DNA of 64,000 nucleotides from IMG/VR virus record IMGVR_UViG_3300025141_013434, positions 1 through 64,000 of that record. The stretch is one strand, 5' to 3'. Below the pieces are notes generated by a model, which worked only from the letters and a program-made list of their open reading frames with translations, was not told the DNA's origin and ran no database searches. The position numbers were made by a program, and so were the translations under genes. The DNA comes from a virus. Shown here piece by piece: positions 1-64,000 of the stretch (position 1 is the stretch's first letter; each line of letters opens with the position of its first letter).

Positions 1-27
1 ATAACAGTATCCACAATGGACCGACAT
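1..27 (-). CDS. Start of a small protein cut by the window edge
   Basis: Only the first nine codons are inside the window, reading MSVHCGYCY. A strong ribosome site (GGGAGGG) lies a few bases upstream of the ATG, which is why I accept it as a gene start. The Cys-x-x-Cys pair close to the N-terminus recalls small phage zinc-binding proteins, but with so few residues this is only a guess. Confidence 0.45.
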
Positions 28-101
28 TATTTCCCTCCCGAGAAATCGTTTTTTCTTGTGTCCATTTAGACGAATGAACACGATTTTTATTCAAAAAAAA
101 G

Positions 102-188
102 TTATTTTTTGCTGTTTTTTCGCCAAACGTCTATCATGACGGTTCCTATACAAATGCCCACCGCAATTGTAAAAATGTCATATATCAT
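102..188 (-). CDS. Small single-span membrane protein (28 aa)
   Basis: The ATG follows a good ribosome site (GGAG, seven bases upstream) inside the end of the preceding gene. The product is a hydrophobic helix of about 17 residues followed by a short basic tail ending in WRKNSKK, so one transmembrane span with a cytoplasmic positive end is likely. I recognise no family. Other tiny membrane proteins occur at 1676-1801, 10468-10708 and 36348-36485, so short membrane peptides are a recurrent feature of this phage. Confidence 0.55.
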   Translation of the reverse strand: MIYDIFTIAVGICIGTVMIDVWRKNSKK

Positions 189-360
189 CTTTCTTCTCCG
201 ATGCTAATTCAAGCCACTTGCTTCTTATCGTGGCAAATTCATCACCTATCTTAATCTTGTAACTAACTGCTTCATCTGTCACCATGGCTGACATGGCATA
301 GTCCCAGTCAACCGGATGAACTACCAATCCGAGCTTCTTGCAAAAACGAGACCCGATCAT
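178..360 (-). CDS. Hypothetical protein, SH3-like N-terminus
   Basis: From the first ATG the product has 60 residues. The open frame continues upstream to codon 408 and the added residues (KKELKFKTGDLVRVT) look like the genuine start of a small beta-rich protein of the GDLVRV type common in phages. No ATG, GTG or TTG exists in that extension; an ATC at 408-406 sits four bases after AAAGG. I therefore think the true protein is 76 residues and starts at ATC, overlapping the end of the preceding gene by 16 bases. The ATG at 360 has no ribosome site. Function unknown. Confidence 0.6.
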   Translation of the reverse strand: MIGSRFCKKLGLVVHPVDWDYAMSAMVTDEAVSYKIKIGDEFATIRSKWLELASEKKDDI

Positions 361-392
361 AGTAACCCTAACAAGGTCGCCCGTTTTGAATT

Positions 393-1064
393 TTAGCTCT
401 TTTTTGATTTTACCTTTCTCGCTTTCTTGAGATCAGATTCATATGCATAGACAGGGGTTCTCCCGACTGGTAGCACCTTGTATATTTTTGATCCCTTTGC
501 TGTGCGAGTGATAGGCTTCGCATGAACTTCCAGTATTACTACTGGCTTGTTCTCAAGTTCTGTACTTTCTTTGAAGGATAGGCCAATACCTTCTTCCATG
601 TTGAGACGACGCACCTTGTTAGATTTTCTGATGATGGCCATCTCGCCCACTAAGAACTGTGGCTCGCTTTCATATTCCGCTATGACTTTTTTAGCAAACT
701 TATTATTTATGAGCTTGCTGTAAGCATCCGCACTTATAGTAAACCCTTCGGGGTCGGCTAGAATGCGAGCGGCCATATCCCCATAATAGGGCGGGTTGGC
801 TTCATAGTATTTCATGAGCCTGATAACATTGATTCGACACTCTTCGTCGAACTGTTTCATCCATTTCTGTGCGTCCAGTAGCGAGGCTTCACTGTATTTT
901 TCCTGCAAGCTCTCCAGCCATTTAACTTGAGCGGCGGATAGTTTTCCTTTAACTATTACCTGCCCCCTAATAGATTCAAGGAAATCTCTGTGTTTGTCTG
1001 GCACATTCTGCCATTTCGACATCAGGCCGGTTGTCTTGTCAATTTTCTCTAGAAAATTTTCCAC
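393..1064 (-). CDS. Hypothetical phage protein (223 aa)
   Basis: The start is a GTG that overlaps the previous gene by 16 bases; the ribosome site is weak, and an internal ATG at codon 15 is an alternative. The N-terminal half is helical and includes the pattern FLESI...LSAAQVKWLESLQEKYS, which resembles a small helical domain found repeatedly in T4-type phage proteins. The C-terminal half is rich in beta-forming residues and ends in a lysine-rich tail. I cannot assign a function. Confidence 0.7.
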   Translation of the reverse strand: MENFLEKIDKTTGLMSKWQNVPDKHRDFLESIRGQVIVKGKLSAAQVKWLESLQEKYSEASLLDAQKWMKQFDEECRINVIRLMKYYEANPPYYGDMAARILADPEGFTISADAYSKLINNKFAKKVIAEYESEPQFLVGEMAIIRKSNKVRRLNMEEGIGLSFKESTELENKPVVILEVHAKPITRTAKGSKIYKVLPVGRTPVYAYESDLKKARKVKSKKS

Positions 1065-1276
1065 GGTAACAGGTTCCCATGCTTATCCATTAGTTTCAAT
1101 CTTGAGTCGATAGTGCTTAACACCTCGCCCCCAGTGTAGACGTGACATATAAAGTCGCCATCGTTAAATAGTGGCTTTCCAACATTCCTCAAAAAAATTC
1201 CCTGCCTAAATCCCACTTCGTCGCGACGAGGCGGAACATAGACAAGATCACCCGCTTTGAGTTGTCTTTTTTTCAT
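1049..1276 (-). CDS. Hypothetical small protein, SH3-like
   Basis: A 75-residue protein starting MKKRQLKAGDLVYVPPRRDE. The GDLVYV segment followed by alternating hydrophobic strands suggests a small SH3-like barrel, a common fold for short accessory proteins of large phages. The start lies inside the end of the upstream gene, so translation is probably coupled. Function unknown. Confidence 0.65.
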   Translation of the reverse strand: MKKRQLKAGDLVYVPPRRDEVGFRQGIFLRNVGKPLFNDGDFICHVYTGGEVLSTIDSRLKLMDKHGNLLPWKIF

Positions 1277-1424
1277 CCCTGAGTACCTTAATAATGGAAG
1301 ATTGTGTAATTATGGTTGTCGAGTGGTCTTCGCCCTCGACGAGAACATCTTGAGTTTTCGGGTAAAATCCTACAATCCTTCCCTTTCCACCTCTATACTC
1401 AACTACATCGCCTCTTTTATACAT
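1248..1424 (-). CDS. Small SH3-like protein (58 aa)
   Basis: This gene is too short for most callers. It begins MYKRGDVVEYRGGKGRIVGF and reads through to a TGA that overlaps the following gene by 29 bases. Glycine and valine spacing suggests a small beta barrel. The ATG follows the preceding stop codon by two bases, which fits translational coupling. Function unknown. Confidence 0.6.
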   Translation of the reverse strand: MYKRGDVVEYRGGKGRIVGFYPKTQDVLVEGEDHSTTIITQSSIIKVLRDEKKTTQSG

Positions 1425-1426
1425 AC

Positions 1427-1675
1427 TTAATATCCAACACCGTCGTAACCACAGAGACTATCAATCTGGTCGGCGTACCAGTCGGTCAGCCTCCATTTAT
1501 GAATTCCATCTTCGCCCACATTCCCTTCTACCTTGTCTTCACAAATAAGGGCGAGAATGTTAATAAAAGTTGAAGCATGATGAGGGTCTTCGAGCTGGCC
1601 TGTTTCGTATGCCGCTGCAATAGCAGTAACAATCGCTGCCTGATTCTTTTCCAAGTTGCCTATGCAAGAATACAT
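1427..1675 (-). CDS. Hypothetical protein (82 aa)
   Basis: A GGAGGA ribosome site precedes the ATG. The product is acidic, with an alanine-rich N-terminal helix and a C-terminal part containing several tryptophan, tyrosine and aspartate residues. There is no signal peptide or transmembrane span. I do not recognise it. Confidence 0.65.
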   Translation of the reverse strand: MYSCIGNLEKNQAAIVTAIAAAYETGQLEDPHHASTFINILALICEDKVEGNVGEDGIHKWRLTDWYADQIDSLCGYDGVGY

Positions 1676-1801
1676 TTATCTATTCCTCCTCATGTGTGCA
1701 ATTCCGACGCCTGCGACAAAAGCTACCGCAGACAAGATACACAGAGCTACAAACACGTCTCCCACTGCGGAGAGGTCTCTTACAATTTTTTCCAACAACA
1801 T
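1676..1801 (-). CDS. Small single-span membrane protein (41 aa)
   Basis: The reading frame begins MLLEKIVRDLSAVGDV and contains one hydrophobic stretch of about 20 residues ending in MRRNR. AAAGG lies about nine bases before the ATG, and the stop codon abuts the next gene. Topology by the positive-inside rule would place the C-terminus in the cytoplasm. Function unknown. Confidence 0.55.
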   Translation of the reverse strand: MLLEKIVRDLSAVGDVFVALCILSAVAFVAGVGIAHMRRNR

Positions 1802-2038
1802 TTGATTTTTGCCTTTTGTCTCACTTGAAAATTAGACGGAATAGAGAAGATTAAATTCAAAAAAAAATAAAAAAATGAAAAGCTCAATAATTTCGGACAC
1901 TTACGATAAGAGAAGTATAGTTCGCTCCGACCTCCAAGGCCTATTCTCCGCTTTCGCTGGTGGGCGCGAGTGCCTTCCCAGGAACCATCTTCTCTACACA
2001 TAAAATTTATAAGGTTCTTATGTAGTGTTTGCTGACTA
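1802..2038 (-). other. Short stretch without a convincing gene
   Basis: One minus-strand frame opens at about 2001 with MCREDGSWEGTRAHQRKRR, but it has no ribosome site and its second half is translated from an A/T-rich low-complexity tract, giving repeated phenylalanines. A second frame gives a tryptophan- and arginine-rich peptide without a start codon. I regard neither as supported. No tRNA cloverleaf was seen here. Confidence 0.3.
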
Positions 2039-2338
2039 TCAGTATTTAGTCATATGCCAGCCATCGGTATTCGGACATCTATAAATGCGATAGTGGCCCT
2101 TACTTACTTGTTCGGCGGCCTCTTCAGATCTATAAGCGTCTTTGAGATCACCGTTAGATTTCGTACACCCACATTTAAATGTGTCTGGTCCAAGGTGCCA
2201 CCAGTGGCACTCACTACATTGATAAGGTGCGAGGATCGTGCCCCATCGACGCCTTTGAAATTCAGCGTCTTCTAGTGCGTATCCTTCACTCCAGTATTCT
2301 TTTTTGGGTTTCCCCTTCTTGTTATAACACTTGCTAAT
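2039..2338 (-). CDS. Two-unit zinc-ribbon-like protein without a standard start codon
   Basis: The frame encodes about 99 residues with clear protein character. It contains CSECHWWHL near the middle and CPNTDGWHM near the end, each preceded by a helix (EYWSEGYALEDA and AYRSEEAAEQ), so it looks like two related Cys/His units, a type common in phages. There is no ATG, GTG or TTG in frame. The best start is ATT at 2338-2336, giving SKCYNKKGKPKK after the initiator; the ATT overlaps the TAG of a 15-codon leader frame (2381-2334) that has a strong GGAGG site. A frameshift fusing that leader to the main frame is the alternative. Function unknown, perhaps nucleic-acid binding. Confidence 0.55.
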   Translation of the reverse strand: MSKCYNKKGKPKKEYWSEGYALEDAEFQRRRWGTILAPYQCSECHWWHLGPDTFKCGCTKSNGDLKDAYRSEEAAEQVSKGHYRIYRCPNTDGWHMTKY

Positions 2339-2454
2339 CGTATATCAAAATATGCAATCTGCCAGGATGCTCTTCGTACATCTATCCTCCGTTTCTAGTT
2401 TGAGCTAATCAATACTGCAACCTCGCGTTTGCACAGTATCGACGTATTAAAAAA

Positions 2455-2526
2455 TTACCATGCGTCTTTGTGGCAATACTCGTCTGCTGGATTCTTTTCT
2501 TTTCTGGAAAGAGGAGTCTTACTTAT
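2455..2526 (-). CDS. Possible micro-protein with ATA start (23 aa)
   Basis: The frame reads SKTPLSRKEKNPADEYCHKDAW after an ATA that overlaps the stop of the preceding gene. The composition is that of a real hydrophilic peptide rather than random sequence, but it is very short and lacks a standard start. It is recorded because it matches the pattern of other genes here that appear to start at AUU, AUC or AUA. Confidence 0.25.
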   Translation of the reverse strand: MSKTPLSRKEKNPADEYCHKDAW

Positions 2527-2812
2527 TTTGCTCAACCCAGTCAGCAATCTTGTCACACAAAATAAGCCGGTCGTTTTCATCGTCCATACTAAGTGATTCA
2601 TTTTGTGATAAGACCTCCCAAATTTCTGCAAAAAGCTTATCACGAGATTCTTCTTGCTTCGCTCTTTCCTCTTCGATTCTAGAATCTGGAGTGAAGCCGG
2701 ATATTTCTCTACCGAGACAGACTTCGACCTTCGGATTGCAGTAGCTGTGTGCCACAGAGTGTAAGCTCCATCGCACACCGCCCGGTACCTTCTCTTCTTT
2801 CCAGTTTGACAC
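2519..2812 (-). CDS. Hypothetical protein (97 aa)
   Basis: A GTG start lies six bases after GGAGA and overlaps the previous TAG by one base. The product begins MSNWKEEKVPGGVRWSLHSV and its C-terminal half is a charged helical segment with many glutamates. No domain recognised. Confidence 0.65.
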   Translation of the reverse strand: MSNWKEEKVPGGVRWSLHSVAHSYCNPKVEVCLGREISGFTPDSRIEEERAKQEESRDKLFAEIWEVLSQNESLSMDDENDRLILCDKIADWVEQNK

Positions 2813-3015
2813 TAATCTTCTCCGATGTGGGAGGAGACATCATTCGCAACCATAGTGAGTGCATCGACGACATCGAAAGCATCATCGGGACTGATAGCTA
2901 TTTTGAACTTATCTCCTACCTCTATTGTCACGAACCCCATGTGTTCTGAGATTTCCACCAACAGGTGATCACCTGTCGAATCTGCAACATATACACTCTT
3001 TACGTTACTAAACAA
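2812..3015 (-). CDS. Hypothetical protein with TTG start (67 aa)
   Basis: A clear AAGGAG site lies six bases before a TTG, so this is accepted as the start. The short protein alternates hydrophobic strands and acidic residues (VGDKFKIAISPDDAFDVVDA) and has no signal peptide. Function unknown. Confidence 0.65.
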   Translation of the reverse strand: MFSNVKSVYVADSTGDHLLVEISEHMGFVTIEVGDKFKIAISPDDAFDVVDALTMVANDVSSHIGED

Positions 3016-3026
3016 CTTCTTCTCCT

Positions 3027-3536
3027 TTACCAGATGTATACCAGTGACGCGCCAGGGATAGGAAGAATGCCTCTCAACCCTAACTTCACCTTATTAACAT
3101 TATTTTCTGTGACAGATTCCGCTCCAAAGATTGCAGCAATGGGCAACTCTAAAGACAGCCCCACATTCGGTGCTACCTGAAACTCAAACCCAATTCCAGG
3201 GCCGATACCTATTAGTGTGCCTGTTTCTTCTTCTCCGAATTCCCGGTTTTCCCAACTGTGGATAACCCCTGCCCCAAGTGTAACGAAGGCTTTCCCTGTA
3301 CGGTTCATACTCAGCAAATACATGCCTTGAATGCCGCCAGACAAGAACCCGGAATCTTCAGCAACCACAGGGATTCCGGTTACCTTGATGCCTAACCTAG
3401 TATCCTCGTTGATATTCCTGTATGTTATACCGATGCCGTTGGTGATGCCTACACTCATGCCGACTGCATGTTCAGCACTTGCGAAGGTTGGAACCACCAT
3501 GATCGCGGCAAGTAAAATAATTTTGAGTGACCTCAT
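3027..3536 (-). CDS. Putative outer-membrane beta-barrel protein
   Basis: I choose the ATG at 3536 because AGGAG precedes it by six bases; the longer frame has no such site. The first 21 residues form a signal peptide ending in TFASA. The mature part of about 148 residues alternates hydrophobic and polar residues in strands, is rich in glycine, and ends in an aromatic residue (VYIW), as do outer-membrane barrels inserted by BamA. It resembles small OmpA/OmpW-like eight-stranded barrels only in general form. A phage gene for an envelope protein could alter receptors or block superinfection; this is inference. Confidence 0.65.
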   Translation of the reverse strand: MRSLKIILLAAIMVVPTFASAEHAVGMSVGITNGIGITYRNINEDTRLGIKVTGIPVVAEDSGFLSGGIQGMYLLSMNRTGKAFVTLGAGVIHSWENREFGEEETGTLIGIGPGIGFEFQVAPNVGLSLELPIAAIFGAESVTENNVNKVKLGLRGILPIPGASLVYIW

Positions 3537-3650
3537 TTTTTCTCCTAAAAAGTTTCTTTTTTGTCTCACGTATTTTGACGCCGGAAGCGCATATTCATTC
3601 AAAAAAAAGTGAAAAATCGTATTTCTTCAATAATTTCAAGTATTTATGTC

Positions 3651-3735
3651 TGGTAGGGATAGAGGGGATCGAACCCACACAACCAAAGTCGGGAGATTTT
3701 AAGTCTCCTGCGTCTACCTATTTCGCCATATCCCC
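3651..3735 (-). tRNA. tRNA-Leu (anticodon UAA)
   Basis: Read on the minus strand, the acceptor stem GGGGATA pairs with TATCCCT, followed by discriminator A and an encoded CCA. The anticodon stem GGAGA/TCTCC encloses loop CTTAAAA, giving anticodon UAA for codon UUA. The long variable arm expected of a class II leucine tRNA is present, and the T arm contains the usual TTCGA. Length is 85 bases including CCA. Confidence 0.9.
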
Positions 3736-3740
3736 ATAAC

Positions 3741-4325
3741 TCATTCATCTGGAAAGTTTAGCCTTGCAAACTCTCCGTGTAGTTCTTTTGCTTTCTTGTC
3801 ATATGCCCTGGCTGCATCTTCTTTTGTGGCGTAATACCCTAACTTTATGTGCCTCTTCCTTTTCGCAGGAGTGTTTGGGTCTGCGATGTATGCCTGAAAT
3901 GGCTTTTTTGGCAGCCAATAGTGGTAAGTGACTTCTCCCGTTTTCTTACTAACGTATTTTTGTTTCCATGGTTTCTTCACTTCATACACACCTTTATAGC
4001 CCGACTGACTATCAGAGCGCAACTTCTTATTCATACAATTTTGAGATCTCGTACACAGCCTCAAATTCTGCTTTCTGTTGTCTAGGGTATCGCCGTTAAT
4101 ATGATCAACGTCCATGCCTTTTGGGGCATCCATAATAACTCTGTGCATGAGCGTCGTCACATGGCTCCACGCCATGGCGTAATGGGTTGCGCCGGGGGGA
4201 CAGTGGGCATACCACTTAGATCTTGGGCCGAGAGCACTCATCACCTTTTCGTAGTCTTCATCGTCAATAAGGGCAACCTGATCAGAAAGTGTATCTTTAT
4301 TTTCCCATAGTTTAATTTTTTTCAT
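3741..4325 (-). CDS. HNH homing endonuclease with AP2 domain
   Basis: The N-terminal half has the HNH signature: a histidine in LMHRVIM (about residue 61), then VDHINGDTLDNRKQNLRL (about 73-90) with the catalytic His and the conserved Asn residues. A middle segment with SGYKGVY and a C-terminal part (IKLGYYATKEDAARAYDKKA) match the AP2 DNA-binding module. This combination defines free-standing phage homing endonucleases that nick or cut a target site and spread by recombination. It stands immediately downstream of nothing else in a shared operon and lies beside tRNA-Leu, a common landing place for such genes. Confidence 0.88.
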   Translation of the reverse strand: MKKIKLWENKDTLSDQVALIDDEDYEKVMSALGPRSKWYAHCPPGATHYAMAWSHVTTLMHRVIMDAPKGMDVDHINGDTLDNRKQNLRLCTRSQNCMNKKLRSDSQSGYKGVYEVKKPWKQKYVSKKTGEVTYHYWLPKKPFQAYIADPNTPAKRKRHIKLGYYATKEDAARAYDKKAKELHGEFARLNFPDE

Positions 4326-4590
4326 TCTGTTCCGCCATATCCCCGTCGCGAATCACTAAATCAACATCTATCTCGTCCGTGTCAAATTCAATCCAGACCC
4401 TTGCACCACAGCCCAGTGGCTTGTGGGGGCTATACACAACTTTACCTATAACAGCGCCATCTTTTTTGAGGATCGCCTCATGAGCATACTTGTTCTCCTT
4501 GTATGTCTTCACTGTCAAGACCGGATCATCTGTACCATTTTTGGTGTTGGCGCGTATTTTGTGCTGATTCACATGAATAATTTTTTTCAT
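4312..4590 (-). CDS. Conserved phage hypothetical protein (92 aa)
   Basis: The protein opens MKKIIHVNQHKIRANTKNG and contains PLGCGARVWIEFD. I recognise this pattern as a short family seen in many phages and mobile elements, with no known function. It is compact and without membrane segments. It overlaps the upstream gene by four bases, which implies coupled translation. Confidence 0.75.
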   Translation of the reverse strand: MKKIIHVNQHKIRANTKNGTDDPVLTVKTYKENKYAHEAILKKDGAVIGKVVYSPHKPLGCGARVWIEFDTDEIDVDLVIRDGDMAEQNEKN

Positions 4591-4838
4591 TTATTCTGCT
4601 TTGCTCGTTCTTTTTTCTCCAGGGCTTCGCGGACTTTCTCCAAGTCTCTTTGCAACATCCTCATCTCCGCTGTCAGCAAGCCAACTTCCTGTATCACCTT
4701 TGATTTGTTCTTTGCCTGGATCAATGCAATGTCGGCTGTCACAGCGTTTGACTCTACCGTCTTCTGCATGATCATAAACCCAACACCAACCAAAGCTAAC
4801 AGCAATCCGATTGCTATTCTATCTAGAAATTTCATCAT
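4587..4838 (-). CDS. Membrane-anchored coiled-coil protein, possible inner-membrane spanin
   Basis: Residues 8-24 form one transmembrane helix near the N-terminus, followed by about 55 charged residues with heptad spacing (LLTAEMRMLQRDLEKVREALEKKE). This N-in, periplasmic coiled-coil layout is that of i-spanins, which with an outer-membrane lipoprotein fuse the two membranes at lysis. The directly upstream gene, overlapping by 20 bases, encodes a small lipoprotein. The order is the reverse of lambda Rz/Rz1, and no lysin or holin is visible nearby, so the assignment is tentative. Confidence 0.5.
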   Translation of the reverse strand: MMKFLDRIAIGLLLALVGVGFMIMQKTVESNAVTADIALIQAKNKSKVIQEVGLLTAEMRMLQRDLEKVREALEKKERAKQNK

Positions 4839-5025
4839 CTTGTTCTACTCCAAAACATCCAATCTCGCACCAACAATAAGAGCGAGGGTCTCCAGGTTCC
4901 ATGCATTCATCAACGCAAGGACCATTATGTAAATCACTTTCAGGCTTCCAGCAGTACCAGCCTTGAGGCGTAACGTCTTCGGCACAGCCCAATAGCAGTG
5001 CCGCCACCAACATTGCAATTCTCAT
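4819..5025 (-). CDS. Small cysteine-rich lipoprotein
   Basis: The signal peptide MRIAMLVAALLLGC carries a lipobox with the lipidated Cys at residue 14. The mature part of about 54 residues has eight more cysteines, many tryptophans and acidic residues, so it is probably disulfide-bonded in the periplasm. It could be the outer-membrane partner of the coiled-coil protein encoded next. It also lies in a run of four lipoprotein genes (4819-5952). Confidence 0.65.
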   Translation of the reverse strand: MRIAMLVAALLLGCAEDVTPQGWYCWKPESDLHNGPCVDECMEPGDPRSYCWCEIGCFGVEQDDEISR

Positions 5026-5300
5026 TTGTACCTACATTCATCAACCGAATTGACTCCACGATAGGCTGAATAACCGAATATCAAATAAGATATCGCCAGT
5101 GTGAGCGCGACTCTTTTTTCTGCCCCAGTCTCTGCTCGATGGGCCATGACGCCCGTACCAATTGCACTGGCCACTGCGCCACCGGCATCTGTGATGGGTG
5201 CTGCATAGCTTCTGGTGCATGGAATCGAGTCTCTTGCGGCTACTGTTGTGAGGGAGCAGCCACTGAAAACTATGGCAAATGCTAAAATTACAACTTTCAA
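5022..5300 (-). CDS. Lipoprotein, paralogue 3 of a tandem family (TTG start)
   Basis: I place the start at a TTG at 5300, preceded by AAAGGAG, rather than at the upstream ATG, because the resulting signal peptide (MKVVILAFAIVFSGC) aligns residue for residue with those of the two upstream paralogues. The lipidated Cys is residue 15. The mature part keeps the family pattern C-S-L-x-T-V, then C-x4-APxxD, two hydrophobic segments and a terminal D/E-EC. The TTG overlaps the preceding TGA. Function unknown. Confidence 0.65.
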   Translation of the reverse strand: MKVVILAFAIVFSGCSLTTVAARDSIPCTRSYAAPITDAGGAVASAIGTGVMAHRAETGAEKRVALTLAISYLIFGYSAYRGVNSVDECRYK

Positions 5301-5623
5301 TGATATCTCCTTTGACATTCACCGATATGATATGTTCCATAAATACCTGAACCTCCTGCTATGACAACAGCACTATAAAAAGCGCCGTTCATCATCACAT
5401 GGCGAGTGGCTGCGAATGGGTCAAAACGCGATCCTTCTTCGATCTTGTTCTCGTGATTATAATGCAACCTCAAACCTAAAGCTGCGACCATCAGGGCGAA
5501 GTCAATCACCGGGGCTACTTCGCTTTCGGTACATTTTCTCTTGTGCGTCTTGTGTGTATTGACTGTTGCCAGCGAACAACCACACCCAAGTATAATTGCT
5601 AGTGTTAAAATTAATGTTTTCAT
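5297..5623 (-). CDS. Lipoprotein, paralogue 2 of a tandem family
   Basis: ATG at 5623 follows AAAGGAAA and overlaps the preceding stop as ATGA. The signal peptide MKTLILTLAIILGCGC has two candidate lipidated cysteines (14 and 16). After SLATVNTHKTHKRKC the protein has an APVIDF motif, two hydrophobic segments and ends near EC. Its first 80 coding bases are about 85 per cent identical to those of the next upstream gene, so the pair duplicated recently. Likely an envelope protein; role unknown. Confidence 0.7.
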   Translation of the reverse strand: MKTLILTLAIILGCGCSLATVNTHKTHKRKCTESEVAPVIDFALMVAALGLRLHYNHENKIEEGSRFDPFAATRHVMMNGAFYSAVVIAGGSGIYGTYHIGECQRRYH

Positions 5624-5952
5624 TTTCCTTTTCTCTCCCGGCATTCAGCAACTTCCCTGTATCCGTGAGTAGCTGAAAATCCGGAGACGATTGCCATGGC
5701 AGCTGCGCCGAGCGCGATGGGCATAATATCGCCGGATGTTGCTGACGGTGAACCATTCCCCCCGCCGCAACATCCGGCCATGGCCATTGGTAAAACTCCC
5801 AAAACAAAAAGAGGGGGTACTACCAACAATGTGTCGACAGCAGGCGCGACATAATGCGTCGTACACTTTCTCTTGTGTGTCTTGTATGTATTGACTGTTG
5901 CTAGGGAACAGCCACCCAGCATAATTGCTAGTGTTAAGATTAGTGTTTTCAT
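5620..5952 (-). CDS. Lipoprotein, paralogue 1 of a tandem family
   Basis: The lipobox LGGC places the lipidated Cys at residue 15. The mature protein begins SLATVNTYKTHKRKC, has APAVD, then two hydrophobic segments that could span a membrane, and a basic tail containing EVAEC. The proteins at 5297 and 5022 share this plan. Families with a leading Cys, an AP-x-x-D motif and two spans occur in host envelopes rather than in phage virions, so I infer capture from a bacterial genome. AAGAAG precedes the ATG. Confidence 0.7.
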   Translation of the reverse strand: MKTLILTLAIMLGGCSLATVNTYKTHKRKCTTHYVAPAVDTLLVVPPLFVLGVLPMAMAGCCGGGNGSPSATSGDIMPIALGAAAMAIVSGFSATHGYREVAECRERKGK

Positions 5953-6533
5953 TTCTTCTTTTCGACCTTTTTTAGTGCGTTGAATAAAACCTGCATGACG
6001 ACCGAACTTCTCTTGAAGCCCGAAGTCTTTGTGCCGGTCTGATATTTGTGAATGCCTACTGATTCATATGCATCATCCACTAGCTTTTTTACCTCCTCTA
6101 AAGAAGAAAATTGTTGTGCAATTTTGCTCCAATCTTCCTCTTTTATACCCAGTGATTCCTGGCCGCGGCGGATCTCTTCTATCCACTGCCTGCCACAGGA
6201 TGGGGCCTTCTCAAACCATCTCCAAAAAATTTCTGGATTTAGACAGTCCGGGCTGGCGTCATGGCATCGACGACACATTAGCACTAGATTATTAACTTCA
6301 TCAGATCCGCCGAGAGAGCGAGGCACAATATGACATCTTTGCAGAAATTTTGCCTTATTCCAGCGGCTGTACGGACTGCCGAGGCCGGAGCAGGCAGGGA
6401 TATGTTCATGGTAATCACACGCCCAACATGATGGCTCGCAAGATTCTTGTAATAAGATCTTGTGATGAGCGTCGACGTTATCAAGCCAATATTTTGCAAT
6501 CTTAGATTTTATAGGCATTTTTCGTTTTGCCAT
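5949..6533 (-). CDS. HNH endonuclease
   Basis: The core is CHIVPRSLGGSDEVNNLVLM with RRCH after it (about residues 67-91): the first His of HNH at 68, the Asn pair at 81-82 and the final His at 91. Paired cysteines (36/39 and 87/90) probably hold a structural zinc. The C-terminal 90 residues are helical and may bind DNA. It resembles phage HNH enzymes that act as homing or packaging-associated nucleases. A tRNA-Ile gene lies just upstream. No terminase is nearby, so a homing role is more likely. Confidence 0.85.
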   Translation of the reverse strand: MAKRKMPIKSKIAKYWLDNVDAHHKILLQESCEPSCWACDYHEHIPACSGLGSPYSRWNKAKFLQRCHIVPRSLGGSDEVNNLVLMCRRCHDASPDCLNPEIFWRWFEKAPSCGRQWIEEIRRGQESLGIKEEDWSKIAQQFSSLEEVKKLVDDAYESVGIHKYQTGTKTSGFKRSSVVMQVLFNALKKVEKKK

Positions 6534-6550
6534 TAAGATATCTCTTTCTT

Positions 6551-6627
6551 TGGTCCGCTACCAAGGAATTGAACCTTGCTCAAAGACGCTTATAAGACGC
6601 CTCCTGACTACCAGCCAGCCGTAGCGG
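6551..6627 (-). tRNA. tRNA-Ile (anticodon UAU)
   Basis: On the minus strand the acceptor CCGCTAC pairs with GTAGCGG, followed by ACCA, so CCA is encoded. The T arm is CAAGG-TTCAATT-CCTTG. The anticodon stem GGCGT/GCGTC includes G-U pairs and encloses CTTATAA, which gives anticodon UAU for codon AUA. AUA is normally read by a modified CAU anticodon in bacteria, so a UAU tRNA is notable. Length 77 bases. Confidence 0.85.
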
Positions 6628-6630
6628 TTA

Positions 6631-6825
6631 TTATTTTTTGCTTAGTATTTCACATTCGCTGGCTAGGACATAGAGTAGGTTCTTTTCTACTGGACTGTAT
6701 GCCAAATACTTATGTTCGATAATCGCGGGACTTCCAGATGCATGAACCGATATTACTATCATTGGATCGTGCCTGTGTGCCCACGGTTTAACTGATCTTA
6801 TTAAGTCTCCACAGTCCGCTATCAT
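6631..6825 (-). CDS. Hypothetical protein (64 aa)
   Basis: I start it at the ATG that overlaps the previous stop (ATGA) rather than at an upstream TTG. The product begins MIADCGDLIRSVKPWAHRHD and has a hydrophobic strand near MIVISVHASG. No family recognised. Confidence 0.55.
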   Translation of the reverse strand: MIADCGDLIRSVKPWAHRHDPMIVISVHASGSPAIIEHKYLAYSPVEKNLLYVLASECEILSKK

Positions 6826-7040
6826 CGACACTTTTTGACGCGGCTGATGCGACAAATCTTGTGGCCGTAACGATTATAACGACATTTTTTTTGTCGGACA
6901 GTGCGACAATCTCTTCTGCGGCGGACCTCGACATCGACGCCCGAATCGATAACAACCGATGGGCCAACGAGTCGATGCGGACGGGCGTGTATGGTGCAAC
7001 CCATAAAACTCAACGACAGCAGTAACATTAAAAATTTCAT
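6822..7040 (-). CDS. Small basic lipoprotein
   Basis: ATG at 7040 follows GGAG. The signal peptide MKFLMLLLSLSFMGC ends in a lipobox with Cys 15. The mature part is very basic, with runs of arginine and a C-x6-C, C-x4-C spacing near the end. It has its own sigma-70-like promoter (7062-7090), so it may be expressed early. A surface or periplasmic role is inferred; the function is unknown. Confidence 0.65.
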   Translation of the reverse strand: MKFLMLLLSLSFMGCTIHARPHRLVGPSVVIDSGVDVEVRRRRDCRTVRQKKCRYNRYGHKICRISRVKKCR

Positions 7041-7061
7041 TTTAATTCTCCATTTTTTATA

Positions 7062-7090
7062 ATCATAAAACAAATAATCTCAAAAGTCAA
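7062..7090 (-). promoter_or_regulatory. Sigma-70-like promoter (TTGACT-17-TATGAT)
   Basis: Minus strand -35 TTGACT (7090-7085) and -10 TATGAT (7067-7062) are separated by exactly 17 bases, each matching five of six consensus positions. The predicted start is about 15 bases upstream of the lipoprotein ATG at 7040, and the site lies in the gap after the gene at 7099. Confidence 0.7.
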
Positions 7091-7098
7091 ATACTTTT

Positions 7099-7545
7099 TT
7101 ACGGATCATATGGGTCTTCATTTTCATCTAGGTCATCAAAAAAAAACGGATTGGGTGAGGCCATTGGAGCCGTGGTTTGCTCTTCTCTTCTCTTCTTTTT
7201 CTCTGTCTTTCTTATAACGAAAGAGTTGCCCTTTAACACAGGTGCCGGTGGGATTGATTCTTCATCATGCAACTCAAGATTCGACTGAGACTGTACGACA
7301 AAACTCGTAGGATCCCCCCCTGTATATACTCTGAGTTTATCGCCCGTCTTCAAGGTAATGACGGGGTCTTTGTCCTTGATTCTTGGATGCTGTACGAATT
7401 GCATCGCCGTGAGAGACTTTGATCTCGTAGCAAATCCTGTGGCCCTCTGGACAGAGACCAATATATTAAACTTTCCCAAAGCATCTGGTTTTATTCTCTT
7501 TCTCCTGTCATCGACCACATACGAAATTGATTCAATCCTCATCAT
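7099..7545 (-). CDS. Hypothetical protein (about 149 aa)
   Basis: Two adjacent ATG codons (7545 and 7542) follow AGGTGA; the upstream GTG is less likely. The protein has a beta-rich first part, then a lysine/arginine-rich linker and an acidic proline/asparagine-rich C-terminus ending in DENEDPYDP. I recognise no domain. The 103-base leader upstream (7552-7654) is A/T-rich and contains a short GTTCG inverted repeat but no clear promoter. Confidence 0.65.
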   Translation of the reverse strand: MMRIESISYVVDDRRKRIKPDALGKFNILVSVQRATGFATRSKSLTAMQFVQHPRIKDKDPVITLKTGDKLRVYTGGDPTSFVVQSQSNLELHDEESIPPAPVLKGNSFVIRKTEKKKRREEQTTAPMASPNPFFFDDLDENEDPYDP

Positions 7546-7654
7546 TCTCACCTATAAAAAAATTCTCGAAAAAAAATTGCGAATTTGCCGAACAATAGTT
7601 CGACGAACCAAATTCAAAAAAATTCAAAAAATAAAACCCAATGATTTCAAGCAC

Positions 7655-7990
7655 TTAGCTTTTATTTTCAAAAAACTCATCTGGACCTGGGTCGCCCTCT
7701 TCATCATCTGGTGGAAGCAGATTATCGCGAACTGCCTGAATGTCCTCTGGGTAGGGCTCCCAGCCCTCGCCTGTGGGGTCAAAATGCTGACTATATAAGT
7801 CTACCATAAGATCCCTTAGCTGATCATCTGACATATCTCGAACTTCTTCTGGCGGAAGAACGCTCCTTACTTTGAACGCCAACTTCGTTAGCAAATCACC
7901 TTCAGACATGGCTTGACCATGGTCGCGGCGATCTTCGACGGAGTACTCGTTAACAAACCGCCTCCAACTTTCCATTATTAGCTTATACAT
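7655..7990 (-). CDS. Hypothetical acidic protein with MESWRRFVNE N-terminus
   Basis: AAGGAG precedes the ATG. The product begins MYKLIMESWRRFVNEYS and becomes strongly acidic, ending in EGDPGPDEFFENKS. The amphipathic start resembles the beginning of the 764-residue protein at 11324 (FHRAWKSFLKED) and recalls the capsid-targeting peptides of T4 internal head proteins, although that link is inference. A late-promoter-like motif lies just upstream. Confidence 0.65.
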   Translation of the reverse strand: MYKLIMESWRRFVNEYSVEDRRDHGQAMSEGDLLTKLAFKVRSVLPPEEVRDMSDDQLRDLMVDLYSQHFDPTGEGWEPYPEDIQAVRDNLLPPDDEEGDPGPDEFFENKS

Positions 7991-8006
7991 ATTGTTTCTC
8001 CTTTAT

Positions 8007-8014
8007 ATAAATAG
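8007..8014 (-). promoter_or_regulatory. Candidate late promoter motif CTATTTAT
   Basis: The minus strand reads CTATTTAT about 20 bases before the ATG at 7990, downstream of a terminator. The same motif recurs in the leaders of other genes, many of them structural. Confidence 0.45.
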
Positions 8015-8039
8015 AGGGAAACTAAGAAGAAATCTCCCT

Positions 8040-8078
8040 AAATAATAGCCAGCGGGAAAGGATCCTTTCCCGCTGGCC
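8040..8078 (-). terminator. Rho-independent terminator after the FKBP gene
   Basis: A perfect 13-base-pair inverted repeat (arms 8048-8060 and 8065-8077, loop GATC) follows the FKBP stop codon by about ten bases on the minus strand. The downstream tract TATTATTTA is only moderately U-rich, so termination may be partial, but the hairpin is very stable. Confidence 0.75.
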
Positions 8079-8087
8079 TCACTTCTT

Positions 8088-8540
8088 TTATTCCGCGTCG
8101 GAGGTGTCGCCGTCACGGATTTCAACCAACTCAATTTCAAAGTTAAGTTCCCTGCCAGCCATAGGATGATTAAAATCAACAACGACCGTCTCTTCCTGGA
8201 TCTCATTGATCTTACCAATCATGGGCTGACCTGCTGGAGAATTTCCCTGAACCATTTCGCCTTCCTTAAGGTCGAAATCGTCGGGAAAAACTGTCTTGGG
8301 AAACTCCATAAGGGCATTTGGATTTACTTCTCCATAACCTTCCTCTGGGGCTACTGTGACAGTCTTTGTTTCTCCCACCTTCATATCGACTACCGCATCG
8401 TTGAAGCCTGGGATCATCTGACCAGCGCCCACTTCGAAATCGATCGTCTCTCCTCTATCATGAGAACTATCAAACACTGTTCCGTCTTGAAAAGTCCCTT
8501 TGTAATGTACACTAACGGTATCTCCGTTTTTTGCTTTCAT
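8088..8540 (-). CDS. FKBP/SlyD-type peptidyl-prolyl isomerase
   Basis: ATG at 8540 follows AAAAGGAA; a longer frame would run through the tRNA-Pro gene and is rejected. The 150-residue protein has VSVHYKGTFQDGTVFDSS (FKBP strand and loop), VGAGQMIPGF and the insert-in-flap region with DFNHPMAGRELNFE, which is the SlyD/FkpB arrangement. Such enzymes isomerise proline peptide bonds and often act as chaperones. It lacks the His-rich metal tail of SlyD. Phage copies are uncommon; here it joins GroEL, a GroES-like protein and ClpP. Confidence 0.9.
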   Translation of the reverse strand: MKAKNGDTVSVHYKGTFQDGTVFDSSHDRGETIDFEVGAGQMIPGFNDAVVDMKVGETKTVTVAPEEGYGEVNPNALMEFPKTVFPDDFDLKEGEMVQGNSPAGQPMIGKINEIQEETVVVDFNHPMAGRELNFEIELVEIRDGDTSDAE

Positions 8541-8565
8541 TTTTTTCCTTTTTGCAAAAAGTTTA

Positions 8566-8639
8566 TCGGGATGAGAGGATTTGAACCTCCGACCCTCTGC
8601 TCCCAAAGCAGATGCGCTACCAGACTGCGCTACACCCCG
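8566..8639 (-). tRNA. tRNA-Pro (anticodon UGG)
   Basis: The acceptor CGGGGTG pairs with CATCCCG, with discriminator A. The D arm, T arm (TTCAAAT) and anticodon stem TCTGC/GCAGA are all standard, and the loop TTTGGGA gives anticodon UGG for CCA. CCA is not encoded. The sequence is close to typical bacterial tRNA-Pro. Confidence 0.95.
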
Positions 8640-9188
8640 TCATAATCTCTTTAAAATCTTTTCTCTTTGTTGTTTTTTAAACTTGTGACTAAGTTTGGTG
8701 TCGGAATAGGTGATATGAATATACAAGCCATCATTGTCACCTATCATGAGGGCCTCGATCTTAAATCTTTCTTTTTTCCAGACAGTATCTACTTCATGTA
8801 AACCTAGTTTCGTAGAGTTGCAATACTCTTTTACAACCAAGTCGTCAGAAAGGGGATCCCTTGTTTCTTTCTGGTAGGTGAAGTGGCCGTACTTCTCGTT
8901 TAACATTTTTATAACATTTTTGTACTTTATCAAACAATTGTCTTCATTTAACCCTATCGGACCTAAAATTAAAAGCGCAGAAGCCAAACGATTTGAGGAG
9001 TATGTCAACTGTAGTTCCGTCTCCATTTCACCCAAATCTTCGCCAGTATATACAACGAGGCCCCACTTTGTATCTCCCAGGTGGTATTTGAAGCTTTCAA
9101 TTTTTATCGGAGTACTGTGTATGGTGTCCCAGTTTATACTCAGGGGGCTCAAAAGCACAACAAGTGACAACATTATATAACTAAACAT
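8640..9188 (-). CDS. Putative secreted protein (182 aa)
   Basis: GGGAGG lies a few bases before the ATG. The first 19 residues (MFSYIMLSLVVLLSPLSIN) form a hydrophobic export signal, probably cleaved. The mature part has mixed strands and helices, one pair of cysteines, and a basic C-terminus (KFKKQQREKILKRL). I know no family. It abuts tRNA-Pro and is followed upstream by the DoxX-like gene, suggesting a host-derived envelope cassette. Confidence 0.65.
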   Translation of the reverse strand: MFSYIMLSLVVLLSPLSINWDTIHSTPIKIESFKYHLGDTKWGLVVYTGEDLGEMETELQLTYSSNRLASALLILGPIGLNEDNCLIKYKNVIKMLNEKYGHFTYQKETRDPLSDDLVVKEYCNSTKLGLHEVDTVWKKERFKIEALMIGDNDGLYIHITYSDTKLSHKFKKQQREKILKRL

Positions 9189-9208
9189 TCAACCTCCCAC
9201 AAACTATG

Positions 9209-9592
9209 TTAGTCTAACAATACGGCAAGATCTTCGGACCTGACAGAGACGCAGTAGATTGTCAAAAGCGCCAGCACGGTGGCTACGGGAATGCCCCCTG
9301 GGTCAAGGAATAGATGGAAAGCATATATATTCATTGTAATTGGAACCAGTGCCACAACTGCTAAGTTTGTAAACCTATTAGATAAAAGCAGCAGACCGCA
9401 GCTAATCTCCACCAACTTCAGGAGCGGGAAAAAATACGCCGCAGTGGCTAGTCCCGTCAAGAAATGGATTGCTTGTGGCGCGGGGGCTGGCTGTGGAACA
9501 AATCCAAAAATGTCATTCAACCCAAACACAACAAGAAGAGCACCCAACAATATCCTCGATATCGATGCTAGTTGAACTTTTGAATCACTCAT
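9209..9592 (-). CDS. DoxX-like integral membrane protein
   Basis: Four hydrophobic segments are visible in 127 residues. The spacing SRILLGALLVVFGLNDIFGF, then PLLKLVEISCGLLLL and PITMNIYAFHLFLDP matches the DoxX/DoxD family of small four-helix membrane proteins found across bacteria. Their biochemical role is poorly defined; several take part in thiol or oxidative-stress physiology. AAGGA precedes the ATG. Unusual in a phage and probably acquired from a bacterium. Confidence 0.75.
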   Translation of the reverse strand: MSDSKVQLASISRILLGALLVVFGLNDIFGFVPQPAPAPQAIHFLTGLATAAYFFPLLKLVEISCGLLLLSNRFTNLAVVALVPITMNIYAFHLFLDPGGIPVATVLALLTIYCVSVRSEDLAVLLD

Positions 9593-9770
9593 AATATATC
9601 CTTTTTAGTTTTTTAGTTTCTACAAGTTTGTAGCAATTATACGTTCGCCAAAATACTGTGACCCTGCCCATTGTTTCCCAGTTGCACTTGGTCACCAATC
9701 CAACCAAGACTCCAGGGTAGTCCAGGTGAGTCACAAGATCACCTACCGATATTGGACTACCTTCTCTCAC
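9585..9770 (-). CDS. Small SH3-like hypothetical protein
   Basis: The frame begins at a GTG that lacks a ribosome site. An ATA at 9752 lies seven bases after AGAAGG and would give SVGDLVTHLDYPGVLVGLV, which is how proteins of this short barrel-like type usually start. I keep the GTG coordinate but think the ATA is a serious candidate. About 54-61 residues, function unknown. Confidence 0.55.
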   Translation of the reverse strand: MREGSPISVGDLVTHLDYPGVLVGLVTKCNWETMGRVTVFWRTYNCYKLVETKKLKRIYYE

Positions 9771-10320
9771 TTCTGCGATGAGAACGGACTTGGCGACGTT
9801 GCTGGCGTCTATCTTTTCTGACTGTACTCTTCTGTCGTGGACGTTGGTGATTAAAGACTCGCTTATTCCTTCTTCGAGCTTCTTTACGAAGACGCTTGTG
9901 CATTCTTCTATTCTTCTTGCGGAGCCTCTTGTGCGTGCGCCGATTACTCCTGATCCTTTGTCTAGATTCTCTCCAACTGCGGAGGTGACGGTGGCCGCGG
10001 CGAGTGAGGTGTCGTTCGTATCTGTCGTAATGACCGAGCCTAATCCTTATAGTGGGATTTCGCCATGGCTCATGTATGAAGACTAAACCTGCAGGGTCAA
10101 TTTTCATATATACGTCTGGATCCCAATTTTGATCAATGCCGTTGTAACTCCAGTAGTCATGATAAGTTTGTGGGGCTCGCTTCAAGTCTGGGCTCAGATA
10201 GTCATACTCAGTAACGTATACGATACTTGATGGTTCTATCATCGTGACCTCGTCAACATAACAGGCAGGTGTCACCCACGCTAACTGACTAGCAAAGATA
10301 AATAATATACAAGCACTCAT
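9757..10320 (-). CDS. Exported, extremely basic protein
   Basis: ATG at 10320 follows AAAGGAAA; a TTG five codons earlier is rejected. Residues 1-19 form a signal peptide ending near VTPA. Residues 20-90 are acidic to neutral with many tyrosines; from about residue 95 the chain is dominated by arginine, lysine and histidine (for example RRTHKRLRKKNRRMHKRLRK). It may bind nucleic acid, lipopolysaccharide or peptidoglycan outside the cytoplasm. No family recognised. Confidence 0.65.
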   Translation of the reverse strand: MSACILFIFASQLAWVTPACYVDEVTMIEPSSIVYVTEYDYLSPDLKRAPQTYHDYWSYNGIDQNWDPDVYMKIDPAGLVFIHEPWRNPTIRIRLGHYDRYERHLTRRGHRHLRSWRESRQRIRSNRRTHKRLRKKNRRMHKRLRKEARRRNKRVFNHQRPRQKSTVRKDRRQQRRQVRSHRRSERR

Positions 10321-10336
10321 TGTTTTTCCTTTCAAG

Positions 10337-10410
10337 CGCCCTCGGCAGGATTCGAACCTGCGACCTTCGGATTAGAAGTCCGCTGCTCTATCCAGCTGAG
10401 CTACGGGGGC
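10337..10410 (-). tRNA. tRNA-Arg (anticodon UCU)
   Basis: Acceptor GCCCCCG pairs with CGAGGGC apart from one C-A mismatch. The D arm (GCTCAGCTGGATAGAGC) and T arm (TTCGAATC) are standard. The loop CTTCTAA gives anticodon UCU for AGA. CCA is not encoded. The mismatch leaves some doubt about stability, but the identity is clear. Confidence 0.9.
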
Positions 10411-10467
10411 AAATAATTCTCTATTTTTAAATTTTCCCATAAATTGAACTTTTTTGCAAGGAAAAAA

Positions 10468-10596
10468 TTAAAAATTTTGTTTTTTTTCGGTTTGAGCCCT
10501 GTCAATATCTTCCTGGGCTAAATGAGAGACAACAGCCAATGCAAGTATTGCAGCTATCCATAATCCCACCATCACATTCATTATTTTATCATTCAC
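10468..10596 (-). CDS. Small single-span membrane protein (42 aa)
   Basis: A GTG overlaps the end of the preceding small gene; an ATG five codons in is an alternative. The frame contains one hydrophobic span (MVGLWIAAILALAVVS) followed by a charged tail with HLAQEDIDRAQTEKK. With the neighbour at 10589 it forms a pair of tiny membrane genes whose role I cannot tell; holin or antiholin function is possible. Confidence 0.5.
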   Translation of the reverse strand: MNDKIMNVMVGLWIAAILALAVVSHLAQEDIDRAQTEKKQNF

Positions 10597-10708
10597 ATTG
10601 ACTTACCTCAGTCGCTTTTTTGAGCCTCTTATCATCGTATATCTCTTTCATACTGAAGACCACTAGCGTCAGTAAGACAGCTAGTACCTTAATCTTCCAG
10701 TCTTTCAT
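10589..10708 (-). CDS. Small single-span membrane protein (39 aa)
   Basis: Begins MKDWKIKVLAVLLTLVVFSM, a positively charged start followed by one transmembrane helix, then a charged tail. The ATG lies within the end of the LeuA-domain gene. Too short to classify. Confidence 0.5.
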   Translation of the reverse strand: MKDWKIKVLAVLLTLVVFSMKEIYDDKRLKKATEVSQCE

Positions 10709-11318
10709 CTTTCGTAATCTTGTCATATGATGTCACTGAAACAACTTCTGATAATTTATACACATACATAGCAGTGAGGTCCCCTCTGTTTCTCTTTGTG
10801 GAATTCTTTATCAAGTTTCTTAATTTTCTGAATGTGAGTTCAGAATTTATATAAAACTCAGCCGCAGAGAAGGCTGCAGTTACCGATGATGCTAATATAG
10901 ACCTACTACCACTCCTAAAAGTCACTTCTTTCTTATCTGGGTTTGTTAATCTCAAACCCACTGAAACTTCCGCATCTGAGCCCGAGCCTTTTGACTTCCT
11001 AATTCCCGATTGAGTATCGATATCAAGCCCCTTAAAGGACAGAGTTTCTAACGATTTGTATTTCTTTGAATAGTGCTCTACCAACATTTGCCAAATAGCG
11101 TCGATAGCACCATGGCCGCGACGTTCCATTTTTAAAGATCTTTCTTTTCCTTCTGCTCTCTCTAAAAACTCACAGTAAACTACCGTCTGGTCTTCAGCGA
11201 ATATTTCTGCAGCCGTTACCTGTTTGGGTGACAATTCTATGTAATCTTTTTTCAACACTTCTTTGATGATTTGCCTAATCTTGTCTCTTGTGTTTTCTTC
11301 TGGCGTTCTTATTGGCAT
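10689..11318 (-). CDS. LeuA allosteric-domain-like protein
   Basis: The middle section (about residues 65-165) has the plan of the C-terminal regulatory domain of 2-isopropylmalate synthase: GHGAIDAIWQMLVEHY, a strand with LDIDTQSG, then GSGSDAEVSVGLRL and SGSRSILASSVTAAFSAAEF, corresponding to the small-molecule-binding betaalpha repeat. The catalytic barrel is absent, so it cannot make isopropylmalate. Isolated LeuA-like domains exist in some marine T4-type phages with unknown role, possibly sensing a ligand or acting structurally. GGAG lies before the ATG. Confidence 0.55.
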   Translation of the reverse strand: MPIRTPEENTRDKIRQIIKEVLKKDYIELSPKQVTAAEIFAEDQTVVYCEFLERAEGKERSLKMERRGHGAIDAIWQMLVEHYSKKYKSLETLSFKGLDIDTQSGIRKSKGSGSDAEVSVGLRLTNPDKKEVTFRSGSRSILASSVTAAFSAAEFYINSELTFRKLRNLIKNSTKRNRGDLTAMYVYKLSEVVSVTSYDKITKDERLED

Positions 11319-11323
11319 TTAAT

Positions 11324-13618
11324 CTACTCCACTCTTTCAAGTGAAGAAGAAATTTTAAATATCCTTTGTATGTTTTTGACTTTCTTAACGCCTCTTACTA
11401 TGGTCGACTTTACGCTTTCCGGATTGGCAAATTGGCCGGGGATGCTTGGAATAAACTTGACACTCAGGCCAGCTATATACGATTCTTCTGTTATTCTCCT
11501 GTTGCCTATTACGACTGTAACAATGGTCACATTAGGTAACGCCCGGATATCTGCCAGAATGTCGTCGAGGCCGCGCTGGAAATCCCCTGTGGTGATGTTA
11601 TAACCGACCATACAGTAGAACTTATATATTCCCCTCTGGCGGCTTCTGCCCTTTTCCTCGGAGACTCCTCCAAAGTACTCTAATAGTTCCTGTGCCAGTG
11701 CACCCTCTTGTGCAGGCTGTGGATCACCAAGGGTGGCCGGGATTGTACCATCGGGGAGATTATCGAGTTCCTTTTTCGCTGCGTCAGCTTTTGCGCGATT
11801 AGCTTCCCACTCTCTCCACATCTCTGTTAACACGTTACTGATGGCTTTTTCAATCCCTTTATAGCTTTGGTCCATAAATTTTATCGCTGCCATCGATGCA
11901 TCAATGACCTCTCGCGTCACTTCTGGATCCAAAGAGAACGCAACTCTCGCGGTAATGGTACGATTCATGCCGGTGTGGTCGCCGTGAAAAGTAACCACCA
12001 GATTGTCTGGTATTGATAATTCCTCGATGACTCTCGGGGGCAGATCGTCAATCGGAAGCTGTAATTGTTTTTGCATCAATATCATCAACTGTCTGTTCAA
12101 GCCCTGCAGATCTTTCATGAGCCTCTTAAGAAACTCATTGTTGCCGGGATATGCAGGCCGACGAGTGGGGTTTCCGCTTATTTTGATATCCAGCTTGTTG
12201 AACATTCCGCCATGGCCGAGGGTACCCATACTATCTCTGCCTTCTGGCAAATCAAGAGGAATAACACTGCTATTGGTAAAGACCATCCGATCTTCACTGG
12301 ACAGGTCGCTGGCCAGTTCGTAGTTCTTTAGGGTCGATGCAAATTCAGTCAACTCTTCACTAGCAGCATCAAATGCTGAGGGCATCATATACCCCTCTTT
12401 GACAAGATACTTTTCGACTATTCTTTTCAGGTCAACATAGTTATCATCCATTGTTGAGAGTTCAGACAAGAATGAATCATAGCCATCGGGATTGGGTTCG
12501 TAGTCCTGTGCATTGAGGTGTACTCTTATATCTACTGTGCCGCCGGTCTCGGTGATATCCACTTCATCAATGCCGTAGAGGTTTCCTTCCTCCCTCAGTG
12601 CATCTTCCAATTCACGGTCACTAAAGTAGTTTGGCAATTGGTACTCTGCGTCTTCGAAGCGATCTAAATCAAATTCAAATTCGAAACCGCCATTAAAATA
12701 CATGTACTCATCGATATCATAACTGTACCAAGCATGTTTTATAGAGTCTCTATATTCTTCTTCCACCTTTTCCGCTTGAGCCTCGAAGCCAGCAGACGGA
12801 TCTGGTGGGTTGTTTGCAACATTGGCTGCTCCCGAGTCTACAAGTTCTTCGTATATGTCATCCGAATCGCTTGTGCCGCGATTGTTTTTTTCGACAGCCG
12901 TTCGAAGCACGTCGAGGCCAACTTCGAGGTCGGTGGCGTCGTACACCTCTTCAAGGTCGCCGTGGTCGTCATACACTAAAGCAAAGCGGCGCTCTGGGGC
13001 ATCTTCTGGAATGTTGTTAAGCCTAGCCATAACGAAAGCCTTGCGATCAGAAGTATATTGATCGAAATAATTCTTAGTGTCTGTAGCAGAGATGCACCAT
13101 CTGGTATTTTTACCATAATAACAGGAAGCGCCCTCAGTATATGGTCTCACTGCGAATATATCGTCTTGATCATATACAATCTCAGATCCCTCGACAGCTG
13201 TTTCTTTTTCTTGCTTTTTAAGCTCTGATGCTGATGGGCCCACTGTTCTTACATCTGCCACCAGACTGGCCAAGGTCTTATATTTATTGATGTCTTTCTC
13301 TGGCATTCTATCTTGATTGTTTTCGAAGAATCCGAGCGCGTCAGCAATGACAAGTGCTTGACTTTGCAAAAAACTATGAGCAGCATTTTCCTGCGTCCTT
13401 TGAATATCTAGTTGTTTTGCGGCCCACATGATATATTTTGGGATTGCGCGTGGTCCAAGACGGTCAGTGATTAGGCGTTTGAGGTCTTCAACGTAACCCC
13501 ATTCGTCCAGTTCTTTGAATTTTTTCCTAGCGTCCTTAAATTTGCTCTCTATGAGTAATTGAAGTTCTAAATCAATGTCCTCTTTGAGAAAAGATTTCCA
13601 AGCCCTGTGAAAGTCCAT
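11324..13618 (-). CDS. Large phage protein of unknown function (764 aa)
   Basis: Begins MDFHRAWKSFLKEDIDLELQ. A segment near residues 170-200 (NTRWCISATDTKNYFDQYTS) is a motif I associate with phage virion-associated proteins of unknown role. The last 100 residues form a separate compact domain (IYKFYCMVGYNITTGDF, then IRALPNVTIVTVVI and GLSVKFIPSIPG) that looks like a ferredoxin-like alpha-beta fold and recurs in marine myophages. The middle is acidic. The leading peptide resembles a capsid-targeting sequence, so packaging inside the head is possible. A late-promoter-like motif lies 23 bases upstream. Confidence 0.7.
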   Translation of the reverse strand: MDFHRAWKSFLKEDIDLELQLLIESKFKDARKKFKELDEWGYVEDLKRLITDRLGPRAIPKYIMWAAKQLDIQRTQENAAHSFLQSQALVIADALGFFENNQDRMPEKDINKYKTLASLVADVRTVGPSASELKKQEKETAVEGSEIVYDQDDIFAVRPYTEGASCYYGKNTRWCISATDTKNYFDQYTSDRKAFVMARLNNIPEDAPERRFALVYDDHGDLEEVYDATDLEVGLDVLRTAVEKNNRGTSDSDDIYEELVDSGAANVANNPPDPSAGFEAQAEKVEEEYRDSIKHAWYSYDIDEYMYFNGGFEFEFDLDRFEDAEYQLPNYFSDRELEDALREEGNLYGIDEVDITETGGTVDIRVHLNAQDYEPNPDGYDSFLSELSTMDDNYVDLKRIVEKYLVKEGYMMPSAFDAASEELTEFASTLKNYELASDLSSEDRMVFTNSSVIPLDLPEGRDSMGTLGHGGMFNKLDIKISGNPTRRPAYPGNNEFLKRLMKDLQGLNRQLMILMQKQLQLPIDDLPPRVIEELSIPDNLVVTFHGDHTGMNRTITARVAFSLDPEVTREVIDASMAAIKFMDQSYKGIEKAISNVLTEMWREWEANRAKADAAKKELDNLPDGTIPATLGDPQPAQEGALAQELLEYFGGVSEEKGRSRQRGIYKFYCMVGYNITTGDFQRGLDDILADIRALPNVTIVTVVIGNRRITEESYIAGLSVKFIPSIPGQFANPESVKSTIVRGVKKVKNIQRIFKISSSLERVE

Positions 13619-13640
13619 AAGAAGATGTTATCCTTTTATA

Positions 13641-13648
13641 ATAAATAG
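13641..13648 (-). promoter_or_regulatory. Candidate late promoter motif CTATTTAT
   Basis: Minus strand CTATTTAT 23-30 bases before the ATG at 13618. A TTGACC about 18 bases further upstream could act as a weak -35 element, so the site may also be read by host sigma-70 polymerase. Confidence 0.5.
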
Positions 13649-13667
13649 TCTTTTGTAAAGTAAAGGG

Positions 13668-14018
13668 TCAAGCAAAAACTTGAATTAAAATTATAGCTAT
13701 TGAAAGAAAAAAGCAACTCATTGTTTTAAAAGTGAGCATGCTTTCATTTAAAAAATACCAAGTCAGAATAGGAAATAACAAAAGCCCAATGCATGAACCA
13801 ATGAAGCGAGCAGACCAAACAGAACCCATTGAATCAGATAGGAACTTCCAACCGAACCAGAAGCAGACGCTAGTTGGGATCCCAAAAATCAGGGCCGATG
13901 TGAAAGGCCTATCAGACCACCAATCCCACATCAATTGGGAATTCAACTGGAACCACCCTAGAATCTGTCCTGAAACGAACATCGCAACACCCAATACCAT
14001 CTTGTGGTTTTCTGTCAC
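13668..14018 (-). CDS. Integral membrane protein, four spans
   Basis: A GTG start follows GGAAAATCA. The 116 residues contain four hydrophobic segments: residues 8-25, 38-55, 72-88 and 97-115. The segment GQILGWFQLNSQLMW followed by GIPTSVCFWFGWKF is a pattern I recall from uncharacterised membrane proteins of marine T4-type phages. Function unknown. Confidence 0.7.
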   Translation of the reverse strand: MTENHKMVLGVAMFVSGQILGWFQLNSQLMWDWWSDRPFTSALIFGIPTSVCFWFGWKFLSDSMGSVWSARFIGSCIGLLLFPILTWYFLNESMLTFKTMSCFFLSIAIILIQVFA

Positions 14019-14365
14019 TGATTTTCCAAAAATACATTTTGACCTGCTAGTTCCGCTTTTGCGGTCGAGACCGTTAAAATAATTTTTGCCATTGACTGTA
14101 CTTCTCGAGGGTAAGCTTCGAAAGCTTCGTTTTCCTCTAGTAGCTGTGGGTCAAAGTTCTTTTCTATGAAAGCCCTCAATGATTGACAGTAATACTGTAC
14201 CATCCCCACCTTCATTAGAGAAAATTCACCGATAGGATTAATGTCTGTATAGTGGTCCCGTAAAATATCGTTTGTTTTGGCAAGATATTCCTCTGCTATC
14301 AAGAGCATGGATTCAATTTCGGCTTTTTTCAGTGGAAAAAACTTCGGCTTGTCCTTAGTTGACAT
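14015..14365 (-). CDS. Hypothetical helical protein (116 aa)
   Basis: The chain is mostly helical and acidic, with AEIESMLLIAEEYLAKTNDI near the start. It overlaps its neighbours by a few bases on both sides, so it belongs to the same run of co-translated genes. No family recognised. Confidence 0.65.
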   Translation of the reverse strand: MSTKDKPKFFPLKKAEIESMLLIAEEYLAKTNDILRDHYTDINPIGEFSLMKVGMVQYYCQSLRAFIEKNFDPQLLEENEAFEAYPREVQSMAKIILTVSTAKAELAGQNVFLENQ

Positions 14366-14768
14366 GGCGGCCCTTGCCCCAAAAGAGCTTGTTTTTTCTT
14401 TCCTCTGTGATTACGGTCATTGAAATGTACTTGTCGTCACCCCTATCAATCAGTTTTGCCTTATGTAGTCTTAAAACACCGTACTTTGGCTTGGGGGCTT
14501 TCTTGGCATACTTCTTGCGCGGGGGTGGAATATTCAAAGACTCAATACACAAAGATGCGATTTCTTCCGCAGAAAGATCCATACCATCAAATTTAGAAAA
14601 ATCCACGTCGAGGTTCATTCCCACGACCCACCTCTTTTTTCCGTATTGCGGGACATCCCAATAATTAGAAGAATGATACCGGCCATCTTTTTCCTTGGGG
14701 TTTTTTGACATTGAGTTCTCTCGCAAAGGACGAGGTTTACAAAATTCTCCCAATTCATCAAAGTTCAT
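14355..14768 (-). CDS. Hypothetical protein (137 aa)
   Basis: ATG at 14768 follows AAGGAG by seven bases; the longer frame is rejected. The product begins MNFDELGEFCKPRPLREN, includes a lysine-rich segment PPPRKKYAKKAPKPKYG and ends in WGKGRHVN. No domain recognised. Confidence 0.65.
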   Translation of the reverse strand: MNFDELGEFCKPRPLRENSMSKNPKEKDGRYHSSNYWDVPQYGKKRWVVGMNLDVDFSKFDGMDLSAEEIASLCIESLNIPPPRKKYAKKAPKPKYGVLRLHKAKLIDRGDDKYISMTVITEERKNKLFWGKGRHVN

Positions 14769-15012
14769 GTCGAAATCTCCTTCTAAGATCGTCACAACCT
14801 CCGAGAAACCTAGTCTCTCCTGTTTCTGTGTTGTTCTCCAGGATCATCGGAACTGTGTTCCAGTTATAGAAATTCTTAGCATCTTCAATCGCACCTTGGT
14901 CATCAGTAAAATCAAAGAACACCTTCTGCATACCAAGATGATCCAATGTGTCCAGCGCCATTCTGCAAAAAGGACAACTAGTTCTCCCGTAAACTATAAA
15001 TCGACTAGCCAT
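14758..15012 (-). CDS. Glutaredoxin
   Basis: The 84-residue protein has the thioredoxin-fold start RFIVYGRTSCPFCRMALD with active-site CPFC at residues 13-16, the cis-proline motif TVPMI near residue 54 and GGCDDL near the end, all expected of a small glutaredoxin. It would reduce disulfides using glutathione and probably supplies electrons to the phage ribonucleotide reductase encoded at 32088, as T4 NrdC does. Confidence 0.9.
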   Translation of the reverse strand: MASRFIVYGRTSCPFCRMALDTLDHLGMQKVFFDFTDDQGAIEDAKNFYNWNTVPMILENNTETGETRFLGGCDDLRRRFRHEL

Positions 15013-15313
15013 GTAAAACCTCTCTTTTATTTGTATTTATTTTCTTGTTTATTTCCTCTAAGGAGCCGTAAACAGTCACATCAACCCCGCCACTACCTCT
15101 CGCGAGAGAAATAGTGCAAAATTCTGCATCGGACGCGGTGGGAACGCCGTCAATTAAGCCTTCTGATAGAATTTGGGACATGTTCTCGTTGGGCCTAATG
15201 AAAACGATGAGTTCCGCATTTACAAAAATATCCCTCATTGAGTATCTCATTCTCTGAGTTGGAGAGTTGGACATTCTCTTGTCCCTGTACACTTCTTTTA
15301 ATTTAAGAATCAT
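15005..15313 (-). CDS. Hypothetical protein (102 aa)
   Basis: GAGG precedes the ATG. The protein has mixed strands and helices and a glycine-rich stretch LARGSGGVDVTVYG in its second half. It overlaps glutaredoxin by eight bases. No family recognised. Confidence 0.6.
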   Translation of the reverse strand: MILKLKEVYRDKRMSNSPTQRMRYSMRDIFVNAELIVFIRPNENMSQILSEGLIDGVPTASDAEFCTISLARGSGGVDVTVYGSLEEINKKINTNKREVLHG

Positions 15314-15542
15314 TTTCTACCTCGTAAGATTTATCTTTCGACACAAACCATTTTTGACCATCGTGTAAGATTCTGTAACTGCTCTCAGATTGTTCTAGTA
15401 CAAGAAACACTTTTGGCTCATCAAGTCGAAGAATAGTTGTCGTCACCAATGGGTCTTCACTTTCAATGAGGTATGTTTCCGATGGAACGTATACCAAGCA
15501 CCCAGTCTGTGGATCTGGCTCTCTAGTTTTCTGTCTTATCAT
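15303..15542 (-). CDS. Hypothetical beta-rich protein (79 aa)
   Basis: CAGGAGG precedes the ATG by a few bases. The sequence (TGCLVYVPSETYLIESEDP and later VFLVLEQSESSYRILHDG) alternates hydrophobic residues as in a small beta barrel. Function unknown. Confidence 0.6.
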   Translation of the reverse strand: MIRQKTREPDPQTGCLVYVPSETYLIESEDPLVTTTILRLDEPKVFLVLEQSESSYRILHDGQKWFVSKDKSYEVENDS

Positions 15543-15837
15543 TTTGTTCCTCCTGTGGCTGTGACTGAGGCGGGGATATCATTTCTGTCAGATAACCTCT
15601 CAAAATAGACTCCGAATCGCTTAAGAGAATGTCTGCCGAGAAGAGATCTTCTCGCAATGCCTCAATATCTGAAATGGCTTGTTGTACCTCCCCCTCCAAA
15701 ATAGACGATTCTACATCTGTTAACTTAGTTATTGCTCTTCTTACTTTTCCCACTTTAGACTCAGCCTTGCTCAAAATTAGTCTCACCTCTTCCGGGACCT
15801 CTTTCATGTCTACCGTGTAGCTTACCTTTACCTTCAT
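15523..15837 (-). CDS. Hypothetical coiled-coil protein (104 aa)
   Basis: I start it at the ATG that overlaps the previous TGA (ATGA), five bases after GGAG. Residues 20-90 have heptad-like leucine and isoleucine spacing and are very acidic, and the tail is rich in proline and glutamine. Probably forms a helical bundle. Function unknown. Confidence 0.6.
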   Translation of the reverse strand: MKVKVSYTVDMKEVPEEVRLILSKAESKVGKVRRAITKLTDVESSILEGEVQQAISDIEALREDLFSADILLSDSESILRGYLTEMISPPQSQPQEEQNDKTEN

Positions 15838-16190
15838 ACCCACTCCACATAACTCTTCAGCGCGTCGTTGCGATGCTTAGACCACCACGGGCCTTCTATT
15901 TGTATTCCTAGTGCCTCTGCCAATTCCCTGCCAGATTCCCAGGCCAGAACCTCTTCTCTCAATATATCTATTCTGTGATTCTTGTTGGCGCGGGCTCTGA
16001 ACCCAGGAGCTTTCATAAAGGGAAATCTATTCTCAAAGGAATTCAGGCCACATTCTTCTGATCTGATACAGACATGCCCAGCTTCGTGAAGCAGTGTATG
16101 TAACCTAGAGCGATAATTCTGGTGAGAGTTCATCTCTATTCTTCTTAAGTCTTGACAGTATATGTTTTCGTATTCTTGATCGTAATACAC
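15834..16190 (-). CDS. Putative HExxH metalloprotease-like protein
   Basis: The motif LLHEAGHV is a canonical HExxH zinc site, and downstream helices contain a possible third ligand in LREEVLAWESGRELAEAL. From the GTG at 16190 the protein has 118 residues, but that GTG has no ribosome site. The frame extends upstream to an ATT at 16265-16263 that lies seven bases after GGGAG, adding SDRKKYKESIERVEGFLLDK, a natural-looking N-terminus with a helix and strand as in short ImmA/SprT-like peptidases. I believe the real protein is 143 residues. It could cleave a host protein or repressor; substrate unknown. Confidence 0.65.
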   Translation of the reverse strand: MYYDQEYENIYCQDLRRIEMNSHQNYRSRLHTLLHEAGHVCIRSEECGLNSFENRFPFMKAPGFRARANKNHRIDILREEVLAWESGRELAEALGIQIEGPWWSKHRNDALKSYVEWV

Positions 16191-16314
16191 TTCTACGCCG
16201 TGTTTATCGAGTAGAAAACCCTCTACCCTTTCGATAGATTCTTTATATTTCTTCCGATCAGAAATCTTTTCACTCCCATTTCTTAATACATTCTATCAAA
16301 TTAAAGATGAAAAA

Positions 16315-16590
16315 TCAAGGAAAAATTTTCATTATCGTAGAAACAATCGTGGCCACCATCGCAGTGAAGAGTATCCACATCATTTTGGTCGATGTAGCCT
16401 TCCATGATTCGAGGGCCCTGATTCGTGCGTAAAGGCCCTCGTCAGGATTATAAACGGCTTCTTTTATCTTGGTAATGTCGTCAGCAACCAAATCGTGCTT
16501 GCTGTGAAGAACCTCGACAGAGTTAACAACCTTTTCAATATCAATTGTTAACTTAAGTAACGGATTGGGACAACCATTATCTTCAGACAT
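16315..16590 (-). CDS. Coiled-coil protein with C-terminal membrane anchor
   Basis: Residues 1-65 form a helical segment with DIEKVVNSVEVLHSKHD and LYARIRALESWKATS; residues 69-88 (MMWILFTAMVATIVSTIMK) form a transmembrane helix. This layout resembles XhlA-type hemolysin/holin-associated proteins of phages. No other lysis gene is close by, so holin function is only possible. A GGGGGG tract precedes the ATG at 16590. Confidence 0.55.
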   Translation of the reverse strand: MSEDNGCPNPLLKLTIDIEKVVNSVEVLHSKHDLVADDITKIKEAVYNPDEGLYARIRALESWKATSTKMMWILFTAMVATIVSTIMKIFP

Positions 16591-16640
16591 CAAAAAAACC
16601 CCCCAATGGTAAACTATCAGTGTACTATTAAGTAGTGAAC

Positions 16641-18224
16641 TTATTTTGGATCGACCTGAATTATGGCGCTATCTGTCGTTATTAGTGTCCCTGCTACTGA
16701 TGCCGCGTTCTGGAGCGCACATCTAGTTACCTTTGCTGGGTCGATAATTCCTGCTTCGAAAAGATTTGTAACTTCTCCCGTCGCAAAATTCAACCCCTCC
16801 TCTCTGGAGCCTGAATCGGATAGGGAAGATAAAACCTGCTCTTTTGAAATGCCTGAATTTTGAGCCATTGTGAATAACGGAGCTGACAAGGCCCGCTTGA
16901 CTATTGCTACTCCTTTCTCTTGATCCTCGTTTTCCACTTGCACCTCTAAAGAACTTGATATTCGATGGAGCATCATGCCGCCACCTGGAACGACTCCTTC
17001 CTGTTGTGCAGACCTAACTGCCTCCAGGGCGTCTTCAATTCTATGCTTCTTTTCTATCATCTCCACCTGAGTGGCGGCACCAACCTTAATAACAGCAATG
17101 CCGGAAGCAAGGCGTGTAATTCTTTCCTGTATGGTTTCTGCCTCATGCAATGATTCTGTTTGCTCAATCTCTGCCTTCAGAGCTTCGATCCTACTTTGCA
17201 CCTCTTTATGGTCGCATGCGCCGCCAACGATGGTCGTAAGGTTCTTCAGAATTTCGACACTCTTAGAAGACCCCATATCTGTAAGTTTAACGTCTTTAAT
17301 ATCAACTCCAGTTTCCCGCCTAAAATAGGTGGCACCTGTAGCTATGGCTAAATCGTTCATTAAACTTCTTCGGGCCTCTCCATAGAGAGGGGCCTTCACC
17401 GCAACCACCTTCATAGTTCCCCTTATGGTATTCATGATCAACGCGGCGAGAGCTTGGCCTTCGATTTCGTCTGCAACGATGACAAATGGACGACTCTCTC
17501 TCGCAGCAAGCTCAAGGGCTGGCAGGATTTGTTCAACCCTCTCAAGCCTAGAGTCCGTGATCAGAAATATCGGATTCTCATACCTAACTGAACCTCTTCT
17601 TTCGTCTGTGACGAAGGCCGTCGCAGCGTAGCCAGATCCGAGCTTAAAACCCTCCACAAGATCAAGTGTAGTTTCGATCGATCGAGCTTCCTCGACAGTG
17701 ATGGATCCATCCTTCCCCACTTTGTCGACAGCCATTGCGATAAGGTTTCCAATCGTACTATCGTTATTGGCAGAAATCGATGCTATGTGAGCTATATCCT
17801 CGACGCTTTGTATGGGCCGGGCCGACTGCTCTACTTGCCTTACAACCTCCCTTACGGCCCTCTCAATACCCCTCCTGAGTTCAACTGGGTTATTCTTGTC
17901 ATCATCCAAGAACTCTCCAGCCTCATCAAAAATGGCTTTTGTCAAAACAGTTGAAGTTGTTGTGCCATCGCCTGCATCGAGATTGGTCTTTGCCGAAGCT
18001 TGCTTTACAAGCTGTGCTCCCGCATTCTCAATCGGGTCGTCCAAGTCAACAAACTTGGCAACCGTTACACCGTCCTTCGTTATGATTGGCATCTTGCCTT
18101 TTTCTTGCAAAATGACGTTGCGGCCGCGTGGACCTAACGTAGACGCAACATGGGTGGCCAAAGTATCGACCCCTTGAATTAGTTTTTGGCGTAGTTCTGC
18201 ACGAGAACTGAACTGTTTAGACAT
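16641..18224 (-). CDS. groEL: GroEL-type chaperonin (60 kDa)
   Basis: The 527 residues cover the whole GroEL plan. The equatorial ATP site has LGPRGRNVILQ, TKDGVTVAKFVD and AGDGTTTSTV (Asp 86 in the key position); the apical domain spans roughly residues 190-370; the second equatorial part has GVVPGGGMML and ends without the GGM tail. A group I chaperonin needs a co-chaperonin, and a GroES/gp31-like gene lies at 31260. T4 uses host GroEL with its own gp31 to fold the capsid protein; a phage with its own GroEL probably folds gp23 independently of the host. An exact sigma-70 promoter precedes the gene, implying early expression. Confidence 0.96.
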   Translation of the reverse strand: MSKQFSSRAELRQKLIQGVDTLATHVASTLGPRGRNVILQEKGKMPIITKDGVTVAKFVDLDDPIENAGAQLVKQASAKTNLDAGDGTTTSTVLTKAIFDEAGEFLDDDKNNPVELRRGIERAVREVVRQVEQSARPIQSVEDIAHIASISANNDSTIGNLIAMAVDKVGKDGSITVEEARSIETTLDLVEGFKLGSGYAATAFVTDERRGSVRYENPIFLITDSRLERVEQILPALELAARESRPFVIVADEIEGQALAALIMNTIRGTMKVVAVKAPLYGEARRSLMNDLAIATGATYFRRETGVDIKDVKLTDMGSSKSVEILKNLTTIVGGACDHKEVQSRIEALKAEIEQTESLHEAETIQERITRLASGIAVIKVGAATQVEMIEKKHRIEDALEAVRSAQQEGVVPGGGMMLHRISSSLEVQVENEDQEKGVAIVKRALSAPLFTMAQNSGISKEQVLSSLSDSGSREEGLNFATGEVTNLFEAGIIDPAKVTRCALQNAASVAGTLITTDSAIIQVDPK

Positions 18225-18254
18225 TAAAATCTCACTTTCAATTATACATTATAT

Positions 18255-18283
18255 ATTATAAACACCCCGGCGGGGGTTGTCAA
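18255..18283 (-). promoter_or_regulatory. Consensus sigma-70 promoter of groEL
   Basis: On the minus strand TTGACA (18283-18278) and TATAAT (18260-18255) match the bacterial consensus in all twelve positions, with a 17-base spacer. The spacer contains the inverted repeat ACCCC-CGCC-GGGGT, which could bind a repressor or fold as a hairpin. The predicted transcript start is about 24 bases upstream of the groEL ATG. Confidence 0.9.
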
Positions 18284-18288
18284 GTAAT

Positions 18289-19665
18289 TTATTCGGCTGG
18301 TGGCGCGTTTGGATCTTCTTTATCGTCAGCAACCTTATCTCTTATTTCTTCTTCGATAACGGTGGTATTTGCTATGGCCTTCTCGCCGGCTTTGATCGCA
18401 GCATTTCTTTTCTCGTAAGTGATGTATTTGTTTATGTTCTCGTTCAGATCCTTGAACGCCGCAAAGAGCGCCATGAACGCATCTCTTATATTATCCATGT
18501 GCATAGCCGCAACATCAATTATTGCATCTCTGGTAGAAGGTAACTCTCCAAGCCTCTGCAGTTTAAAATATCCCTTGGCGGATAGACTCTCTATCTGGGG
18601 AACACTCAGGCTCCACTGTGTGTTTGCAGACTCATTTAAAAGACCTTCGCTGACATCGGGTGAATCTTCAGCTGGTGGTGTGAACTTTTGCCCACGGATC
18701 CTGTATCCGGCAGTCATACGCAATAACTTGTACCTTTCGGGCGCGCTCTTCGTCGACTTTATCAAGCCAATAGAATTCCCTTCGGCTTCGGGATATTTCT
18801 CTAGGACGGATGGCGGCAACTGAAAGAGTTCAGATCCTGTCTGCTTAACTCCCTCTCTGGCTGTTAGGGTAAGCATATCAATAAAGTTTTCTTGATTTAT
18901 TTCAAAGGCCTCGATTGTGATAGACTCTCCAAGCTTTCTAGCTACAACGTAAAGCATCCTCCCCCCGAAATCTGGCTCGTCAAAGAGGGCATCGACAAGG
19001 TTTGTAAAGCTACCTTCAACTAAAGTCTTCGGACTTAACAACTTCAAACTTACAGGCACCTCGCCTCCGCCTGATCGAAGTTCAGTAAACGCTACCAAAT
19101 CCTGTATCGGAAGGTTGCCCTTTTCAGTTCTTTCGGCTTCCTGTCGACCATGAAGTAAAGCTGAAAGCCAGCCCTCGAATACAAATCCCGCGGAGGCCTC
19201 GTTGAAGTTCTTTATTAAGGCTGCGAGTGCCTCTAATATAATTAAGGTAGATATAATTCTGCGAGGCGAAGTAATCCTGTTACTCGGGTGCGAAAGCCTC
19301 TGGAGATATGCCAGTTTGCCCGCAACATCTGCGCCGCCACCTACAACAGAGAATATCCTGTTCATGGTCTTTCTGTCTACGCTGTTGGGGTCACCCCACG
19401 CCTCTGTTGGTATGAACGCCGGAAGCGAAACCAAGAACTCCTCGGCTTCTTTTCTGCGGGCCCTGGCTGACATTTCTGAAATGACTTCTTTTGGTGCTAA
19501 CTTACTCAAAGATTCTGCAAATTGATCCAGATACTTCAAGTCCTCCTCGTTTATTACTCCGACACCCTCGAAGCTCTTGTCTTTCATAACTGTTTCCACC
19601 ATTTCAAACAACATTTTGTGAAATGGGTTTTCGTAAAGACTGGTAAGTTTATCAAAATCAGACAT
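18289..19665 (-). CDS. Phage protein of unknown function (458 aa)
   Basis: GAGGT lies before the ATG. The central region has ASAGFVFEGWLSALLHGRQE, then PIQDLVAFTE and EVPVSLKLLS about 25 residues later. The ordering of Glu, Asp and a Lys after a strand recalls PD-(D/E)XK nucleases, but the evidence is weak. The N-terminal third is helical (many KEA and EEF segments) and the C-terminal third also. It stands upstream of the groEL promoter as the last gene of its operon. Similar proteins exist in marine myophages without assigned role. Confidence 0.65.
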   Translation of the reverse strand: MSDFDKLTSLYENPFHKMLFEMVETVMKDKSFEGVGVINEEDLKYLDQFAESLSKLAPKEVISEMSARARRKEAEEFLVSLPAFIPTEAWGDPNSVDRKTMNRIFSVVGGGADVAGKLAYLQRLSHPSNRITSPRRIISTLIILEALAALIKNFNEASAGFVFEGWLSALLHGRQEAERTEKGNLPIQDLVAFTELRSGGGEVPVSLKLLSPKTLVEGSFTNLVDALFDEPDFGGRMLYVVARKLGESITIEAFEINQENFIDMLTLTAREGVKQTGSELFQLPPSVLEKYPEAEGNSIGLIKSTKSAPERYKLLRMTAGYRIRGQKFTPPAEDSPDVSEGLLNESANTQWSLSVPQIESLSAKGYFKLQRLGELPSTRDAIIDVAAMHMDNIRDAFMALFAAFKDLNENINKYITYEKRNAAIKAGEKAIANTTVIEEEIRDKVADDKEDPNAPPAE

Positions 19666-19692
19666 ATCTATACACCTCTACTATAATTAGTA

Positions 19693-20334
19693 TCAAATTA
19701 TCTCATCTGCTATGCCAAATTCAACTGCTTGTTCGGCAGAAAGATAAACATCCATGTTTCTTTTCAGCATCTTTTTTAATCTGGTTTGGGTTAGCTTTGT
19801 CTCGGCGGCGAGACACTTTATATAATTGGCTTGAGACCATTTTATTTCTTCTATATCGTTTTCGAGATTTGACAGCATTCCGTGAGATCCACCCATCACA
19901 TTATGAATCATCACTCTGCAATTAGCTCCTATCTTTCGCTTGCCTTTTGTACCGCCTGCTAAGAGAAGAACACCAGCTGACATAACCTTGCCTAGGCCGA
20001 TAGTCTCGACGTCGCAAGTCTCTTTAACCGACCTCATTGTGTCGTAAACAGAAAACATCTCAGCAGAAGATCCGCCGTAAGTAGAGACGATCATTTTTAT
20101 CGGCTTACTGTCAAAAACGATTTCAGACTCTAGATTTTCGGGATCTGTAAGCTTAGGAACCAACGCCGTGTCCCTCAAGTACATCAAGACGCTTACGACC
20201 TCAGAGCACTTAGTTTCCTCTATGTCTCCATAGATCGAAATCGTTCTAAGTTCATCCTCCTTCTGAGAAGGAGGCTCCATATTGTTGATGATGACAATTT
20301 GATTATCATCCGAAAGAACTTCACTTTTTTGCAT
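19693..20334 (-). CDS. clpP: ClpP-type serine protease
   Basis: I choose the ATG at 20334 (14-base overlap with the upstream gene, AAGG site) rather than the longest frame. The catalytic triad is visible: Ser 119 in GLGKVMSAGVLLL, His 144 in RVMIHNVMGG and Asp 195 in KRNMDVYLSA. The strand motif STYGGSSAEMFSVYD matches the ClpP oxyanion-hole loop region. ClpP forms a barrel that degrades substrates delivered by ClpA/ClpX. It may work with host ClpX to remodel the host proteome. A capsid-protease role is less likely because the capsid cluster is far away. Confidence 0.9.
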   Translation of the reverse strand: MQKSEVLSDDNQIVIINNMEPPSQKEDELRTISIYGDIEETKCSEVVSVLMYLRDTALVPKLTDPENLESEIVFDSKPIKMIVSTYGGSSAEMFSVYDTMRSVKETCDVETIGLGKVMSAGVLLLAGGTKGKRKIGANCRVMIHNVMGGSHGMLSNLENDIEEIKWSQANYIKCLAAETKLTQTRLKKMLKRNMDVYLSAEQAVEFGIADEII

Positions 20335-20620
20335 TAAATACCTTTTCTTTCTTTCCTGTAATGTCAGATAACTCAAAAGAAAGGGTGTTCGCAAAACTAA
20401 CCCAATCTTCCCTTTCTTCGAAAGTTCTTTGTAAGAGAACAATCATCCTGTCTTGGGCGGAATCATAACCATCTCCCACGACGCGGAAATCTTTCATTTC
20501 CTTTATGATCTTGTTGATATCCCTCTTGCCCGAGCCCGAGGCTTGTATCATATAAGAATACTCTTCTTTATTATCGGATACCTTATTCTTTTGTGACCAT
20601 GCAACTGCGACAATGCTCAT
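20321..20620 (-). CDS. Hypothetical protein (99 aa)
   Basis: AGGGAGGA precedes the ATG. Mixed alpha-beta protein beginning MSIVAVAWSQKNKVSDNKEE; DRMIVLLQRTFEE and WVSFANTLSFEL are the clearest secondary-structure elements. It overlaps clpP by 14 bases and is translated with it. No family recognised. Confidence 0.65.
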   Translation of the reverse strand: MSIVAVAWSQKNKVSDNKEEYSYMIQASGSGKRDINKIIKEMKDFRVVGDGYDSAQDRMIVLLQRTFEEREDWVSFANTLSFELSDITGKKEKVFNAKK

Positions 20621-21003
20621 TATTGATCCTCCCTTCTTCTAATTCTCAGTTGTTTTACACGAGGCTGTGCCTCTTCCCACGTAGTGTACTTAACGTATCT
20701 ATAAAATGCTTGCGGCGTGTGCGCAAGCATCTTATTAATTATAACGCTTCTCCAGTCATTGAGAAAGTTTTTATCACTTTCTTCAATGTTTTTGATTATT
20801 TTCTCAGGAATTTCAGTTCCCCTGATGTATTTGTGCTTCATTTCTGCTGCACGTTGAACATCTTCTGAAACTGCATCCATTATGGATAAGATTGAATCTG
20901 TAGTGTTTTCAAAAATTATGAGATTGTGCCCCAAGCTTAGGGCAAAGGATAGGAGCTTGTGAACGAAGGCCCCGAGAAAAAACCATAATGCGTAAGTCAA
21001 CAT
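20620..21003 (-). CDS. Membrane-anchored hypothetical protein (127 aa)
   Basis: Residues 3-30 form one transmembrane helix (TYALWFFLGAFVHKLLSFAL), followed by a helical cytoplasmic part of about 95 residues with many charged residues and a basic end RRREDQ. I recall related proteins in marine T4-type phages, none characterised. There is no clear ribosome site, so the start is less certain. Confidence 0.6.
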   Translation of the reverse strand: MLTYALWFFLGAFVHKLLSFALSLGHNLIIFENTTDSILSIMDAVSEDVQRAAEMKHKYIRGTEIPEKIIKNIEESDKNFLNDWRSVIINKMLAHTPQAFYRYVKYTTWEEAQPRVKQLRIRRREDQ

Positions 21004-21045
21004 ATGTATATATTAAGCTAGATTCAGGGAAAAGTCAACAGAAAA

Positions 21046-21615
21046 CTACTTCTTTTGGCGATTTAATGCCTCTTTTATAATTTTCTTAGAAACTCTTTCG
21101 GTGATTCGGTCAATGATCGAATTTACGGCCGACTCATTCATCATGAGTTCTTCCTCTTCTTCCTCGACACCAAGGTCTTCTTCGCCGCCAAGGTCTTCTT
21201 CGCCACCAAGATCCTCTTCGCCGCCAAGGTCTTCTTCACCACCAAGGTCTTCTTCGCCACCATCTGAAGCGCCGAGAATTTGGTCGATGACATCTCTAGC
21301 TGTTCGAAGGGCCTCTACATCGGACTCCGGAATTGAAACCTCCGCTTCAACATCTTCGCCGCCGAGGTCTTCTTCGCCGCCAAGCTCCTCATCACCGAGG
21401 GGCTCTTCGGCGGGGACTTCACCGGGCTCTTCTTCGACTGCTAAAGGATCTTCTTCTTCAAGTTCTTCTTCGATAGTCTCCTCTTCAAGAGCGTCTTCTT
21501 CAATGGAAGAATCGTCGTTCCTACCAGGAAAGCCCATTTCTCTGAGGACTGGGATTCCCGCAAGCGTTGCAAAGCGCCGAATTGTCGCTTCTTTTAAAAG
21601 GTTTTTCTTAGACAT
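21046..21615 (-). CDS. Very acidic repeat protein, scaffold-like
   Basis: Begins MSKKNLLKEATIRRFATLAG, a helical start, then becomes almost entirely Glu/Asp/Gly. Residues 119-148 are five copies of GGEEDL. The C-terminal 40 residues are again helical and basic (NSIIDRITERVSKKIIKEAL). Acidic head-scaffold proteins of T4-type phages (gp67/gp68-like) have this charge pattern, and a late-promoter-like motif lies upstream, so a prohead-core role is possible. AGGAG precedes the ATG. Confidence 0.6.
   Translation of the reverse strand: MSKKNLLKEATIRRFATLAGIPVLREMGFPGRNDDSSIEEDALEEETIEEELEEEDPLAVEEEPGEVPAEEPLGDEELGGEEDLGGEDVEAEVSIPESDVEALRTARDVIDQILGASDGGEEDLGGEEDLGGEEDLGGEEDLGGEEDLGVEEEEEELMMNESAVNSIIDRITERVSKKIIKEALNRQKK
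21172..21261 (-). repeat. Tandem 18-base repeat, five copies
   Basis: Five imperfect copies of an 18-base unit encode GGEEDL. They lie wholly within the reading frame and keep it open, so copy number could change by slippage without breaking the gene. Confidence 0.85.
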
Positions 21616-21664
21616 CTGTTTACTCCTAGCTAGCCGAAAGAATAAGAATTGGTATTACTCACAA

Positions 21665-21672
21665 GTAAATAG
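21665..21672 (-). promoter_or_regulatory. Candidate late promoter motif CTATTTAC
   Basis: Minus strand ACTATTTACT about 55 bases before the ATG of the acidic protein at 21615. One base differs from the CTATTTAT form found elsewhere. Confidence 0.4.
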
Positions 21673-21683
21673 TGTTCTTAAAG

Positions 21684-21923
21684 CTAAAAAGTTAAAAATA
21701 TTTTAGACATTTTCTGAATAGCTTTTTGTTCTATTTGGCGAATCCTTACAAAACTGAAACCCAACCTTTCACCTACTTCATGTAGAGTGAGTCGGCCCGT
21801 TCTACTTTCCTCAATAGAAATCAAACAACAGTTCAACTCTTTTTTGTAATCTATCCACAACCGGCAGTCTTTTTGCTCGCAAGGCTTGTTCACCTTAACA
21901 CACTCTTTTGCACACTGTCTCAT
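21684..21923 (-). CDS. Sigma-70 region 4-like small regulator
   Basis: The N-terminal part has clustered cysteines (residues 4, 8, 15, 20) that may bind zinc or an iron-sulfur cluster. The C-terminal part RLTLHEVGERLGFSFVRIRQIEQKAIQK matches the helix-turn-helix of sigma factor region 4.2, which contacts the -35 element. Such truncated sigma-like proteins occur in T4-type phages. It is a candidate for directing host RNA polymerase to phage promoters, like T4 gp33/gp55 but with a different architecture. It overlaps the preceding gene as ATGA. Confidence 0.75.
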   Translation of the reverse strand: MRQCAKECVKVNKPCEQKDCRLWIDYKKELNCCLISIEESRTGRLTLHEVGERLGFSFVRIRQIEQKAIQKMSKIFLTF

Positions 21924-22261
21924 AGATCTGGTAATTCCTTTGCTATTAAATCAAATAAGTCTTCTGCTTCTTTTTCACTAAGATTAAAAAGCTTTTCTGT
22001 CTCTTTTCCTAGGGCGACAAGCTCCCTGCTCTTTTCTAATTTCTTCTTACCTTGTTTCGCCACAACGTCTTTTAAATCATTTACATAATCAAGTATTCGA
22101 GGATCCCTAGATAAATACCCTGTGACCATAGCTCTAAAAAACTGCAACTGAGTCAAGCCATCATATCTTAGTCTTATCCTTAAATCCGCGTGTCTCTTGT
22201 CGGAATCCTGAAAGACAATCTTTTTGCCTTCTTTCCCGTATTTATATTTATTTTCTGACAT
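21920..22261 (-). CDS. Conserved phage hypothetical protein (113 aa)
   Basis: I use the ATG at 22261, since the longer frame would lie inside the IMPDH gene. The sequence KIVFQDSDKRHADLRIRLRYDGLTQLQFFRAMVTGYLSRD has a basic helix pair and matches in style a conserved protein of marine T4-type phages that I cannot name. The last 40 residues are an acidic helix ending in IAKELPDL. It may be a small DNA-binding regulator, given the sigma-like gene coupled to it. Confidence 0.6.
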   Translation of the reverse strand: MSENKYKYGKEGKKIVFQDSDKRHADLRIRLRYDGLTQLQFFRAMVTGYLSRDPRILDYVNDLKDVVAKQGKKKLEKSRELVALGKETEKLFNLSEKEAEDLFDLIAKELPDL

Positions 22262-23279
22262 TAAAGATGTGTGTTCCGCTTTCGATCTGAGAAGCCCCGC
22301 TTTGTATAATAAATTCAGATTTTCCTTGCAACTCTCTAATGTTCCTTGCTCCACTATAGGATAATCCGCTTCTAATATTCTGAGCCAAGTCTTTCAAGAT
22401 ATTATTAACTGGGCCGCGGCCCGGGACGGTAGTTGATACGCCTTCTAGAGACCTTGCTTCTCCGCGCCAATCATACTGGGCCTCTTTACTAGCCATTCCC
22501 CTGTATATCTTATATGTCGTCCCATCATGCTTTTGCAATATAGCGCCTGGGGTCTCGTCTGTCCCTGCCAGCATTGACCCTAGCATCACAAAATCTGCGC
22601 CGGCAGCGAGGGCCTTCACTATATCCCCAGAAGTCTTGATCCCGCCATCTGCAATTAGCTTGGCGTTTCTATCTGATTTTGCACAATCCAAAACAGACTG
22701 AAATGTTGGCACTCCGTGGCCGGTCATGATTCTTGTTGAACAAATAGAGCCGCCACCTATGCCAACTCTTATACTATCTGCGCCCCAGTCAGACAAATCA
22801 TTAAACGCTTCAAGAGTTGCAACGTTACCAGTCATGATGTGAATCGACTCTCCAAAAACGCCCCTTAAAGTTTCTAGCGCGTGCTTAACGAGAGTATGAT
22901 GTCCGTGGGCAACATCGACACAGATTACGCGAGCGCCGGCATCAAACAGGGCACATGCTCTTTCTTCAAAATCTCCAGACACCCCGACTGCTGCAGCAAC
23001 CCAAGGGCCGGGTTCTTTCGATCCGAATTCAACTCGACTTATGATCTCCACCTGTTCTTCGATCGAATTGTAGCGATGGACAACTCCCATGCCTCCCTGA
23101 TTTCTCAAGGCTAGTGACATATGGTGATCAGTCACCGTGTCCATCGGTGCCGAGATGATTGGCAAAACGAATTTGTGACCTCCCAGTGTGGAGCCGATAT
23201 CTATCTCCGTCCTCGACTTGATATCGCTTGCTTGAGGTACCAATAACACATCATCAAAACTATACGTCTTCTTGAACAT
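22248..23279 (-). CDS. IMP dehydrogenase/GMP reductase
   Basis: A TIM-barrel enzyme of about 343 residues without CBS domains. Visible are [12 protein letters not shown] near the start, [10 protein letters not shown], the phosphate loop [15 protein letters not shown] with the catalytic Cys, [21 protein letters not shown] and GMASKEAQ of the flap. The enzyme uses NAD(P) either to oxidise IMP towards GMP or to reduce GMP. The two activities cannot be told apart here by eye. It would adjust purine pools for replication. AAAGG lies seven bases before the second ATG, which I use. Confidence 0.9.
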
Positions 23280-23538
23280 TTGTTTCATCCTTTATCACTT
23301 TTTCTATGAGATCTTTAGCCATGGACCAGCATTCGGGACAGTACAGTCTAACAATCTCTTCTTTTTCTCTCACCACGACATTCCATGTCATGACCATTTC
23401 TTTATCTTTCTTATCATATGCCTTTTCACATGCTGAACAATTGTCTGGAATCTTTTCGAAAAGGCCTAGCTTTTCCTGCATATCTTTTTTCGCTTGCTTT
23501 TTCTTATTGCGGCGGAGTTTTCGACTCGCAGATGACAT
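23260..23538 (-). CDS. Small zinc-ribbon protein
   Basis: The first 25 residues are very basic (SRKLRRNKKKQAKKDMQ), followed by CSACEKAYDKKDKEMVMTW and LYCPECWSMAKDLI. Two CxxC pairs about 33 residues apart indicate a zinc ribbon. This basic-plus-ribbon layout suggests nucleic-acid or ribosome binding. It is a recurring small protein in T4-type phages of unknown role. The gene shares one base with the dUTPase stop. Confidence 0.7.
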   Translation of the reverse strand: MSSASRKLRRNKKKQAKKDMQEKLGLFEKIPDNCSACEKAYDKKDKEMVMTWNVVVREKEEIVRLYCPECWSMAKDLIEKVIKDETNVQEDV

Positions 23539-24011
23539 TAAAAATCACCAGTTGAGCCGAAGCCACCTGAAGCTCTCTTTGTTTGTTTACCATAAACATT
23601 GTCCTGCTTTATCTCTTCTATTCCGCAGGTTTCAACAGGCACCAAGACAGCCTGAGCTATCTTTTGCCCGGGGGCGATGGCTTTGACCGTGGTACCAATG
23701 TTGTTCAAATTAACAAATATCTCACCGTCATAGCCACTGTCGACGACACAAGCACCGACAACTAGCCTCTGCTTTGTAGCTACACCAGACTTGTTCTTAA
23801 TCTCCAGCATGTAGCCCTCTGGCACACCTATCTTTAAGCCTGTCGGAATAAGGGATCCAGATCCCGGGCCAATTCTAATTTCATTCTTTTTGTTGAAATT
23901 GTTATTATTCTCACTGTCTGGACAGTAAAACAAATCCATGCCAGCATCACTCGGGTAGGCCCTAACTGGAAGCTTTGCCGTTGTTCTCAATTTAAAAACT
24001 TTTAGTTTCAT
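23538..24011 (-). CDS. dut: dUTP diphosphatase (dUTPase)
   Basis: All five trimeric dUTPase motifs are present in order: AYPSDAGMDLF, IKNKSGVAT, VVDSGYDGEIFVNL, PGQKIAQAVLVP and the glycine-rich RASGGFGSTGDF. The enzyme converts dUTP to dUMP, keeping uracil out of DNA and supplying dTMP synthesis. At 157 residues it has the usual length. AGGAG precedes the ATG. Confidence 0.96.
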   Translation of the reverse strand: MKLKVFKLRTTAKLPVRAYPSDAGMDLFYCPDSENNNNFNKKNEIRIGPGSGSLIPTGLKIGVPEGYMLEIKNKSGVATKQRLVVGACVVDSGYDGEIFVNLNNIGTTVKAIAPGQKIAQAVLVPVETCGIEEIKQDNVYGKQTKRASGGFGSTGDF

Positions 24012-24020
24012 CTTTTGCTC

Positions 24021-27000
24021 CTATGCCAATAACTTAAATTCTGAAGAAAGCTTTCTAGAACTGAATCCCCATTGAGGGTGGTAACTCAGCTTTGCCATGT
24101 AAGGCCTATTGATATGAATGAAGTCCTTATCTGGCCTAACGCCCCAACACTTTATAGACCTGATTTCGCTATTGCTGTCTATAACTCTTACGATATAATA
24201 ATCTTTATTATTCTTCGTTTTCTTTTTAATAATTTCTCTTGGTATGAACCATACGACTCGTAAATCCCTATCATATTCGCTAATAGGAGGCACGTAAAGC
24301 TCGCTTAGGCGACGGCGCAGGTTCTCGTCCATGACTAGATTCATCGGGAACACACCCGTCAAATCCACCAAATATTCAATCTTCTCTTCTTCCGTAAAGT
24401 CTCCTTCTTCGACATATCTCTCAATATTGTCAGTCAGGTTCTTTTCTTTCCTCGGTCGATCGACTGCGACGGCAGACCAAAAGTGCTTAAGGCCCTGGAA
24501 CCTCTCATCCATCAAGGGGTTTAGTGCCTGAGACCTCACCAGGACGTCCAAGGCCTTCTTGTTTAATTTACTGTAAATTATCTCCTCATTGAAGAGAAAT
24601 TCCTCGATTTTATTAAACGGCCTATTATTTATAATCTGCTCAATCGCCTTTTCACCAAGACCCTTTATTGATGTCAAGGGTTGGATCAAAGTCTCGCCGG
24701 CGGGTGAGATCTCCCAAACCGCACCAGAAGTATTTATGTTCAGCGGCTCTATGTCGAACCCAAAACTCTTGGCAACATTTATTGCCTTTTCTTTGCGAGA
24801 GTCTGGCTCCTTATCTAAGAATGCTGCGACCCACTCAGAAGGGAAATAGTTTAATAACCAAGCACACTGATAAGAAAGCATGCAGTATGATACAGCATGA
24901 GACTTGTTAAAGCCGTACCCAGAAAAATACTCGAACTTCTCCCATAATTCCTTGGCTTCATATTTTTTAATTCCTTTTTCTAAACAACCTTCAAGAAACT
25001 TAGAATAGATCTTATCCTTTTCTTCCTGAACAGCTCCGGTGCCTTTCTTAGTTAGTAGCTTCCTTAATTTATTACCCTCATCTAGAGAAAGATCCTTTCC
25101 TAGTTTGTGGGCTAGTAATGCAATTTGCTCTTGAAAAATCAAGAAACCAAAGGTTTCACCGGTTACATCCTTCACTACATCATTTAAGTATTCTACTTCC
25201 AGGGGGCTCCTCTTGGCGTCTATAAACTGTCTATCTACTCCCGCGGACAGTGGTCCGGGTCGATAAATAGAAGTAATGGCAGCCAACTCAATTATATTAT
25301 TAGGCTTTGCCCTTTTGCAAAAGGATTGCGCTCCAGTTTCTGTAAACTGAAATACGCCTGCCCACTTGCCATCATGAAATATGTTCTTCCAGACATCCTT
25401 GTCACTCAAGTCCAAAACTTCAGGATGCAAGTTTTCGTCATAATATTTCTTGACATCTGCAAAAGAAGGACTGTCGTTTCCATGATGTCTCTTTAGAATA
25501 TGCCTGATAGCACCCTCGATCATTCGAAGAGAAGCTAAGCCCAAGATATCAAACTTGATAAATCCCATGGGCTCTAGGTGCCTAACATTTTGGCCTTCAC
25601 TCCAAGGGGTTTGTCGAATGCCACCGCTGTTAATCAAAGGCATCCACTCGTCAAGGTTCTCTCCAACAACAACACCACCGGCGTGCCTACTGGCAGATCT
25701 TACTTGACCGTATAAAGCCTCTATGTGTGTTTTAATGTGCGGGTACTTTTTCAAGAACGCCTTTAAGCTTTCCGAGTAAAGCATTAATTCCTCAAAAGTT
25801 GGAACGTACACTCCTGCTGTAATACCGTGGGCTTTCTTTGCAAGGGGCGTAGCTTCGTACATCATTTTGCCAGTTACGCTGTTAACCTCAACAAAAGGTA
25901 CGCCATAGAATTTGGAGATATCCTTAATAAGAGACCTAAGTTGCAGTGTGTTCCAGTTGGTAATTGGAACCACAGTGTTATCACCCCACTCCTCTATGAG
26001 TTCTTCTTTGAGGGACATCGGATCTGCTACGTCATAATCAATATCTGGATAGCCCGAGCCGCCGACCGTCAAAAATCTCTCGAACTGAAGGCCATACTTA
26101 ATCGGGTCGACTTGTGTAATTCCGAGTACATAAGCAACTAGTGAACCTGCTGCAGAGCCGCGGCCTGGACCAACCAATTGCTTCTCTGTGGCCCGGTCTG
26201 CAATGGCCTTCATTGTCAAGAAATATTTACTAAACCCTCGGCCGTCGATGACTTCGATCTCCCTCTTTAGCCTAGAAGCATATTCTAAATTGTTTCCCAA
26301 CCCGAGAGTCCTAACACCTTCCATACATAACTTAGCAAGGGCTGCTCCCGGGGTTGTATCGGCAGGTACAACAAAGTCAGGTAAACGCACAGTATTATCT
26401 GGCATAAAGCTTTCTATCATCTCATGTGCTATGAAATGCGTCTTCTTTATGGAATCAAGGACCAGTTCGTCGTCGTATTCTTCTTCGCAGTCTTTAGAAT
26501 ACTTTTTGTAAGATTCCCACATTTGATCCCCGTTCTTGGGGTAAAGCTCATAACCGATCTCTTCAACATCGATTGGAAGCTCATTACCCATCCATTCCGG
26601 GCGCTTGCCAAGCCAGCCGAGGCGCTTATACAGTTCCCTATCTTTCCACGCTTCTGGACTATAATAGTGGCTGTCTGCAGTTGAGATAAGCGGAACGCCA
26701 AACTCGCGATGCATTTGAATAATATACCTGTTTAGATCATGCTGTTCCGGGATATTGTTCCATTGCAACTCTCCGAACCATCTATCGCCAAAAATTGATT
26801 GCATCTTTTGAGTGGTTTGTCTCATCGCGTTCAGAACTGCGTCTTCGCCGTCTTCTCTATTTTCCCGCATGGCGACAGCATAGACGCCGCCCAAGCATGC
26901 GCTAGCGGCAATTACACCCTCACTATGCCTTTTAAGGGCTGCATAGTCAACCCGGGGAAACCTATAATAGTTCTCCGCTTGGTAGCTGCTGGAAATAAGC

Positions 27001-27458
27001 TTAAATATGTTCTTTAATCCCGTTGGATTTTGAGCTAGCAAGATTAAGTGGCTTTTGCGATTTAGAAGACTCTTAACCGCCTTTTTAGATCCTTCGTCTT
27101 CGACAGTAGCGCCTGACTGTGTGTCTTCCAGGGATGACTTGTTTTTTGCCTTTTCTCTTGCCTGTTCATAGTCCTTTCTCCAGTTAGAGATAGAGGGAAT
27201 AAAATAGGCCTCGACACCGAAAATAGGCTTGAACTCCTTACCATCCTTCTTCATCTTCTTTGCGTGAAGAACTTGATATGCAAGTCCGTTTGCGTTGCCA
27301 TGATCTGTTAGTGCTAATGCATCCATTCCGTTGCCATATGCGAAATCCATATGCTCTGCAGGATATCCCAGGGCGTCAAAAATACTCCCAGCGACTGAAT
27401 GTGCATGCAAACCCACGAAGGGAATTTTTGAATTTTTACGTTCCACCTTGTTATTCAA
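24021..27458 (-). CDS. dnaE: DNA polymerase III alpha subunit (family C)
   Basis: About 1145 residues, the length of bacterial DnaE. The N-terminal PHP domain has GLHAHSVAGSIFDALG and ALTDHGNANG with metal-binding histidines intact. The palm has SGYPDIDYDVAD (two catalytic Asp, about residue 472) and IKFDILGLASL (third Asp, about 636). Fingers and tail contain FLIFQEQIALLA and YGFNKSHAVSYCMLSYQ, and an OB-like domain follows. The start is probably the TTG at 27458, six bases after GGAG. A complete DnaE in a T4-type phage is unusual, since T4 uses family B gp43. The host beta clamp or a phage clamp outside the window would be needed. Confidence 0.95.
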   Translation of the reverse strand: MNNKVERKNSKIPFVGLHAHSVAGSIFDALGYPAEHMDFAYGNGMDALALTDHGNANGLAYQVLHAKKMKKDGKEFKPIFGVEAYFIPSISNWRKDYEQAREKAKNKSSLEDTQSGATVEDEGSKKAVKSLLNRKSHLILLAQNPTGLKNIFKLISSSYQAENYYRFPRVDYAALKRHSEGVIAASACLGGVYAVAMRENREDGEDAVLNAMRQTTQKMQSIFGDRWFGELQWNNIPEQHDLNRYIIQMHREFGVPLISTADSHYYSPEAWKDRELYKRLGWLGKRPEWMGNELPIDVEEIGYELYPKNGDQMWESYKKYSKDCEEEYDDELVLDSIKKTHFIAHEMIESFMPDNTVRLPDFVVPADTTPGAALAKLCMEGVRTLGLGNNLEYASRLKREIEVIDGRGFSKYFLTMKAIADRATEKQLVGPGRGSAAGSLVAYVLGITQVDPIKYGLQFERFLTVGGSGYPDIDYDVADPMSLKEELIEEWGDNTVVPITNWNTLQLRSLIKDISKFYGVPFVEVNSVTGKMMYEATPLAKKAHGITAGVYVPTFEELMLYSESLKAFLKKYPHIKTHIEALYGQVRSASRHAGGVVVGENLDEWMPLINSGGIRQTPWSEGQNVRHLEPMGFIKFDILGLASLRMIEGAIRHILKRHHGNDSPSFADVKKYYDENLHPEVLDLSDKDVWKNIFHDGKWAGVFQFTETGAQSFCKRAKPNNIIELAAITSIYRPGPLSAGVDRQFIDAKRSPLEVEYLNDVVKDVTGETFGFLIFQEQIALLAHKLGKDLSLDEGNKLRKLLTKKGTGAVQEEKDKIYSKFLEGCLEKGIKKYEAKELWEKFEYFSGYGFNKSHAVSYCMLSYQCAWLLNYFPSEWVAAFLDKEPDSRKEKAINVAKSFGFDIEPLNINTSGAVWEISPAGETLIQPLTSIKGLGEKAIEQIINNRPFNKIEEFLFNEEIIYSKLNKKALDVLVRSQALNPLMDERFQGLKHFWSAVAVDRPRKEKNLTDNIERYVEEGDFTEEEKIEYLVDLTGVFPMNLVMDENLRRRLSELYVPPISEYDRDLRVVWFIPREIIKKKTKNNKDYYIVRVIDSNSEIRSIKCWGVRPDKDFIHINRPYMAKLSYHPQWGFSSRKLSSEFKLLA

Positions 27459-28326
27459 TTGGTGCTCCAATTTTGCTATATTTTGATTTTTTAAACATCG
27501 ATGCTGAAGGCCTTTTTAGTTTGTCGCTTTCTGAACTTTTCCAGAAGTCCTTCAAACCCTCCCATGTATCTGTCCTGTGATACCAAGGCAATTCAAGCTT
27601 TTTAGACTCTACAATATTACCACATCCAAATATTTTGTCAAGTGTAAAATGCCTAGAAGACCATCTTTCTTCTGGCGGGAGACTTTTATCCCCCAATGTA
27701 CAACTTTCCTTTATCGACCTCACGTATTCTTTGTATTCCTCTCCACTCATCGTAAAGCCTAAATATTCCCCATCTCTTACAGTCTTGCCCTGAAAAGACA
27801 AAAAGAAAGGATCCTTATGGGAAATCTGCTTTCTGTAGCTAGAGACCGTTTCCGGTGGATAGACCCCGTATGGGAAAGTTATGTAATATCGGCTTGGCAC
27901 TAACCACTTGCTTATTTTATTACTAATTACAAATGCGTTAAGAGCGCCATGGAGCGCAGCCCACCCAAGGCTGTCTCGGCGGTCACGGTCCTTGGGGTGA
28001 ATCGGGCAATAAAATATGGGAATTTGCCTTCTGTGTTCGCTGGGAAATTTTACAAAATTCGACTTTGATAGGTAATATGGATCTTCTATGTAGTCACCCA
28101 TCCTATGTCTAATGAGCGGCTGCATGTCGTCGTTGCAAACAACCCATATCGTCTCGCAGCCCGCATAGGCACACTCTATAATGGCGCGTTCAACCAAGAG
28201 GTAATTTTCATTAATCGGCTGCATGCAGTCGTGCCAGGGAAAATCAAAATCTAGCTTTTGGCCAGCAACTGGAACAATTCCTGCCAAATGGAAAGCCTTT
28301 ATGTTTTCAGATCCGGGCTCCAGCAT
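27451..28326 (-). CDS. Nucleotidyltransferase-like protein
   Basis: The N-terminal part reads FHLAGIVPVAGQKLDFDFPW, then PINENYLLVERAIIECAYAGCETIWVV, which has the plan of sugar-nucleotide transferases: a strand-loop nucleotide site, then a helix and the strand ending in a diagnostic Cys-Glu-Thr. The canonical GGxGTRL signature is altered to AGQKLDF, so activity is uncertain. Related proteins occur in marine T4-type phages. ATG at 28326 is chosen over an upstream TTG. Its gene overlaps the preceding one, suggesting that the two act together. Confidence 0.55.
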   Translation of the reverse strand: MLEPGSENIKAFHLAGIVPVAGQKLDFDFPWHDCMQPINENYLLVERAIIECAYAGCETIWVVCNDDMQPLIRHRMGDYIEDPYYLSKSNFVKFPSEHRRQIPIFYCPIHPKDRDRRDSLGWAALHGALNAFVISNKISKWLVPSRYYITFPYGVYPPETVSSYRKQISHKDPFFLSFQGKTVRDGEYLGFTMSGEEYKEYVRSIKESCTLGDKSLPPEERWSSRHFTLDKIFGCGNIVESKKLELPWYHRTDTWEGLKDFWKSSESDKLKRPSASMFKKSKYSKIGAPIE

Positions 28327-29119
28327 ATTTTTCAATTATTTCTTTTTCTGTTAAGTCCAAAAACTTAACATTTTCTAAATCTCTATATTTTGTTTTTGAA
28401 ATCTTGAGAACTTCCCTGTAAGAGGGCTCAACCTTCACGCTATATCTTTTCGGTTTATCACCCGGATTGACACCACTCTTCGCTCCTTTGATTCCGTTCC
28501 TTCTCATTAGATCTTCTACTTTAAATTTCACCATCGTATCAGAGTAGTTAAAATCCGAAATCTGCTGTTTTGTTAAATAAGAAACCGCGACGAGATCCTT
28601 TTTGTTGTGCTTACCGTCAATGCGCTCTGACTTGTAAAAGTGAACCTTATTTACGAAGTCGTCACTAGTGTCTATAATCTCAATATCGTGCACCGACCCA
28701 GATCTAACATTTACCCAATCTAAAACCCTGTATCTATCTGGTTGATCTGGCAGGGGATCTACAATTTCTGCCTGTATTTGTACACTGTCCGAGTCAAAAA
28801 TAAAACAATTATCAAATTTATTTTTTATCACAGAAGATTCTCTAATTGTAATACTTATATTATTCCCTGAGATGCGAATGGAACTGACGTCCTTGCCATA
28901 AGGAGAGAGACCGTTCATACCCATCTCGAATAAAAGAGTCGACCATATTGTGCGCTTTCGGCGTGTTGGTACACTAATCTTCCCTATATCTACGTCTTTT
29001 GAGAGCTTGTCGAATCGAAACGGGCCGCGGTGAGATGGTAAGAGAATCGTGTAATCATTTAAATAAGCAAACAAAATAGCGGGAAGGCCATTCCCTATTA
29101 CTATGTTTCTGTGGTTCAT
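28307..29119 (-). CDS. Phage protein with Rossmann-like N-terminus
   Basis: The ATG overlaps the previous TGA as ATGA. The opening RNIVIGNGLPAILFAYLND resembles a dinucleotide-binding beta-alpha-beta unit (GxGxxA), as at the start of FAD-dependent oxidoreductases, but later FAD motifs are not evident. Residues after 200 are basic. It is paired with a nucleotidyltransferase-like gene, so a role in modifying a sugar, base or protein could be imagined. I do not recognise the family with confidence. Confidence 0.55.
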   Translation of the reverse strand: MNHRNIVIGNGLPAILFAYLNDYTILLPSHRGPFRFDKLSKDVDIGKISVPTRRKRTIWSTLLFEMGMNGLSPYGKDVSSIRISGNNISITIRESSVIKNKFDNCFIFDSDSVQIQAEIVDPLPDQPDRYRVLDWVNVRSGSVHDIEIIDTSDDFVNKVHFYKSERIDGKHNKKDLVAVSYLTKQQISDFNYSDTMVKFKVEDLMRRNGIKGAKSGVNPGDKPKRYSVKVEPSYREVLKISKTKYRDLENVKFLDLTEKEIIEKYAGARI

Positions 29120-31191
29120 ATGCAAAGATTATCTTTTGTCATCATACACATCACCCGCTTATATAGTGATGGCTTTTTATCAACTGGGCCAAGGCATGCC
29201 ATTTCAGGCTCTTCCCCCTCCTCTTCATCATCTTCTTGAAGGCATGCCGCCTCATCTATTGCGGTTTGTACAGCCTCGGAAATGGTCCTCTCATTTCGAG
29301 CGCCGGCGCGTCTGGTGATTGCCGAATAGTACTCCGCACCTGCAGCAATGAGGTTCTGGTAGCTATCTCGTACCCATTGATCTGGTGTGCCAATTATAAA
29401 TGCCATCCCTTGCGATCTCCTCATAGCGTCGACAACTTCAGCTTCATCCCAAAAATCTCCTTGGGCGGGCTCATCACCCATGACCACAACTATTCTGTGG
29501 TTCATGGCAGATAGATCAATAGAGTGCACTGGATTGTTGGGATCATTGGTGTTCCACACTATATCATCTGGTGTGCCGTCTTGGTCCCAGTCAATTAAAT
29601 CATCTGTAAAAAAGTCGCCCATTGCATCGAAAGTGTTCTCGGAACTTCCTCCCTGGTTTATCGTTCCGTTTCGAAGGTTGGTCATTAAGATTGACACTGC
29701 GTTTGACATGTCATCATTTGAAAACGCATCAAAGCCGGGGACGCAAGTATGGGCCGGGACAGACAAATATGGGTCAAATTGGTGGTCATTGCCCACGACC
29801 GCTAGCAAGTAACATATGTCCATTGCACCTTCGTCAAACAAGTTTTGTATGGTATTGGTGATCGATGTAAAGGCCTCATTAAGTTCATCTGCTTGCATTG
29901 ATCCTGATATGTCCATAACTACCATGACTGCGACGGTACCTTGATTAAAGCCTTCGTCTGGAATACCATCACAATCATCATCGATATCGTTACATCTCTC
30001 GTTGGCTGGTAGTATTTCTTGTAAGCATTCGAAATACCCCCACTCAGCTTCACCTTCATCATCCTGCCTCTCGTCACAGAAGGCCAGACCGACCCTACAA
30101 TGATTTCCAACGTACTGTGGGCCATCCTCTCTCCTGTCGAATGTGTTTATTTCGCCAGTAAGTACATCTGTAGCGCATAGTGTAGTTAAGGGCCCGCCAT
30201 TTGGACCTTCGTCGATTTGGCCGTCGCAGTCTTCATCAATACCGTTACAAACCTCTGGTTGAGGGACGTAAGTTGGGTTTCCGCACTCGCAGTTCCCGAG
30301 ACCCTCATCTACTTGACCATCACAGTCGTTGTCGATATAGTCGCACAACTCGGACGGGAGATCTCCACACAAACCACACGCATTCAGAAAACCCTCATCT
30401 ACTTGACCATCACAGTCGTTGTCGATGTCGTCACAAGTCTCATCTGGAAGTTCTCCACAACGGAAACACGCATTAAGTAGGCCCTCATCGGTCAGGCCGT
30501 CGCAGTCATTGTCAAGACTATCACAAACTTCTTCTGGCAGGGGAGCGCATTGACCACAGGCGTTGGTCACACCCTCATCGGTGCTACCATCACAGTCGTT
30601 GTCTAAGAGATCACAAGCCTCGTCTCTCGGCATTTGCTGGCCAACACAGCGGTGATAGCCCCACCCAAAGTCTTGGTCCAATTCACAGGTCCTAGTGCCG
30701 CCTACACATAAACCAACTTTAAGAGTTTCGAGGGGCGCGTCATAACAAGGTTGAGAAAGCGTATTATTCTGACTAGTGCCAGGAGCCTCATTTATGCTAC
30801 CGTCGCAGTCATCGTCCATACGATTGCATACTTCCATCCTAGGATTTACTACTTGCCGGCAAGAAGACCATTCTGTAATTAAACAACTTCTTTCCCCATA
30901 GGAACATGGGCCCTGAAGGTTCACGATCTGGCACGGATCCGTAGCTCCCGCGGGAGTACAGACTACTGGAGGCCCAGCATCTACTTCTGCGTCTACTTCT
31001 GCGTCTACTGCAGCATCCCATTCTGGTATCCCTGCATCAACAATGGCGTCCGGATCGCTGGATGCATCTCTTACTGGTGAAGGCAAAAAAAGATCAGGGC
31101 CCGAAGACCATGGTGATGCGGACCTATCCTCACAAGATAGCGTAAAAATAGACAATGCTACTGTAATAATGCTGATTAATTTTTTGTTCAT
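29116..31191 (-). CDS. Lipoprotein with MopE-type repeats and VWA domain
   Basis: Residues 1-20 are a lipoprotein signal with lipobox LSC (Cys 20). A short acidic linker follows. Residues 119-415 hold seven copies of a motif of the type E-x-C-x-x-x-D-x-D-C-D-G-x-x-D-E-G, as in MopE-family metal-binding repeats. Four of these are a regular 30-residue tandem array (about 191-300). Residues about 420-640 form a von Willebrand A domain with the MIDAS start VVMDISGSM and a later VVVMGDEP. Such surface proteins are frequent in Myxococcota and relatives, not in phages. It probably sits on the outer membrane and binds a partner through metal ions. GGAAG precedes the ATG. Confidence 0.85.
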   Translation of the reverse strand: MNKKLISIITVALSIFTLSCEDRSASPWSSGPDLFLPSPVRDASSDPDAIVDAGIPEWDAAVDAEVDAEVDAGPPVVCTPAGATDPCQIVNLQGPCSYGERSCLITEWSSCRQVVNPRMEVCNRMDDDCDGSINEAPGTSQNNTLSQPCYDAPLETLKVGLCVGGTRTCELDQDFGWGYHRCVGQQMPRDEACDLLDNDCDGSTDEGVTNACGQCAPLPEEVCDSLDNDCDGLTDEGLLNACFRCGELPDETCDDIDNDCDGQVDEGFLNACGLCGDLPSELCDYIDNDCDGQVDEGLGNCECGNPTYVPQPEVCNGIDEDCDGQIDEGPNGGPLTTLCATDVLTGEINTFDRREDGPQYVGNHCRVGLAFCDERQDDEGEAEWGYFECLQEILPANERCNDIDDDCDGIPDEGFNQGTVAVMVVMDISGSMQADELNEAFTSITNTIQNLFDEGAMDICYLLAVVGNDHQFDPYLSVPAHTCVPGFDAFSNDDMSNAVSILMTNLRNGTINQGGSSENTFDAMGDFFTDDLIDWDQDGTPDDIVWNTNDPNNPVHSIDLSAMNHRIVVVMGDEPAQGDFWDEAEVVDAMRRSQGMAFIIGTPDQWVRDSYQNLIAAGAEYYSAITRRAGARNERTISEAVQTAIDEAACLQEDDEEEGEEPEMACLGPVDKKPSLYKRVMCMMTKDNLCI
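30292..30621 (-). repeat. Tandem 90-base coding repeat
   Basis: Nearly four units of about 90 bases encode the regularly spaced MopE motifs with the intervening ACGxC linker. Neighbouring units share long identical stretches (for example the ACTTGACCATCACAGTCGTT segment occurs twice on the plus strand), which indicates expansion by recombination or slippage. Confidence 0.8.
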
Positions 31192-31259
31192 GATACTGCT
31201 TCCAAATCTGGAAAAATTACCTACGAAAAAATTCTAGGATTGCAAAAATAGGCTTTTTA

Positions 31260-31574
31260 TCAACTTCTGAGAATTCCCATAACATAATTTTCCAAAATTA
31301 CATAAAACTTCTTTCTTTTGTGTGTTATTTCTTCTATCATGGATCTGTCCACAAGAATGTCTGTAGCCTCGCTAAAGCCTGGACGTAATTGACGAATGTC
31401 TTCCGTACAGTCAGGTGCTACGTCTACTACAGTAGCAGAAACCCACCTCTCCTGTTCCGGCTTATAATCTTCTGGTAGCAAAACTCCATGGTCTGTTTTG
31501 TTTTCTTTTTTGAAGTGCGGCACCACAACCAGATGCCGGTTTAGCGGCTTGAGTGATAATACTCTATTAGGCAC
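31260..31574 (-). CDS. GroES/gp31-like co-chaperonin
   Basis: The 104-residue protein has the GroES plan: an early strand LNRHLVVVPHF, a mobile-loop region containing DHGVLLPED, then VSATVVDVAPD and a C-terminal part KKFYVILENYVMGILRS that matches the Y-x-I-x-E-x-D-I-L-A-I end of co-chaperonins. Sequence is divergent, as is T4 gp31. It probably caps the phage GroEL encoded at 16641, or host GroEL, during capsid folding. The two chaperonin genes are separated by 13 kb and have different promoters. Confidence 0.75.
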   Translation of the reverse strand: MPNRVLSLKPLNRHLVVVPHFKKENKTDHGVLLPEDYKPEQERWVSATVVDVAPDCTEDIRQLRPGFSEATDILVDRSMIEEITHKRKKFYVILENYVMGILRS

Positions 31575-31821
31575 CTCTAAATCCTTTTTTCACATGGTTG
31601 AAGATATCTGTCAGTTCTTCGAAGTCCGTATCAGTTTTCATAAGACGCCATGCCTTCACAGCCATGCGCATCTCATCTCGTGTCAGCCAATTGTTTTCAT
31701 TATAACTGCTGCGTAAGTCTCTCTTCTGTTCTTTGTAAGGCTCCATAGCCTCCTCTAAAGCAACAAAAGATTTCACATAATTAACGATATGCTCTTCCTT
31801 ACCTGTGTTTTCAGAACTCAT
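31567..31821 (-). CDS. Hypothetical helical protein (84 aa)
   Basis: AAGGAAG lies before the ATG at 31821; the upstream ATG has no site. The protein is helical and charged (HIVNYVKSFVALEEAMEPYKEQKRDL, then WLTRDEMRMAVKAWRLMK). The layout, two helices then a short basic helix, is reminiscent of GapR-like DNA-binding proteins, but this is weak. A strong sigma-70-like promoter lies directly upstream. Confidence 0.6.
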   Translation of the reverse strand: MSSENTGKEEHIVNYVKSFVALEEAMEPYKEQKRDLRSSYNENNWLTRDEMRMAVKAWRLMKTDTDFEELTDIFNHVKKGFRGA

Positions 31822-31846
31822 TATACTTCCTTTCATTTATATATAT

Positions 31847-31875
31847 AGTATAAAAAATTAACGCTCAATTGTCAA
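31847..31875 (-). promoter_or_regulatory. Sigma-70 promoter (TTGACA-17-TATACT)
   Basis: Minus strand TTGACA (31875-31870) and TATACT (31852-31847), spacer 17 bases. Eleven of twelve consensus positions match. It drives the gene at 31567 and probably the GroES-like gene and the MopE/VWA lipoprotein behind it. Confidence 0.85.
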
Positions 31876-31880
31876 GAAAA

Positions 31881-32087
31881 TTATATTTTTTCTACACCGA
31901 AGCGGCTTCGGTACCACGCTCTTTCATGAAAATAATATAAAAGAGTCTTGGTTAATAATTCGAGGCCTCCGATGGAGGCCCCAACGGCAATGTCGCCGGA
32001 TACAAGCCACCCAACTAAGACCGTGTCTAAGGTGCCTATAATTCTCCAAGTTATGGCCTTGGCGATATGACGTTTTCGCTTTATCAT
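31881..32087 (-). CDS. DUF2061 small membrane protein
   Basis: The sequence KRHIAKAITWRIIGTLDTVL, then ASIGGLELLTKTLLYYFHERAW matches the DUF2061 family of predicted two-span membrane proteins, widespread in bacteria. Function is unknown. The gene follows the ribonucleotide reductase stop directly. Such genes are also found in marine phages. Confidence 0.85.
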   Translation of the reverse strand: MIKRKRHIAKAITWRIIGTLDTVLVGWLVSGDIAVGASIGGLELLTKTLLYYFHERAWYRSRFGVEKI

Positions 32088-33953
32088 TTACAAATATTTA
32101 ACCTCACATGCACCGCCAGCACAGGCTAACTCGCCTTTGAGATCAGTGTTGTCGTCTGATTCCTCTATTTTATCAAGCTTAACCTCTCGCAAAGAGTCCA
32201 TCATTGCTTCGTAAGTCTCCTTAGAGCACTCCTCGAACGGAGCTTGAACATAAGTACCACCGTCATAAGGCAACACCGAAAGTCCGTTATAGTGACTTCT
32301 ATTGTCCCACATCCATTCCCCCACGTCAACCCATTCTGCATCTTTTATTGAAATTGTCGCAGAAACATTGTGTGTGTTCTGGCCCTTGCTAAACCCCGGT
32401 TTAATCCAACCATCAGTGACTTGTTTAACTCTCTTTAAGAGTTGCAGGGCCGATTCGGTCCTCAAGATAGAACCTTCTGGTGCTTTCTGCGGGATACCAA
32501 TGACAGCTGTGTCGTGTGGCCTGAAATAATCGTCCTCTACCAATTCTGGATGGAACTTGAATAGGTGATTATAAATTGGTTCATTCTTTCCTACTCTTAT
32601 TCTCCTAACGTAGTATTCAGAATGCCACGCGTGGATGCCGGAGGATGTACCCAGCACCAGTGAAGTAGTGCCTGCAGGTTTGACACAAGTTGTCCTAGCC
32701 GCTGGACGGACGCCTATCAGCTCTGCTGCGCGGGCATTTTCTTGCTTTACAACCTTCGCGGCTGCGACCATATCTAATTCTAAAACTTTTCCAGACCCGA
32801 TTCCTGTCATGGATACGCCGATAAGGGCGTCCTTTTCTGTGACTCTTCTCCATACGTCTCGCAAGTAATGAAAGTCTGTATAGCTTGCTTGTAGCGTGCC
32901 AATAAAAGTAGCAGCCCTAACCCTCTCTTCGAGGTCTTCCTGACTTTCAACATTAGATACGTTAACCTCTGTCAAGTTACAGAACTGGTTAGGCCTTAAA
33001 CCAATCTCACAGCAAGGATTGGTACCCCAGTCCTTATCATTAGAAAAGTAAAACCCTGGCTCGCCTGCGCCGGAAGCCTTTACCCTCTCCCATAGGTCCA
33101 TAAAATACTCTTTGTCGATCTTGTGTCTCAATAGGACCACCGAATTGTTCGCCCTGCCTCTCTGAGGGTTCGTCTCCCACCAGTTTCCCGTTTTTGCGGA
33201 GAGCATTGCATGATCGTCTGCAGAAAACAAAGATATGAGCGCTGCGCGCCTTATTCCGCCAGCCAAAACTGCATCAGCAATGTGACAGATAATATCGTGG
33301 ACCTCGATCGGCTCAAGCTTATCGCCGTTCTCTTTCTCCGAAAGCATTCCCTCGATCTTAACAAGACACTCTCTCAGGGGCTGTGACCCGGGTGCCTTGC
33401 CGCCAGAAGTTATTAATCTGGCCCCTTTTGGCCTAATATCCGAATAATCAAATCGTAACCTGGAACCACCGTTGAAGTAAGACCTCATGAGGGCCTTAAC
33501 TGCATCGGCCCAGCCCTCAATTGAATCGTTGACAAGAAACCTTCTAGTTCTATTGAAATTGGGTCGAGTAATTTCTGGGAGCTTTTCAACATGATGTTTT
33601 TGAACACTGTAGCCGACGCCTGTACCGCCGAGAAGGAGAAACATTGTCTCGCCAAAAGAACGCCAGTCATCTGCGGGCATATAGGCACAATTAAAAATAC
33701 GGTTAGGAGCGACCTCGATTGGCTTTCCGCCAAACTGCATAGACCTCATCGATGGTAAAACCCTCTTATCATAGACTGATTTATATGCTTTTCGTATCTG
33801 CAATTCCAGCTTGGGATACTTTTTAATATGCATATTCATATTCCGCGTCACCAATTCTTCCCAAGTTTCCCTTCTTTCTTTTTCTGGAAAGAATCTGGCA
33901 TACTTCATGTAAACAGTTATGTCTGATAAAATTTTACTCGATAGCTCCATCAT
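32088..33953 (-). CDS. Class II (B12-dependent) ribonucleotide reductase
   Basis: A monomeric adenosylcobalamin-dependent reductase of 621 residues. Seen are RIFNCAYMP (first active-site Cys), the specificity and loop regions GGTGVGYS, GGSRLRFDYSD, GIRRAALISLF, the catalytic NQFCNLTEVNVS (radical Cys and acid), VKPAGTTSLVLGTSSGIH and a C-terminal swinging Cys pair in ACAGGACEVKYL. It makes deoxynucleotides without oxygen or a separate radical subunit and depends on host cobalamin. Electron supply may come from the phage glutaredoxin. The ATG overlaps the helicase stop. Confidence 0.94.
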   Translation of the reverse strand: MMELSSKILSDITVYMKYARFFPEKERRETWEELVTRNMNMHIKKYPKLELQIRKAYKSVYDKRVLPSMRSMQFGGKPIEVAPNRIFNCAYMPADDWRSFGETMFLLLGGTGVGYSVQKHHVEKLPEITRPNFNRTRRFLVNDSIEGWADAVKALMRSYFNGGSRLRFDYSDIRPKGARLITSGGKAPGSQPLRECLVKIEGMLSEKENGDKLEPIEVHDIICHIADAVLAGGIRRAALISLFSADDHAMLSAKTGNWWETNPQRGRANNSVVLLRHKIDKEYFMDLWERVKASGAGEPGFYFSNDKDWGTNPCCEIGLRPNQFCNLTEVNVSNVESQEDLEERVRAATFIGTLQASYTDFHYLRDVWRRVTEKDALIGVSMTGIGSGKVLELDMVAAAKVVKQENARAAELIGVRPAARTTCVKPAGTTSLVLGTSSGIHAWHSEYYVRRIRVGKNEPIYNHLFKFHPELVEDDYFRPHDTAVIGIPQKAPEGSILRTESALQLLKRVKQVTDGWIKPGFSKGQNTHNVSATISIKDAEWVDVGEWMWDNRSHYNGLSVLPYDGGTYVQAPFEECSKETYEAMMDSLREVKLDKIEESDDNTDLKGELACAGGACEVKYL

Positions 33954-35323
33954 TGTTTCTCCTTCTTAAAACTTTTGTATTTTTCTTTCAAATTCTTAAA
34001 CTGTTCCTTCGACGCTTTCTCGACAATGTCATCTACAGTATCTCCAGTCGGCGGCAACACCTTTATTTTTACACAACTGGTATCCATGAAAATTGGATAC
34101 ACTAGTCCATCCGGACCATTGCGATTCTTGGCCACAAACACACGACCACCATTGGTGTTCTTGTCTTTTACGGTTCTCGAAACAGAAAAGATGAAATCCG
34201 CAACGAAGCATTTATTGAAAGCTTCGGATATAGATTCCATTGTAATTACTTCGGCATTTAACCCAGACCGGTTTGTTTGAGAGGCTGTCCAGACTGGACA
34301 TTCATGGGTCTGTGCTATCCCTCGTAACTCCTCATAAATAGTCTCCAGCTGGTGTCTTTTCTCATCTTTTCTCGAAGAAACTGGTTTAATTAAGTCGCCA
34401 TAATCGACTATGATCAGGTCTGGAATAAACCCCCTTGTTTTCATCTTCTCTAAGTGACTTTTGATAGTTTGAATGGACGCTGAACGAGTTGGATACTCCT
34501 TAACTATCAGCTTTCCTTGCACCGATTGAATTTCCTCAAAGATTTTCTCTTTAAACACAGAAAGGTTCTTTAATTCTATCCCCGTTAGGCAGCTATCATA
34601 CCTACCAGCGACGATTGTGTCTGCTAATTCCAAAGTATAATGTACAACATTCTTACCAGCCTTCAAAGCATGAGACCCCAAGTGAACTAGGGCCATAGAC
34701 TTACCTGCGCCTGTGGGAGCTACACAAACACCGAGTTCGCCGCGGCCTAGGCCACCCTTGATCAAGTCATCAATCTGAGGCCAGCCTGTAGTGACGGGAT
34801 TTCTGGCCTTTAATTGAAACCTTAACTCAAAGTCTGCAAGATAATCATATCCGAAATTATTATCGCTGCCCAATTTGATTGCTTCGTTGATCAACATACT
34901 GACTTCATCAAACGATGATCTTTTAATAAGATCGACAGACTTAATCAAGGCCTCTTTGAGTTTTTGCTTTCTGCAAAAATCAAGAGCAACATCTTTTATA
35001 TATTCAGAACCTTCAAGGCTCTCCGTGGAAGCTAAGACTCTCGCGTAATAATCTCTAATACTGATCTGTGTTGATTCGTTTTCACTCTTAAGTTCAGTCC
35101 TGATTATGGACTTCATTATCTTTTCGGTGGGGTGGATACCATATTTATCTCTGTATCCAATTATTCTCTTCACAAACACCCTAAGGTGCTTTAGTTCCAA
35201 GAAATTTATATCCAAAACTTCAAAAATCTGATCCGCAAAGGGCCTATCTGTCAGGATAAGCTTACAAAGATCCTCTTGAAATGATTTTCCGAATTTGGAA
35301 AAATCTTCTTTTTCTTGTTTCAT
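33950..35323 (-). CDS. Replicative DNA helicase, gp41/DnaB type
   Basis: RecA-fold helicase of 457 residues. Walker A is APTGAGKSM at 202-210, and Walker B is PDLIIVDYGDLI (about 320-331), followed by the arginine-finger region near SQTNRSG. The helical N-terminal third is like that of T4 gp41. It unwinds the lagging-strand template as a hexamer. It lies between the exonuclease and the reductase in the replication cluster. No primase is visible in the window. Confidence 0.92.
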   Translation of the reverse strand: MKQEKEDFSKFGKSFQEDLCKLILTDRPFADQIFEVLDINFLELKHLRVFVKRIIGYRDKYGIHPTEKIMKSIIRTELKSENESTQISIRDYYARVLASTESLEGSEYIKDVALDFCRKQKLKEALIKSVDLIKRSSFDEVSMLINEAIKLGSDNNFGYDYLADFELRFQLKARNPVTTGWPQIDDLIKGGLGRGELGVCVAPTGAGKSMALVHLGSHALKAGKNVVHYTLELADTIVAGRYDSCLTGIELKNLSVFKEKIFEEIQSVQGKLIVKEYPTRSASIQTIKSHLEKMKTRGFIPDLIIVDYGDLIKPVSSRKDEKRHQLETIYEELRGIAQTHECPVWTASQTNRSGLNAEVITMESISEAFNKCFVADFIFSVSRTVKDKNTNGGRVFVAKNRNGPDGLVYPIFMDTSCVKIKVLPPTGDTVDDIVEKASKEQFKNLKEKYKSFKKEKQ

Positions 35324-35373
35324 TAAGTTCCCACCTATTTTATAATCTTACCACACATTCCTTAGAAAAGGAA

Positions 35374-36348
35374 CTAAAAAGGCGAGACCATCCGATTAAA
35401 ATTTTCGAACAAGGAATCCAATGACACCTCCCCGATGCCATCTTGAAGCATCAAGGCTCTAAGCCCTGTCTTATTGAGTTCTGCTTCATAGTTTTCAAAA
35501 GTTTGCCTGATTCTAGTCCTACCCTGAGTGGAGATAGAAGGAGAGTAGAGTTGCATTATTTTATAATTAGACTCAACAAGTTCCTTGCTCTCGTAAATTC
35601 TTTCGAAAACTTTTAATTTGTTATCTTCCTCTTCCATTACAGCCCGGCAGGCATTGAACAAATCTTCTACGAGAAAGTCCCTATCTTCCCCGAAGTCTTC
35701 GAAGCGCTTTGCCACGGTAGCCAGACCCACACCCTGAACACCAGGAAGGTTGTCGCTTTTATCGCCTGCCATAGCACGGGCAAGAGCAAAGTTCCTTGGA
35801 TGAATGCCAAACTTTTCAACCACCTTGTTCTTGTTCAAAATCTCATCTTGTGTTGGCCGAAATAATAACGTCTTGTCATCCAATAACTGGATAAAATCTT
35901 TATCACTGGACACGATAACCTTCTGATAATCTGAGAATTCATTCATTTGCACCACGTAGGATATCACATCATCAGCTTCGACGTGAGGTTCCATGAACTG
36001 TACGACTGGTGTCTGATTAAGATAATCAACTACTCTCATCTGTTGCCAGATCCTGTTATCTTTTTCTTGTTCTTCTGTTAGGTGTCTCGATGATCTATTC
36101 AGGCGAATTGGCTTCCTGCCTGCCTTATAATTCTTGTTAACGGTTCTGCGTTTCTTCGAGCCGCCTTCACCGTCCCATACAACCACGATCATGTCCGGTC
36201 GTATTTGTCTTGAAAGTTTATTTAGAATCTTTAGAAAACCCTTGGAGCCCCCAATGGGAGCACCATCACTAGACAAACTAGGGTCCACTATATAAGATCT
36301 TAAAAATTGGTTGTGCGCATCGACAACCATTAATCTCTTGTTACTCAT
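35374..36348 (-). CDS. 5'-3' exonuclease / RNase H (FEN family)
   Basis: The 324-residue protein has the flap-endonuclease acidic sites: LMVVDAHNQFLRS at the start, VVVWDGEGGSKKRR, EPHVEADDVISYV, KVIVSSDKDFIQLL and the helix-hairpin-helix MAGDKSDNLPGVQGVGLATV. It removes RNA primers like T4 Rnh or the N-terminal domain of Pol I. Because the phage family A polymerase lacks this domain, the two separate proteins together cover the functions of Pol I. GGAG precedes the ATG, which overlaps a preceding small gene. Confidence 0.92.
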   Translation of the reverse strand: MSNKRLMVVDAHNQFLRSYIVDPSLSSDGAPIGGSKGFLKILNKLSRQIRPDMIVVVWDGEGGSKKRRTVNKNYKAGRKPIRLNRSSRHLTEEQEKDNRIWQQMRVVDYLNQTPVVQFMEPHVEADDVISYVVQMNEFSDYQKVIVSSDKDFIQLLDDKTLLFRPTQDEILNKNKVVEKFGIHPRNFALARAMAGDKSDNLPGVQGVGLATVAKRFEDFGEDRDFLVEDLFNACRAVMEEEDNKLKVFERIYESKELVESNYKIMQLYSPSISTQGRTRIRQTFENYEAELNKTGLRALMLQDGIGEVSLDSLFENFNRMVSPF

Positions 36349-36485
36349 TATTTATCTCCATCGCCCAAAACTTTGCACTGTTTTATTCTCCAGAGCCCCC
36401 ACCAAAGAGATCCAAAAAACAAGATGTCGGCTAGAACGCCGTACATCAATCGCTCATCCAGCATATATTGTGTTAAAGTAAACAT
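36348..36485 (-). CDS. Small membrane protein (45 aa)
   Basis: Reads MFTLTQYMLDERLMYGVLAD, then one aromatic-rich hydrophobic span (ILFFGSLWWGLW) and a charged tail. Its TAA overlaps the exonuclease ATG by one base (TAATG), so translation is coupled. It is the first gene after the promoter embedded in the uvsX terminator. Role unknown. Confidence 0.55.
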   Translation of the reverse strand: MFTLTQYMLDERLMYGVLADILFFGSLWWGLWRIKQCKVLGDGDK

Positions 36486-36503
36486 AATTGCATTTCTTTC
36501 TTT

Positions 36504-36542
36504 AAAAAAACACCCCAGGTATAATCATACCTGGGGTGTTAA
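36504..36542 (-). terminator. Terminator after uvsX
   Basis: Minus strand hairpin with arms AACACCCCAGGTAT and ATACCTGGGGTGTT (36527-36541 and 36510-36523 region) followed by a run of Ts (36510-36504). A classic strong rho-independent terminator about 30 bases after the uvsX stop. Confidence 0.92.
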
Positions 36543-36552
36543 GGTTTGTCAA
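36524..36552 (-). promoter_or_regulatory. Sigma-70 promoter inside the terminator (TTGACA-17-TATGAT)
   Basis: TTGACA (36552-36547) and TATGAT (36529-36524) are 17 bases apart. The -10 element falls in the loop and upper stem of the terminator hairpin. The new transcript would begin near 36517, so it contains only one arm of the hairpin and escapes termination. It would drive the small membrane gene, exonuclease, helicase and reductase. Confidence 0.8.
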
Positions 36553-36572
36553 GGCCTAATTAGGGAGGATTA

Positions 36573-37706
36573 TTATTCCTTGACAGGTGGGATCTCGTCC
36601 TCTTTCTCGTAATAGTCAGAGGCGTTTCCTGTTCTATTGTCGAATTTCATTATAACATCTTGATCAATGATTTGCAAGACTCTTTCACGAAATTTCTCAT
36701 TTTCCAATTTATCTAGCCACTTCTTACGCTGAAACTTTTCTTCTGTACCATCCTCATGAATGATAGAGAACCATGCTCCAGACTGTTTAAAGTTTTCAGA
36801 GATCTGAACTGCATCAAACCAACTCTCTTCATCTTGAACTCCGATCTTATCTGAATTCCCCCACAAGATCTTAAAGTTACAATGTCTTCCTGCAGTACCA
36901 AACCGAGACTTTTCTAATTTAACTTTTACCTCGGACCCAACCCTGAAACCGTTCTCATCTGTTACGAACGATGCCTTTGCCTTTCGGCCAGTGAGCCAAA
37001 TCCTCAAAGAATATGCGTAGTGCATAGCCTTGCCACCCGGAGTTACCCACGGAGTTGTCATGGCCTCAGATGGAGATCGAGTAATATTGGTTTTAAGTTG
37101 ATTCAGAACCAGAAGGGTTGCTTTGCTGTTGGCAATTGGCACGGTCAACTTTGACATGCCTTTCGACAAAATTCTAGCCTTCACTGCCATTGAAGACTGT
37201 GGGTTAAAGTCGCCCTCAACATCTGAAATAGCGGGAGTCAAAGCAAGGGAGTCCCATATAAACAACCACTTGTTTCCCGTGTCCAAAAGCTCTTCGATTG
37301 TCTCTAAGACAAACTCTACACTTTCAGCCTGAACATACATCAGGCTTTCAAGATCGCAGCCAGCTAGTTCTAGAAAGCTCGGATCAATTGCAGACTCAGA
37401 ATCGAAGTATACCACATCAATCCCCATCTTCTGTGCGTTGGCAGCGATCTGGGTAGCCATGTAAGACTTCCCAGTCGCCTCAAGCCCTGCTATTTCAACT
37501 ATCTTTCCAACCGGAATGCCTGCTAGCTTTCCTTTGCAGATAATGGAGTCCAACCAGCGCGAGCCGGTTGGAATCCACTCCTTCACTTCTGTCGGATTCT
37601 CTCCGGAGAGACTATGTGCGACATCTCTACCTGCTTTCTTGTTGATAATACGTCGCATCTCATCCATTGAGATTTTTCCAGTTTTAATTTTAGCAATCTT
37701 TGCCAT
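36573..37706 (-). CDS. uvsX: UvsX/RecA-like recombinase
   Basis: The 377-residue protein has Walker A GLEATGKS at 74-81, VVYFDSESA, a Walker B strand KWLFIWDSLAL, TTPWVTPGGKAMHYA (loop 2 region) and an acidic C-terminal tail. It is of the T4 UvsX type, which forms filaments on ssDNA for strand exchange and recombination-dependent replication. A strong terminator follows. GAGG precedes the ATG. Confidence 0.94.
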   Translation of the reverse strand: MAKIAKIKTGKISMDEMRRIINKKAGRDVAHSLSGENPTEVKEWIPTGSRWLDSIICKGKLAGIPVGKIVEIAGLEATGKSYMATQIAANAQKMGIDVVYFDSESAIDPSFLELAGCDLESLMYVQAESVEFVLETIEELLDTGNKWLFIWDSLALTPAISDVEGDFNPQSSMAVKARILSKGMSKLTVPIANSKATLLVLNQLKTNITRSPSEAMTTPWVTPGGKAMHYAYSLRIWLTGRKAKASFVTDENGFRVGSEVKVKLEKSRFGTAGRHCNFKILWGNSDKIGVQDEESWFDAVQISENFKQSGAWFSIIHEDGTEEKFQRKKWLDKLENEKFRERVLQIIDQDVIMKFDNRTGNASDYYEKEDEIPPVKE

Positions 37707-37715
37707 CTATGTACC

Positions 37716-38477
37716 TCAAGTATTCAAAAGATCGTTGAAAGCTGCTTCCACGGCATCTGTTCCCGTTGGGGGTGCCGGCTTGGTGTCTCCGTACCGCTCG
37801 ACTTGTCCGTCAGTGCTGTCTCCGTCAAGAAACGTATCCAGGAGTGCCTGGACATCCTCCGTTGCCTTGCGTTCGAAGAGCCTTTCAAAGTCTGGTACTG
37901 ACTCCAACAACTCTGCACACCTATCATCACCGCCAACTGCATCGTCGCACAAGCGAGACTTGCGTGGGCGGGGTCGGATATCCGTGCGAGGGAAGGAAGC
38001 GCCCGGGGGCTTACCATACATTACCTTGAGATCATTACCATCCTCGTGGTCAGTAACATCGCCGTAATCAGGATCGAGAACAATGGTAAGAAGCTTTTCA
38101 TAAGCCATCTTCCCGTAACCCCAAACCTTAACACCTTGCTCTTCTTCTCCCCGAACGAGTACGGGCGAAAAGAATCGCTGCTTTGCGAAGAGGCCCTTGG
38201 CCATCTTCTTACTATCCTCCGTTCCTTCGTTCCAAAGCTTGGTAGCGAAATCACAGACTGGACATTCATCTCCGAAGTTCTTCTTGGGGCATAGAAAGCC
38301 ACCATGTGTCACGTTATAGTGAAAGAACTTTTCCTTAAAAGGGTCCCCATCGGAAGTGGGAACGATTCGAATGTTGTTTTCCCCATCTTGGGGCTTCCAG
38401 AAATCAGTTCTGTTTCCGTCACCTTTTCCGGTAACGTTATTAAGTTTTGCACGCATGCGGTCTAAATCAAGAGCCAT
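37716..38477 (-). CDS. Single-stranded DNA-binding protein gp32
   Basis: I use ATG at 38477 with AAGGAG six bases upstream. The N-terminal basic segment (LDLDRMRAKLNNVTGKG) is the LAST-like cooperativity region. The OB core includes a zinc site His 58, Cys 63, Cys 72, Cys 75 (HGGFLCPKKNFGDECPVC). The C-terminus is acidic (DAVEAAFNDLLNT), as in T4 gp32, which contacts replication proteins. The gene has its own promoter and a leader hairpin; T4 gp32 is known to autoregulate through its leader. Confidence 0.93.
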   Translation of the reverse strand: MALDLDRMRAKLNNVTGKGDGNRTDFWKPQDGENNIRIVPTSDGDPFKEKFFHYNVTHGGFLCPKKNFGDECPVCDFATKLWNEGTEDSKKMAKGLFAKQRFFSPVLVRGEEEQGVKVWGYGKMAYEKLLTIVLDPDYGDVTDHEDGNDLKVMYGKPPGASFPRTDIRPRPRKSRLCDDAVGGDDRCAELLESVPDFERLFERKATEDVQALLDTFLDGDSTDGQVERYGDTKPAPPTGTDAVEAAFNDLLNT

Positions 38478-38516
38478 TGGTTTCTCCTTAGTTTTTTTGC
38501 TCAATTAGCTAAAGTC

Positions 38517-38538
38517 AAGTCGGCAAATCTCCCGACTT
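38517..38538 (-). promoter_or_regulatory. Hairpin at the 5' end of the gp32 message
   Basis: A seven-base-pair inverted repeat AAGTCGG / CCGACTT with an eight-base loop begins within a few bases of the predicted transcript start. It lies about 40 bases upstream of the ATG. It could stabilise the message or act as an operator for gp32 binding, by analogy with the T4 gene 32 leader pseudoknot. Confidence 0.6.
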
Positions 38539-38547
38539 GCTATAGAC

Positions 38548-38576
38548 AGTATCCCATAAAATTTATAAAATGTCAA
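38548..38576 (-). promoter_or_regulatory. Sigma-70-like promoter of gp32 (TTGACA-17-GATACT)
   Basis: TTGACA (38576-38571) is a perfect -35; GATACT (38553-38548) matches four of six -10 positions; spacer 17 bases. The -35 overlaps the stop of the preceding tubulin-like gene. Confidence 0.75.
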
Positions 38577-39430
38577 CTATTTTTTTCAGTATCGCCCTGA
38601 ATTGCGGAAGAATAATATAATGCGTACCCACAAATATAATCATAGCTCGTGGAGAAGATTCCGTAACTTATCTTTTTGTTTTCGTCTTGATGTGCACGAG
38701 ATCTCATTTGTTCTACAATCTTTCGATGAAGGTTCGCTTCTTTTTCTAATTTTTCTTCAGGAATACCGTAATAATATCTGGTTTCCCGGACAATGTCAAG
38801 AGGAAAAAATGATTTTTCTGAATCATCTTCCGGATTGAAAAGACCTATCGTGCAAATCTTAGAAACCTCCATAAGGTCTGAAAATGTATCCGTTACAGAT
38901 TCAGAATGGTTAAAAACATTTATCATATGAAAAGAAGAAGCTATCACTTCATTTAAGGAATCGTAATAGTTCATTATTGAGGCATCTTGCACTAGGGGAT
39001 CCAACTCTTCGTTAGATATTAAATACATCTTCTCAAAAACTCCAGAACGAGAGTATTGTTGTAACACATTAAATACAGTTCGCTCCTGAAGCCTCTTTGT
39101 GTCGCTTGACAGAGAAACGTCCGGTTGAATGTAAAGGATGTTGATCCTGCACTTGCTATGAAGGTAGTGCAAGATCAAAAGTGAAGCTCCGGAGCAAATG
39201 CTTGCTCCGGAAACTATAAATAAAACTTCCCCTTTTACATTCTTCAAGAAGTTCTTGAATTTGGGGGGGTCTTTCTCATACCCTTCTGGAGAAGGGTGAG
39301 ACTCGATTTGTAGATAGTTCTTTTCATCCGATTCTTCTGTATCTATTTTAAAGACAGAATACTCAGGATATTTTTCGAACCTTCTGGCAACCCTTGTTGC
39401 AACGCCGCCAAGAGAAATTATCTTATCCAC
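38573..39430 (-). CDS. Divergent tubulin/FtsZ-like protein
   Basis: The 285-residue chain follows the FtsZ N-domain order: an N-terminal strand-glycine loop (IISLGGVATRVARRFEKYP) ending in the strand YSVFKIDTEE as in the FtsZ T1-T3 region; a strand then a glycine/serine loop EVLFIVSGASICSGAS (70-83) at the place of the tubulin signature; a strand NILYIQPD; a helix with RLQERTVFNVLQ; then MYLISNEELDPLV, like the FtsZ IPND segment; and a helix LNEVIASSFHMIN. The tubulin GGGTGTG loop is degenerate, so GTP binding is uncertain. Homologues exist in marine T4-type phages as uncharacterised proteins. The GTG start follows AAGGAAA. Confidence 0.6.
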   Translation of the reverse strand: MDKIISLGGVATRVARRFEKYPEYSVFKIDTEESDEKNYLQIESHPSPEGYEKDPPKFKNFLKNVKGEVLFIVSGASICSGASLLILHYLHSKCRINILYIQPDVSLSSDTKRLQERTVFNVLQQYSRSGVFEKMYLISNEELDPLVQDASIMNYYDSLNEVIASSFHMINVFNHSESVTDTFSDLMEVSKICTIGLFNPEDDSEKSFFPLDIVRETRYYYGIPEEKLEKEANLHRKIVEQMRSRAHQDENKKISYGIFSTSYDYICGYALYYSSAIQGDTEKNS

Positions 39431-40629
39431 TTTATTTCCTTCATATCGCCAAAATTCTTTCCCAACTTAACATTGACCATATACTTGCCGAACCTAGTAT
39501 TCTCGAATAGGCTTACTATTTCTGGGATTTTGTTTTTCTCTTCTTTTGTAACATCCAAAACTATGGAGTCATGCATAATGAATGCTATTTTGCTCTTCAT
39601 GTTTTTCAAAAACTTATGAACCTTTGATGCCTGCTCTAAACACACATCACTAGTTGTTGACTGTAGAATATAATTCACACTGTGATACTCATCTGATTCT
39701 ATTTCGCGGAGAAAGGGTGTGGTGACGTTCTGGCCATCCCAGTATTTCTCTTTGATGAGAACCCTGTCATAAGCGCGGTTTAACAGAAAATCCTTAGAGT
39801 CTGGATTATACAGCCAAGAAAAAACCCTCTTCTTTGCTTCCTCCCTTGTCGTGGAGGGCCCGAAAATGTTCTTGATGTTCCAGTTGTGAACGTCTTCTTC
39901 GGGCTGGGCGGTACCAACCAGAGCCAACAAAGTTCTCAATTCCGCGGCATTAAAGTCAATCTCTAAGAACGCATCGTGATTCGGCTTTATGAATTCTCTC
40001 AAGTCTTTATCCAAAGTTAGGATCGGGAAGGATCCGCGCTCAGTTGTCAAACGGCCGGTCTTGGTTCCAAACAGGTTATAACGTATTGATAACGACTTTT
40101 TATTTAAATCCTTCATAAAGTGTCGGACTTTCTTTTTAAAAAATCTTGCCTTCATGGCTGAGCGGTCAACACTAACGGCTTGAAATCTTATCTCCTCTAT
40201 CATCCTGTGAGCACCTAGGAGGTGATCATAATTTTGAGGTCTGGAATGATTTTCAAACACGCTTTTTGTTATTTCGTTTTTCAAATACAGGTAGTTCAGT
40301 AAAAACTTCTTTGGAATTATATCAAAAATACAATTTTCTGTTAGGCTTACCTTTGCAGTACTTAAGGATTTTTTGTATGCCTCCAGCTTCTTAGTCGCAG
40401 ATTCCCACGAATTTCTTAGAGAATCCGGACAAACTGAATCCAAAGATCTCCCCGCAACGTAAAGCCAAGCAAACTCTAAATGTTCGTGTTCTCGCAACGA
40501 CTCTGAATATTTCCAAGTCCTTGTGAATCCTTCTAGGTTGATTTTTTCGAAAACGAGTTCCCTACCCCAAGGGCTGTCAAAAAATGCGCCGGCGCACTCT
40601 CTCTTATCGTCGATGTTTTGAAAATACAC
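39418..40629 (-). CDS. Family A DNA polymerase, polymerase domain only
   Basis: Short Pol I-type polymerase of 403 residues. Motif A is LEIDFNAAELR with Asp 225; motif B (O helix) keeps Arg 262, Lys 266, Phe 270 and Tyr 274 in TREEAKKRVFSWLYN; motif C is IMHDSIVLDV with Asp 354, where the usual Glu after the Asp is Ser. GTKTGRLTTERGSFPIL is the typical tower segment. No 3'-5' or 5'-3' exonuclease domain is present. Catalysis appears possible. It may fill gaps or process Okazaki fragments with the separate exonuclease, while DnaE copies the genome; or the reverse. AGGAAAG precedes the GTG. Confidence 0.88.
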   Translation of the reverse strand: MYFQNIDDKRECAGAFFDSPWGRELVFEKINLEGFTRTWKYSESLREHEHLEFAWLYVAGRSLDSVCPDSLRNSWESATKKLEAYKKSLSTAKVSLTENCIFDIIPKKFLLNYLYLKNEITKSVFENHSRPQNYDHLLGAHRMIEEIRFQAVSVDRSAMKARFFKKKVRHFMKDLNKKSLSIRYNLFGTKTGRLTTERGSFPILTLDKDLREFIKPNHDAFLEIDFNAAELRTLLALVGTAQPEEDVHNWNIKNIFGPSTTREEAKKRVFSWLYNPDSKDFLLNRAYDRVLIKEKYWDGQNVTTPFLREIESDEYHSVNYILQSTTSDVCLEQASKVHKFLKNMKSKIAFIMHDSIVLDVTKEEKNKIPEIVSLFENTRFGKYMVNVKLGKNFGDMKEIKWIR

Positions 40630-40647
40630 ACTCTTTCCTATAAGCCA

Positions 40648-42087
40648 TTACTGGAATTGACCGATGACGATATCTTTCTGTCGTTGCATCGGTGTATAAG
40701 TCCCACCAGCGGCTGTGACTGCTTGCTGCCTGAGTTCAACATATTCTTGAGCACGACGCAACCTTTTTTCTTCTTCTGCTGCGATACTTGTGAATCCAGC
40801 TTCGGCGGCCTCTTCAGTAAAATCTGCAGTCTGACCTATCGTCAGGGAACTGTCAACAGATGCAGGTGGTATCGGACCAGTATGGCCCGCGGGAGGTGAC
40901 CCTGGTACTTTTTGAAACTTTGAAGTTCTTGGATCTGCCTTTTTAATATGATCGTTCATGAACCTTAGACCATGGGATGTGCCCAGCCTGTTAAAAACCA
41001 CCATGGTCTTGTCAAGAACCGATCGCCACTCAGGTGAGTTGGTCTTCTCCCTTCCGTAGCCACACTCAATTAATCTAGCTTTCATATAAACATCAAGGCG
41101 CTGCCTGTTTGAGAATTCTCTAATAATTTCTTCTGGCATTAGAACCTCTCTTTTCACCCTTGTCTTTATAAGTTTGCCATCGCATATTCCCCTCTTCACA
41201 ATGTAGGGATGATTCGTCATAAAAGTATAATAGCAGTCTAACATGAATTCATCTAGGATGTCAAGGTCTTTCAAGTAAGACGGATAATAAAATGCGCTAA
41301 AAATATTTTTGGCATCTCCATCTATGCAGTATTTCGACATGAAATGATGCATTGAAGGTGACGACAAGTCCGCGACGAGGGCCCACGGGGCGTTCTTGTC
41401 TACTTTAAAGCCAAACCTAGCTGCCATGGCGAGGTACTTTTTAAAATCTCTTGAGTTTAAAATATCATTTTTTTCTTTATCTTTGTCATGTTCTGCTTCT
41501 GCCAATTCTATAATCAAGCCAGAGCACCTCATAGGGCATTCGTTGGATAATATAAACCCGGTCAAAGTTAATGGAAAATCAGCCACATGATTTCTGATAA
41601 ACAGTCTGTAGAATCTCATAAAATCAGAAAAGTTCACAATCTGATCAGTATACCTATATAAATAAGATTCCAAGAAGTTGGTCTTCATTTCATCTAGATG
41701 TCTCTGATGTAACCCCCTTGGATCTACGTGGGCTTTGCGTGGAAAACTACCATCCACAACTCCAAGTAGTCCCCTCATTCTCCTTTTCGAAATGGCGTGC
41801 TCATAGTAATTCACAAAAGCAGTATAGGCATCCACGACAAAATCCATTGCAAAATGTGGCTTATTTTCATTTAAAGCTGACATACCAGTACTCAAAGGAA
41901 AAATTGCGTTGCCATGGCCATCGACTTTTCCGAAGATACTATTCAAATACCAAAAATCCTGAAATCTTCTTCTGTGTTTTGGTTCTATTTCTTCTAGAGC
42001 GCGAACTTTATACTCTCTTCTAGCATAAAACAGGTGCTTTGGGCTAGACTTATTGAGTGCCGGGGTATGAATCACTTCTTTTGCCAT
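40648..42087 (-). CDS. Hypothetical virion-module protein (479 aa)
   Basis: Mostly helical and rich in aromatic and basic residues (YLNSIFGKVDGHGNAIF, then RRMRGLLGVVDGSFPRK). The C-terminal 100 residues are low-complexity with a final helix AEEEKRLRRAQEYVELRQQ. No enzyme motif was seen. By position, between the baseplate genes and the polymerase, it is likely structural, but this is inferred from context only. Confidence 0.65.
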   Translation of the reverse strand: MAKEVIHTPALNKSSPKHLFYARREYKVRALEEIEPKHRRRFQDFWYLNSIFGKVDGHGNAIFPLSTGMSALNENKPHFAMDFVVDAYTAFVNYYEHAISKRRMRGLLGVVDGSFPRKAHVDPRGLHQRHLDEMKTNFLESYLYRYTDQIVNFSDFMRFYRLFIRNHVADFPLTLTGFILSNECPMRCSGLIIELAEAEHDKDKEKNDILNSRDFKKYLAMAARFGFKVDKNAPWALVADLSSPSMHHFMSKYCIDGDAKNIFSAFYYPSYLKDLDILDEFMLDCYYTFMTNHPYIVKRGICDGKLIKTRVKREVLMPEEIIREFSNRQRLDVYMKARLIECGYGREKTNSPEWRSVLDKTMVVFNRLGTSHGLRFMNDHIKKADPRTSKFQKVPGSPPAGHTGPIPPASVDSSLTIGQTADFTEEAAEAGFTSIAAEEEKRLRRAQEYVELRQQAVTAAGGTYTPMQRQKDIVIGQFQ

Positions 42088-42108
42088 CTTTTAATCCTCT
42101 GTTTCGCC

Positions 42109-44649
42109 TTATTTGCTTTCTTTTTCTGCCTTTATTGATTCATCTGCGAGAGATTGATACTCTTTCTCTTCTTCCGCCTGTCTTGCTGCGGTGGCCCTCT
42201 TTTGAGACTTAGTGGATTCATTGTTCCATATCCCCTTCACATTCATTAAAAACGAACCAGGAGAGATTGTGGCGTCAACCCCTTGTGTTACATAGTATCC
42301 ACCCAGACCCAAGCGATCAGCTATTTGTAAACTGCCGCGGCCAGGAACTGTGGGCGTTATATAAAAGATTGTCCCTGGGCGCATAAACGTGTTTCCTGCC
42401 AACTCTAGGTCCACGTTGTATGGCTGTCGCATACGATCAATGGGCGCTCCGACTTCACGAGTCATACGATGTTCAGACAAGCCAGCAACATTGTTTCTAG
42501 CAAAATTTGCCCTCTTTAATAAACCCTTATCCCTTCCCAAATGATAATGCATAATTCCCCTCTCGGAGTCCTTATATTGGTCTCCACTAGTTGGAGGGTT
42601 CGGGTCCATCATAGAAGTAAACAAAAAGTTATTATAAAGAGGTTCCGAAGTTTCGCCACCCGGGGAATGAAACAAGCCCCCCTTTTCAGAAACCAATTGA
42701 TCAATGGTGACCCTGCCCTTTTTTATATTTTTGCGGGTTGTAACCACAATTCCTCCAATTCTGTTCAGATCCCTGCCTATCATATCGGCACCAAGGAAAC
42801 ACTCAGATGTCAATCCTGGACGAATCAACTCGACCATCACTGATTGGAGAAAATCCTTAAGAGGAATTGTGTTTACTGGCCTTTCATTGTATTTTTTGTG
42901 AAACCAAGCAGAAAAGCGCCTCAAAGAAATGGGTATATCAACTAAATTTATTATTGATGATTTTTGTGTAATGGGATTGTTGTAAATCATTGTACCCAAT
43001 ATAAAATTAACCCTGGAAGATCTTAATTGAAACTTGCAAATTCCCAAAACAGCCTCTAACAAGTCTCCTAGGAAAATAAACGGTATGACAATCGTTCCTT
43101 GGCCGGGATGTGCTCGATCTATCATTTTCTCCAACTTAAACGATCGATTGTATTTTCCTGTGCTCTTGTTGGGCGGTGTCTTCTTCGGCTTCTTTGGAGG
43201 CGGTTTCTTCTCGGGGCCTGGAACCTTCTTTATAGCATCCTCTTCTGACATTCCTTCTTTTACTAACTTTTTGCGTTTCTCTCTGGCTCTTTCTAGTTCT
43301 GCTGCACGAGCTTCTTTGTCCTTCTTATTCTTTTCCGCCCCTTCTCTGTCGACAGTTGATAGTCCACCATACTTATCAAAGTACGCGTCCAGGTCTTCAG
43401 CACTGACCCTGACGTTATACACACGAGACTTGTGGGTCGGGTCGCGATCATCTGTACCTATGTTCTCGATCGCTCGTACAATACGACTCATCCTCTCGTG
43501 GCCGCGGCCAGTTAGTATTTTTGTTTTTATGAAGTCATAGGTTATTTCACTCGGATCAAGATTCTCGTTGTCAAGAGCTTCGTGAATTAACTTCTGCGCG
43601 TCGGTATCGCCTTCGGCCAAGTGAGCTGCCATTTCTCTTCTCTTGTCCGATTCAGTAGAGCGCCAGGAGGAACCGAACAGGCCTATCGTTCTTTCCTTAA
43701 AGTCTTGTGCCACTTTTGTTGTCTGGACTCTAGATTTCACCCCAGCCAAGGCTAAATCGGTTCGGCGCTCATCGGGGCCTGAAGCGCCCAACAAATCCAC
43801 CTTACTTAATGCAACGTCAAGTCTAGCCCTGTACTTCAAAGTAAGATTAAATGAACCGTCCTGTTGAAAATCAAAGTCATGCTCTGTCAAGGTAAGCAAG
43901 AAATTCATCGATTGATCCTTGATGGCTTTGATTTCGGCTGGACTCAATAAACCAGCAACCTTTGTGGGAACGTTCCAGCCAACGACAACTTTTATTTCTA
44001 TCAATCTTCCAGGCTGAGGGAGGAGAAGGAGAGACTCGTACTGTGGATCTTCAAAAACTTTTAAAGAATCTCCCCACAGGCTCATGTTCGCTTGAAACAA
44101 GTTAGTTGCAGTCCAGGGATCTGTGCCATTCATTTGCCATGTGAAGCTCTTTAAACCTAAATTTTGGCCGCGAGATGCCGGGTCCGCTAGTAGTTTTTCC
44201 AGATCGTATGAAGTCCCTTGAAGCCTTACTTCTTTTTCTGTTGTATTTGATTGTTTGGGGACATCACCTTTGTAAGTAACCACGAACACTCTTATCTTTG
44301 GTACTAAGAGTGCCATTTGAGCAGGAGAGAGAGACATTAACAGCTGCTGATCTTTGTACCAAAGAAGTTGATTTATATTTGCGTTTGGGCTCGCATCGTT
44401 TCCCGCGATAACTGTAAAATTCTTATATTTTGTACCAGTATAAGAGTTGTCACGGGCCAAATGCTCCATCTTAGAAGTCAAATAGCACTGCTCTCTAAAT
44501 TCTTCCGCTCTTCTTTGTCTTGCTTTTTTGTTGGCTTCTTCCCGGGCCTTTTGAGCTTCGGGTGAGGTGTCGACACCTTCTGTTTCTTTGTTCGTTTCTT
44601 TTGGAGCCGTCTGGCTAGATGGGACTCTCGATCCGGGTGCGCCGTACAT
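42109..44649 (-). CDS. Large baseplate-region structural protein (846 aa)
   Basis: Three parts can be seen: an N-terminal half with beta-rich segments (KIRVFVVTYKGDV, FLLTLTEHDFDFQQDGSFNLTLKYRARLD), a lysine- and proline-rich linker near residues 470-510 (PEKKPPPKKPKKTPPNK), and a second globular part (HPGQGTIVIPFIFLGDLL) with an R-rich tail region. It lies directly after the gp53-like gene and near the tape measure, so it is probably a baseplate or hub component. GGAG precedes the ATG. Confidence 0.65.
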   Translation of the reverse strand: MYGAPGSRVPSSQTAPKETNKETEGVDTSPEAQKAREEANKKARQRRAEEFREQCYLTSKMEHLARDNSYTGTKYKNFTVIAGNDASPNANINQLLWYKDQQLLMSLSPAQMALLVPKIRVFVVTYKGDVPKQSNTTEKEVRLQGTSYDLEKLLADPASRGQNLGLKSFTWQMNGTDPWTATNLFQANMSLWGDSLKVFEDPQYESLLLLPQPGRLIEIKVVVGWNVPTKVAGLLSPAEIKAIKDQSMNFLLTLTEHDFDFQQDGSFNLTLKYRARLDVALSKVDLLGASGPDERRTDLALAGVKSRVQTTKVAQDFKERTIGLFGSSWRSTESDKRREMAAHLAEGDTDAQKLIHEALDNENLDPSEITYDFIKTKILTGRGHERMSRIVRAIENIGTDDRDPTHKSRVYNVRVSAEDLDAYFDKYGGLSTVDREGAEKNKKDKEARAAELERAREKRKKLVKEGMSEEDAIKKVPGPEKKPPPKKPKKTPPNKSTGKYNRSFKLEKMIDRAHPGQGTIVIPFIFLGDLLEAVLGICKFQLRSSRVNFILGTMIYNNPITQKSSIINLVDIPISLRRFSAWFHKKYNERPVNTIPLKDFLQSVMVELIRPGLTSECFLGADMIGRDLNRIGGIVVTTRKNIKKGRVTIDQLVSEKGGLFHSPGGETSEPLYNNFLFTSMMDPNPPTSGDQYKDSERGIMHYHLGRDKGLLKRANFARNNVAGLSEHRMTREVGAPIDRMRQPYNVDLELAGNTFMRPGTIFYITPTVPGRGSLQIADRLGLGGYYVTQGVDATISPGSFLMNVKGIWNNESTKSQKRATAARQAEEEKEYQSLADESIKAEKESK

Positions 44650-44651
44650 GA

Positions 44652-44987
44652 CTATACTCCATAATAAGACGTGATTTGATCCAAGGGCGAGGGAATATAA
44701 ATCAGATCTCCTTGAACGATGTGTGCCTCTGTTGGCATCTGATTAAACCAAGCAATGACCCACCACAAACTAGAGTCACCATAATATTCGTGAGCCAGTT
44801 TAAAAAATCTGTCCCCCAAAGTCCAACGATGGGGATAAAGTGTCAACTTTTCTATCTCTTCTTCAGTGGGATGTCGAAAATCCGCACTTCTGAACATGTG
44901 AATATTTTTTATGCCTCTCGCTTTAAAAAAATCCTTATACCTTTCTAGATCATTTAAGATCACATCTCTTTTTCTATATCTATCCAT
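44652..44987 (-). CDS. Baseplate wedge protein gp53-like (LysM-type)
   Basis: The 111-residue protein ends with a LysM-like unit: YPHRWTLGDRFFKLAHEYYG, then DSSLWWVIAWFNQMP and VQGDLIYIPSP. T4 gp53 carries a LysM-like domain and completes the wedge before hub attachment; short gp53-like proteins occur in many myophages. Position beside tape measure and baseplate genes supports the call. Confidence 0.75.
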   Translation of the reverse strand: MDRYRKRDVILNDLERYKDFFKARGIKNIHMFRSADFRHPTEEEIEKLTLYPHRWTLGDRFFKLAHEYYGDSSLWWVIAWFNQMPTEAHIVQGDLIYIPSPLDQITSYYGV

Positions 44988-44993
44988 TCGATA

Positions 44994-45824
44994 TTACCCT
45001 ATGACCTTATTCTCTTGCGCTTTCTTGATTTTTGAATTCTTTGGCTTACCCTTGGAGTAGGCCAGATTACCACCAGCACCCTTAACTCCGCACATCGACT
45101 TCATGCCAGTAATTTGATGCATCCCATAAGGATATCCCTTTGCGTGCTTTTTGTCCTGACCAAGCCAATGTCCGTTTGGCGAGCCATCCCGGAATCCCAG
45201 ATCGTGTGTATGGAGAACAGTGAAATTACAATTTATTTCAAAAGCCTTCGGAAGTAACACGCCGGCTTCGGGGTTGAAAAAGCCCAGGTCTAAATCTGGG
45301 CTCATATCTATTCCGTCGATGAAGCCAAGCAGTCCGTTCTCGAAGGCGCTAGGCGACGATGGTGCCGGTACCGCGTCACTAATCAGGTTTGTAAACTTAA
45401 TTTTTAATAGTGGAGGACCTTGTAACGTATTTATATTATCCGCCACCTTGTAAGTGGGATAGAGCATGGTAGATAGATGTTCAAACTTGTGCAAATTCTT
45501 TCGAGCGTCGACTTCAGACTCTGCGGGAACCGAAAAGCCAAAAGTAATTTTTCTAGTCGTACCTTGAAACATCGCTATCGGATCCATTCTACCATAAACC
45601 TGCTCTTCTGTCCAGTTCGAACTATAAGAATCGCTGAAGGTGGTTATGAAAGATTTAAAATTTACACACTTGCCCGTTGCCACATGATAGAAGTCTATTA
45701 CCCACCCCTGATAATTAGCCCAGCCATCTTGGGCCGCGGCCACCCAAGAGCCGGCGTCGTGCGAACCGTGCTTTTTGGCGTTGTGGCCGTGCTTATCTGC
45801 TTTCGGGCCGTGCTTGTCTGCCAT
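44994..45824 (-). CDS. Baseplate/tail-tube-region structural protein
   Basis: Begins with a histidine/lysine-rich segment of repeated KHG units (ADKHGPKADKHGHNAKKHGS), then a beta-rich core: FKSFITTFSDSYSSNWTEE, VYGRMDPIAMFQGTTRKITF and a helix VDARKNLHKFEHLSTML. The pattern GRMDP...FQ...R.I.F is one I associate with tube-initiator or hub-adaptor proteins of contractile tails (roles of T4 gp48/gp54), but I cannot say which. AAGGAG precedes the ATG. Confidence 0.6.
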   Translation of the reverse strand: MADKHGPKADKHGHNAKKHGSHDAGSWVAAAQDGWANYQGWVIDFYHVATGKCVNFKSFITTFSDSYSSNWTEEQVYGRMDPIAMFQGTTRKITFGFSVPAESEVDARKNLHKFEHLSTMLYPTYKVADNINTLQGPPLLKIKFTNLISDAVPAPSSPSAFENGLLGFIDGIDMSPDLDLGFFNPEAGVLLPKAFEINCNFTVLHTHDLGFRDGSPNGHWLGQDKKHAKGYPYGMHQITGMKSMCGVKGAGGNLAYSKGKPKNSKIKKAQENKVIG

Positions 45825-45835
45825 CTGTGATCTCC

Positions 45836-48580
45836 TTATGTTATACTGTACAAATCATTATTTATAGTTCTAACAACTGATTGTCCAACCTTTCTTCCGT
45901 CTAACTCTATGACCGTGCTGCCAGTCTTCTTTTCCAGTGCGACCAAAAGGTCTGCAATCTTATCTAGCTTCTTCGCGAGAATTCCACCCTCTTTTAATCC
46001 GACCATTTCGTCAGACGAACTCGGCCTGTAAACCACAAAGTCATTAACCGGGGTCGGCGCTGGCGAAGACCCAGGACCGGCTGCGCTGTAAATCGCCTTT
46101 CCGACCATTTTCGTGGGTAGGACGGGCTCCAAAGCTCGCGATAACATTCGACCAAGAATATCCCCTCCCATATAAGCAGCCGTACTAGCTAGTATCCCGG
46201 CACCACCTGTCAACGCAGTCACTAGCGCTGCTGCTGCAGCACCGCCGCCGACACCGCCAATGGCTTCAAAAAAGCGCTCACCAATCGGACCATACATGTC
46301 CTCTGGGGTGTTGCTCGGATCCGACATAATGCTTTTAATGTCACCAAAAGCGAATATACCCTCCAGCAAAGATGCGACAATAGGTATTTTCCCCATGTTT
46401 CCGAACATTCTTTTGATCAACTCACCACCGGGAATTTTGCCTAACATGTTTCCCAGATGCTTTCCCACGAAATCCTTCCCGCCAGAAAGCATTCCCCCTA
46501 TCTTCGAGAAAAGGCCGGTGCCAGCTTTCGTTGTTGACATTTTCGTAATATCGCCTCCGGCCGCGGCCAAAGCTTCCTTAGCCCCCTTGCCGGCAAAGCC
46601 GGCTTGGATCTGCTTGGCGCTGAAATTCTTTCCGCCGATGTTGATTTTTCCGGCTGCGGCTTTGCCAGCTTCCGCGGCCTTTGATGCAACGCTGCTGGAG
46701 GAGGTTTGAGTTCCTTGGGTGGTGAGCTTCTCCGTAGCTTTGGTAGCTATGCCGGCAGCTTGAGCCATAAACTTAAAGCCGGCTACGATTTTGTCTACGA
46801 TAAACTTTACGCTCTTAAGTGCGACCGTGAGAATGCCCAGCGTTTTCACCATAATAACCATTTGAGGAGGGCCGTCGAAACCTAAAAGCTTAAAAAAGTC
46901 GCGCATGTAACCGTCTAAAGTGGCCATAATCTTAACCACCATCGCGATGGGTTTCAAGAGGGCTATAAGTGATTCTTTCATAAACACCAGAGATTCACCT
47001 TCGCCAAAAATGTCCTTAAACACCTCCTTAAAAATCGCTCTAACTTCCATCATAAACGTTGCAAACACACCCATCATGTTTTCAACATTCTTCGCCATCT
47101 CTTCCCGGGACTTTGCCTCTTTGTCTGCTTTGGCCATGGCCGATTCAAGCTCTTCTGGGCCTTTTGCCATCAGTTTGCCGAGTTCATCAATGTCCATGCC
47201 CAAAGTCTTTGCAATGCCTGCTTTCTGAAATTTCGACATCTGTTTAAACGTTAAGCCTTGAGCTTTCAATGTCCTGGACAAGGTCACCAGCCTTTCTGAT
47301 TCTGTTTGACCTAGAAGTTCTATTGAGTTCAAGTATGGGCCACCCAGCATTGCGTTTAGATCACCGGCCATATTGGCTGCGCCTTCGAATGTGTCCATGC
47401 CGGCCATAGTTTCGATCAAATTGCCGACGTCCATGTTTAAGGTCTTCGATGCCGCCTGCATCCTCTTGAACTCGATAGTCATACCATCGCCGTACTTGCT
47501 CAAAGATTTACTAGCAGCATTAAAGCTCTCCATTACCTGTGCGGGCGGGAGAGAGAGGGAATGCGCCAAAGTGACCATCTCTCGATTTGTCCTGTCTGCC
47601 TCTTCTGCGGTCATTCCAAGCGATGTTATAAGGAAGCCAGTAGACTGAGCAGTGGCTTGTGCGTCGATACCCATCTTGACCATTATGGCGGAAGTCTGCG
47701 CAAGGCTCACCTGGGTCTCTTCTGATAAGTCATAAAAGCCCTGAAACTCTGTTTGCATAGATTTCAGAGTTGCTGTCATTTCTTCTGACGCATTATCCAA
47801 AAGCTTTATATCTTGAGAAAATGTAGATACCTTATGACCTAGGTTTTCTATTCCCGTATCTGTGTAGAGTTCTTCGTTTAATTGATCGACTGCATGAAAA
47901 GTTTCCACAACCTTTGCAAGAAGAGCACCAACAATGACATAAGGGTTGAAGGCCGCGGCCAACTGAGCACCGACGCCTTGGCCGATACTTCCCAACATCT
48001 TCATGGAACCACCGGCTTCGCCGGCTTTGGCCATCAGCCCGCCGAGGCCGTCAGTCGAAAGACCGAAGAGGCCGGCGAAGGTTTTACCCATGCCTTCGCC
48101 CATGCTCTCGGCTTCACCTAAAAGTTCATTTTGTCTTTCAAGTGCGGCGTTCTTTTTCTTCTGGGCGTCTAGTTCTTTTTTGAGAGTCTTGAGAAGCTTC
48201 TGGTGTTTCTTTTCTTCCTCTTCACTCAGGCCCGTTACATTTTCAAGTATTTCGATCTTCTTTTTTAGATGATCTTCTTCTTCGCGTGCGGCTTTTTCTG
48301 CAGCTTGTCGTTCGATACTAGCTCTGGATCGGTTCGTATCGCGAATAGCGACAAGCTCCATCTCCATCTCAAGGTTAACTTGGCGGATCCTCTTCTCAAC
48401 TTCGAGATCTTTTATATACTGATCTGATTGTGCTCTGGAAATATCCCCAGTAGGTGTCTGAACGCCGTCTGAGCCGCTGGATGCAAAAGCTTTCTTTAAG
48501 GCTCTGAGTTCAGCGTCAGTTAAGTTTGCTGCGCTCTTGATTTTTTCGAGGATCGCTTGTAGTTCTCTTGAGATTGCCAC
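45836..48580 (-). CDS. Tail tape measure protein
   Basis: 914 residues. Residues 50-150 form a long charged coiled coil, followed by a glycine/alanine-rich hydrophobic segment (AFNPYVIVGALLAKVVETFH), a helical body, further hydrophobic helices (about 700-850, GGGAAAAALVTALTGGAGIL) and the C-terminal IELDGRKVGQSVVRTINND typical of tape measure proteins. Such proteins fix tail length and aid DNA passage through the inner membrane. It corresponds in role to T4 gp29. GTG start eight bases after GAGGG. Confidence 0.88.
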   Translation of the reverse strand: MAISRELQAILEKIKSAANLTDAELRALKKAFASSGSDGVQTPTGDISRAQSDQYIKDLEVEKRIRQVNLEMEMELVAIRDTNRSRASIERQAAEKAAREEEDHLKKKIEILENVTGLSEEEEKKHQKLLKTLKKELDAQKKKNAALERQNELLGEAESMGEGMGKTFAGLFGLSTDGLGGLMAKAGEAGGSMKMLGSIGQGVGAQLAAAFNPYVIVGALLAKVVETFHAVDQLNEELYTDTGIENLGHKVSTFSQDIKLLDNASEEMTATLKSMQTEFQGFYDLSEETQVSLAQTSAIMVKMGIDAQATAQSTGFLITSLGMTAEEADRTNREMVTLAHSLSLPPAQVMESFNAASKSLSKYGDGMTIEFKRMQAASKTLNMDVGNLIETMAGMDTFEGAANMAGDLNAMLGGPYLNSIELLGQTESERLVTLSRTLKAQGLTFKQMSKFQKAGIAKTLGMDIDELGKLMAKGPEELESAMAKADKEAKSREEMAKNVENMMGVFATFMMEVRAIFKEVFKDIFGEGESLVFMKESLIALLKPIAMVVKIMATLDGYMRDFFKLLGFDGPPQMVIMVKTLGILTVALKSVKFIVDKIVAGFKFMAQAAGIATKATEKLTTQGTQTSSSSVASKAAEAGKAAAGKINIGGKNFSAKQIQAGFAGKGAKEALAAAGGDITKMSTTKAGTGLFSKIGGMLSGGKDFVGKHLGNMLGKIPGGELIKRMFGNMGKIPIVASLLEGIFAFGDIKSIMSDPSNTPEDMYGPIGERFFEAIGGVGGGAAAAALVTALTGGAGILASTAAYMGGDILGRMLSRALEPVLPTKMVGKAIYSAAGPGSSPAPTPVNDFVVYRPSSSDEMVGLKEGGILAKKLDKIADLLVALEKKTGSTVIELDGRKVGQSVVRTINNDLYSIT

Positions 48581-48594
48581 TTATAAAACCCTCG

Positions 48595-48900
48595 TTACTT
48601 GAAAGGCCAGATCAGCCCTGTGTCTCTTTCAAACTTACTTACAGCAGAGTTAAGCCGATATCTACTCTTGTAAGTAGCCGGATTGTTTAAACCGTATTGA
48701 TTGAAGGCTGTTACATAATTCTTTTCAGCCGCAAGGGCCCGCGAAAAGCGGTCTAACTGAAGAGGGGAACCCTTCACTCTGACACGGGGGAAGTAAGAGC
48801 CCGTCATGAGAGCCCTTAGTATGAATCTTATCTTTGTCGAAAATTGAGTCATAAACGACTCATTCATTAACGACAAATCAATTATTATTTCTTCATCCAT
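48595..48900 (-). CDS. Small tail-module protein (101 aa)
   Basis: Lies directly upstream of the tape measure gene in the same operon. The sequence has a helical start (MTQFSTKIRFILRALMTG), a basic centre and an aromatic end (ERDTGLIWPFK). It probably helps assemble the tail or baseplate; I know no named family. Confidence 0.65.
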   Translation of the reverse strand: MDEEIIIDLSLMNESFMTQFSTKIRFILRALMTGSYFPRVRVKGSPLQLDRFSRALAAEKNYVTAFNQYGLNNPATYKSRYRLNSAVSKFERDTGLIWPFK

Positions 48901-48957
48901 TTACATGCCCCATATACCTAATAATAATTATACTTAATTTAATTAGTCTTTTTAAAA

Positions 48958-48983
48958 TAAAACAGGGCCGTGAAAACGACCCT
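48958..48983 (-). terminator. Terminator upstream of the tape measure operon
   Basis: Minus strand stem AGGGTCG / CGGCCCT with loop TTTTCA (arms 48983-48977 and 48970-48964), followed by GTTTTATTTT. The hairpin overlaps the stop codon of the 80-residue gene. It separates the tube/gp26 operon from the tape measure operon. Confidence 0.7.
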
Positions 48984-49224
48984 ATTTGTTTTTGTTTTTA
49001 CGACGAGACTTTTCTATTTCGTCTCGCTCGTCCTCGAATTGTTTAGATAGTCTCTGAAGAAACCATCTCCTTATCTTAATCGGGAGATTATATGCTTCTG
49101 TGAATCCCCATCCACCATGGTACTTCAACAGAAAGAATTCTTCATACACTGATTCTATGTATTTACTGCTTAGGCCAAAAAAACTCGGCCGTGACGGGCA
49201 CCTCCGTTTCCGCAACGTTTCCAC
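48982..49224 (-). CDS. Small overlap gene, possible tail assembly chaperone extension
   Basis: The frame overlaps the gp26-like gene by 62 bases. No ATG or ribosome site supports independent initiation; the assigned GTG lies inside the upstream gene. The conserved-looking part is YIESVYEEFFLLKYHGGWGFTEAYNLPIKI, a segment I associate with small proteins next to gp26 in T4-type phages. The overlap contains seven consecutive Ts (49183-49177), and a +1 shift there would fuse this product to gp26. Tail assembly chaperones in many phages are made by such frameshifts just before the tape measure gene. Confidence 0.6.
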   Translation of the reverse strand: METLRKRRCPSRPSFFGLSSKYIESVYEEFFLLKYHGGWGFTEAYNLPIKIRRWFLQRLSKQFEDERDEIEKSRRKNKNK

Positions 49225-50029
49225 AATTGGTGCACTCCGCGGCCTGGGAGAAATTCACGCTTGGCATAGCTTTAGTGTATGCTACTCTTAAGTATCTAGA
49301 ATCCATGGCTGGCATGTTATCTATAAATTCTGCTATTTGAGACTTATTCTCGATACCGTTTGCCTTTATGATCATTGATCTAAAAAGGTCTGTTAGGTTC
49401 GTCTCTGGAAGATTGTTTTTCGATTTCATATCTCTTGCTTTTTGCAAGAAATTCTCTTCGCGACCGGTCATGGCTTTTATTTCTACTAGAACTTTCGATG
49501 TTGGAAGTTCAATTTCAAAAGTTTTTTCTCTCGTAAAATTAAAAAGACTTTCTTCTGGATCTTCGAAGTCATACCCTTCCGCATATTTGGAAAGATCAAA
49601 TTCGTTTTCAAAAGAATTTTCACAAGCTGGACAAACTACTGTGACAGGATAATTTGCCCCGTATCCTGTAACTCTAGCCGCCATTAAAACGGCGTTTCTG
49701 TCCGCTATTAGCAAATCAGCTGGATTAACATTGTCTATCATTATACTCTGCATCAACCTTTCCAGAGCTTGCCCCTTTTTCAAAAGGGCCGGGGAAGTCA
49801 ATATGTCCTCTTCTTTTGCTGTCATAAACTTTATTTCTACAGTATCTTTACCGTGCAAAGGGTGGCCTGGGCCATAAAAAATACCCCTCGATGGCAACTC
49901 AACAATTTCTGTTGGTGTAGCGAAACTTAATAAAGAATTCTTGGTTGGCGCGGACTGATCATCCACCATGGTAGGAGTGTCGTCGGCGCTTGCAACCATT
50001 TTGCGCCGAGAACTATTTCTATCAGACAA
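49163..50029 (-). CDS. Baseplate protein gp26-like
   Basis: The 288-residue protein has VELPSRGIFYGPGHPLHG, VEIKFMTAKEEDILTSPALL and a zinc-like set of two CxxC pairs (133/136 in VVCPACEN and about 270/273 in AECTNCGN). This matches the T4 base plate protein family (gp26 type) widespread in T4-type phages. In T4, gp26 is needed for hub formation but its exact role is unclear; a chaperone role is plausible. TTG start, six bases after GAGGT. Confidence 0.85.
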   Translation of the reverse strand: MSDRNSSRRKMVASADDTPTMVDDQSAPTKNSLLSFATPTEIVELPSRGIFYGPGHPLHGKDTVEIKFMTAKEEDILTSPALLKKGQALERLMQSIMIDNVNPADLLIADRNAVLMAARVTGYGANYPVTVVCPACENSFENEFDLSKYAEGYDFEDPEESLFNFTREKTFEIELPTSKVLVEIKAMTGREENFLQKARDMKSKNNLPETNLTDLFRSMIIKANGIENKSQIAEFIDNMPAMDSRYLRVAYTKAMPSVNFSQAAECTNCGNVAETEVPVTAEFFWPKQ

Positions 50030-50075
50030 TTTTTACCTCACTTTCTCTTTGTGCATTGTCTTATTCTATTTAATG

Positions 50076-50702
50076 CTATTCCACTGCTCTGCCGCCGGAG
50101 ATATTCCCGACGCCACCGCCTGCGCCACGCATTCGGCCGGCCGACAAGTCGGGTTCGCCCTTGGCTGTGTGATGTACACCCCCAGCACCAACGCTGGAGT
50201 TTATTCTTGCCCAGTCATAGCGCAGGGTAAGCTCTACATTTAGGAGATCGTCACTTTCATAGTCCAATTCATCAAAACTGATGGATTTTATCCAAGGATT
50301 ATAAAGCTGCCATTCTTCCAGGGGAACGCCCTCTGCGTCAAGTTGCTGCAGGTAGATCTTCCCGCCCACAGCGGAGACGGCTCTTTGTTTTGATATCGTT
50401 CTTGGAGCGCCGGCGAAATAATCGCCTGGGTCGTCATACCCAGAATCAAACAAAAGTTCCATCATCGTCTTTGATGCGTCCGGATAGACCGGATCGACCA
50501 GTGTGAGGGATATTTCCGCCCATTCGACTCGACCCGGATAGTAAAATTTATAATTCAAAAAATTATGTTCAGCTTCGGAAACAGTCACATTAGGTTTTGT
50601 AACCTTTTTGACAATCCACTGAGGAACGCCTCGAAAGCTCATGAGCCACCTGAATTTTCTTTTTGGCTCTACAGTAAAATCTGACCAAAAACTCTCTGAC
50701 AT
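50076..50702 (-). CDS. Tail tube protein gp19
   Basis: The 208 residues show the gp19 plan: FRWLMSFRGVPQWIVKKVTKP, then FLNYKFYYPGRVEWAEISLTLVDP and WQLYNPWIKSISFDELDYESD. Tube subunits stack as hexamers inside the sheath. The C-terminal 40 residues are glycine-rich and extend beyond the usual length of about 163. AGGAGG precedes the ATG. Confidence 0.92.
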   Translation of the reverse strand: MSESFWSDFTVEPKRKFRWLMSFRGVPQWIVKKVTKPNVTVSEAEHNFLNYKFYYPGRVEWAEISLTLVDPVYPDASKTMMELLFDSGYDDPGDYFAGAPRTISKQRAVSAVGGKIYLQQLDAEGVPLEEWQLYNPWIKSISFDELDYESDDLLNVELTLRYDWARINSSVGAGGVHHTAKGEPDLSAGRMRGAGGGVGNISGGRAVE

Positions 50703-50767
50703 CGGAACAATCCTCCTAAAAAACTTCTTTCACCACTAACTAGTCAGCGATATGCGTTTATGCCACC

Positions 50768-53700
50768 TTAATCTTCAAAAGCGGCACCGGTTCTTGTAAT
50801 AACAAAATCAATTGCAATAAACTCAATTGCTCTAGCTGGCTTTAAGAAAATCTTAGCATACATTATGTTTCTATCAACCAAGTCAGGGGTTGTGGTCGAC
50901 TCATCGAGAATAACCTTGTAATCTGTTAAGCCAAATCTAGCCTTGACACCGTCAAGGAATGGCTCAACCTGACCCCTAAACCTATTCCAAGTGGACTGTA
51001 CATTCTGGTCAAACAAAAGCCTAGCTGCCATTATGGAAATTTCCTTCTTGAGGTAAATCATGAGCCTTCTGACGTTGATTCTGTCAAGAGCAGACTTTGT
51101 TGTCTGTAGAGTCTTTTGTCCAAAAATGACTATACCTTCTGCGGGGAACGTTGCGATAGGGTTGATGTTGTTTTCATACAAATCATCTCTGTCCTTCGAC
51201 GTAAGCCTTTGCGAGACGCCAAGGACTGGGAGACCAGCAGAGCCCTCTGAGAGCCCGCCTCTCGTAAAGCCAGCAGGGGCGAACCACAACTCTGAATTGC
51301 GCTCTATCGAACCAAACGTGCCGATTGCGACGACAGATGGCGGTACCCAGACACGGCGATCATTTATTTCATCATAGATTTTAACCCAAGGAAAATAAGC
51401 ACAACCATAACTGTTATTGAGGCCCCTCTTTTTGATCTTTGAGACTGCATCTCTTACACTGTTGTTTGTGATCCTTGTCTTAAAGTCATTCGTGTTTTCA
51501 GTACTAGGAGCGTATCCACCATTTTCGGGGTCAATGACTGCCAAACAATCCGCTCGGTCTTCTGCCGTGTTGAGAACATGATTTGTGATCAACGGGGCTC
51601 TCACACCAGGGACCGACAACATGTTAATTTCTACAACTTCAGGATCTGACACCGAGTCAATTGCCCTCTTAATAGAATGAGCATGAGCGTTTGATTTGAA
51701 GGCCAAGCCTGTTGTACCTAACCCAGAAGTGCCGCCGTGGAAAGGTTCCCTCTCTTTGACGTTTAGCCCATCAATACCGCCGAAAATCGGAGATGTAAAT
51801 CTGTCGAAACCTGTTTCCAGAAGATCTTTCCAGCTATTTCTTCTAGCTGTGTAAGAAGCGCCCAGGGCCCTAGAGCCTGAAACGTAAACTGCAGTCGATG
51901 CTTCGAACGGTCTCGAACCGGTTGCGAACGCTGCGGTACCGCCGTTGACACACAAATCATCCAAAGTAAAAACGAAGGAATCTTCTGTGAGTGACCCCGC
52001 ATCGTACTGTGCAGAGTTAGTCAAACCCTTACCGCCGCGGACAATGTCTATAACAGACTCATCAAACCGGTCACTCGCCTGTGCACGGTAAGTGCTCATT
52101 CCCCAGTAAGCATTCTTTTGATCGGACAAGCCCTCGTCCGAAGAGGAGATCCTCAAAGGAAGTGATGGGAAAACAATCTTTCCCTCTGTGAGTCGGTCCA
52201 TACCGAATATCCAATGGTCCGGACTCGACTGGGATACTACTACACCCGTATTTGTAAAATAGTTATTGGTAGACGGAGCGGCCATCAATGAACCGGTTCG
52301 AGCGATGCTAGAACCAGGATTTCTATTCGCCGTACTTCCGCTGCCCGGGTATGGCTGCCAATCCTTGGTTTCAAAGGTTGCCGTCTTAAATCTCGGAGGA
52401 CCGTAAAAGCCAAACGGGACGAACTGTGGATCGGTCGCGCCTTCGTCGACATTGGCATCTACCACAACTCTAATAAACCTGGACTGATTTGGATATTGAC
52501 CATAGGCCCTATATCTATTAGCAGCGGTGTCCCATTCCTGGTACATGTCCCCTACCTTTATCCCTATGTAATTACTAGAATTAGGATTAAGATTGCAGTT
52601 GCCATAAGATTCCACGACTTGTGGGGCCGAGTCCTTATCTCTAAGTCTTCTAACCTCTACTGTGAATGTTCCATATGGGTCGTTATCATTGCCCGCCTTT
52701 ACGTCCTTGATAGAAATTTTCAGATTTGTACAACCCCAAGTACCATCATCCAAAGTTACAAACCGGAATAGCTTCTGGGGCTGCTTCTTCGGGCCGAAAG
52801 CCGAACCTGAAACAGTAGTTATGTCTTGCGAAATAAACCAGCCTGTCTTTCCGGGTTGTGTGTCTAGTTGATTAACTGACCAGTCGACTGTGCCCTTTTT
52901 AAGTGGCATAATGACACCATAAAGAGAGCTTGCGCCCGCAGTGCCGCCCACAAACTGATCAGTCTTGTTGTGGAGGTCATACACCGACCTTTCGAAGGTC
53001 TCTCCAAGGAAGTATCTCTTGCGAGCTGTAGTCGATATCGTATTCGTACTCATTAGGCCGGGATTAGTATTGAACACCTTTCGAATATAGTTATCACTAT
53101 TTCTATTGAAATTGAAGACAACCTTTTCTTTATTTCCAATGGCTGTATTATCCCAAAGCCACCCAGTGAACTCAAATTTTTCAGTGTCCGTGGACTTAAC
53201 AGCTGTTACCGAACCCGAAGCTACGGTAGGATGGTTGGCCGAGGCCAAAACAATGTTGCTGCCATTTCCCTTATCTGTGGCAGAGCCGGAACCAACCAAC
53301 GAACCAGACAGTGCAATGCCGCCTGCATCAAAATACCAGACCGCGGCCAGAGAACCTGTCGTTTGGCGGCTGCCTGTAATAACTTGATTTCCGAAAGCGC
53401 AAGCGCCTCGTCGGTCGTATCGTTTTGCCGATGTTGATCCCGAAGAAAAGAGAAATAAGCCGAGTGCACCACCGGAGGTAGTCGGGGTTCCCCCAACAGA
53501 TGAATAGGTCGTCTTCCAGCCAGCTTCGCCGTTTGTTACTTTAGCCGGATCTGCCACGCCCAACAAACGAACAAAAGTAACCGGAGAAGAATTTCTTAAA
53601 TAAGCCTGTGCGGCATACGCAGCATAAGTGGGCGCGCCACGGTCGCCGTCTCTCCAAACGTCGCTAGTGCCGCCTCCGCCTGGAACGGGTTCACCAAAGA

Positions 53701-53872
53701 TCTCAACAAACTCGGACATAGAGCCAACGGTAACGGGTCTAAGCGAGGGGCCGCGAAGGGAGCGGCCGATGACACAAGGCCCGATGGGATCCGGAACGGC
53801 TGGCAGCTGAGAGTTGTCAATCTCGTTGATGAAAACTCCCGGTGAGACAAATTTAAATCTTCTAACGGACAT
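50768..53872 (-). CDS. Contractile tail sheath protein gp18
   Basis: The N-terminus VSPGVFINEIDNSQLP and the C-terminal block (LWFAPAGFTRGGLSE, RLMIYLKKEISIMAARLLFDQN, KVILDESTTTPDLVDRNIMYAKIFL) are those of T4 gp18. At 1034 residues it is far longer than T4 gp18 (659). The extra length is in the middle (roughly residues 130-600), which is Ser/Gly-rich and beta-like and would face the outside of the sheath. AAGGAG precedes the ATG, and a late-promoter-like motif and a terminator lie upstream. Confidence 0.94.
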   Translation of the reverse strand: MSVRRFKFVSPGVFINEIDNSQLPAVPDPIGPCVIGRSLRGPSLRPVTVGSMSEFVEIFGEPVPGGGGTSDVWRDGDRGAPTYAAYAAQAYLRNSSPVTFVRLLGVADPAKVTNGEAGWKTTYSSVGGTPTTSGGALGLFLFSSGSTSAKRYDRRGACAFGNQVITGSRQTTGSLAAVWYFDAGGIALSGSLVGSGSATDKGNGSNIVLASANHPTVASGSVTAVKSTDTEKFEFTGWLWDNTAIGNKEKVVFNFNRNSDNYIRKVFNTNPGLMSTNTISTTARKRYFLGETFERSVYDLHNKTDQFVGGTAGASSLYGVIMPLKKGTVDWSVNQLDTQPGKTGWFISQDITTVSGSAFGPKKQPQKLFRFVTLDDGTWGCTNLKISIKDVKAGNDNDPYGTFTVEVRRLRDKDSAPQVVESYGNCNLNPNSSNYIGIKVGDMYQEWDTAANRYRAYGQYPNQSRFIRVVVDANVDEGATDPQFVPFGFYGPPRFKTATFETKDWQPYPGSGSTANRNPGSSIARTGSLMAAPSTNNYFTNTGVVVSQSSPDHWIFGMDRLTEGKIVFPSLPLRISSSDEGLSDQKNAYWGMSTYRAQASDRFDESVIDIVRGGKGLTNSAQYDAGSLTEDSFVFTLDDLCVNGGTAAFATGSRPFEASTAVYVSGSRALGASYTARRNSWKDLLETGFDRFTSPIFGGIDGLNVKEREPFHGGTSGLGTTGLAFKSNAHAHSIKRAIDSVSDPEVVEINMLSVPGVRAPLITNHVLNTAEDRADCLAVIDPENGGYAPSTENTNDFKTRITNNSVRDAVSKIKKRGLNNSYGCAYFPWVKIYDEINDRRVWVPPSVVAIGTFGSIERNSELWFAPAGFTRGGLSEGSAGLPVLGVSQRLTSKDRDDLYENNINPIATFPAEGIVIFGQKTLQTTKSALDRINVRRLMIYLKKEISIMAARLLFDQNVQSTWNRFRGQVEPFLDGVKARFGLTDYKVILDESTTTPDLVDRNIMYAKIFLKPARAIEFIAIDFVITRTGAAFED

Positions 53873-53926
53873 GTTGAATTCTCCTTAAACGATCACTGTC
53901 GAATGGACACTAATACTTCTTCATAA

Positions 53927-53934
53927 ATAAATAG
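53927..53934 (-). promoter_or_regulatory. Candidate late promoter motif CTATTTAT
   Basis: Minus strand TACTATTTATTTATG 55-62 bases before the sheath ATG, just downstream of a terminator, in the only gap where the sheath transcript could begin. Confidence 0.55.
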
Positions 53935-53960
53935 TATTTAACTAGCCAAAACGCATCGAA

Positions 53961-53993
53961 TAAAAAGGGCCTGCTGGAAAAACCAGCAGGCCC
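53961..53993 (-). terminator. Terminator after the fibre-like gene
   Basis: Perfect 11-base-pair hairpin GGGCCTGCTGG / CCAGCAGGCCC (arms 53993-53983 and 53977-53967, loop TTTTT), followed by TTTTTATT on the minus strand. Confidence 0.95.
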
Positions 53994-54015
53994 ATGACAG
54001 TTAAAATTTATAATC

Positions 54016-57000
54016 TCAGCTGTTAGTACCGGAACCTGACAAATAAGTCACCGTTAGGACATCATCAGAATCCAATGCAAGGTCATCATGGAGATATACC
54101 TTATATGCATTAGCAGAACCAGTTGACAAATGATAATCTGCACCCGGGGATTGGTTGTCTGGCATATGGGTAATGTGGTCTCCGTGCAAAAGAACACCAT
54201 TCAGGTACACCATCAAACTACCAGACATGGGCTGCGCACCCAGGGAAGCAGTGAGATATGGAGTAGGAACGGCTTTCGATGCAAACATACCACTAGTAGG
54301 CACTGAGCCACTAATGTTTGAACCATCAGCTCGGACGAAAATATCCTTTCTCCAGCCAACACTAAGTCGACCAGAAGTAAAGGTTATACCACCGTTTGCA
54401 TCAGTCTTATTGATAACAATATCTTGATGAAGCTTCGCCTTAGTTACCGCCAAAGAGCCAATTTGTGGCGCGGTAACTGAGCCAGTCTGTATGTTGTCCA
54501 CAGTGACAATAGCAGTACCGTGAAGTGCATCAATGTAGCCAGCGTCGACGTGGAGTTCTGCCCACTGCAAGGCACTAGTACCCAGGTCTCTTGCACTATC
54601 AGTAGACGGGACCAAGTCAGAGTCGAAGCGACCCGTAGCAGTGATAGTGTCCGAAGTAGCATTACCGAGGTCAACATCACCAGTTGCAGACAGTGTAGTA
54701 ACAGTTGCTGCAGCAGCAGTGTTAGCACCAAGGATGCCATCAACATTAGTTGCAGTAACAGTGTCAATGTGACCAGTGTCTATATGAGCTTCAGCAAATT
54801 GCTTTGCAGAAGTACCAAGGTCAACTTTGCTATCGTTCTGAGGCACAAGGTCTGTGATGAGACCACCAACAATGGCGATGTCATCCGCTAGTGCATTACC
54901 AATCATCATACCACCGGAGGCGGTCAATGAAGTTATAGTTACCTGCCCGGCAACAACCTTGTCAGCAGTAGCAGTGTGGAAAGTACCAGACGCACCAGAA
55001 ACTGATGTCGAGCCAACAAGTTTCACACCACTAACTTTACCTGTCGAAATGTGGCCAAGTTCTGCTCTCTTAGCTTGCAAGAGAGAACCAGAAACAGAAC
55101 CAGTAACGCCAAAGCGCATGCCGGCTGTACCAACCGCTGCCATAGTGTCGGAACCAGAAACAAAGCTCGCGCCTGACTGGCCGCCAACGTTGACAAGCAA
55201 TGCGTCACCAGGAGTGGCTGCAACTCTCGTACCCAACGTCAAAGACATGAGAGGAGAAGAACCAGTTCCCTGTACACCGACCTTGCCACCAAGTTGAAAA
55301 CCTGCTCCGACATAGTCGCCTCCCTTAGAACCGGAAACACCCGCAATAATCAAGTTATCCTTGATTTCTAGCGAATCTTTAGTAACGGTTCTGGAAACAA
55401 TCGTATCAACGTCCAAAGACGTGATCTTTGCAAAAGAGGCCGTCAGTGCAGTTGCAACAATCGTGTCAATGTTGCCAGTGTCAATGTGAGCTTCAGCCCA
55501 TTGCTTGGCACTAGTACCCAGGTCTCTCGCACTATCAGTAGACGGAATCAAATCCGAATCAAACTGACCTGTGCAAGTAATGGTATCTGAAGTAGCATTA
55601 CCGAGGTCAACATCGCCAGTTGCACTCAGGGAGGTGACTGTTGCGGCTGCAGCAGTGTTCGCACCAAGAATACCATCAACATTAGTTGCTGTTACTGTAT
55701 CGATATGGCCAGTGTCGATGTGGGCTTCAGCAAATTGCTTTGTAGAAGTACCAAGGTCGACCTTGCTATCGTTCTGGGGAACAAGATCTGTGATCAAGCC
55801 ACCCAAGATTGAAAGGTCGTCAGTGACCGCAGTACCAAGCATTACACCGTTTGAGGCTGTCAAACTATTGACTGTAGCTCCACCGAAGACAGCGTCGTCA
55901 CCAGTAAGATCATGGAAGTTACCAGTTGCACCGGAAACACTGTTTGATCCAACTACGTCATAAACGCTAGCAACAGCATTTGCTGCACCACCAACATAAT
56001 AAGTTGTGCCGCCACCAAGCAAAATCTTGGAAGTAGCATTTCTTACCTGCATGTCTGCATTACGACCACCAAAGATAGCAGTCGAACCAGAGTAGATGGT
56101 AACAGTGTCAGCACTATTATTCGAATCAAAGCGAATGCTGCCGCGGCCATCGCCGTCGATGAAAGCACCAGTGGTGCCAATTGCAACGCCTGATTTACCG
56201 TGACCAATAACACCAACACCACTCTTCACACCCATGGTAAAATAATTTGTACCCGCGATCTTGAAGTTAAGTGCCTGAGCGTCAAGAGCCACAGTACCTC
56301 TGGTGTTACTAGTACCTTTTGATTTAACAGTGAGGATTGGCTTGTCAGGCGTACCTGAGTTGTAAATTACTGATGAGGTAGCACTACCAATAGCCAAACA
56401 AGCGCCGGATAAGTTCGTGCCCGAGTTGTCACCAATGACAAAAGCATATGCGTTATTGGTATTGGTGTCGAAGCCCGACTCACCTTGGCCGTGCGACGAT
56501 GTAATGTTAACGACAGTTGCATAATAATTACCACCGTTATCAACGGTCTTCAATCTAATGCCCAGTTCACCAACTTCACTCTGAATCTGTGCAGCATCAT
56601 CGCTAGCAACGTCATGCCAGAGAGTCATAAAGTGGGTTCCCTTTGCCAGGAACTGGTGACCTGTGGTTTGTGTCGTACTACCTACGTTATATTCTATTTC
56701 CCTATTGGAGCCTGAGCCAATGTTAATCCAACATGGCAGATTGCCGCCGCCGAGACCGCGGGCAATAAGGTTGATGGATGAATTGACTCCACTGCCCGGG
56801 CCATGAGATACAACTCTCAATTCGCCTTGGGCCGGTGACCAAACCTGAACGTTTGATCCCGATACATTTTCTGCTTGAAAAATAAGCTGGCGGCCGTTGC
56901 TGCCCGTCAAATTGTGTCCATCAGTTTTCCAATCAAGCAGGCCACCCAGGGAGCCATTATGATTAAACTGAATTGAGCCTGACGTACCTGCAACAGCGGA

Positions 57001-57234
57001 ACCACTGTTTATGTATGCTTTGAGGTCGCCGGCTTCGATGCCTCTAACCGTATCTGCGCTAGTGTCGTGAAGAGCTACGATATCGCCATCAGCGATAACA
57101 CCACCCCACGCAGGGCCGCCGCCCTCGGTCTTTATAAAGTTTAAGTGACCTATCTCAATCGAACCGGAAGCAATGGCATCTCTTTTAACGCCTCCGGTGG
57201 CGATAAGCCTTGAATCTATCTTTGTTCTTGCCAT
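54016..57234 (-). CDS. Repeat-rich fibre-like virion protein (1072 aa)
   Basis: The N-terminus is MARTKIDSRLIATGGVKRDA. The middle is a chain of beta-rich repeats with recurring LGTSTKQFAEAHIDTGHIDT and ATGDVDLGNATSDTIT segments, typical of phage fibre or appendage proteins that form triple beta-helices. The C-terminal 85 residues form a module (LMVYLNGVLLHGDHI, then DVLTVTYLSGSG) that also ends the gp15-like protein at 58140. It may be a tail fibre, neck whisker or baseplate appendage, and adhesion is likely but inferred. AGGAG precedes the ATG. Confidence 0.75.
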   Translation of the reverse strand: MARTKIDSRLIATGGVKRDAIASGSIEIGHLNFIKTEGGGPAWGGVIADGDIVALHDTSADTVRGIEAGDLKAYINSGSAVAGTSGSIQFNHNGSLGGLLDWKTDGHNLTGSNGRQLIFQAENVSGSNVQVWSPAQGELRVVSHGPGSGVNSSINLIARGLGGGNLPCWINIGSGSNREIEYNVGSTTQTTGHQFLAKGTHFMTLWHDVASDDAAQIQSEVGELGIRLKTVDNGGNYYATVVNITSSHGQGESGFDTNTNNAYAFVIGDNSGTNLSGACLAIGSATSSVIYNSGTPDKPILTVKSKGTSNTRGTVALDAQALNFKIAGTNYFTMGVKSGVGVIGHGKSGVAIGTTGAFIDGDGRGSIRFDSNNSADTVTIYSGSTAIFGGRNADMQVRNATSKILLGGGTTYYVGGAANAVASVYDVVGSNSVSGATGNFHDLTGDDAVFGGATVNSLTASNGVMLGTAVTDDLSILGGLITDLVPQNDSKVDLGTSTKQFAEAHIDTGHIDTVTATNVDGILGANTAAAATVTSLSATGDVDLGNATSDTITCTGQFDSDLIPSTDSARDLGTSAKQWAEAHIDTGNIDTIVATALTASFAKITSLDVDTIVSRTVTKDSLEIKDNLIIAGVSGSKGGDYVGAGFQLGGKVGVQGTGSSPLMSLTLGTRVAATPGDALLVNVGGQSGASFVSGSDTMAAVGTAGMRFGVTGSVSGSLLQAKRAELGHISTGKVSGVKLVGSTSVSGASGTFHTATADKVVAGQVTITSLTASGGMMIGNALADDIAIVGGLITDLVPQNDSKVDLGTSAKQFAEAHIDTGHIDTVTATNVDGILGANTAAAATVTTLSATGDVDLGNATSDTITATGRFDSDLVPSTDSARDLGTSALQWAELHVDAGYIDALHGTAIVTVDNIQTGSVTAPQIGSLAVTKAKLHQDIVINKTDANGGITFTSGRLSVGWRKDIFVRADGSNISGSVPTSGMFASKAVPTPYLTASLGAQPMSGSLMVYLNGVLLHGDHITHMPDNQSPGADYHLSTGSANAYKVYLHDDLALDSDDVLTVTYLSGSGTNS
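54536..54920 (-). repeat. Long coding repeat, copy 1
   Basis: About 385 bases closely resembling 55466-55850, offset by 930 bases; several blocks of 20 or more bases are identical. Both copies encode the fibre repeat region in the same frame. Confidence 0.8.
55466..55850 (-). repeat. Long coding repeat, copy 2
   Basis: Second copy of the fibre repeat, 930 bases upstream in transcription. Recombination between the copies would remove 310 codons without a frameshift. Confidence 0.8.
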
Positions 57235-57261
57235 TTTGTATATAATCTCCTGTTGTTGTTG

Positions 57262-57276
57262 GGGTCATTTTGACCC
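57262..57276 (-). promoter_or_regulatory. Short hairpin in the fibre gene leader
   Basis: Inverted repeat GGGTCA / TGACCC with a three-base loop lies about 28 bases upstream of the fibre ATG on the minus strand, followed by CAACAACAACAGGAG. Too small and without a T-run to be a strong terminator; it may be an operator or leader structure. Confidence 0.4.
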
Positions 57277-57307
57277 ATTAAGAACAACCTTAAGAAAACA
57301 AAAACTA

Positions 57308-57535
57308 TCAGGAAAACAAAACTTTCTTTAAATTTCTAATATTATTATCAAACTTGCAAAAATCAGAATTAAGGAATTCAACTGAAAGGGAACTGCAAAC
57401 AGAATTGGAATCATCGAATTCGAAATGGAAACGGCCGGTGGAAAGACGATGACACTTCAATATTGATACCCCTTTAAGCTGCAAATAAGCGGCTATACCT
57501 ATATCTGACGTAATGTATCTTTTGTCTTCTGACAC
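57308..57535 (-). CDS. DUF5659-like small protein
   Basis: The pattern RYITSDIGIAAYLQLKGVSI, then RFHFEFDDS and a C-terminal NIRNLKKVLF is that of DUF5659, a short phage family of unknown function. The start is a GTG with an overlapping AGAAGG. It lies between structural genes. Confidence 0.7.
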   Translation of the reverse strand: MSEDKRYITSDIGIAAYLQLKGVSILKCHRLSTGRFHFEFDDSNSVCSSLSVEFLNSDFCKFDNNIRNLKKVLFS

Positions 57536-57575
57536 CTTCTAAAATCCCCATCTCATCTATTTGTTATACTCTTAC

Positions 57576-58100
57576 TTAACTAGGGTCATTTTTTATGAAG
57601 GCACCTTTTGTTTGATTATCGTTAGGAAAAACCAGAGTATAGCCAGACTCAGGATCTAGAGGAAAAGCGCTTTGAAGTTCTTCCATTTTTTTGTTCAAAG
57701 CGCTTTGAGCTAGCTCTATTTCATCCAAAAGCCTCTCTTTGTCCACCTCATAAGCCTGTAACAGCAAACCCAACGAAGATATTAGTTCTTTTAATCTTGT
57801 CCTTACGGAAATTATAAAATCAATATCCCCTTCTTCTATTTCAAAATATGAATCATCTATCTCGGGCTCGGGTTCGGGCTCGGGTTCTGGTTCGAGATCT
57901 AAATCTCCAGAAATCAGCTTTCCACCTCTTATTACATATTTGGGATTTGAGACCTCTTCGGAAACCTCTTCTTCAACTTCTTCTACTAGAGCCTCTTCGT
58001 CCAAAAGAACGTCCAGGGCCTTGTTGGCCTTGTCGTGCATATCTGGACTTGTCTCCTTGAGGTGTTCTAACAAATTTATTAATTTATCTAACGCTGACAT
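57576..58100 (-). CDS. Acidic hypothetical protein with EP repeats
   Basis: Residues 1-50 form an acidic helix (DVLLDEEALVEEVEEEVSEE), then an EPEPEPEPE run near residue 75, then a long coiled coil (about 95-145, with KELISSLGLLLQAYEVDKERLLDEI). A virion-associated or assembly role is possible by context. AAGGAG precedes the ATG, and a late-promoter-like motif lies about 35 bases upstream. Confidence 0.6.
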   Translation of the reverse strand: MSALDKLINLLEHLKETSPDMHDKANKALDVLLDEEALVEEVEEEVSEEVSNPKYVIRGGKLISGDLDLEPEPEPEPEPEIDDSYFEIEEGDIDFIISVRTRLKELISSLGLLLQAYEVDKERLLDEIELAQSALNKKMEELQSAFPLDPESGYTLVFPNDNQTKGAFIKNDPS

Positions 58101-58131
58101 ATTATGCTCCTTGAATAAAACAGATTCAAAT

Positions 58132-58139
58132 ATAAATAG
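58132..58139 (-). promoter_or_regulatory. Candidate late promoter motif CTATTTAT
   Basis: Minus strand GACTATTTATAT in the 39-base gap before the ATG at 58100. Confidence 0.5.
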
Positions 58140-59363
58140 TCAGCTGCCGGCGGTTATAACATAACTAATCAAAAGATTCTCATCACCGCCGGGGGCTTCT
58201 GTGAATGTTATGGTCGTACCGTTATCATCAACAGTATAGTCAAAGTTGACACCAAGGGTCATCAAAAGCCCACCCCTGAAAACCATTTCCGTTCCCACAA
58301 CGAAAGTATGAAGTGTAGTGAAGGACGTCCTAGTGCCATTTGGAGATTGGTTAAATTTTATTCTTGCAACATAATTATCTGTCGTCATCACATTCCCGCC
58401 CGCTTTCGCGCCAGAAGAAGTCGAAGTCGACGGGCCCGCTTTTGCGTTTCCTGCAAACTGAAATCTGGATGGCAACTCTTTTCTTGTCTCCTCTTTTACG
58501 ACTCCTGCAAGACCATAGAACCTTCCCCTTTCGTGCTCGGGGTGATCACCAAAAACAAGCCGTTCTCTGGGAATTTTTATCTCTACAGCATTCTCTCTTA
58601 TGGCGAACTTCGGTTGCTTTTGATTTTTACCATCCCCTATAAGATAAGCTAAAACTTTTATTTGTATTGTAGTTTCCAGCTTTCTTTCCTCGGACGTAAA
58701 CGAAGAAAAGTTATGATTCTGTGTGAAGCCCTCCTGTATAAACCCTTCGTATCTGTGCCCTTCGTTACTTATGAGGATGTAGTTTATAGCGCCGGGGGAT
58801 GTAATAAAAGGAGTTATCAAGTCATTCATCTGCTCTTGAAACTCTGTCCTTACAGTGATCTTATAAGTTAATTCGATATACACCGGCAGGGGTACTGATA
58901 TTGACTCATAGACAATTTTATTATTTTGCATGCCCGGAAAGTTCAATTGTCCGCGCTTTCGCATTGCTGTTCTGTTTGCAAAGTTTGATGTTTTATCTTG
59001 TTTGATTCTTCTGGATATCTGGATTGTTCCGCCTCTTTCGTCTTTGTTTGGCAGAATGTTTGCCCAAAGAGAACCCTTTTTGTTCGGATCCTTAACCATC
59101 TCCGTTCTTTCCAGGGAAACAATCGGCAATATTAGTGTACCGTCCTTGTCTCTAAACGATCTTTCCCTCTTCGAAGAGAGAGATCTTTCGGGAGAAACCC
59201 AAATTACCGGCGATTCTTTGAATCCATCCTTTGTGTCTGTATGTAATTTTAAATCTTTTAAATAATTCAACATTGCCTTATCGACATTCTCTATTGTCGA
59301 GGGCCCGAAGGGGATCGGTTTGTCTTTAAGTGCGCCTGGAGCGGTATCTATAGCAAATGCCAT
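58140..59363 (-). CDS. Tail completion protein gp15-like, long paralogue
   Basis: Residues 1-290 closely parallel the protein encoded just upstream: LILPIVSLERTEMVKDPNKK, VPLPVYIELTYKITVRTEFQ, MNDLITPFITSPGAINYI and KIPRERLVFGDHPEHERGRF. The core is that of T4 gp15, the terminator that caps the sheath and joins the head. Residues 300-407 are extra: a Ser/Ala-rich linker and a C-terminal module (MVFRGGLLMTLGVNFDYTV, ENLLISYVI) shared with the fibre-like protein. The gene shares its ATG overlap with the upstream copy. Confidence 0.8.
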   Translation of the reverse strand: MAFAIDTAPGALKDKPIPFGPSTIENVDKAMLNYLKDLKLHTDTKDGFKESPVIWVSPERSLSSKRERSFRDKDGTLILPIVSLERTEMVKDPNKKGSLWANILPNKDERGGTIQISRRIKQDKTSNFANRTAMRKRGQLNFPGMQNNKIVYESISVPLPVYIELTYKITVRTEFQEQMNDLITPFITSPGAINYILISNEGHRYEGFIQEGFTQNHNFSSFTSEERKLETTIQIKVLAYLIGDGKNQKQPKFAIRENAVEIKIPRERLVFGDHPEHERGRFYGLAGVVKEETRKELPSRFQFAGNAKAGPSTSTSSGAKAGGNVMTTDNYVARIKFNQSPNGTRTSFTTLHTFVVGTEMVFRGGLLMTLGVNFDYTVDDNGTTITFTEAPGGDENLLISYVITAGS

Positions 59364-60232
59364 TATTCAATGTCCTCCAGGCCAGGAAGTCCATAGTAAA
59401 TGCCCCTTTCGTGTTCTGCTTTGTCGCCAAATATAATTCTCTCTCTTGGGATCTTTACTTCTACCGCATTTTCCCTCACCACTATATTGGGTTGGTCTTG
59501 GTTTTTACCTTCGCCAATCAAATAACCTAAAACTTCAATAGTAATTTTTGTTTTATATTTCCTTTCTTCTGAGGTGAAGTTCGCGATATTGTTGTCGTAA
59601 TCAAAATTCTCTTGTATGAATCCCTCATATCTATGATTATCCTTACTGTTCAGAAGTACGTAATTTATTCCACCAGGAGTTGTAACGAAGGGCGACACCA
59701 GTTCATTCATCTGTTGTTGGTATTCCGTCGATAGTATTATTTCATATGTGACTGTCACGTAAACAGGAAGAGGTATGGTTACCGTTTCGTACACTATTCT
59801 TTCATTAGCAGTTGGGAAATTTATCTGTCCCCTCTTTTTCTTAGCATGCCTGTTAGCAAAGGCCCCTGTCTTGTCCTGTTTGATTCTCCTAGCCACGGGT
59901 ATAGCTCCACCCTTTGCGTCCCTTACAGGTAGGATATTGGCCCATACAGAACCCTTCTTGGTGGGGGACTTAATCATGCCAGTTCTCTCTACTGTTACAA
60001 TCGGTAAAATGAGAGAACCATCGGGATCTCTTATTGCTTTATCCTCTTTGCTTTGAAATGCCCTTTCTGCGCCAACCCAAACCACGGGCACCTTTTTCCA
60101 TCCCTTACCAGTAGTTGTTCTGAGATCCATTTGATTGTTTAAGTAGTCCAACATAGATTCATCTATGTGTTCTATAGTTGAACTTGGGAAAGACAGCTCT
60201 TTTAGTTTTGCCAATTTCTCTCTAACTGGCAT
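59363..60232 (-). CDS. Tail completion protein gp15-like, short paralogue
   Basis: 289 residues. Shows LILPIVTVERTGMIKSPTKK, IPLPVYVTVTYEIILSTEYQ and MNELVSPFVTTPGGINYVLL, corresponding to the gp15 beta-barrel core, and the ending IFGDKAEHERGIYYGLPGL. In T4 gp15 forms a hexamer at the end of the sheath next to gp3 and the neck. It follows gp14, as in T4. Two adjacent copies suggest one may have taken the gp3 (tube terminator) role. Confidence 0.85.
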   Translation of the reverse strand: MPVREKLAKLKELSFPSSTIEHIDESMLDYLNNQMDLRTTTGKGWKKVPVVWVGAERAFQSKEDKAIRDPDGSLILPIVTVERTGMIKSPTKKGSVWANILPVRDAKGGAIPVARRIKQDKTGAFANRHAKKKRGQINFPTANERIVYETVTIPLPVYVTVTYEIILSTEYQQQMNELVSPFVTTPGGINYVLLNSKDNHRYEGFIQENFDYDNNIANFTSEERKYKTKITIEVLGYLIGEGKNQDQPNIVVRENAVEVKIPRERIIFGDKAEHERGIYYGLPGLEDIE

Positions 60233-60710
60233 CGAATAGGCCCTCTCTGGCCTTTACACACTCAGCCGTTATTTCCATCTTGTGTTGAGCTTGACCAAAA
60301 AGTTGACGTGGTTCGTTTAGTGTTACTATTTCATAATAAACGTCGCCATAAAAAACAAAATCGCCTTCTCTGACAAAGACGTTTTGATCTTCTGTCAGTC
60401 TTCTCTTGTGAAAATGTATGTTTATTTTAGGCTTCCTATCGACGCCCAAGTTCGTTGTCTCTGTTTCATACCCCATCCACTCAACAAGAGCGTAAACTCT
60501 TATTGGGCTCAAAAAAGTCTTATGAATCGCTTCTCCATAGACTGGGTGGTAGTTGGTATGTTCAAGGCTTATCGGGTAATATACGACCTGTTGACCTATA
60601 ACTCTTTCTATAAGTTCATCATTAACTTGTTTGACCAAGTCCCTCTCTTTCTTCCCAAGAAATAGAGGAGGTGGTGGTGCCGCGGGTTGTTTCCATTTGT
60701 TATCAGCCAT
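60222..60710 (-). CDS. Neck protein gp14
   Basis: The central part NDELIERVIGQQVVYYPISLEH, VYALVEWMGYETETTNLGVD and the end REGDFVFYGDVYYEIVTLNE, then QLFGQAQHKMEIT align in order with T4 gp14, though at 162 residues it is shorter (T4: 256). gp14 forms the neck with gp13, linking head and tail. The order gp13, gp14, gp15 is the same as in T4. Confidence 0.88.
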   Translation of the reverse strand: MADNKWKQPAAPPPPLFLGKKERDLVKQVNDELIERVIGQQVVYYPISLEHTNYHPVYGEAIHKTFLSPIRVYALVEWMGYETETTNLGVDRKPKINIHFHKRRLTEDQNVFVREGDFVFYGDVYYEIVTLNEPRQLFGQAQHKMEITAECVKAREGLFDAS

Positions 60711-60717
60711 GTTTTAT

Positions 60718-62028
60718 TTACCCCACAAAAACATTTAACGGCACTTTTTCTTGAATTGTGTTAGAAGAATCCAAAGTGGCTGCTTGTTGTTCCATCAGCT
60801 TTGGATAAGTCATTTCAGCAAGTGTTGTCTTCAATTCCTCTCTTAGTTTGTCCTGTTCTTCTCTCCCTTGTGAGATCAAATCAGAGCCATTCAAAGTGAC
60901 AGATTCCCCAGGAATAGGAATGCTTTGAAATTTGCTTCTCACCTGACCTAAAATTTCCTTGCACAGAGCCAGTGCAAATCTTCTTATCCATTGTTTGCCG
61001 ATACTATTTATACTACTGTACGGCAAATTTGCAAATGGTAGATTGTTCATATTATTAATACCGTCAACACCAGTTTTACCTGCGCCTTCGTCTTCTTCCC
61101 ATGGTTCAGACTGAACAGAAAACTTAAACCATATTTTGCTCGGATAAGTCGTACCTGGAGGTATTGGGAAAAGTCTCAATTTGTTATTTTTCAATTCGTA
61201 AGACCAGTGAGACATTCTTGTATAAATTGCATCTTCGAATTGCATTGCTTGCAGTTTATTCTGCCAAGAAGGTATTAACTCAAATGTCGAAGTATCAGAA
61301 AATTGACCATAACTGTGGAGATTCCCCACAACGTTCAACCCTCCGTAATATCCGTAGAATCTCCACATGGCCTGGGGTGTTTTATAGTAAACATTCCTAA
61401 CTAGTATCTTTTTATTTTTAACCTTGTTGTGCCAACCCTCTGAAGATTCAGAAAACTTAGATCCACTAAAGATTACTTGCTGAAGATCATAATCTTGAAC
61501 ACCGGTTTTAAGCTGCACTGATGCAGAATACTCTACATTGCCCGGGCCGACGCCAGCCTCTGCCCCAACTCCCTCTGCCACTCTTCTGGCGTACCCGAAG
61601 TTAAACTTTGGAAACTTTAAAGCAGTGTGGGTGCCGGCCAAAGAGGAAGATAACGTCGAGCCTTCGCCTGTGGGCTTAAGATGCCCAAGGTGGTCAAAGG
61701 TGCCGGTTGTTGCCCCTAGATAGGACGGCAGTGCATTGTTTGCCTGATGAATATTCAAAATATATGAGTACTCCAATACCGCCTCTTCATATGCTGAATA
61801 GACGTTTGCTGGATTTAACTCAATATCAAGAACATCACCTCCAAGCTTCCTATACACATAGGTTACTTGATCCACAGCGCCTGAAAGAAAATTAGGATCA
61901 AATAGTGCTGAGTTAGTTGCAGAATAAACGCCATATGGAACGCTTTTATTCACATTTCCCACACTACCCGAAGATGATAAAATACTTTTACTCGTTTTGC
62001 TAGCCGGAGTTAAAACTGGTGTAGCCAT
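60718..62028 (-). CDS. Neck protein gp13
   Basis: Key gp13 segments are LGGDVLDIELNPANVYSAYEEAVLEY near residue 70 and WIRRFALALCKEILGQVRSKF with GESVTLNGSDLISQGREEQDKL near the C-terminus. At 436 residues it is longer than T4 gp13 (309), mainly through an N-terminal and central insertion. It closes the portal and binds gp14. GGAGG precedes the ATG. Confidence 0.9.
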   Translation of the reverse strand: MATPVLTPASKTSKSILSSSGSVGNVNKSVPYGVYSATNSALFDPNFLSGAVDQVTYVYRKLGGDVLDIELNPANVYSAYEEAVLEYSYILNIHQANNALPSYLGATTGTFDHLGHLKPTGEGSTLSSSLAGTHTALKFPKFNFGYARRVAEGVGAEAGVGPGNVEYSASVQLKTGVQDYDLQQVIFSGSKFSESSEGWHNKVKNKKILVRNVYYKTPQAMWRFYGYYGGLNVVGNLHSYGQFSDTSTFELIPSWQNKLQAMQFEDAIYTRMSHWSYELKNNKLRLFPIPPGTTYPSKIWFKFSVQSEPWEEDEGAGKTGVDGINNMNNLPFANLPYSSINSIGKQWIRRFALALCKEILGQVRSKFQSIPIPGESVTLNGSDLISQGREEQDKLREELKTTLAEMTYPKLMEQQAATLDSSNTIQEKVPLNVFVG

Positions 62029-62095
62029 TCATGAATCCTCCATTACTAAATAATTAGTATTAAACTAGGCAAAACACTAGTACTTAAAAATTACT

Positions 62096-62461
62096 TTATT
62101 CTTTCGTAGTTTTTTCGGTGGCCGCGGGGTTCGTCGTTGGAGTAGATTTCTTTCTCGTTGTCGACCGCTTTCTCGTTGTTTTTTTACGAGTAGGTGCCTT
62201 ACTGGTGGAGGTTTTTTTTAATGCGTTAGGGAGAGGCCTCTTGGGAGACTCGGATTCTACTATCACCTCTGGTTCAGGTTCAGGCTCTACTATCACCTCT
62301 GGTTCAGGTTCAGGCTCTACTATCACCTCTGGTTCAGGTTCAGGTTGTGAGACGATTTCTTCTTTTTCTATATCTTTTTTAGTACCAAACAACGCTTCTC
62401 GTTTAGAAGAAAATTTCTTGGCAAATTTAGCCATTGTTAATCTTTTATTGCGTTTTCCCAT
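62096..62461 (-). CDS. Basic protein with PEPEPEVIVE repeats
   Basis: ATG at 62461 follows AAAGGAG; a longer frame is rejected. The N-terminus is basic (MGKRNKRLTMAKFAKKFSSK), the middle has three PEPEPEVIVE units, and the C-terminal 50 residues are Lys/Thr/Arg-rich (KAPTRKKTTRKRSTTRKKST), like histone tails. It may bind DNA or bridge proteins in the head. No family recognised. It sits between capsid-associated genes. Confidence 0.65.
   Translation of the reverse strand: MGKRNKRLTMAKFAKKFSSKREALFGTKKDIEKEEIVSQPEPEPEVIVEPEPEPEVIVEPEPEPEVIVESESPKRPLPNALKKTSTSKAPTRKKTTRKRSTTRKKSTPTTNPAATEKTTKE
62261..62345 (-). repeat. Tandem 30-base repeat, nearly three copies
   Basis: The unit TATCACCTCTGGTTCAGGTT plus CAGGCTCTAC on the plus strand repeats without change for the first two copies and almost so for the third. 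It encodes PEPEPEVIVE. Confidence 0.9.
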
Positions 62462-62486
62462 CGAAAACTCCTTTCTGGTTATATAG

Positions 62487-62493
62487 TAAATAG
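62487..62493 (-). promoter_or_regulatory. Candidate late promoter motif CTATTTAC
   Basis: Minus strand GCTATTTACTATATAA about 26-32 bases before the ATG at 62461, right after a terminator. Confidence 0.45.
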
Positions 62494-62502
62494 CAACCAA
62501 AA

Positions 62503-62536
62503 GAAAGAAAAACCCCAAGCAATAAAGCTTGGGGTT
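62503..62536 (-). terminator. Terminator after the decoration-like gene
   Basis: Perfect ten-base-pair hairpin AACCCCAAGC / GCTTGGGGTT (arms 62536-62527 and 62520-62511, six-base loop) followed by TTTCTTTC on the minus strand. Confidence 0.9.
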
Positions 62537-62562
62537 AATTCTTTGATAAGGCGAGTTAACTA

Positions 62563-63069
62563 TTAGGTCGGATCTGTGAATACCGCGGATCCGTTCCCGT
62601 TGGCGTCAGCGGTGATTATGATACCATCTAACAACCAAGCGTCGTTTGAAATCTTGACGCATTCAATCCAGGTGCCTATGTTGCCCCCACTGTGATCTAA
62701 GTTGGCGTCTAGTGTGATCCTGCAATCGTTTGTAGCCGGGACGAGTATATTCACAGTATCGCCGCCCGCGCCGTCACCGGTTGCGAGTGTTTCGCCGTAA
62801 ATAACAGATCCAACGAAGTCGTCTCCGCCTGAGTCGGCAGTATCACCTGTAGTGATCGTATAAGCGTTGTTGTTTGCTGCAATTACCACGAACCTATAGA
62901 ACGTTCCGGTTTGAACCGTGCTAAGTTCCGGTAGTGTTACTGCAAGTGCTGAAGTTGAGTTTAACAACAGTGTCTTTCCAGAGTCTCCCTGTGTTAACGT
63001 TGCGTCTGCATCCAGCGTTTTGATATTCTTTCGGGCCCCTTCGTGGGCCGCTCTTCCTATCTTACTCAT
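62563..63069 (-). CDS. Putative head decoration-like structural protein
   Basis: I start at ATG 63069 with AAGGAG before it. The 168-residue protein begins MSKIGRAAHEGARKNIKTLD, then is beta-rich: LTQGDSGKTLLLNSTSALAVTLP and YRFVVIAANNNAYTITTG. This layout is common in small phage surface proteins. It follows the capsid gene and has its own promoter motif and terminator, as expected for an abundant decoration protein. The role is inferred from position and composition. Confidence 0.65.
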   Translation of the reverse strand: MSKIGRAAHEGARKNIKTLDADATLTQGDSGKTLLLNSTSALAVTLPELSTVQTGTFYRFVVIAANNNAYTITTGDTADSGGDDFVGSVIYGETLATGDGAGGDTVNILVPATNDCRITLDANLDHSGGNIGTWIECVKISNDAWLLDGIIITADANGNGSAVFTDPT

Positions 63070-63126
63070 TTTAAATCTCCTTAAAGTATATTTCAAGGCC
63101 CTGAACGCCTTATCATAGGTTTCACT

Positions 63127-63135
63127 TATAAATAG
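63127..63135 (-). promoter_or_regulatory. Candidate late promoter motif CTATTTATA
   Basis: Minus strand AACTATTTATAAG about 60 bases before the ATG at 63069, directly after the capsid gene terminator. Confidence 0.55.
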
Positions 63136-63146
63136 TTATCCACAAA

Positions 63147-63178
63147 CGAAAAAGCCCCCTCAAATGAATGAGGGGGCC
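63147..63178 (-). terminator. Terminator after the major capsid gene
   Basis: Nine-base-pair hairpin GCCCCCTCA / TGAGGGGGC (arms 63177-63169 and 63162-63154) followed by TTTTTCG on the minus strand, 30 bases after the capsid stop. Confidence 0.95.
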
Positions 63179-63207
63179 AAATCTTTTTAGTTAGTTATCA
63201 GACTCTA

Positions 63208-64000
63208 TCAAGAGCCAGCCTCACCAAGGAGACCACGGACAATAACAAGACCATACATATCTGGTCGGACCATCTTCTTGGCGTAACGGGTCATAACTCC
63301 CTTACGCGGCACGAAGTCTTCCGTACCAAAAATGGTCGGTGTCACCTGCAGTGGCACATACGGAGCGTAAACATAGCCACTCTCAAGGAATGAGCCACCC
63401 TTACGGCCGACGAGGACCACATTGCGAGGGAAGTAGGGGTCAACGTAAACGTCCCACTTCTTGCTAAGGGATCCACTCTTAACTGCACCAACGGTTCCGC
63501 GGTCTGCATCCGCAGTTACACTGGCTCGGAAGCCACTAGTAAACTCAAGGATGTTAGCAACCTCTGGAGAACAAACAACGAAGTTTGCGCCTCCGCGGAG
63601 CGTCTTTCTGTGGATCTGAGCCGACACGTCATTGATCGTCTCAATAAGGGTCTCGTACCACTCGCTGACGGTGCCGGTGAAGTCTGGAGCTGCCGAAGTA
63701 GCGCCGAGTTCACTTCCGTTACTATCAACGAAAAGGCCTGGAGCGCGGCTCCAGTAACGAGTACCAGCCTTTGCACCAACGATAAGATCACCAAGAATTT
63801 CCTGATCAATTTCAAGAGCAATCTGCTCCGAAAGAATACCAGTCAATTCGACTTCAGCATCAAGATTGTGGTATGCGTTGAGATCCTGTCCCAACTCAGG
63901 GGTCCACTTGGCCTTGAGCTTCTTAGTTACGGCCGTCACGGCAATACTGTCGACCTTGATGTCGATCTCTGGAATACGCTGCTTGCCCGAGGAAGAACCA
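63208..64000 (-). CDS. Major capsid protein gp23 (C-terminal part)
   Basis: The frame is open to the window edge, so the N-terminus is missing. The segment IAVTAVTKKLKAKWTPELGQ, then DLNAYHNLDAEVELTGILSE is the characteristic stretch of T4 gp23 (TALKAxYTxELAQDLxAxHGLDAExEL). Later parts GGANFVVCSPEVANILE and GVMTRYAKKMVRPDMYGLVIV fit the HK97-fold C-terminal region. In T4 gp23 folding needs GroEL with gp31; this phage carries its own copies of both. Confidence 0.95.
   Translation of the reverse strand, partial: GSSSGKQRIPEIDIKVDSIAVTAVTKKLKAKWTPELGQDLNAYHNLDAEVELTGILSEQIALEIDQEILGDLIVGAKAGTRYWSRAPGLFVDSNGSELGATSAAPDFTGTVSEWYETLIETINDVSAQIHRKTLRGGANFVVCSPEVANILEFTSGFRASVTADADRGTVGAVKSGSLSKKWDVYVDPYFPRNVVLVGRKGGSFLESGYVYAPYVPLQVTPTIFGTEDFVPRKGVMTRYAKKMVRPDMYGLVIVRGLLGEAGS

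Follow-up and report, generated by a model that had tools for sequence, protein, structure and literature searches.

The window analysed here, 64,000 nucleotides of a 145,243-base virus record, encodes a 691-residue lipoprotein in which seven cysteine-rich MopE repeats are joined to a VWA domain with a MIDAS metal site. The best overall explanation of this protein, to which we assign a probability of roughly 0.45, is that it is an envelope lipoprotein whose metal-dependent head would bind a ligand on the host envelope, most likely for superinfection exclusion. The gene and the features around it are collected in Table 1.

Table 1. Features of the lipoprotein locus, in window coordinates
Feature	Coordinates	Strand	Evidence
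Sigma-70-type promoter-like site, TTGACA-17-TATACT, heading an operon of an 89-aa gene, cpn10 and the lipoprotein gene	31847..31875	(-)	Sequence; relatives' loci
cpn10/GroES-like gene, directly upstream	31260..31574	(-)	PF00166, E = 4e-7
MopE-VWA envelope lipoprotein gene, 691 aa	29116..31191	(-)	ORF; PF11617 x7; VWA by family profile and structure
Type II signal peptide, residues 1-20, lipid Cys20; lipobox FTLSC, +2 Glu, +3 Asp	31132..31191	(-)	Sequence; 53-sequence alignment; +2/+3 statistics
Seven Cys-rich MopE repeats, residues ~115-412, consensus EExC[DN]xxD[ND]DCDGx[IV]DE	29956..30849	(-)	PF11617; motif positions
VWA domain, residues 417-650; MIDAS D427-x-S429-G-S431, E518, D522, D573-E574-x-x-Q577; conserved C650 at its end	29242..29943	(-)	Invariant columns; AF2 model; Foldseek
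Acidic linker and C-terminal tail ending -NLCI	29119..29241	(-)	Sequence comparison of representatives
272-aa gene overlapping the lipoprotein 3' end	28307..29125	(-)	No family match; flank kept in the sister clade that lacks the lipoprotein
294-aa gene, conserved flank	27451..28335	(-)	No family match
DnaE, DNA polymerase III alpha, conserved flank; basis of the clade tree	24021..27470	(-)	phrog_405, E = 1.9e-218

A reading-frame check placed the start of the gene at an ATG codon. All parts of a type II signal peptide were found, namely a basic N-region, a hydrophobic core and a lipobox with its cysteine (MNKKLISIITVALSIFTLS-C; lipobox region ...SIFTLS-C20-ED), and Cys20 was invariant in an alignment of 53 full-length relatives. 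The window protein matched PF11617 over seven stretches (E = 2.6e-26; score 91.9 bits, cut-off 27 bits), with motifs of the type CxxxDNDCDGxxDE at residues 126, 197, 227, 257, 287, 319 and 404, and the same family was matched by all 14 members scanned. The lipoprotein architecture, the seven repeats and the MIDAS-bearing VWA domain described in the original prediction were therefore borne out, the last of these by a family profile comparison with the PDB, VWA_2 matches, the AlphaFold fold and an intact metal-site motif. At the extreme C-terminus, a terminal Cys-hydrophobic pair was present in 20 of 61 representatives; these include both VWA types and all belong to the window's clade. The pair was absent from the other predicted proteins of more than 80 aa in those parts of this genome that were checked. 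A separate small ORF (window 6822-7073; 83 aa) also has a lipoprotein-like N-terminus and is possibly a spanin-type protein.

The signal sequence bears on where the protein would reside. In enterobacteria, the Lol sorting rule is that Asp at +2 is avoided in outer-membrane lipoproteins. A strict lipobox filter left 48 relatives, in which the residue at +2 after the lipid Cys was mostly Ser, Glu, Gly or Thr, with Asp in only one sequence, while Asp was the commonest residue at +3 (25/48). The scarcity of Asp at +2 fits outer-membrane sorting under this rule, which is enterobacterial and may not be the host's. The protein also contains ~40 cysteines besides Cys20, which points to an oxidising compartment. 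From these sequence features we infer that the lipoprotein would leave the cytoplasm, acquire its lipid and be sorted to the outer membrane, and it is very probable that the infected cell makes it as an envelope lipoprotein specified by the phage.

The VWA domain is divergent in sequence, and on its own the window protein scored below the Pfam VWA cut-off (14.7 bits, E = 0.035; cut-off 23.8). A profile of the family's VWA domain matched integrin I domains in the PDB (E = 3e-6), and VWA_2 was matched by 7 of 14 family members (best E = 8e-8). An AlphaFold model built with 32 relatives adopted a VWA fold (pLDDT 75, pTM 0.76). In an alignment of 32 diverse sequences, most of which share 15-22% identity with the window protein, nine VWA columns were invariant (D427, G430, S431, M432, E518, D522, D573, E574 and Q577) and the MIDAS motif D-x-[ST]-G-S was nearly so. 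Invariance across sequences this divergent indicates strong selection on the metal site, and metal-dependent ligand binding by the VWA head is likely. Judged by the alignment, the phage VWA is a distinct subtype, defined by D-x-[ST]-G-S, D573-E-x-x-Q577 and an invariant Glu518 where alpha-I-type domains have Thr. Our reading of the alignment and the predicted fold is that Glu518 would occupy the third metal-ligand position; on this reading, with Glu518 invariant, the site is not an alpha-I-type MIDAS, which has Thr as third ligand.

When the VWA model was compared with the PDB using Foldseek, ranks 1-23 were all integrin headpiece structures, mostly beta chains (top match 4wk0_B, E = 3.3e-7), and the full-length model again matched integrin and VWF domains. 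The best fold matches are thus to the integrin beta I domain (PF00362), which has a MIDAS with Glu as third ligand, as the phage head would. Likeness to integrin beta at the level of sequence profiles was weak (beta-8, E = 0.0015), PF00362 itself was touched by only 1 of 14 members (E = 0.048), and the phage head differs from an integrin beta chain in that no hybrid domain is shown. Since the TM-scores were ~0.5 with high rmsd, the term integrin-like rests on the fold and the metal-site residues. We therefore describe the VWA head as integrin-like in its predicted fold and metal site, rather than as an integrin.

We examined the locus in the window and its relatives. The promoter-like site lies ~0.66 kb upstream of the lipoprotein gene, before the 89-aa gene and cpn10. 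Its consensus was matched at the same place in 18 of 31 aligned loci, and TTGA-type variants, judged by eye, were seen in most of the remainder; many of these 31 loci are near-duplicates. In many relatives thyX is also found upstream. The same phage carries a GroEL-like gene (window 16641-18224) alongside the GroES-like gene (31260-31574). The original prediction had placed the lipoprotein in a replication region behind a strong early promoter. The replication/nucleotide operon and the conserved promoter-like site agree with this placement, while early timing of expression is something that we infer from the sequence context.

The lipoprotein family is carried by viruses of bacteria, uncultured and mostly marine, that form a large group. 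Scanning viral contigs with a single sequence yielded 30 loci, and scanning them with a profile yielded 446 related stretches, from which we retained the best 80 (76 loci); over both scans, 96 viral loci, some of them near-duplicates, were examined. Nearly all complete copies in these loci combined a lipobox with 2-9 MopE motifs and a VWA domain bearing D-x-[ST]-G-S-M. The idea that the protein is foreign to phages found no support: the genes most closely related to it are numerous phage genes that share its context, and we therefore regard it as a stable phage gene family. A chimeric contig was rejected, as the same gene and flanks occur in L004 (98-100%), L005 and many other loci with gene order kept.

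In the window's clade, defined by DnaE identity of at least 73%, each of the 29 loci had the lipoprotein gene between cpn10/thyX and dnaE, whereas 27 of 27 loci of a sister clade (DnaE 68-71%) lacked it at that site and kept the neighbouring genes, both counts including near-duplicate contigs. In a 25-row DnaE tree, loci lacking the lipoprotein fell on one side of a branch with support of 100/100. Presence in all 29 loci ruled out a sporadic moron for the window's clade. At least one sister phage (G295) has a member of the lipoprotein family elsewhere in its genome. DnaE (window 24021-27470) itself marks a large uncultured viral clade, with 552 related IMG/VR stretches recovered from six short patterns.

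Within the clade, the locus holds a type A (VAVM...) or a type B (TDILF...) protein, and sometimes both. Type A proteins are ~45-52% identical to the window protein (83% for the nearest relative) and type B proteins 25-38%, at DnaE identities of 73-82%. On the DnaE tree the types must have switched at least two or three times, and several phages carry A and B in tandem. Two different MopE-VWA lipoproteins stand next to each other in L006, L118, L121, L123, L126, L127 and L134. The lipoprotein coding sequence is under purifying selection (pN/pS ~0.18 versus L005) and diverges faster than DnaE (dN ~0.45 versus 0.18). Fast divergence together with interchange and tandem arrangement of the two types is as expected for a ligand-facing protein; the lipoprotein is not alone in its rapid change, as the 272-aa neighbour diverges equally fast.

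In the mechanism that we propose, the infected cell would make the phage lipoprotein, export and lipidate it, and sort it to the outer membrane. There the MopE stalk, stiffened by disulfides and probably Ca, would hold the VWA head off the membrane, and the head would hold on to an acidic residue of a host-envelope ligand through a divalent metal. The receptor of the phage would thereby be occupied or jammed during infection, leading to superinfection exclusion and sparing progeny unproductive adsorption, as with the unrelated Llp in T5. Known exclusion lipoproteins are small and periplasmic, which counts against exclusion for a window protein of 691 aa; surface exposure, moreover, is not readable from sequence, which also counts against the explanation as a whole. 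Llp of T5 is a phage lipoprotein that blocks the phage receptor (PMC9586334). Llp and Cor (T5, T1) resemble the window protein in being phage-encoded lipoproteins, and they are made in the infected cell, as the window protein would be, with a likeness of purpose that may hold; they differ in being tiny, lacking a VWA domain and acting at the periplasmic face of FhuA. Membership of this small, single-domain class was ruled out by the length and multi-domain build of the window protein. By this analogy, superinfection exclusion as the use of the lipoprotein is a tentative proposal, somewhat short of even odds.

The strongest competitor is an adhesin that sticks the infected cell to other cells or surfaces in a metal-dependent manner, so that new hosts are reached or host contacts altered. 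An integrin-like MIDAS head on a long stalk and the kinship of the VWA domain with Myxococcota-type envelope lipoproteins would suit such a role. The predator Bdellovibrio bacteriovorus also uses an adhesin of this kind, Bd0875, a lipobox MIDAS protein found on the cell surface at the predator-prey junction, which needs its metal site, as the D66A mutant is without function (PMC11003981). Likened by description, Bd0875 and the phage protein share a lipobox and a MIDAS VWA domain, but Bd0875 is encoded by a cellular gene and has a small beta-rich domain where the phage protein has the MopE stalk. Bd0875 is a precedent for our favoured explanation as well. The benefit of adhesion to a lytic phage is not known, and we consider this role unlikely; between the two, we favour receptor occupation over adhesion.

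It is less probable still that the phage protein is a host mimic or envelope factor, a copy that stands in for, or competes against, a host member of its own lipoprotein family and in this way remodels the outer membrane. The search for the VWA domain covered the phyla represented by G001 (a MAG titled Myxococcales; 284 genomes), G292 (a Saprospiraceae MAG; 296 genomes) and G003 (145 genomes). The one strong match in these genomes (E = 5e-30) was a phage contig in a MAG of G001's phylum. Weaker cellular VWA domains (E = 1e-7 to 1e-13), mostly from the same phylum and several of them lipoproteins, had the same Glu and [ST]DE, whereas viral records, the positive control for the profile, matched at 1e-23 to 1e-81. 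Related VWA lipoproteins in Myxococcota-type genomes (L184, L192, L197, L203 and L204) speak for such mimicry, while the weakness of the cellular matches beside the viral ones and the general lack of MopE repeats in these proteins argue against it.

Judged by sequence, the nearest cellular relatives of the phage head are Myxococcota-type envelope lipoproteins, in agreement with the affinity originally proposed, and an origin from such lipoproteins is plausible. Like the phage family, several of these proteins have a lipobox, and those compared (L184, L191, L192, L195, L197, L203 and L204) share D-x-[ST]-x-S, a Glu ~90-100 residues after this motif, an Arg-containing stretch and [ST/G]-D-E; L195 also carries MopE motifs. 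They differ in their other accessory regions, mostly lack MopE repeats and have DExxQ only in some cases, and the phage members form a tight group of their own. The suggestion that the protein is the best clue to host identity fared less well: MopE-only proteins are common in Myxococcota and scattered elsewhere, MopE repeats were also seen in Bacteroidota, Patescibacteria and archaeal MAGs, and the sole strong whole-domain match in the 284 genomes is itself phage. That match is a 34.9-kb phage contig with the lipoprotein (G228:C1; L199, L200), and a single phage contig binned in one MAG was too weak to assign a host. Nor do the nearest cultured phages settle the host: the nearest annotated phage DnaE is ~30% identical, gp23 pointed to fragments of Flavobacterium, Microcystis and Rhodothermus phages, and RNR reached 64% identity in a Microcystis phage.

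It is very improbable that the protein is a virion component, for instance one that decorates the head or tail and adheres through its VWA domain. In lineage L023-L031 the lipoprotein gene sits among structural genes, between the portal/gp23 and sheath genes, a placement that would fit late expression and also weighs against our favoured explanation. Set against this are the invariant lipid Cys and signal peptide, the replication operon of the window's clade, and the PHROG search, in which the window protein matched no head or tail family and gave only a weak HNH-family match (E = 0.003). Together with the failure of the family to match any of 50,697 annotated phage records, this search upholds the view that it is not a phage virion family. 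Least credible is the metal capture first suggested, as a lipoprotein scavenging or storing copper or calcium: the Pfam name of PF11617 and the many acidic loops speak for it, but the repeats look like Ca-type acidic loops, the copper site of Methylococcus MopE consists of two His and a kynurenine rather than the repeat motif (PMC3423442), and the invariant MIDAS is left unexplained. MopE repeats of this kind occur in Methylococcus MopE and many Myxococcota proteins; in the window protein they are joined to a MIDAS VWA domain on a lipoprotein.

Two further features were seen in the relatives. An N-terminal tag like MK.L.E.WR.FL.E occurs on unrelated proteins of sister phages (L138:4986-7118, L139:369-920, L144:529-1275, L157:474-830 and L025:12018-12407); it resembles a capsid-targeting sequence, which may mean that certain enzymes are packaged inside the head. 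In one lineage a PurZ/PurA-like gene lies a few genes downstream of the lipoprotein (L144:7208-8233, L137:5950-6945 and L153:4859-5875; phrog_1211, E = 3e-69 in L144), a possible sign of modified-base DNA.

The MopE-VWA lipoprotein architecture appears to be undescribed in phages, as no description of the family was found in the searchable open-access literature. Since the protein is very probably an envelope lipoprotein, with an integrin-like head that would depend on metal, these viruses probably change the surface of infected cells, most likely by blocking a receptor or gripping another surface. A broader and rather doubtful extension is that many T4-related uncultured phages may display a family of integrin-like adhesins on the infected-cell surface, with two interchangeable head types for different ligands, and so remodel recognition during lytic infection. 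If our favoured reading is right, superinfection exclusion or infected-cell adhesion would be directly testable with one expressed gene, and a large uncultured phage clade would be investing ~2 kb in an integrin-like envelope lipoprotein, which would be a new type of phage surface takeover and a marker for the clade.
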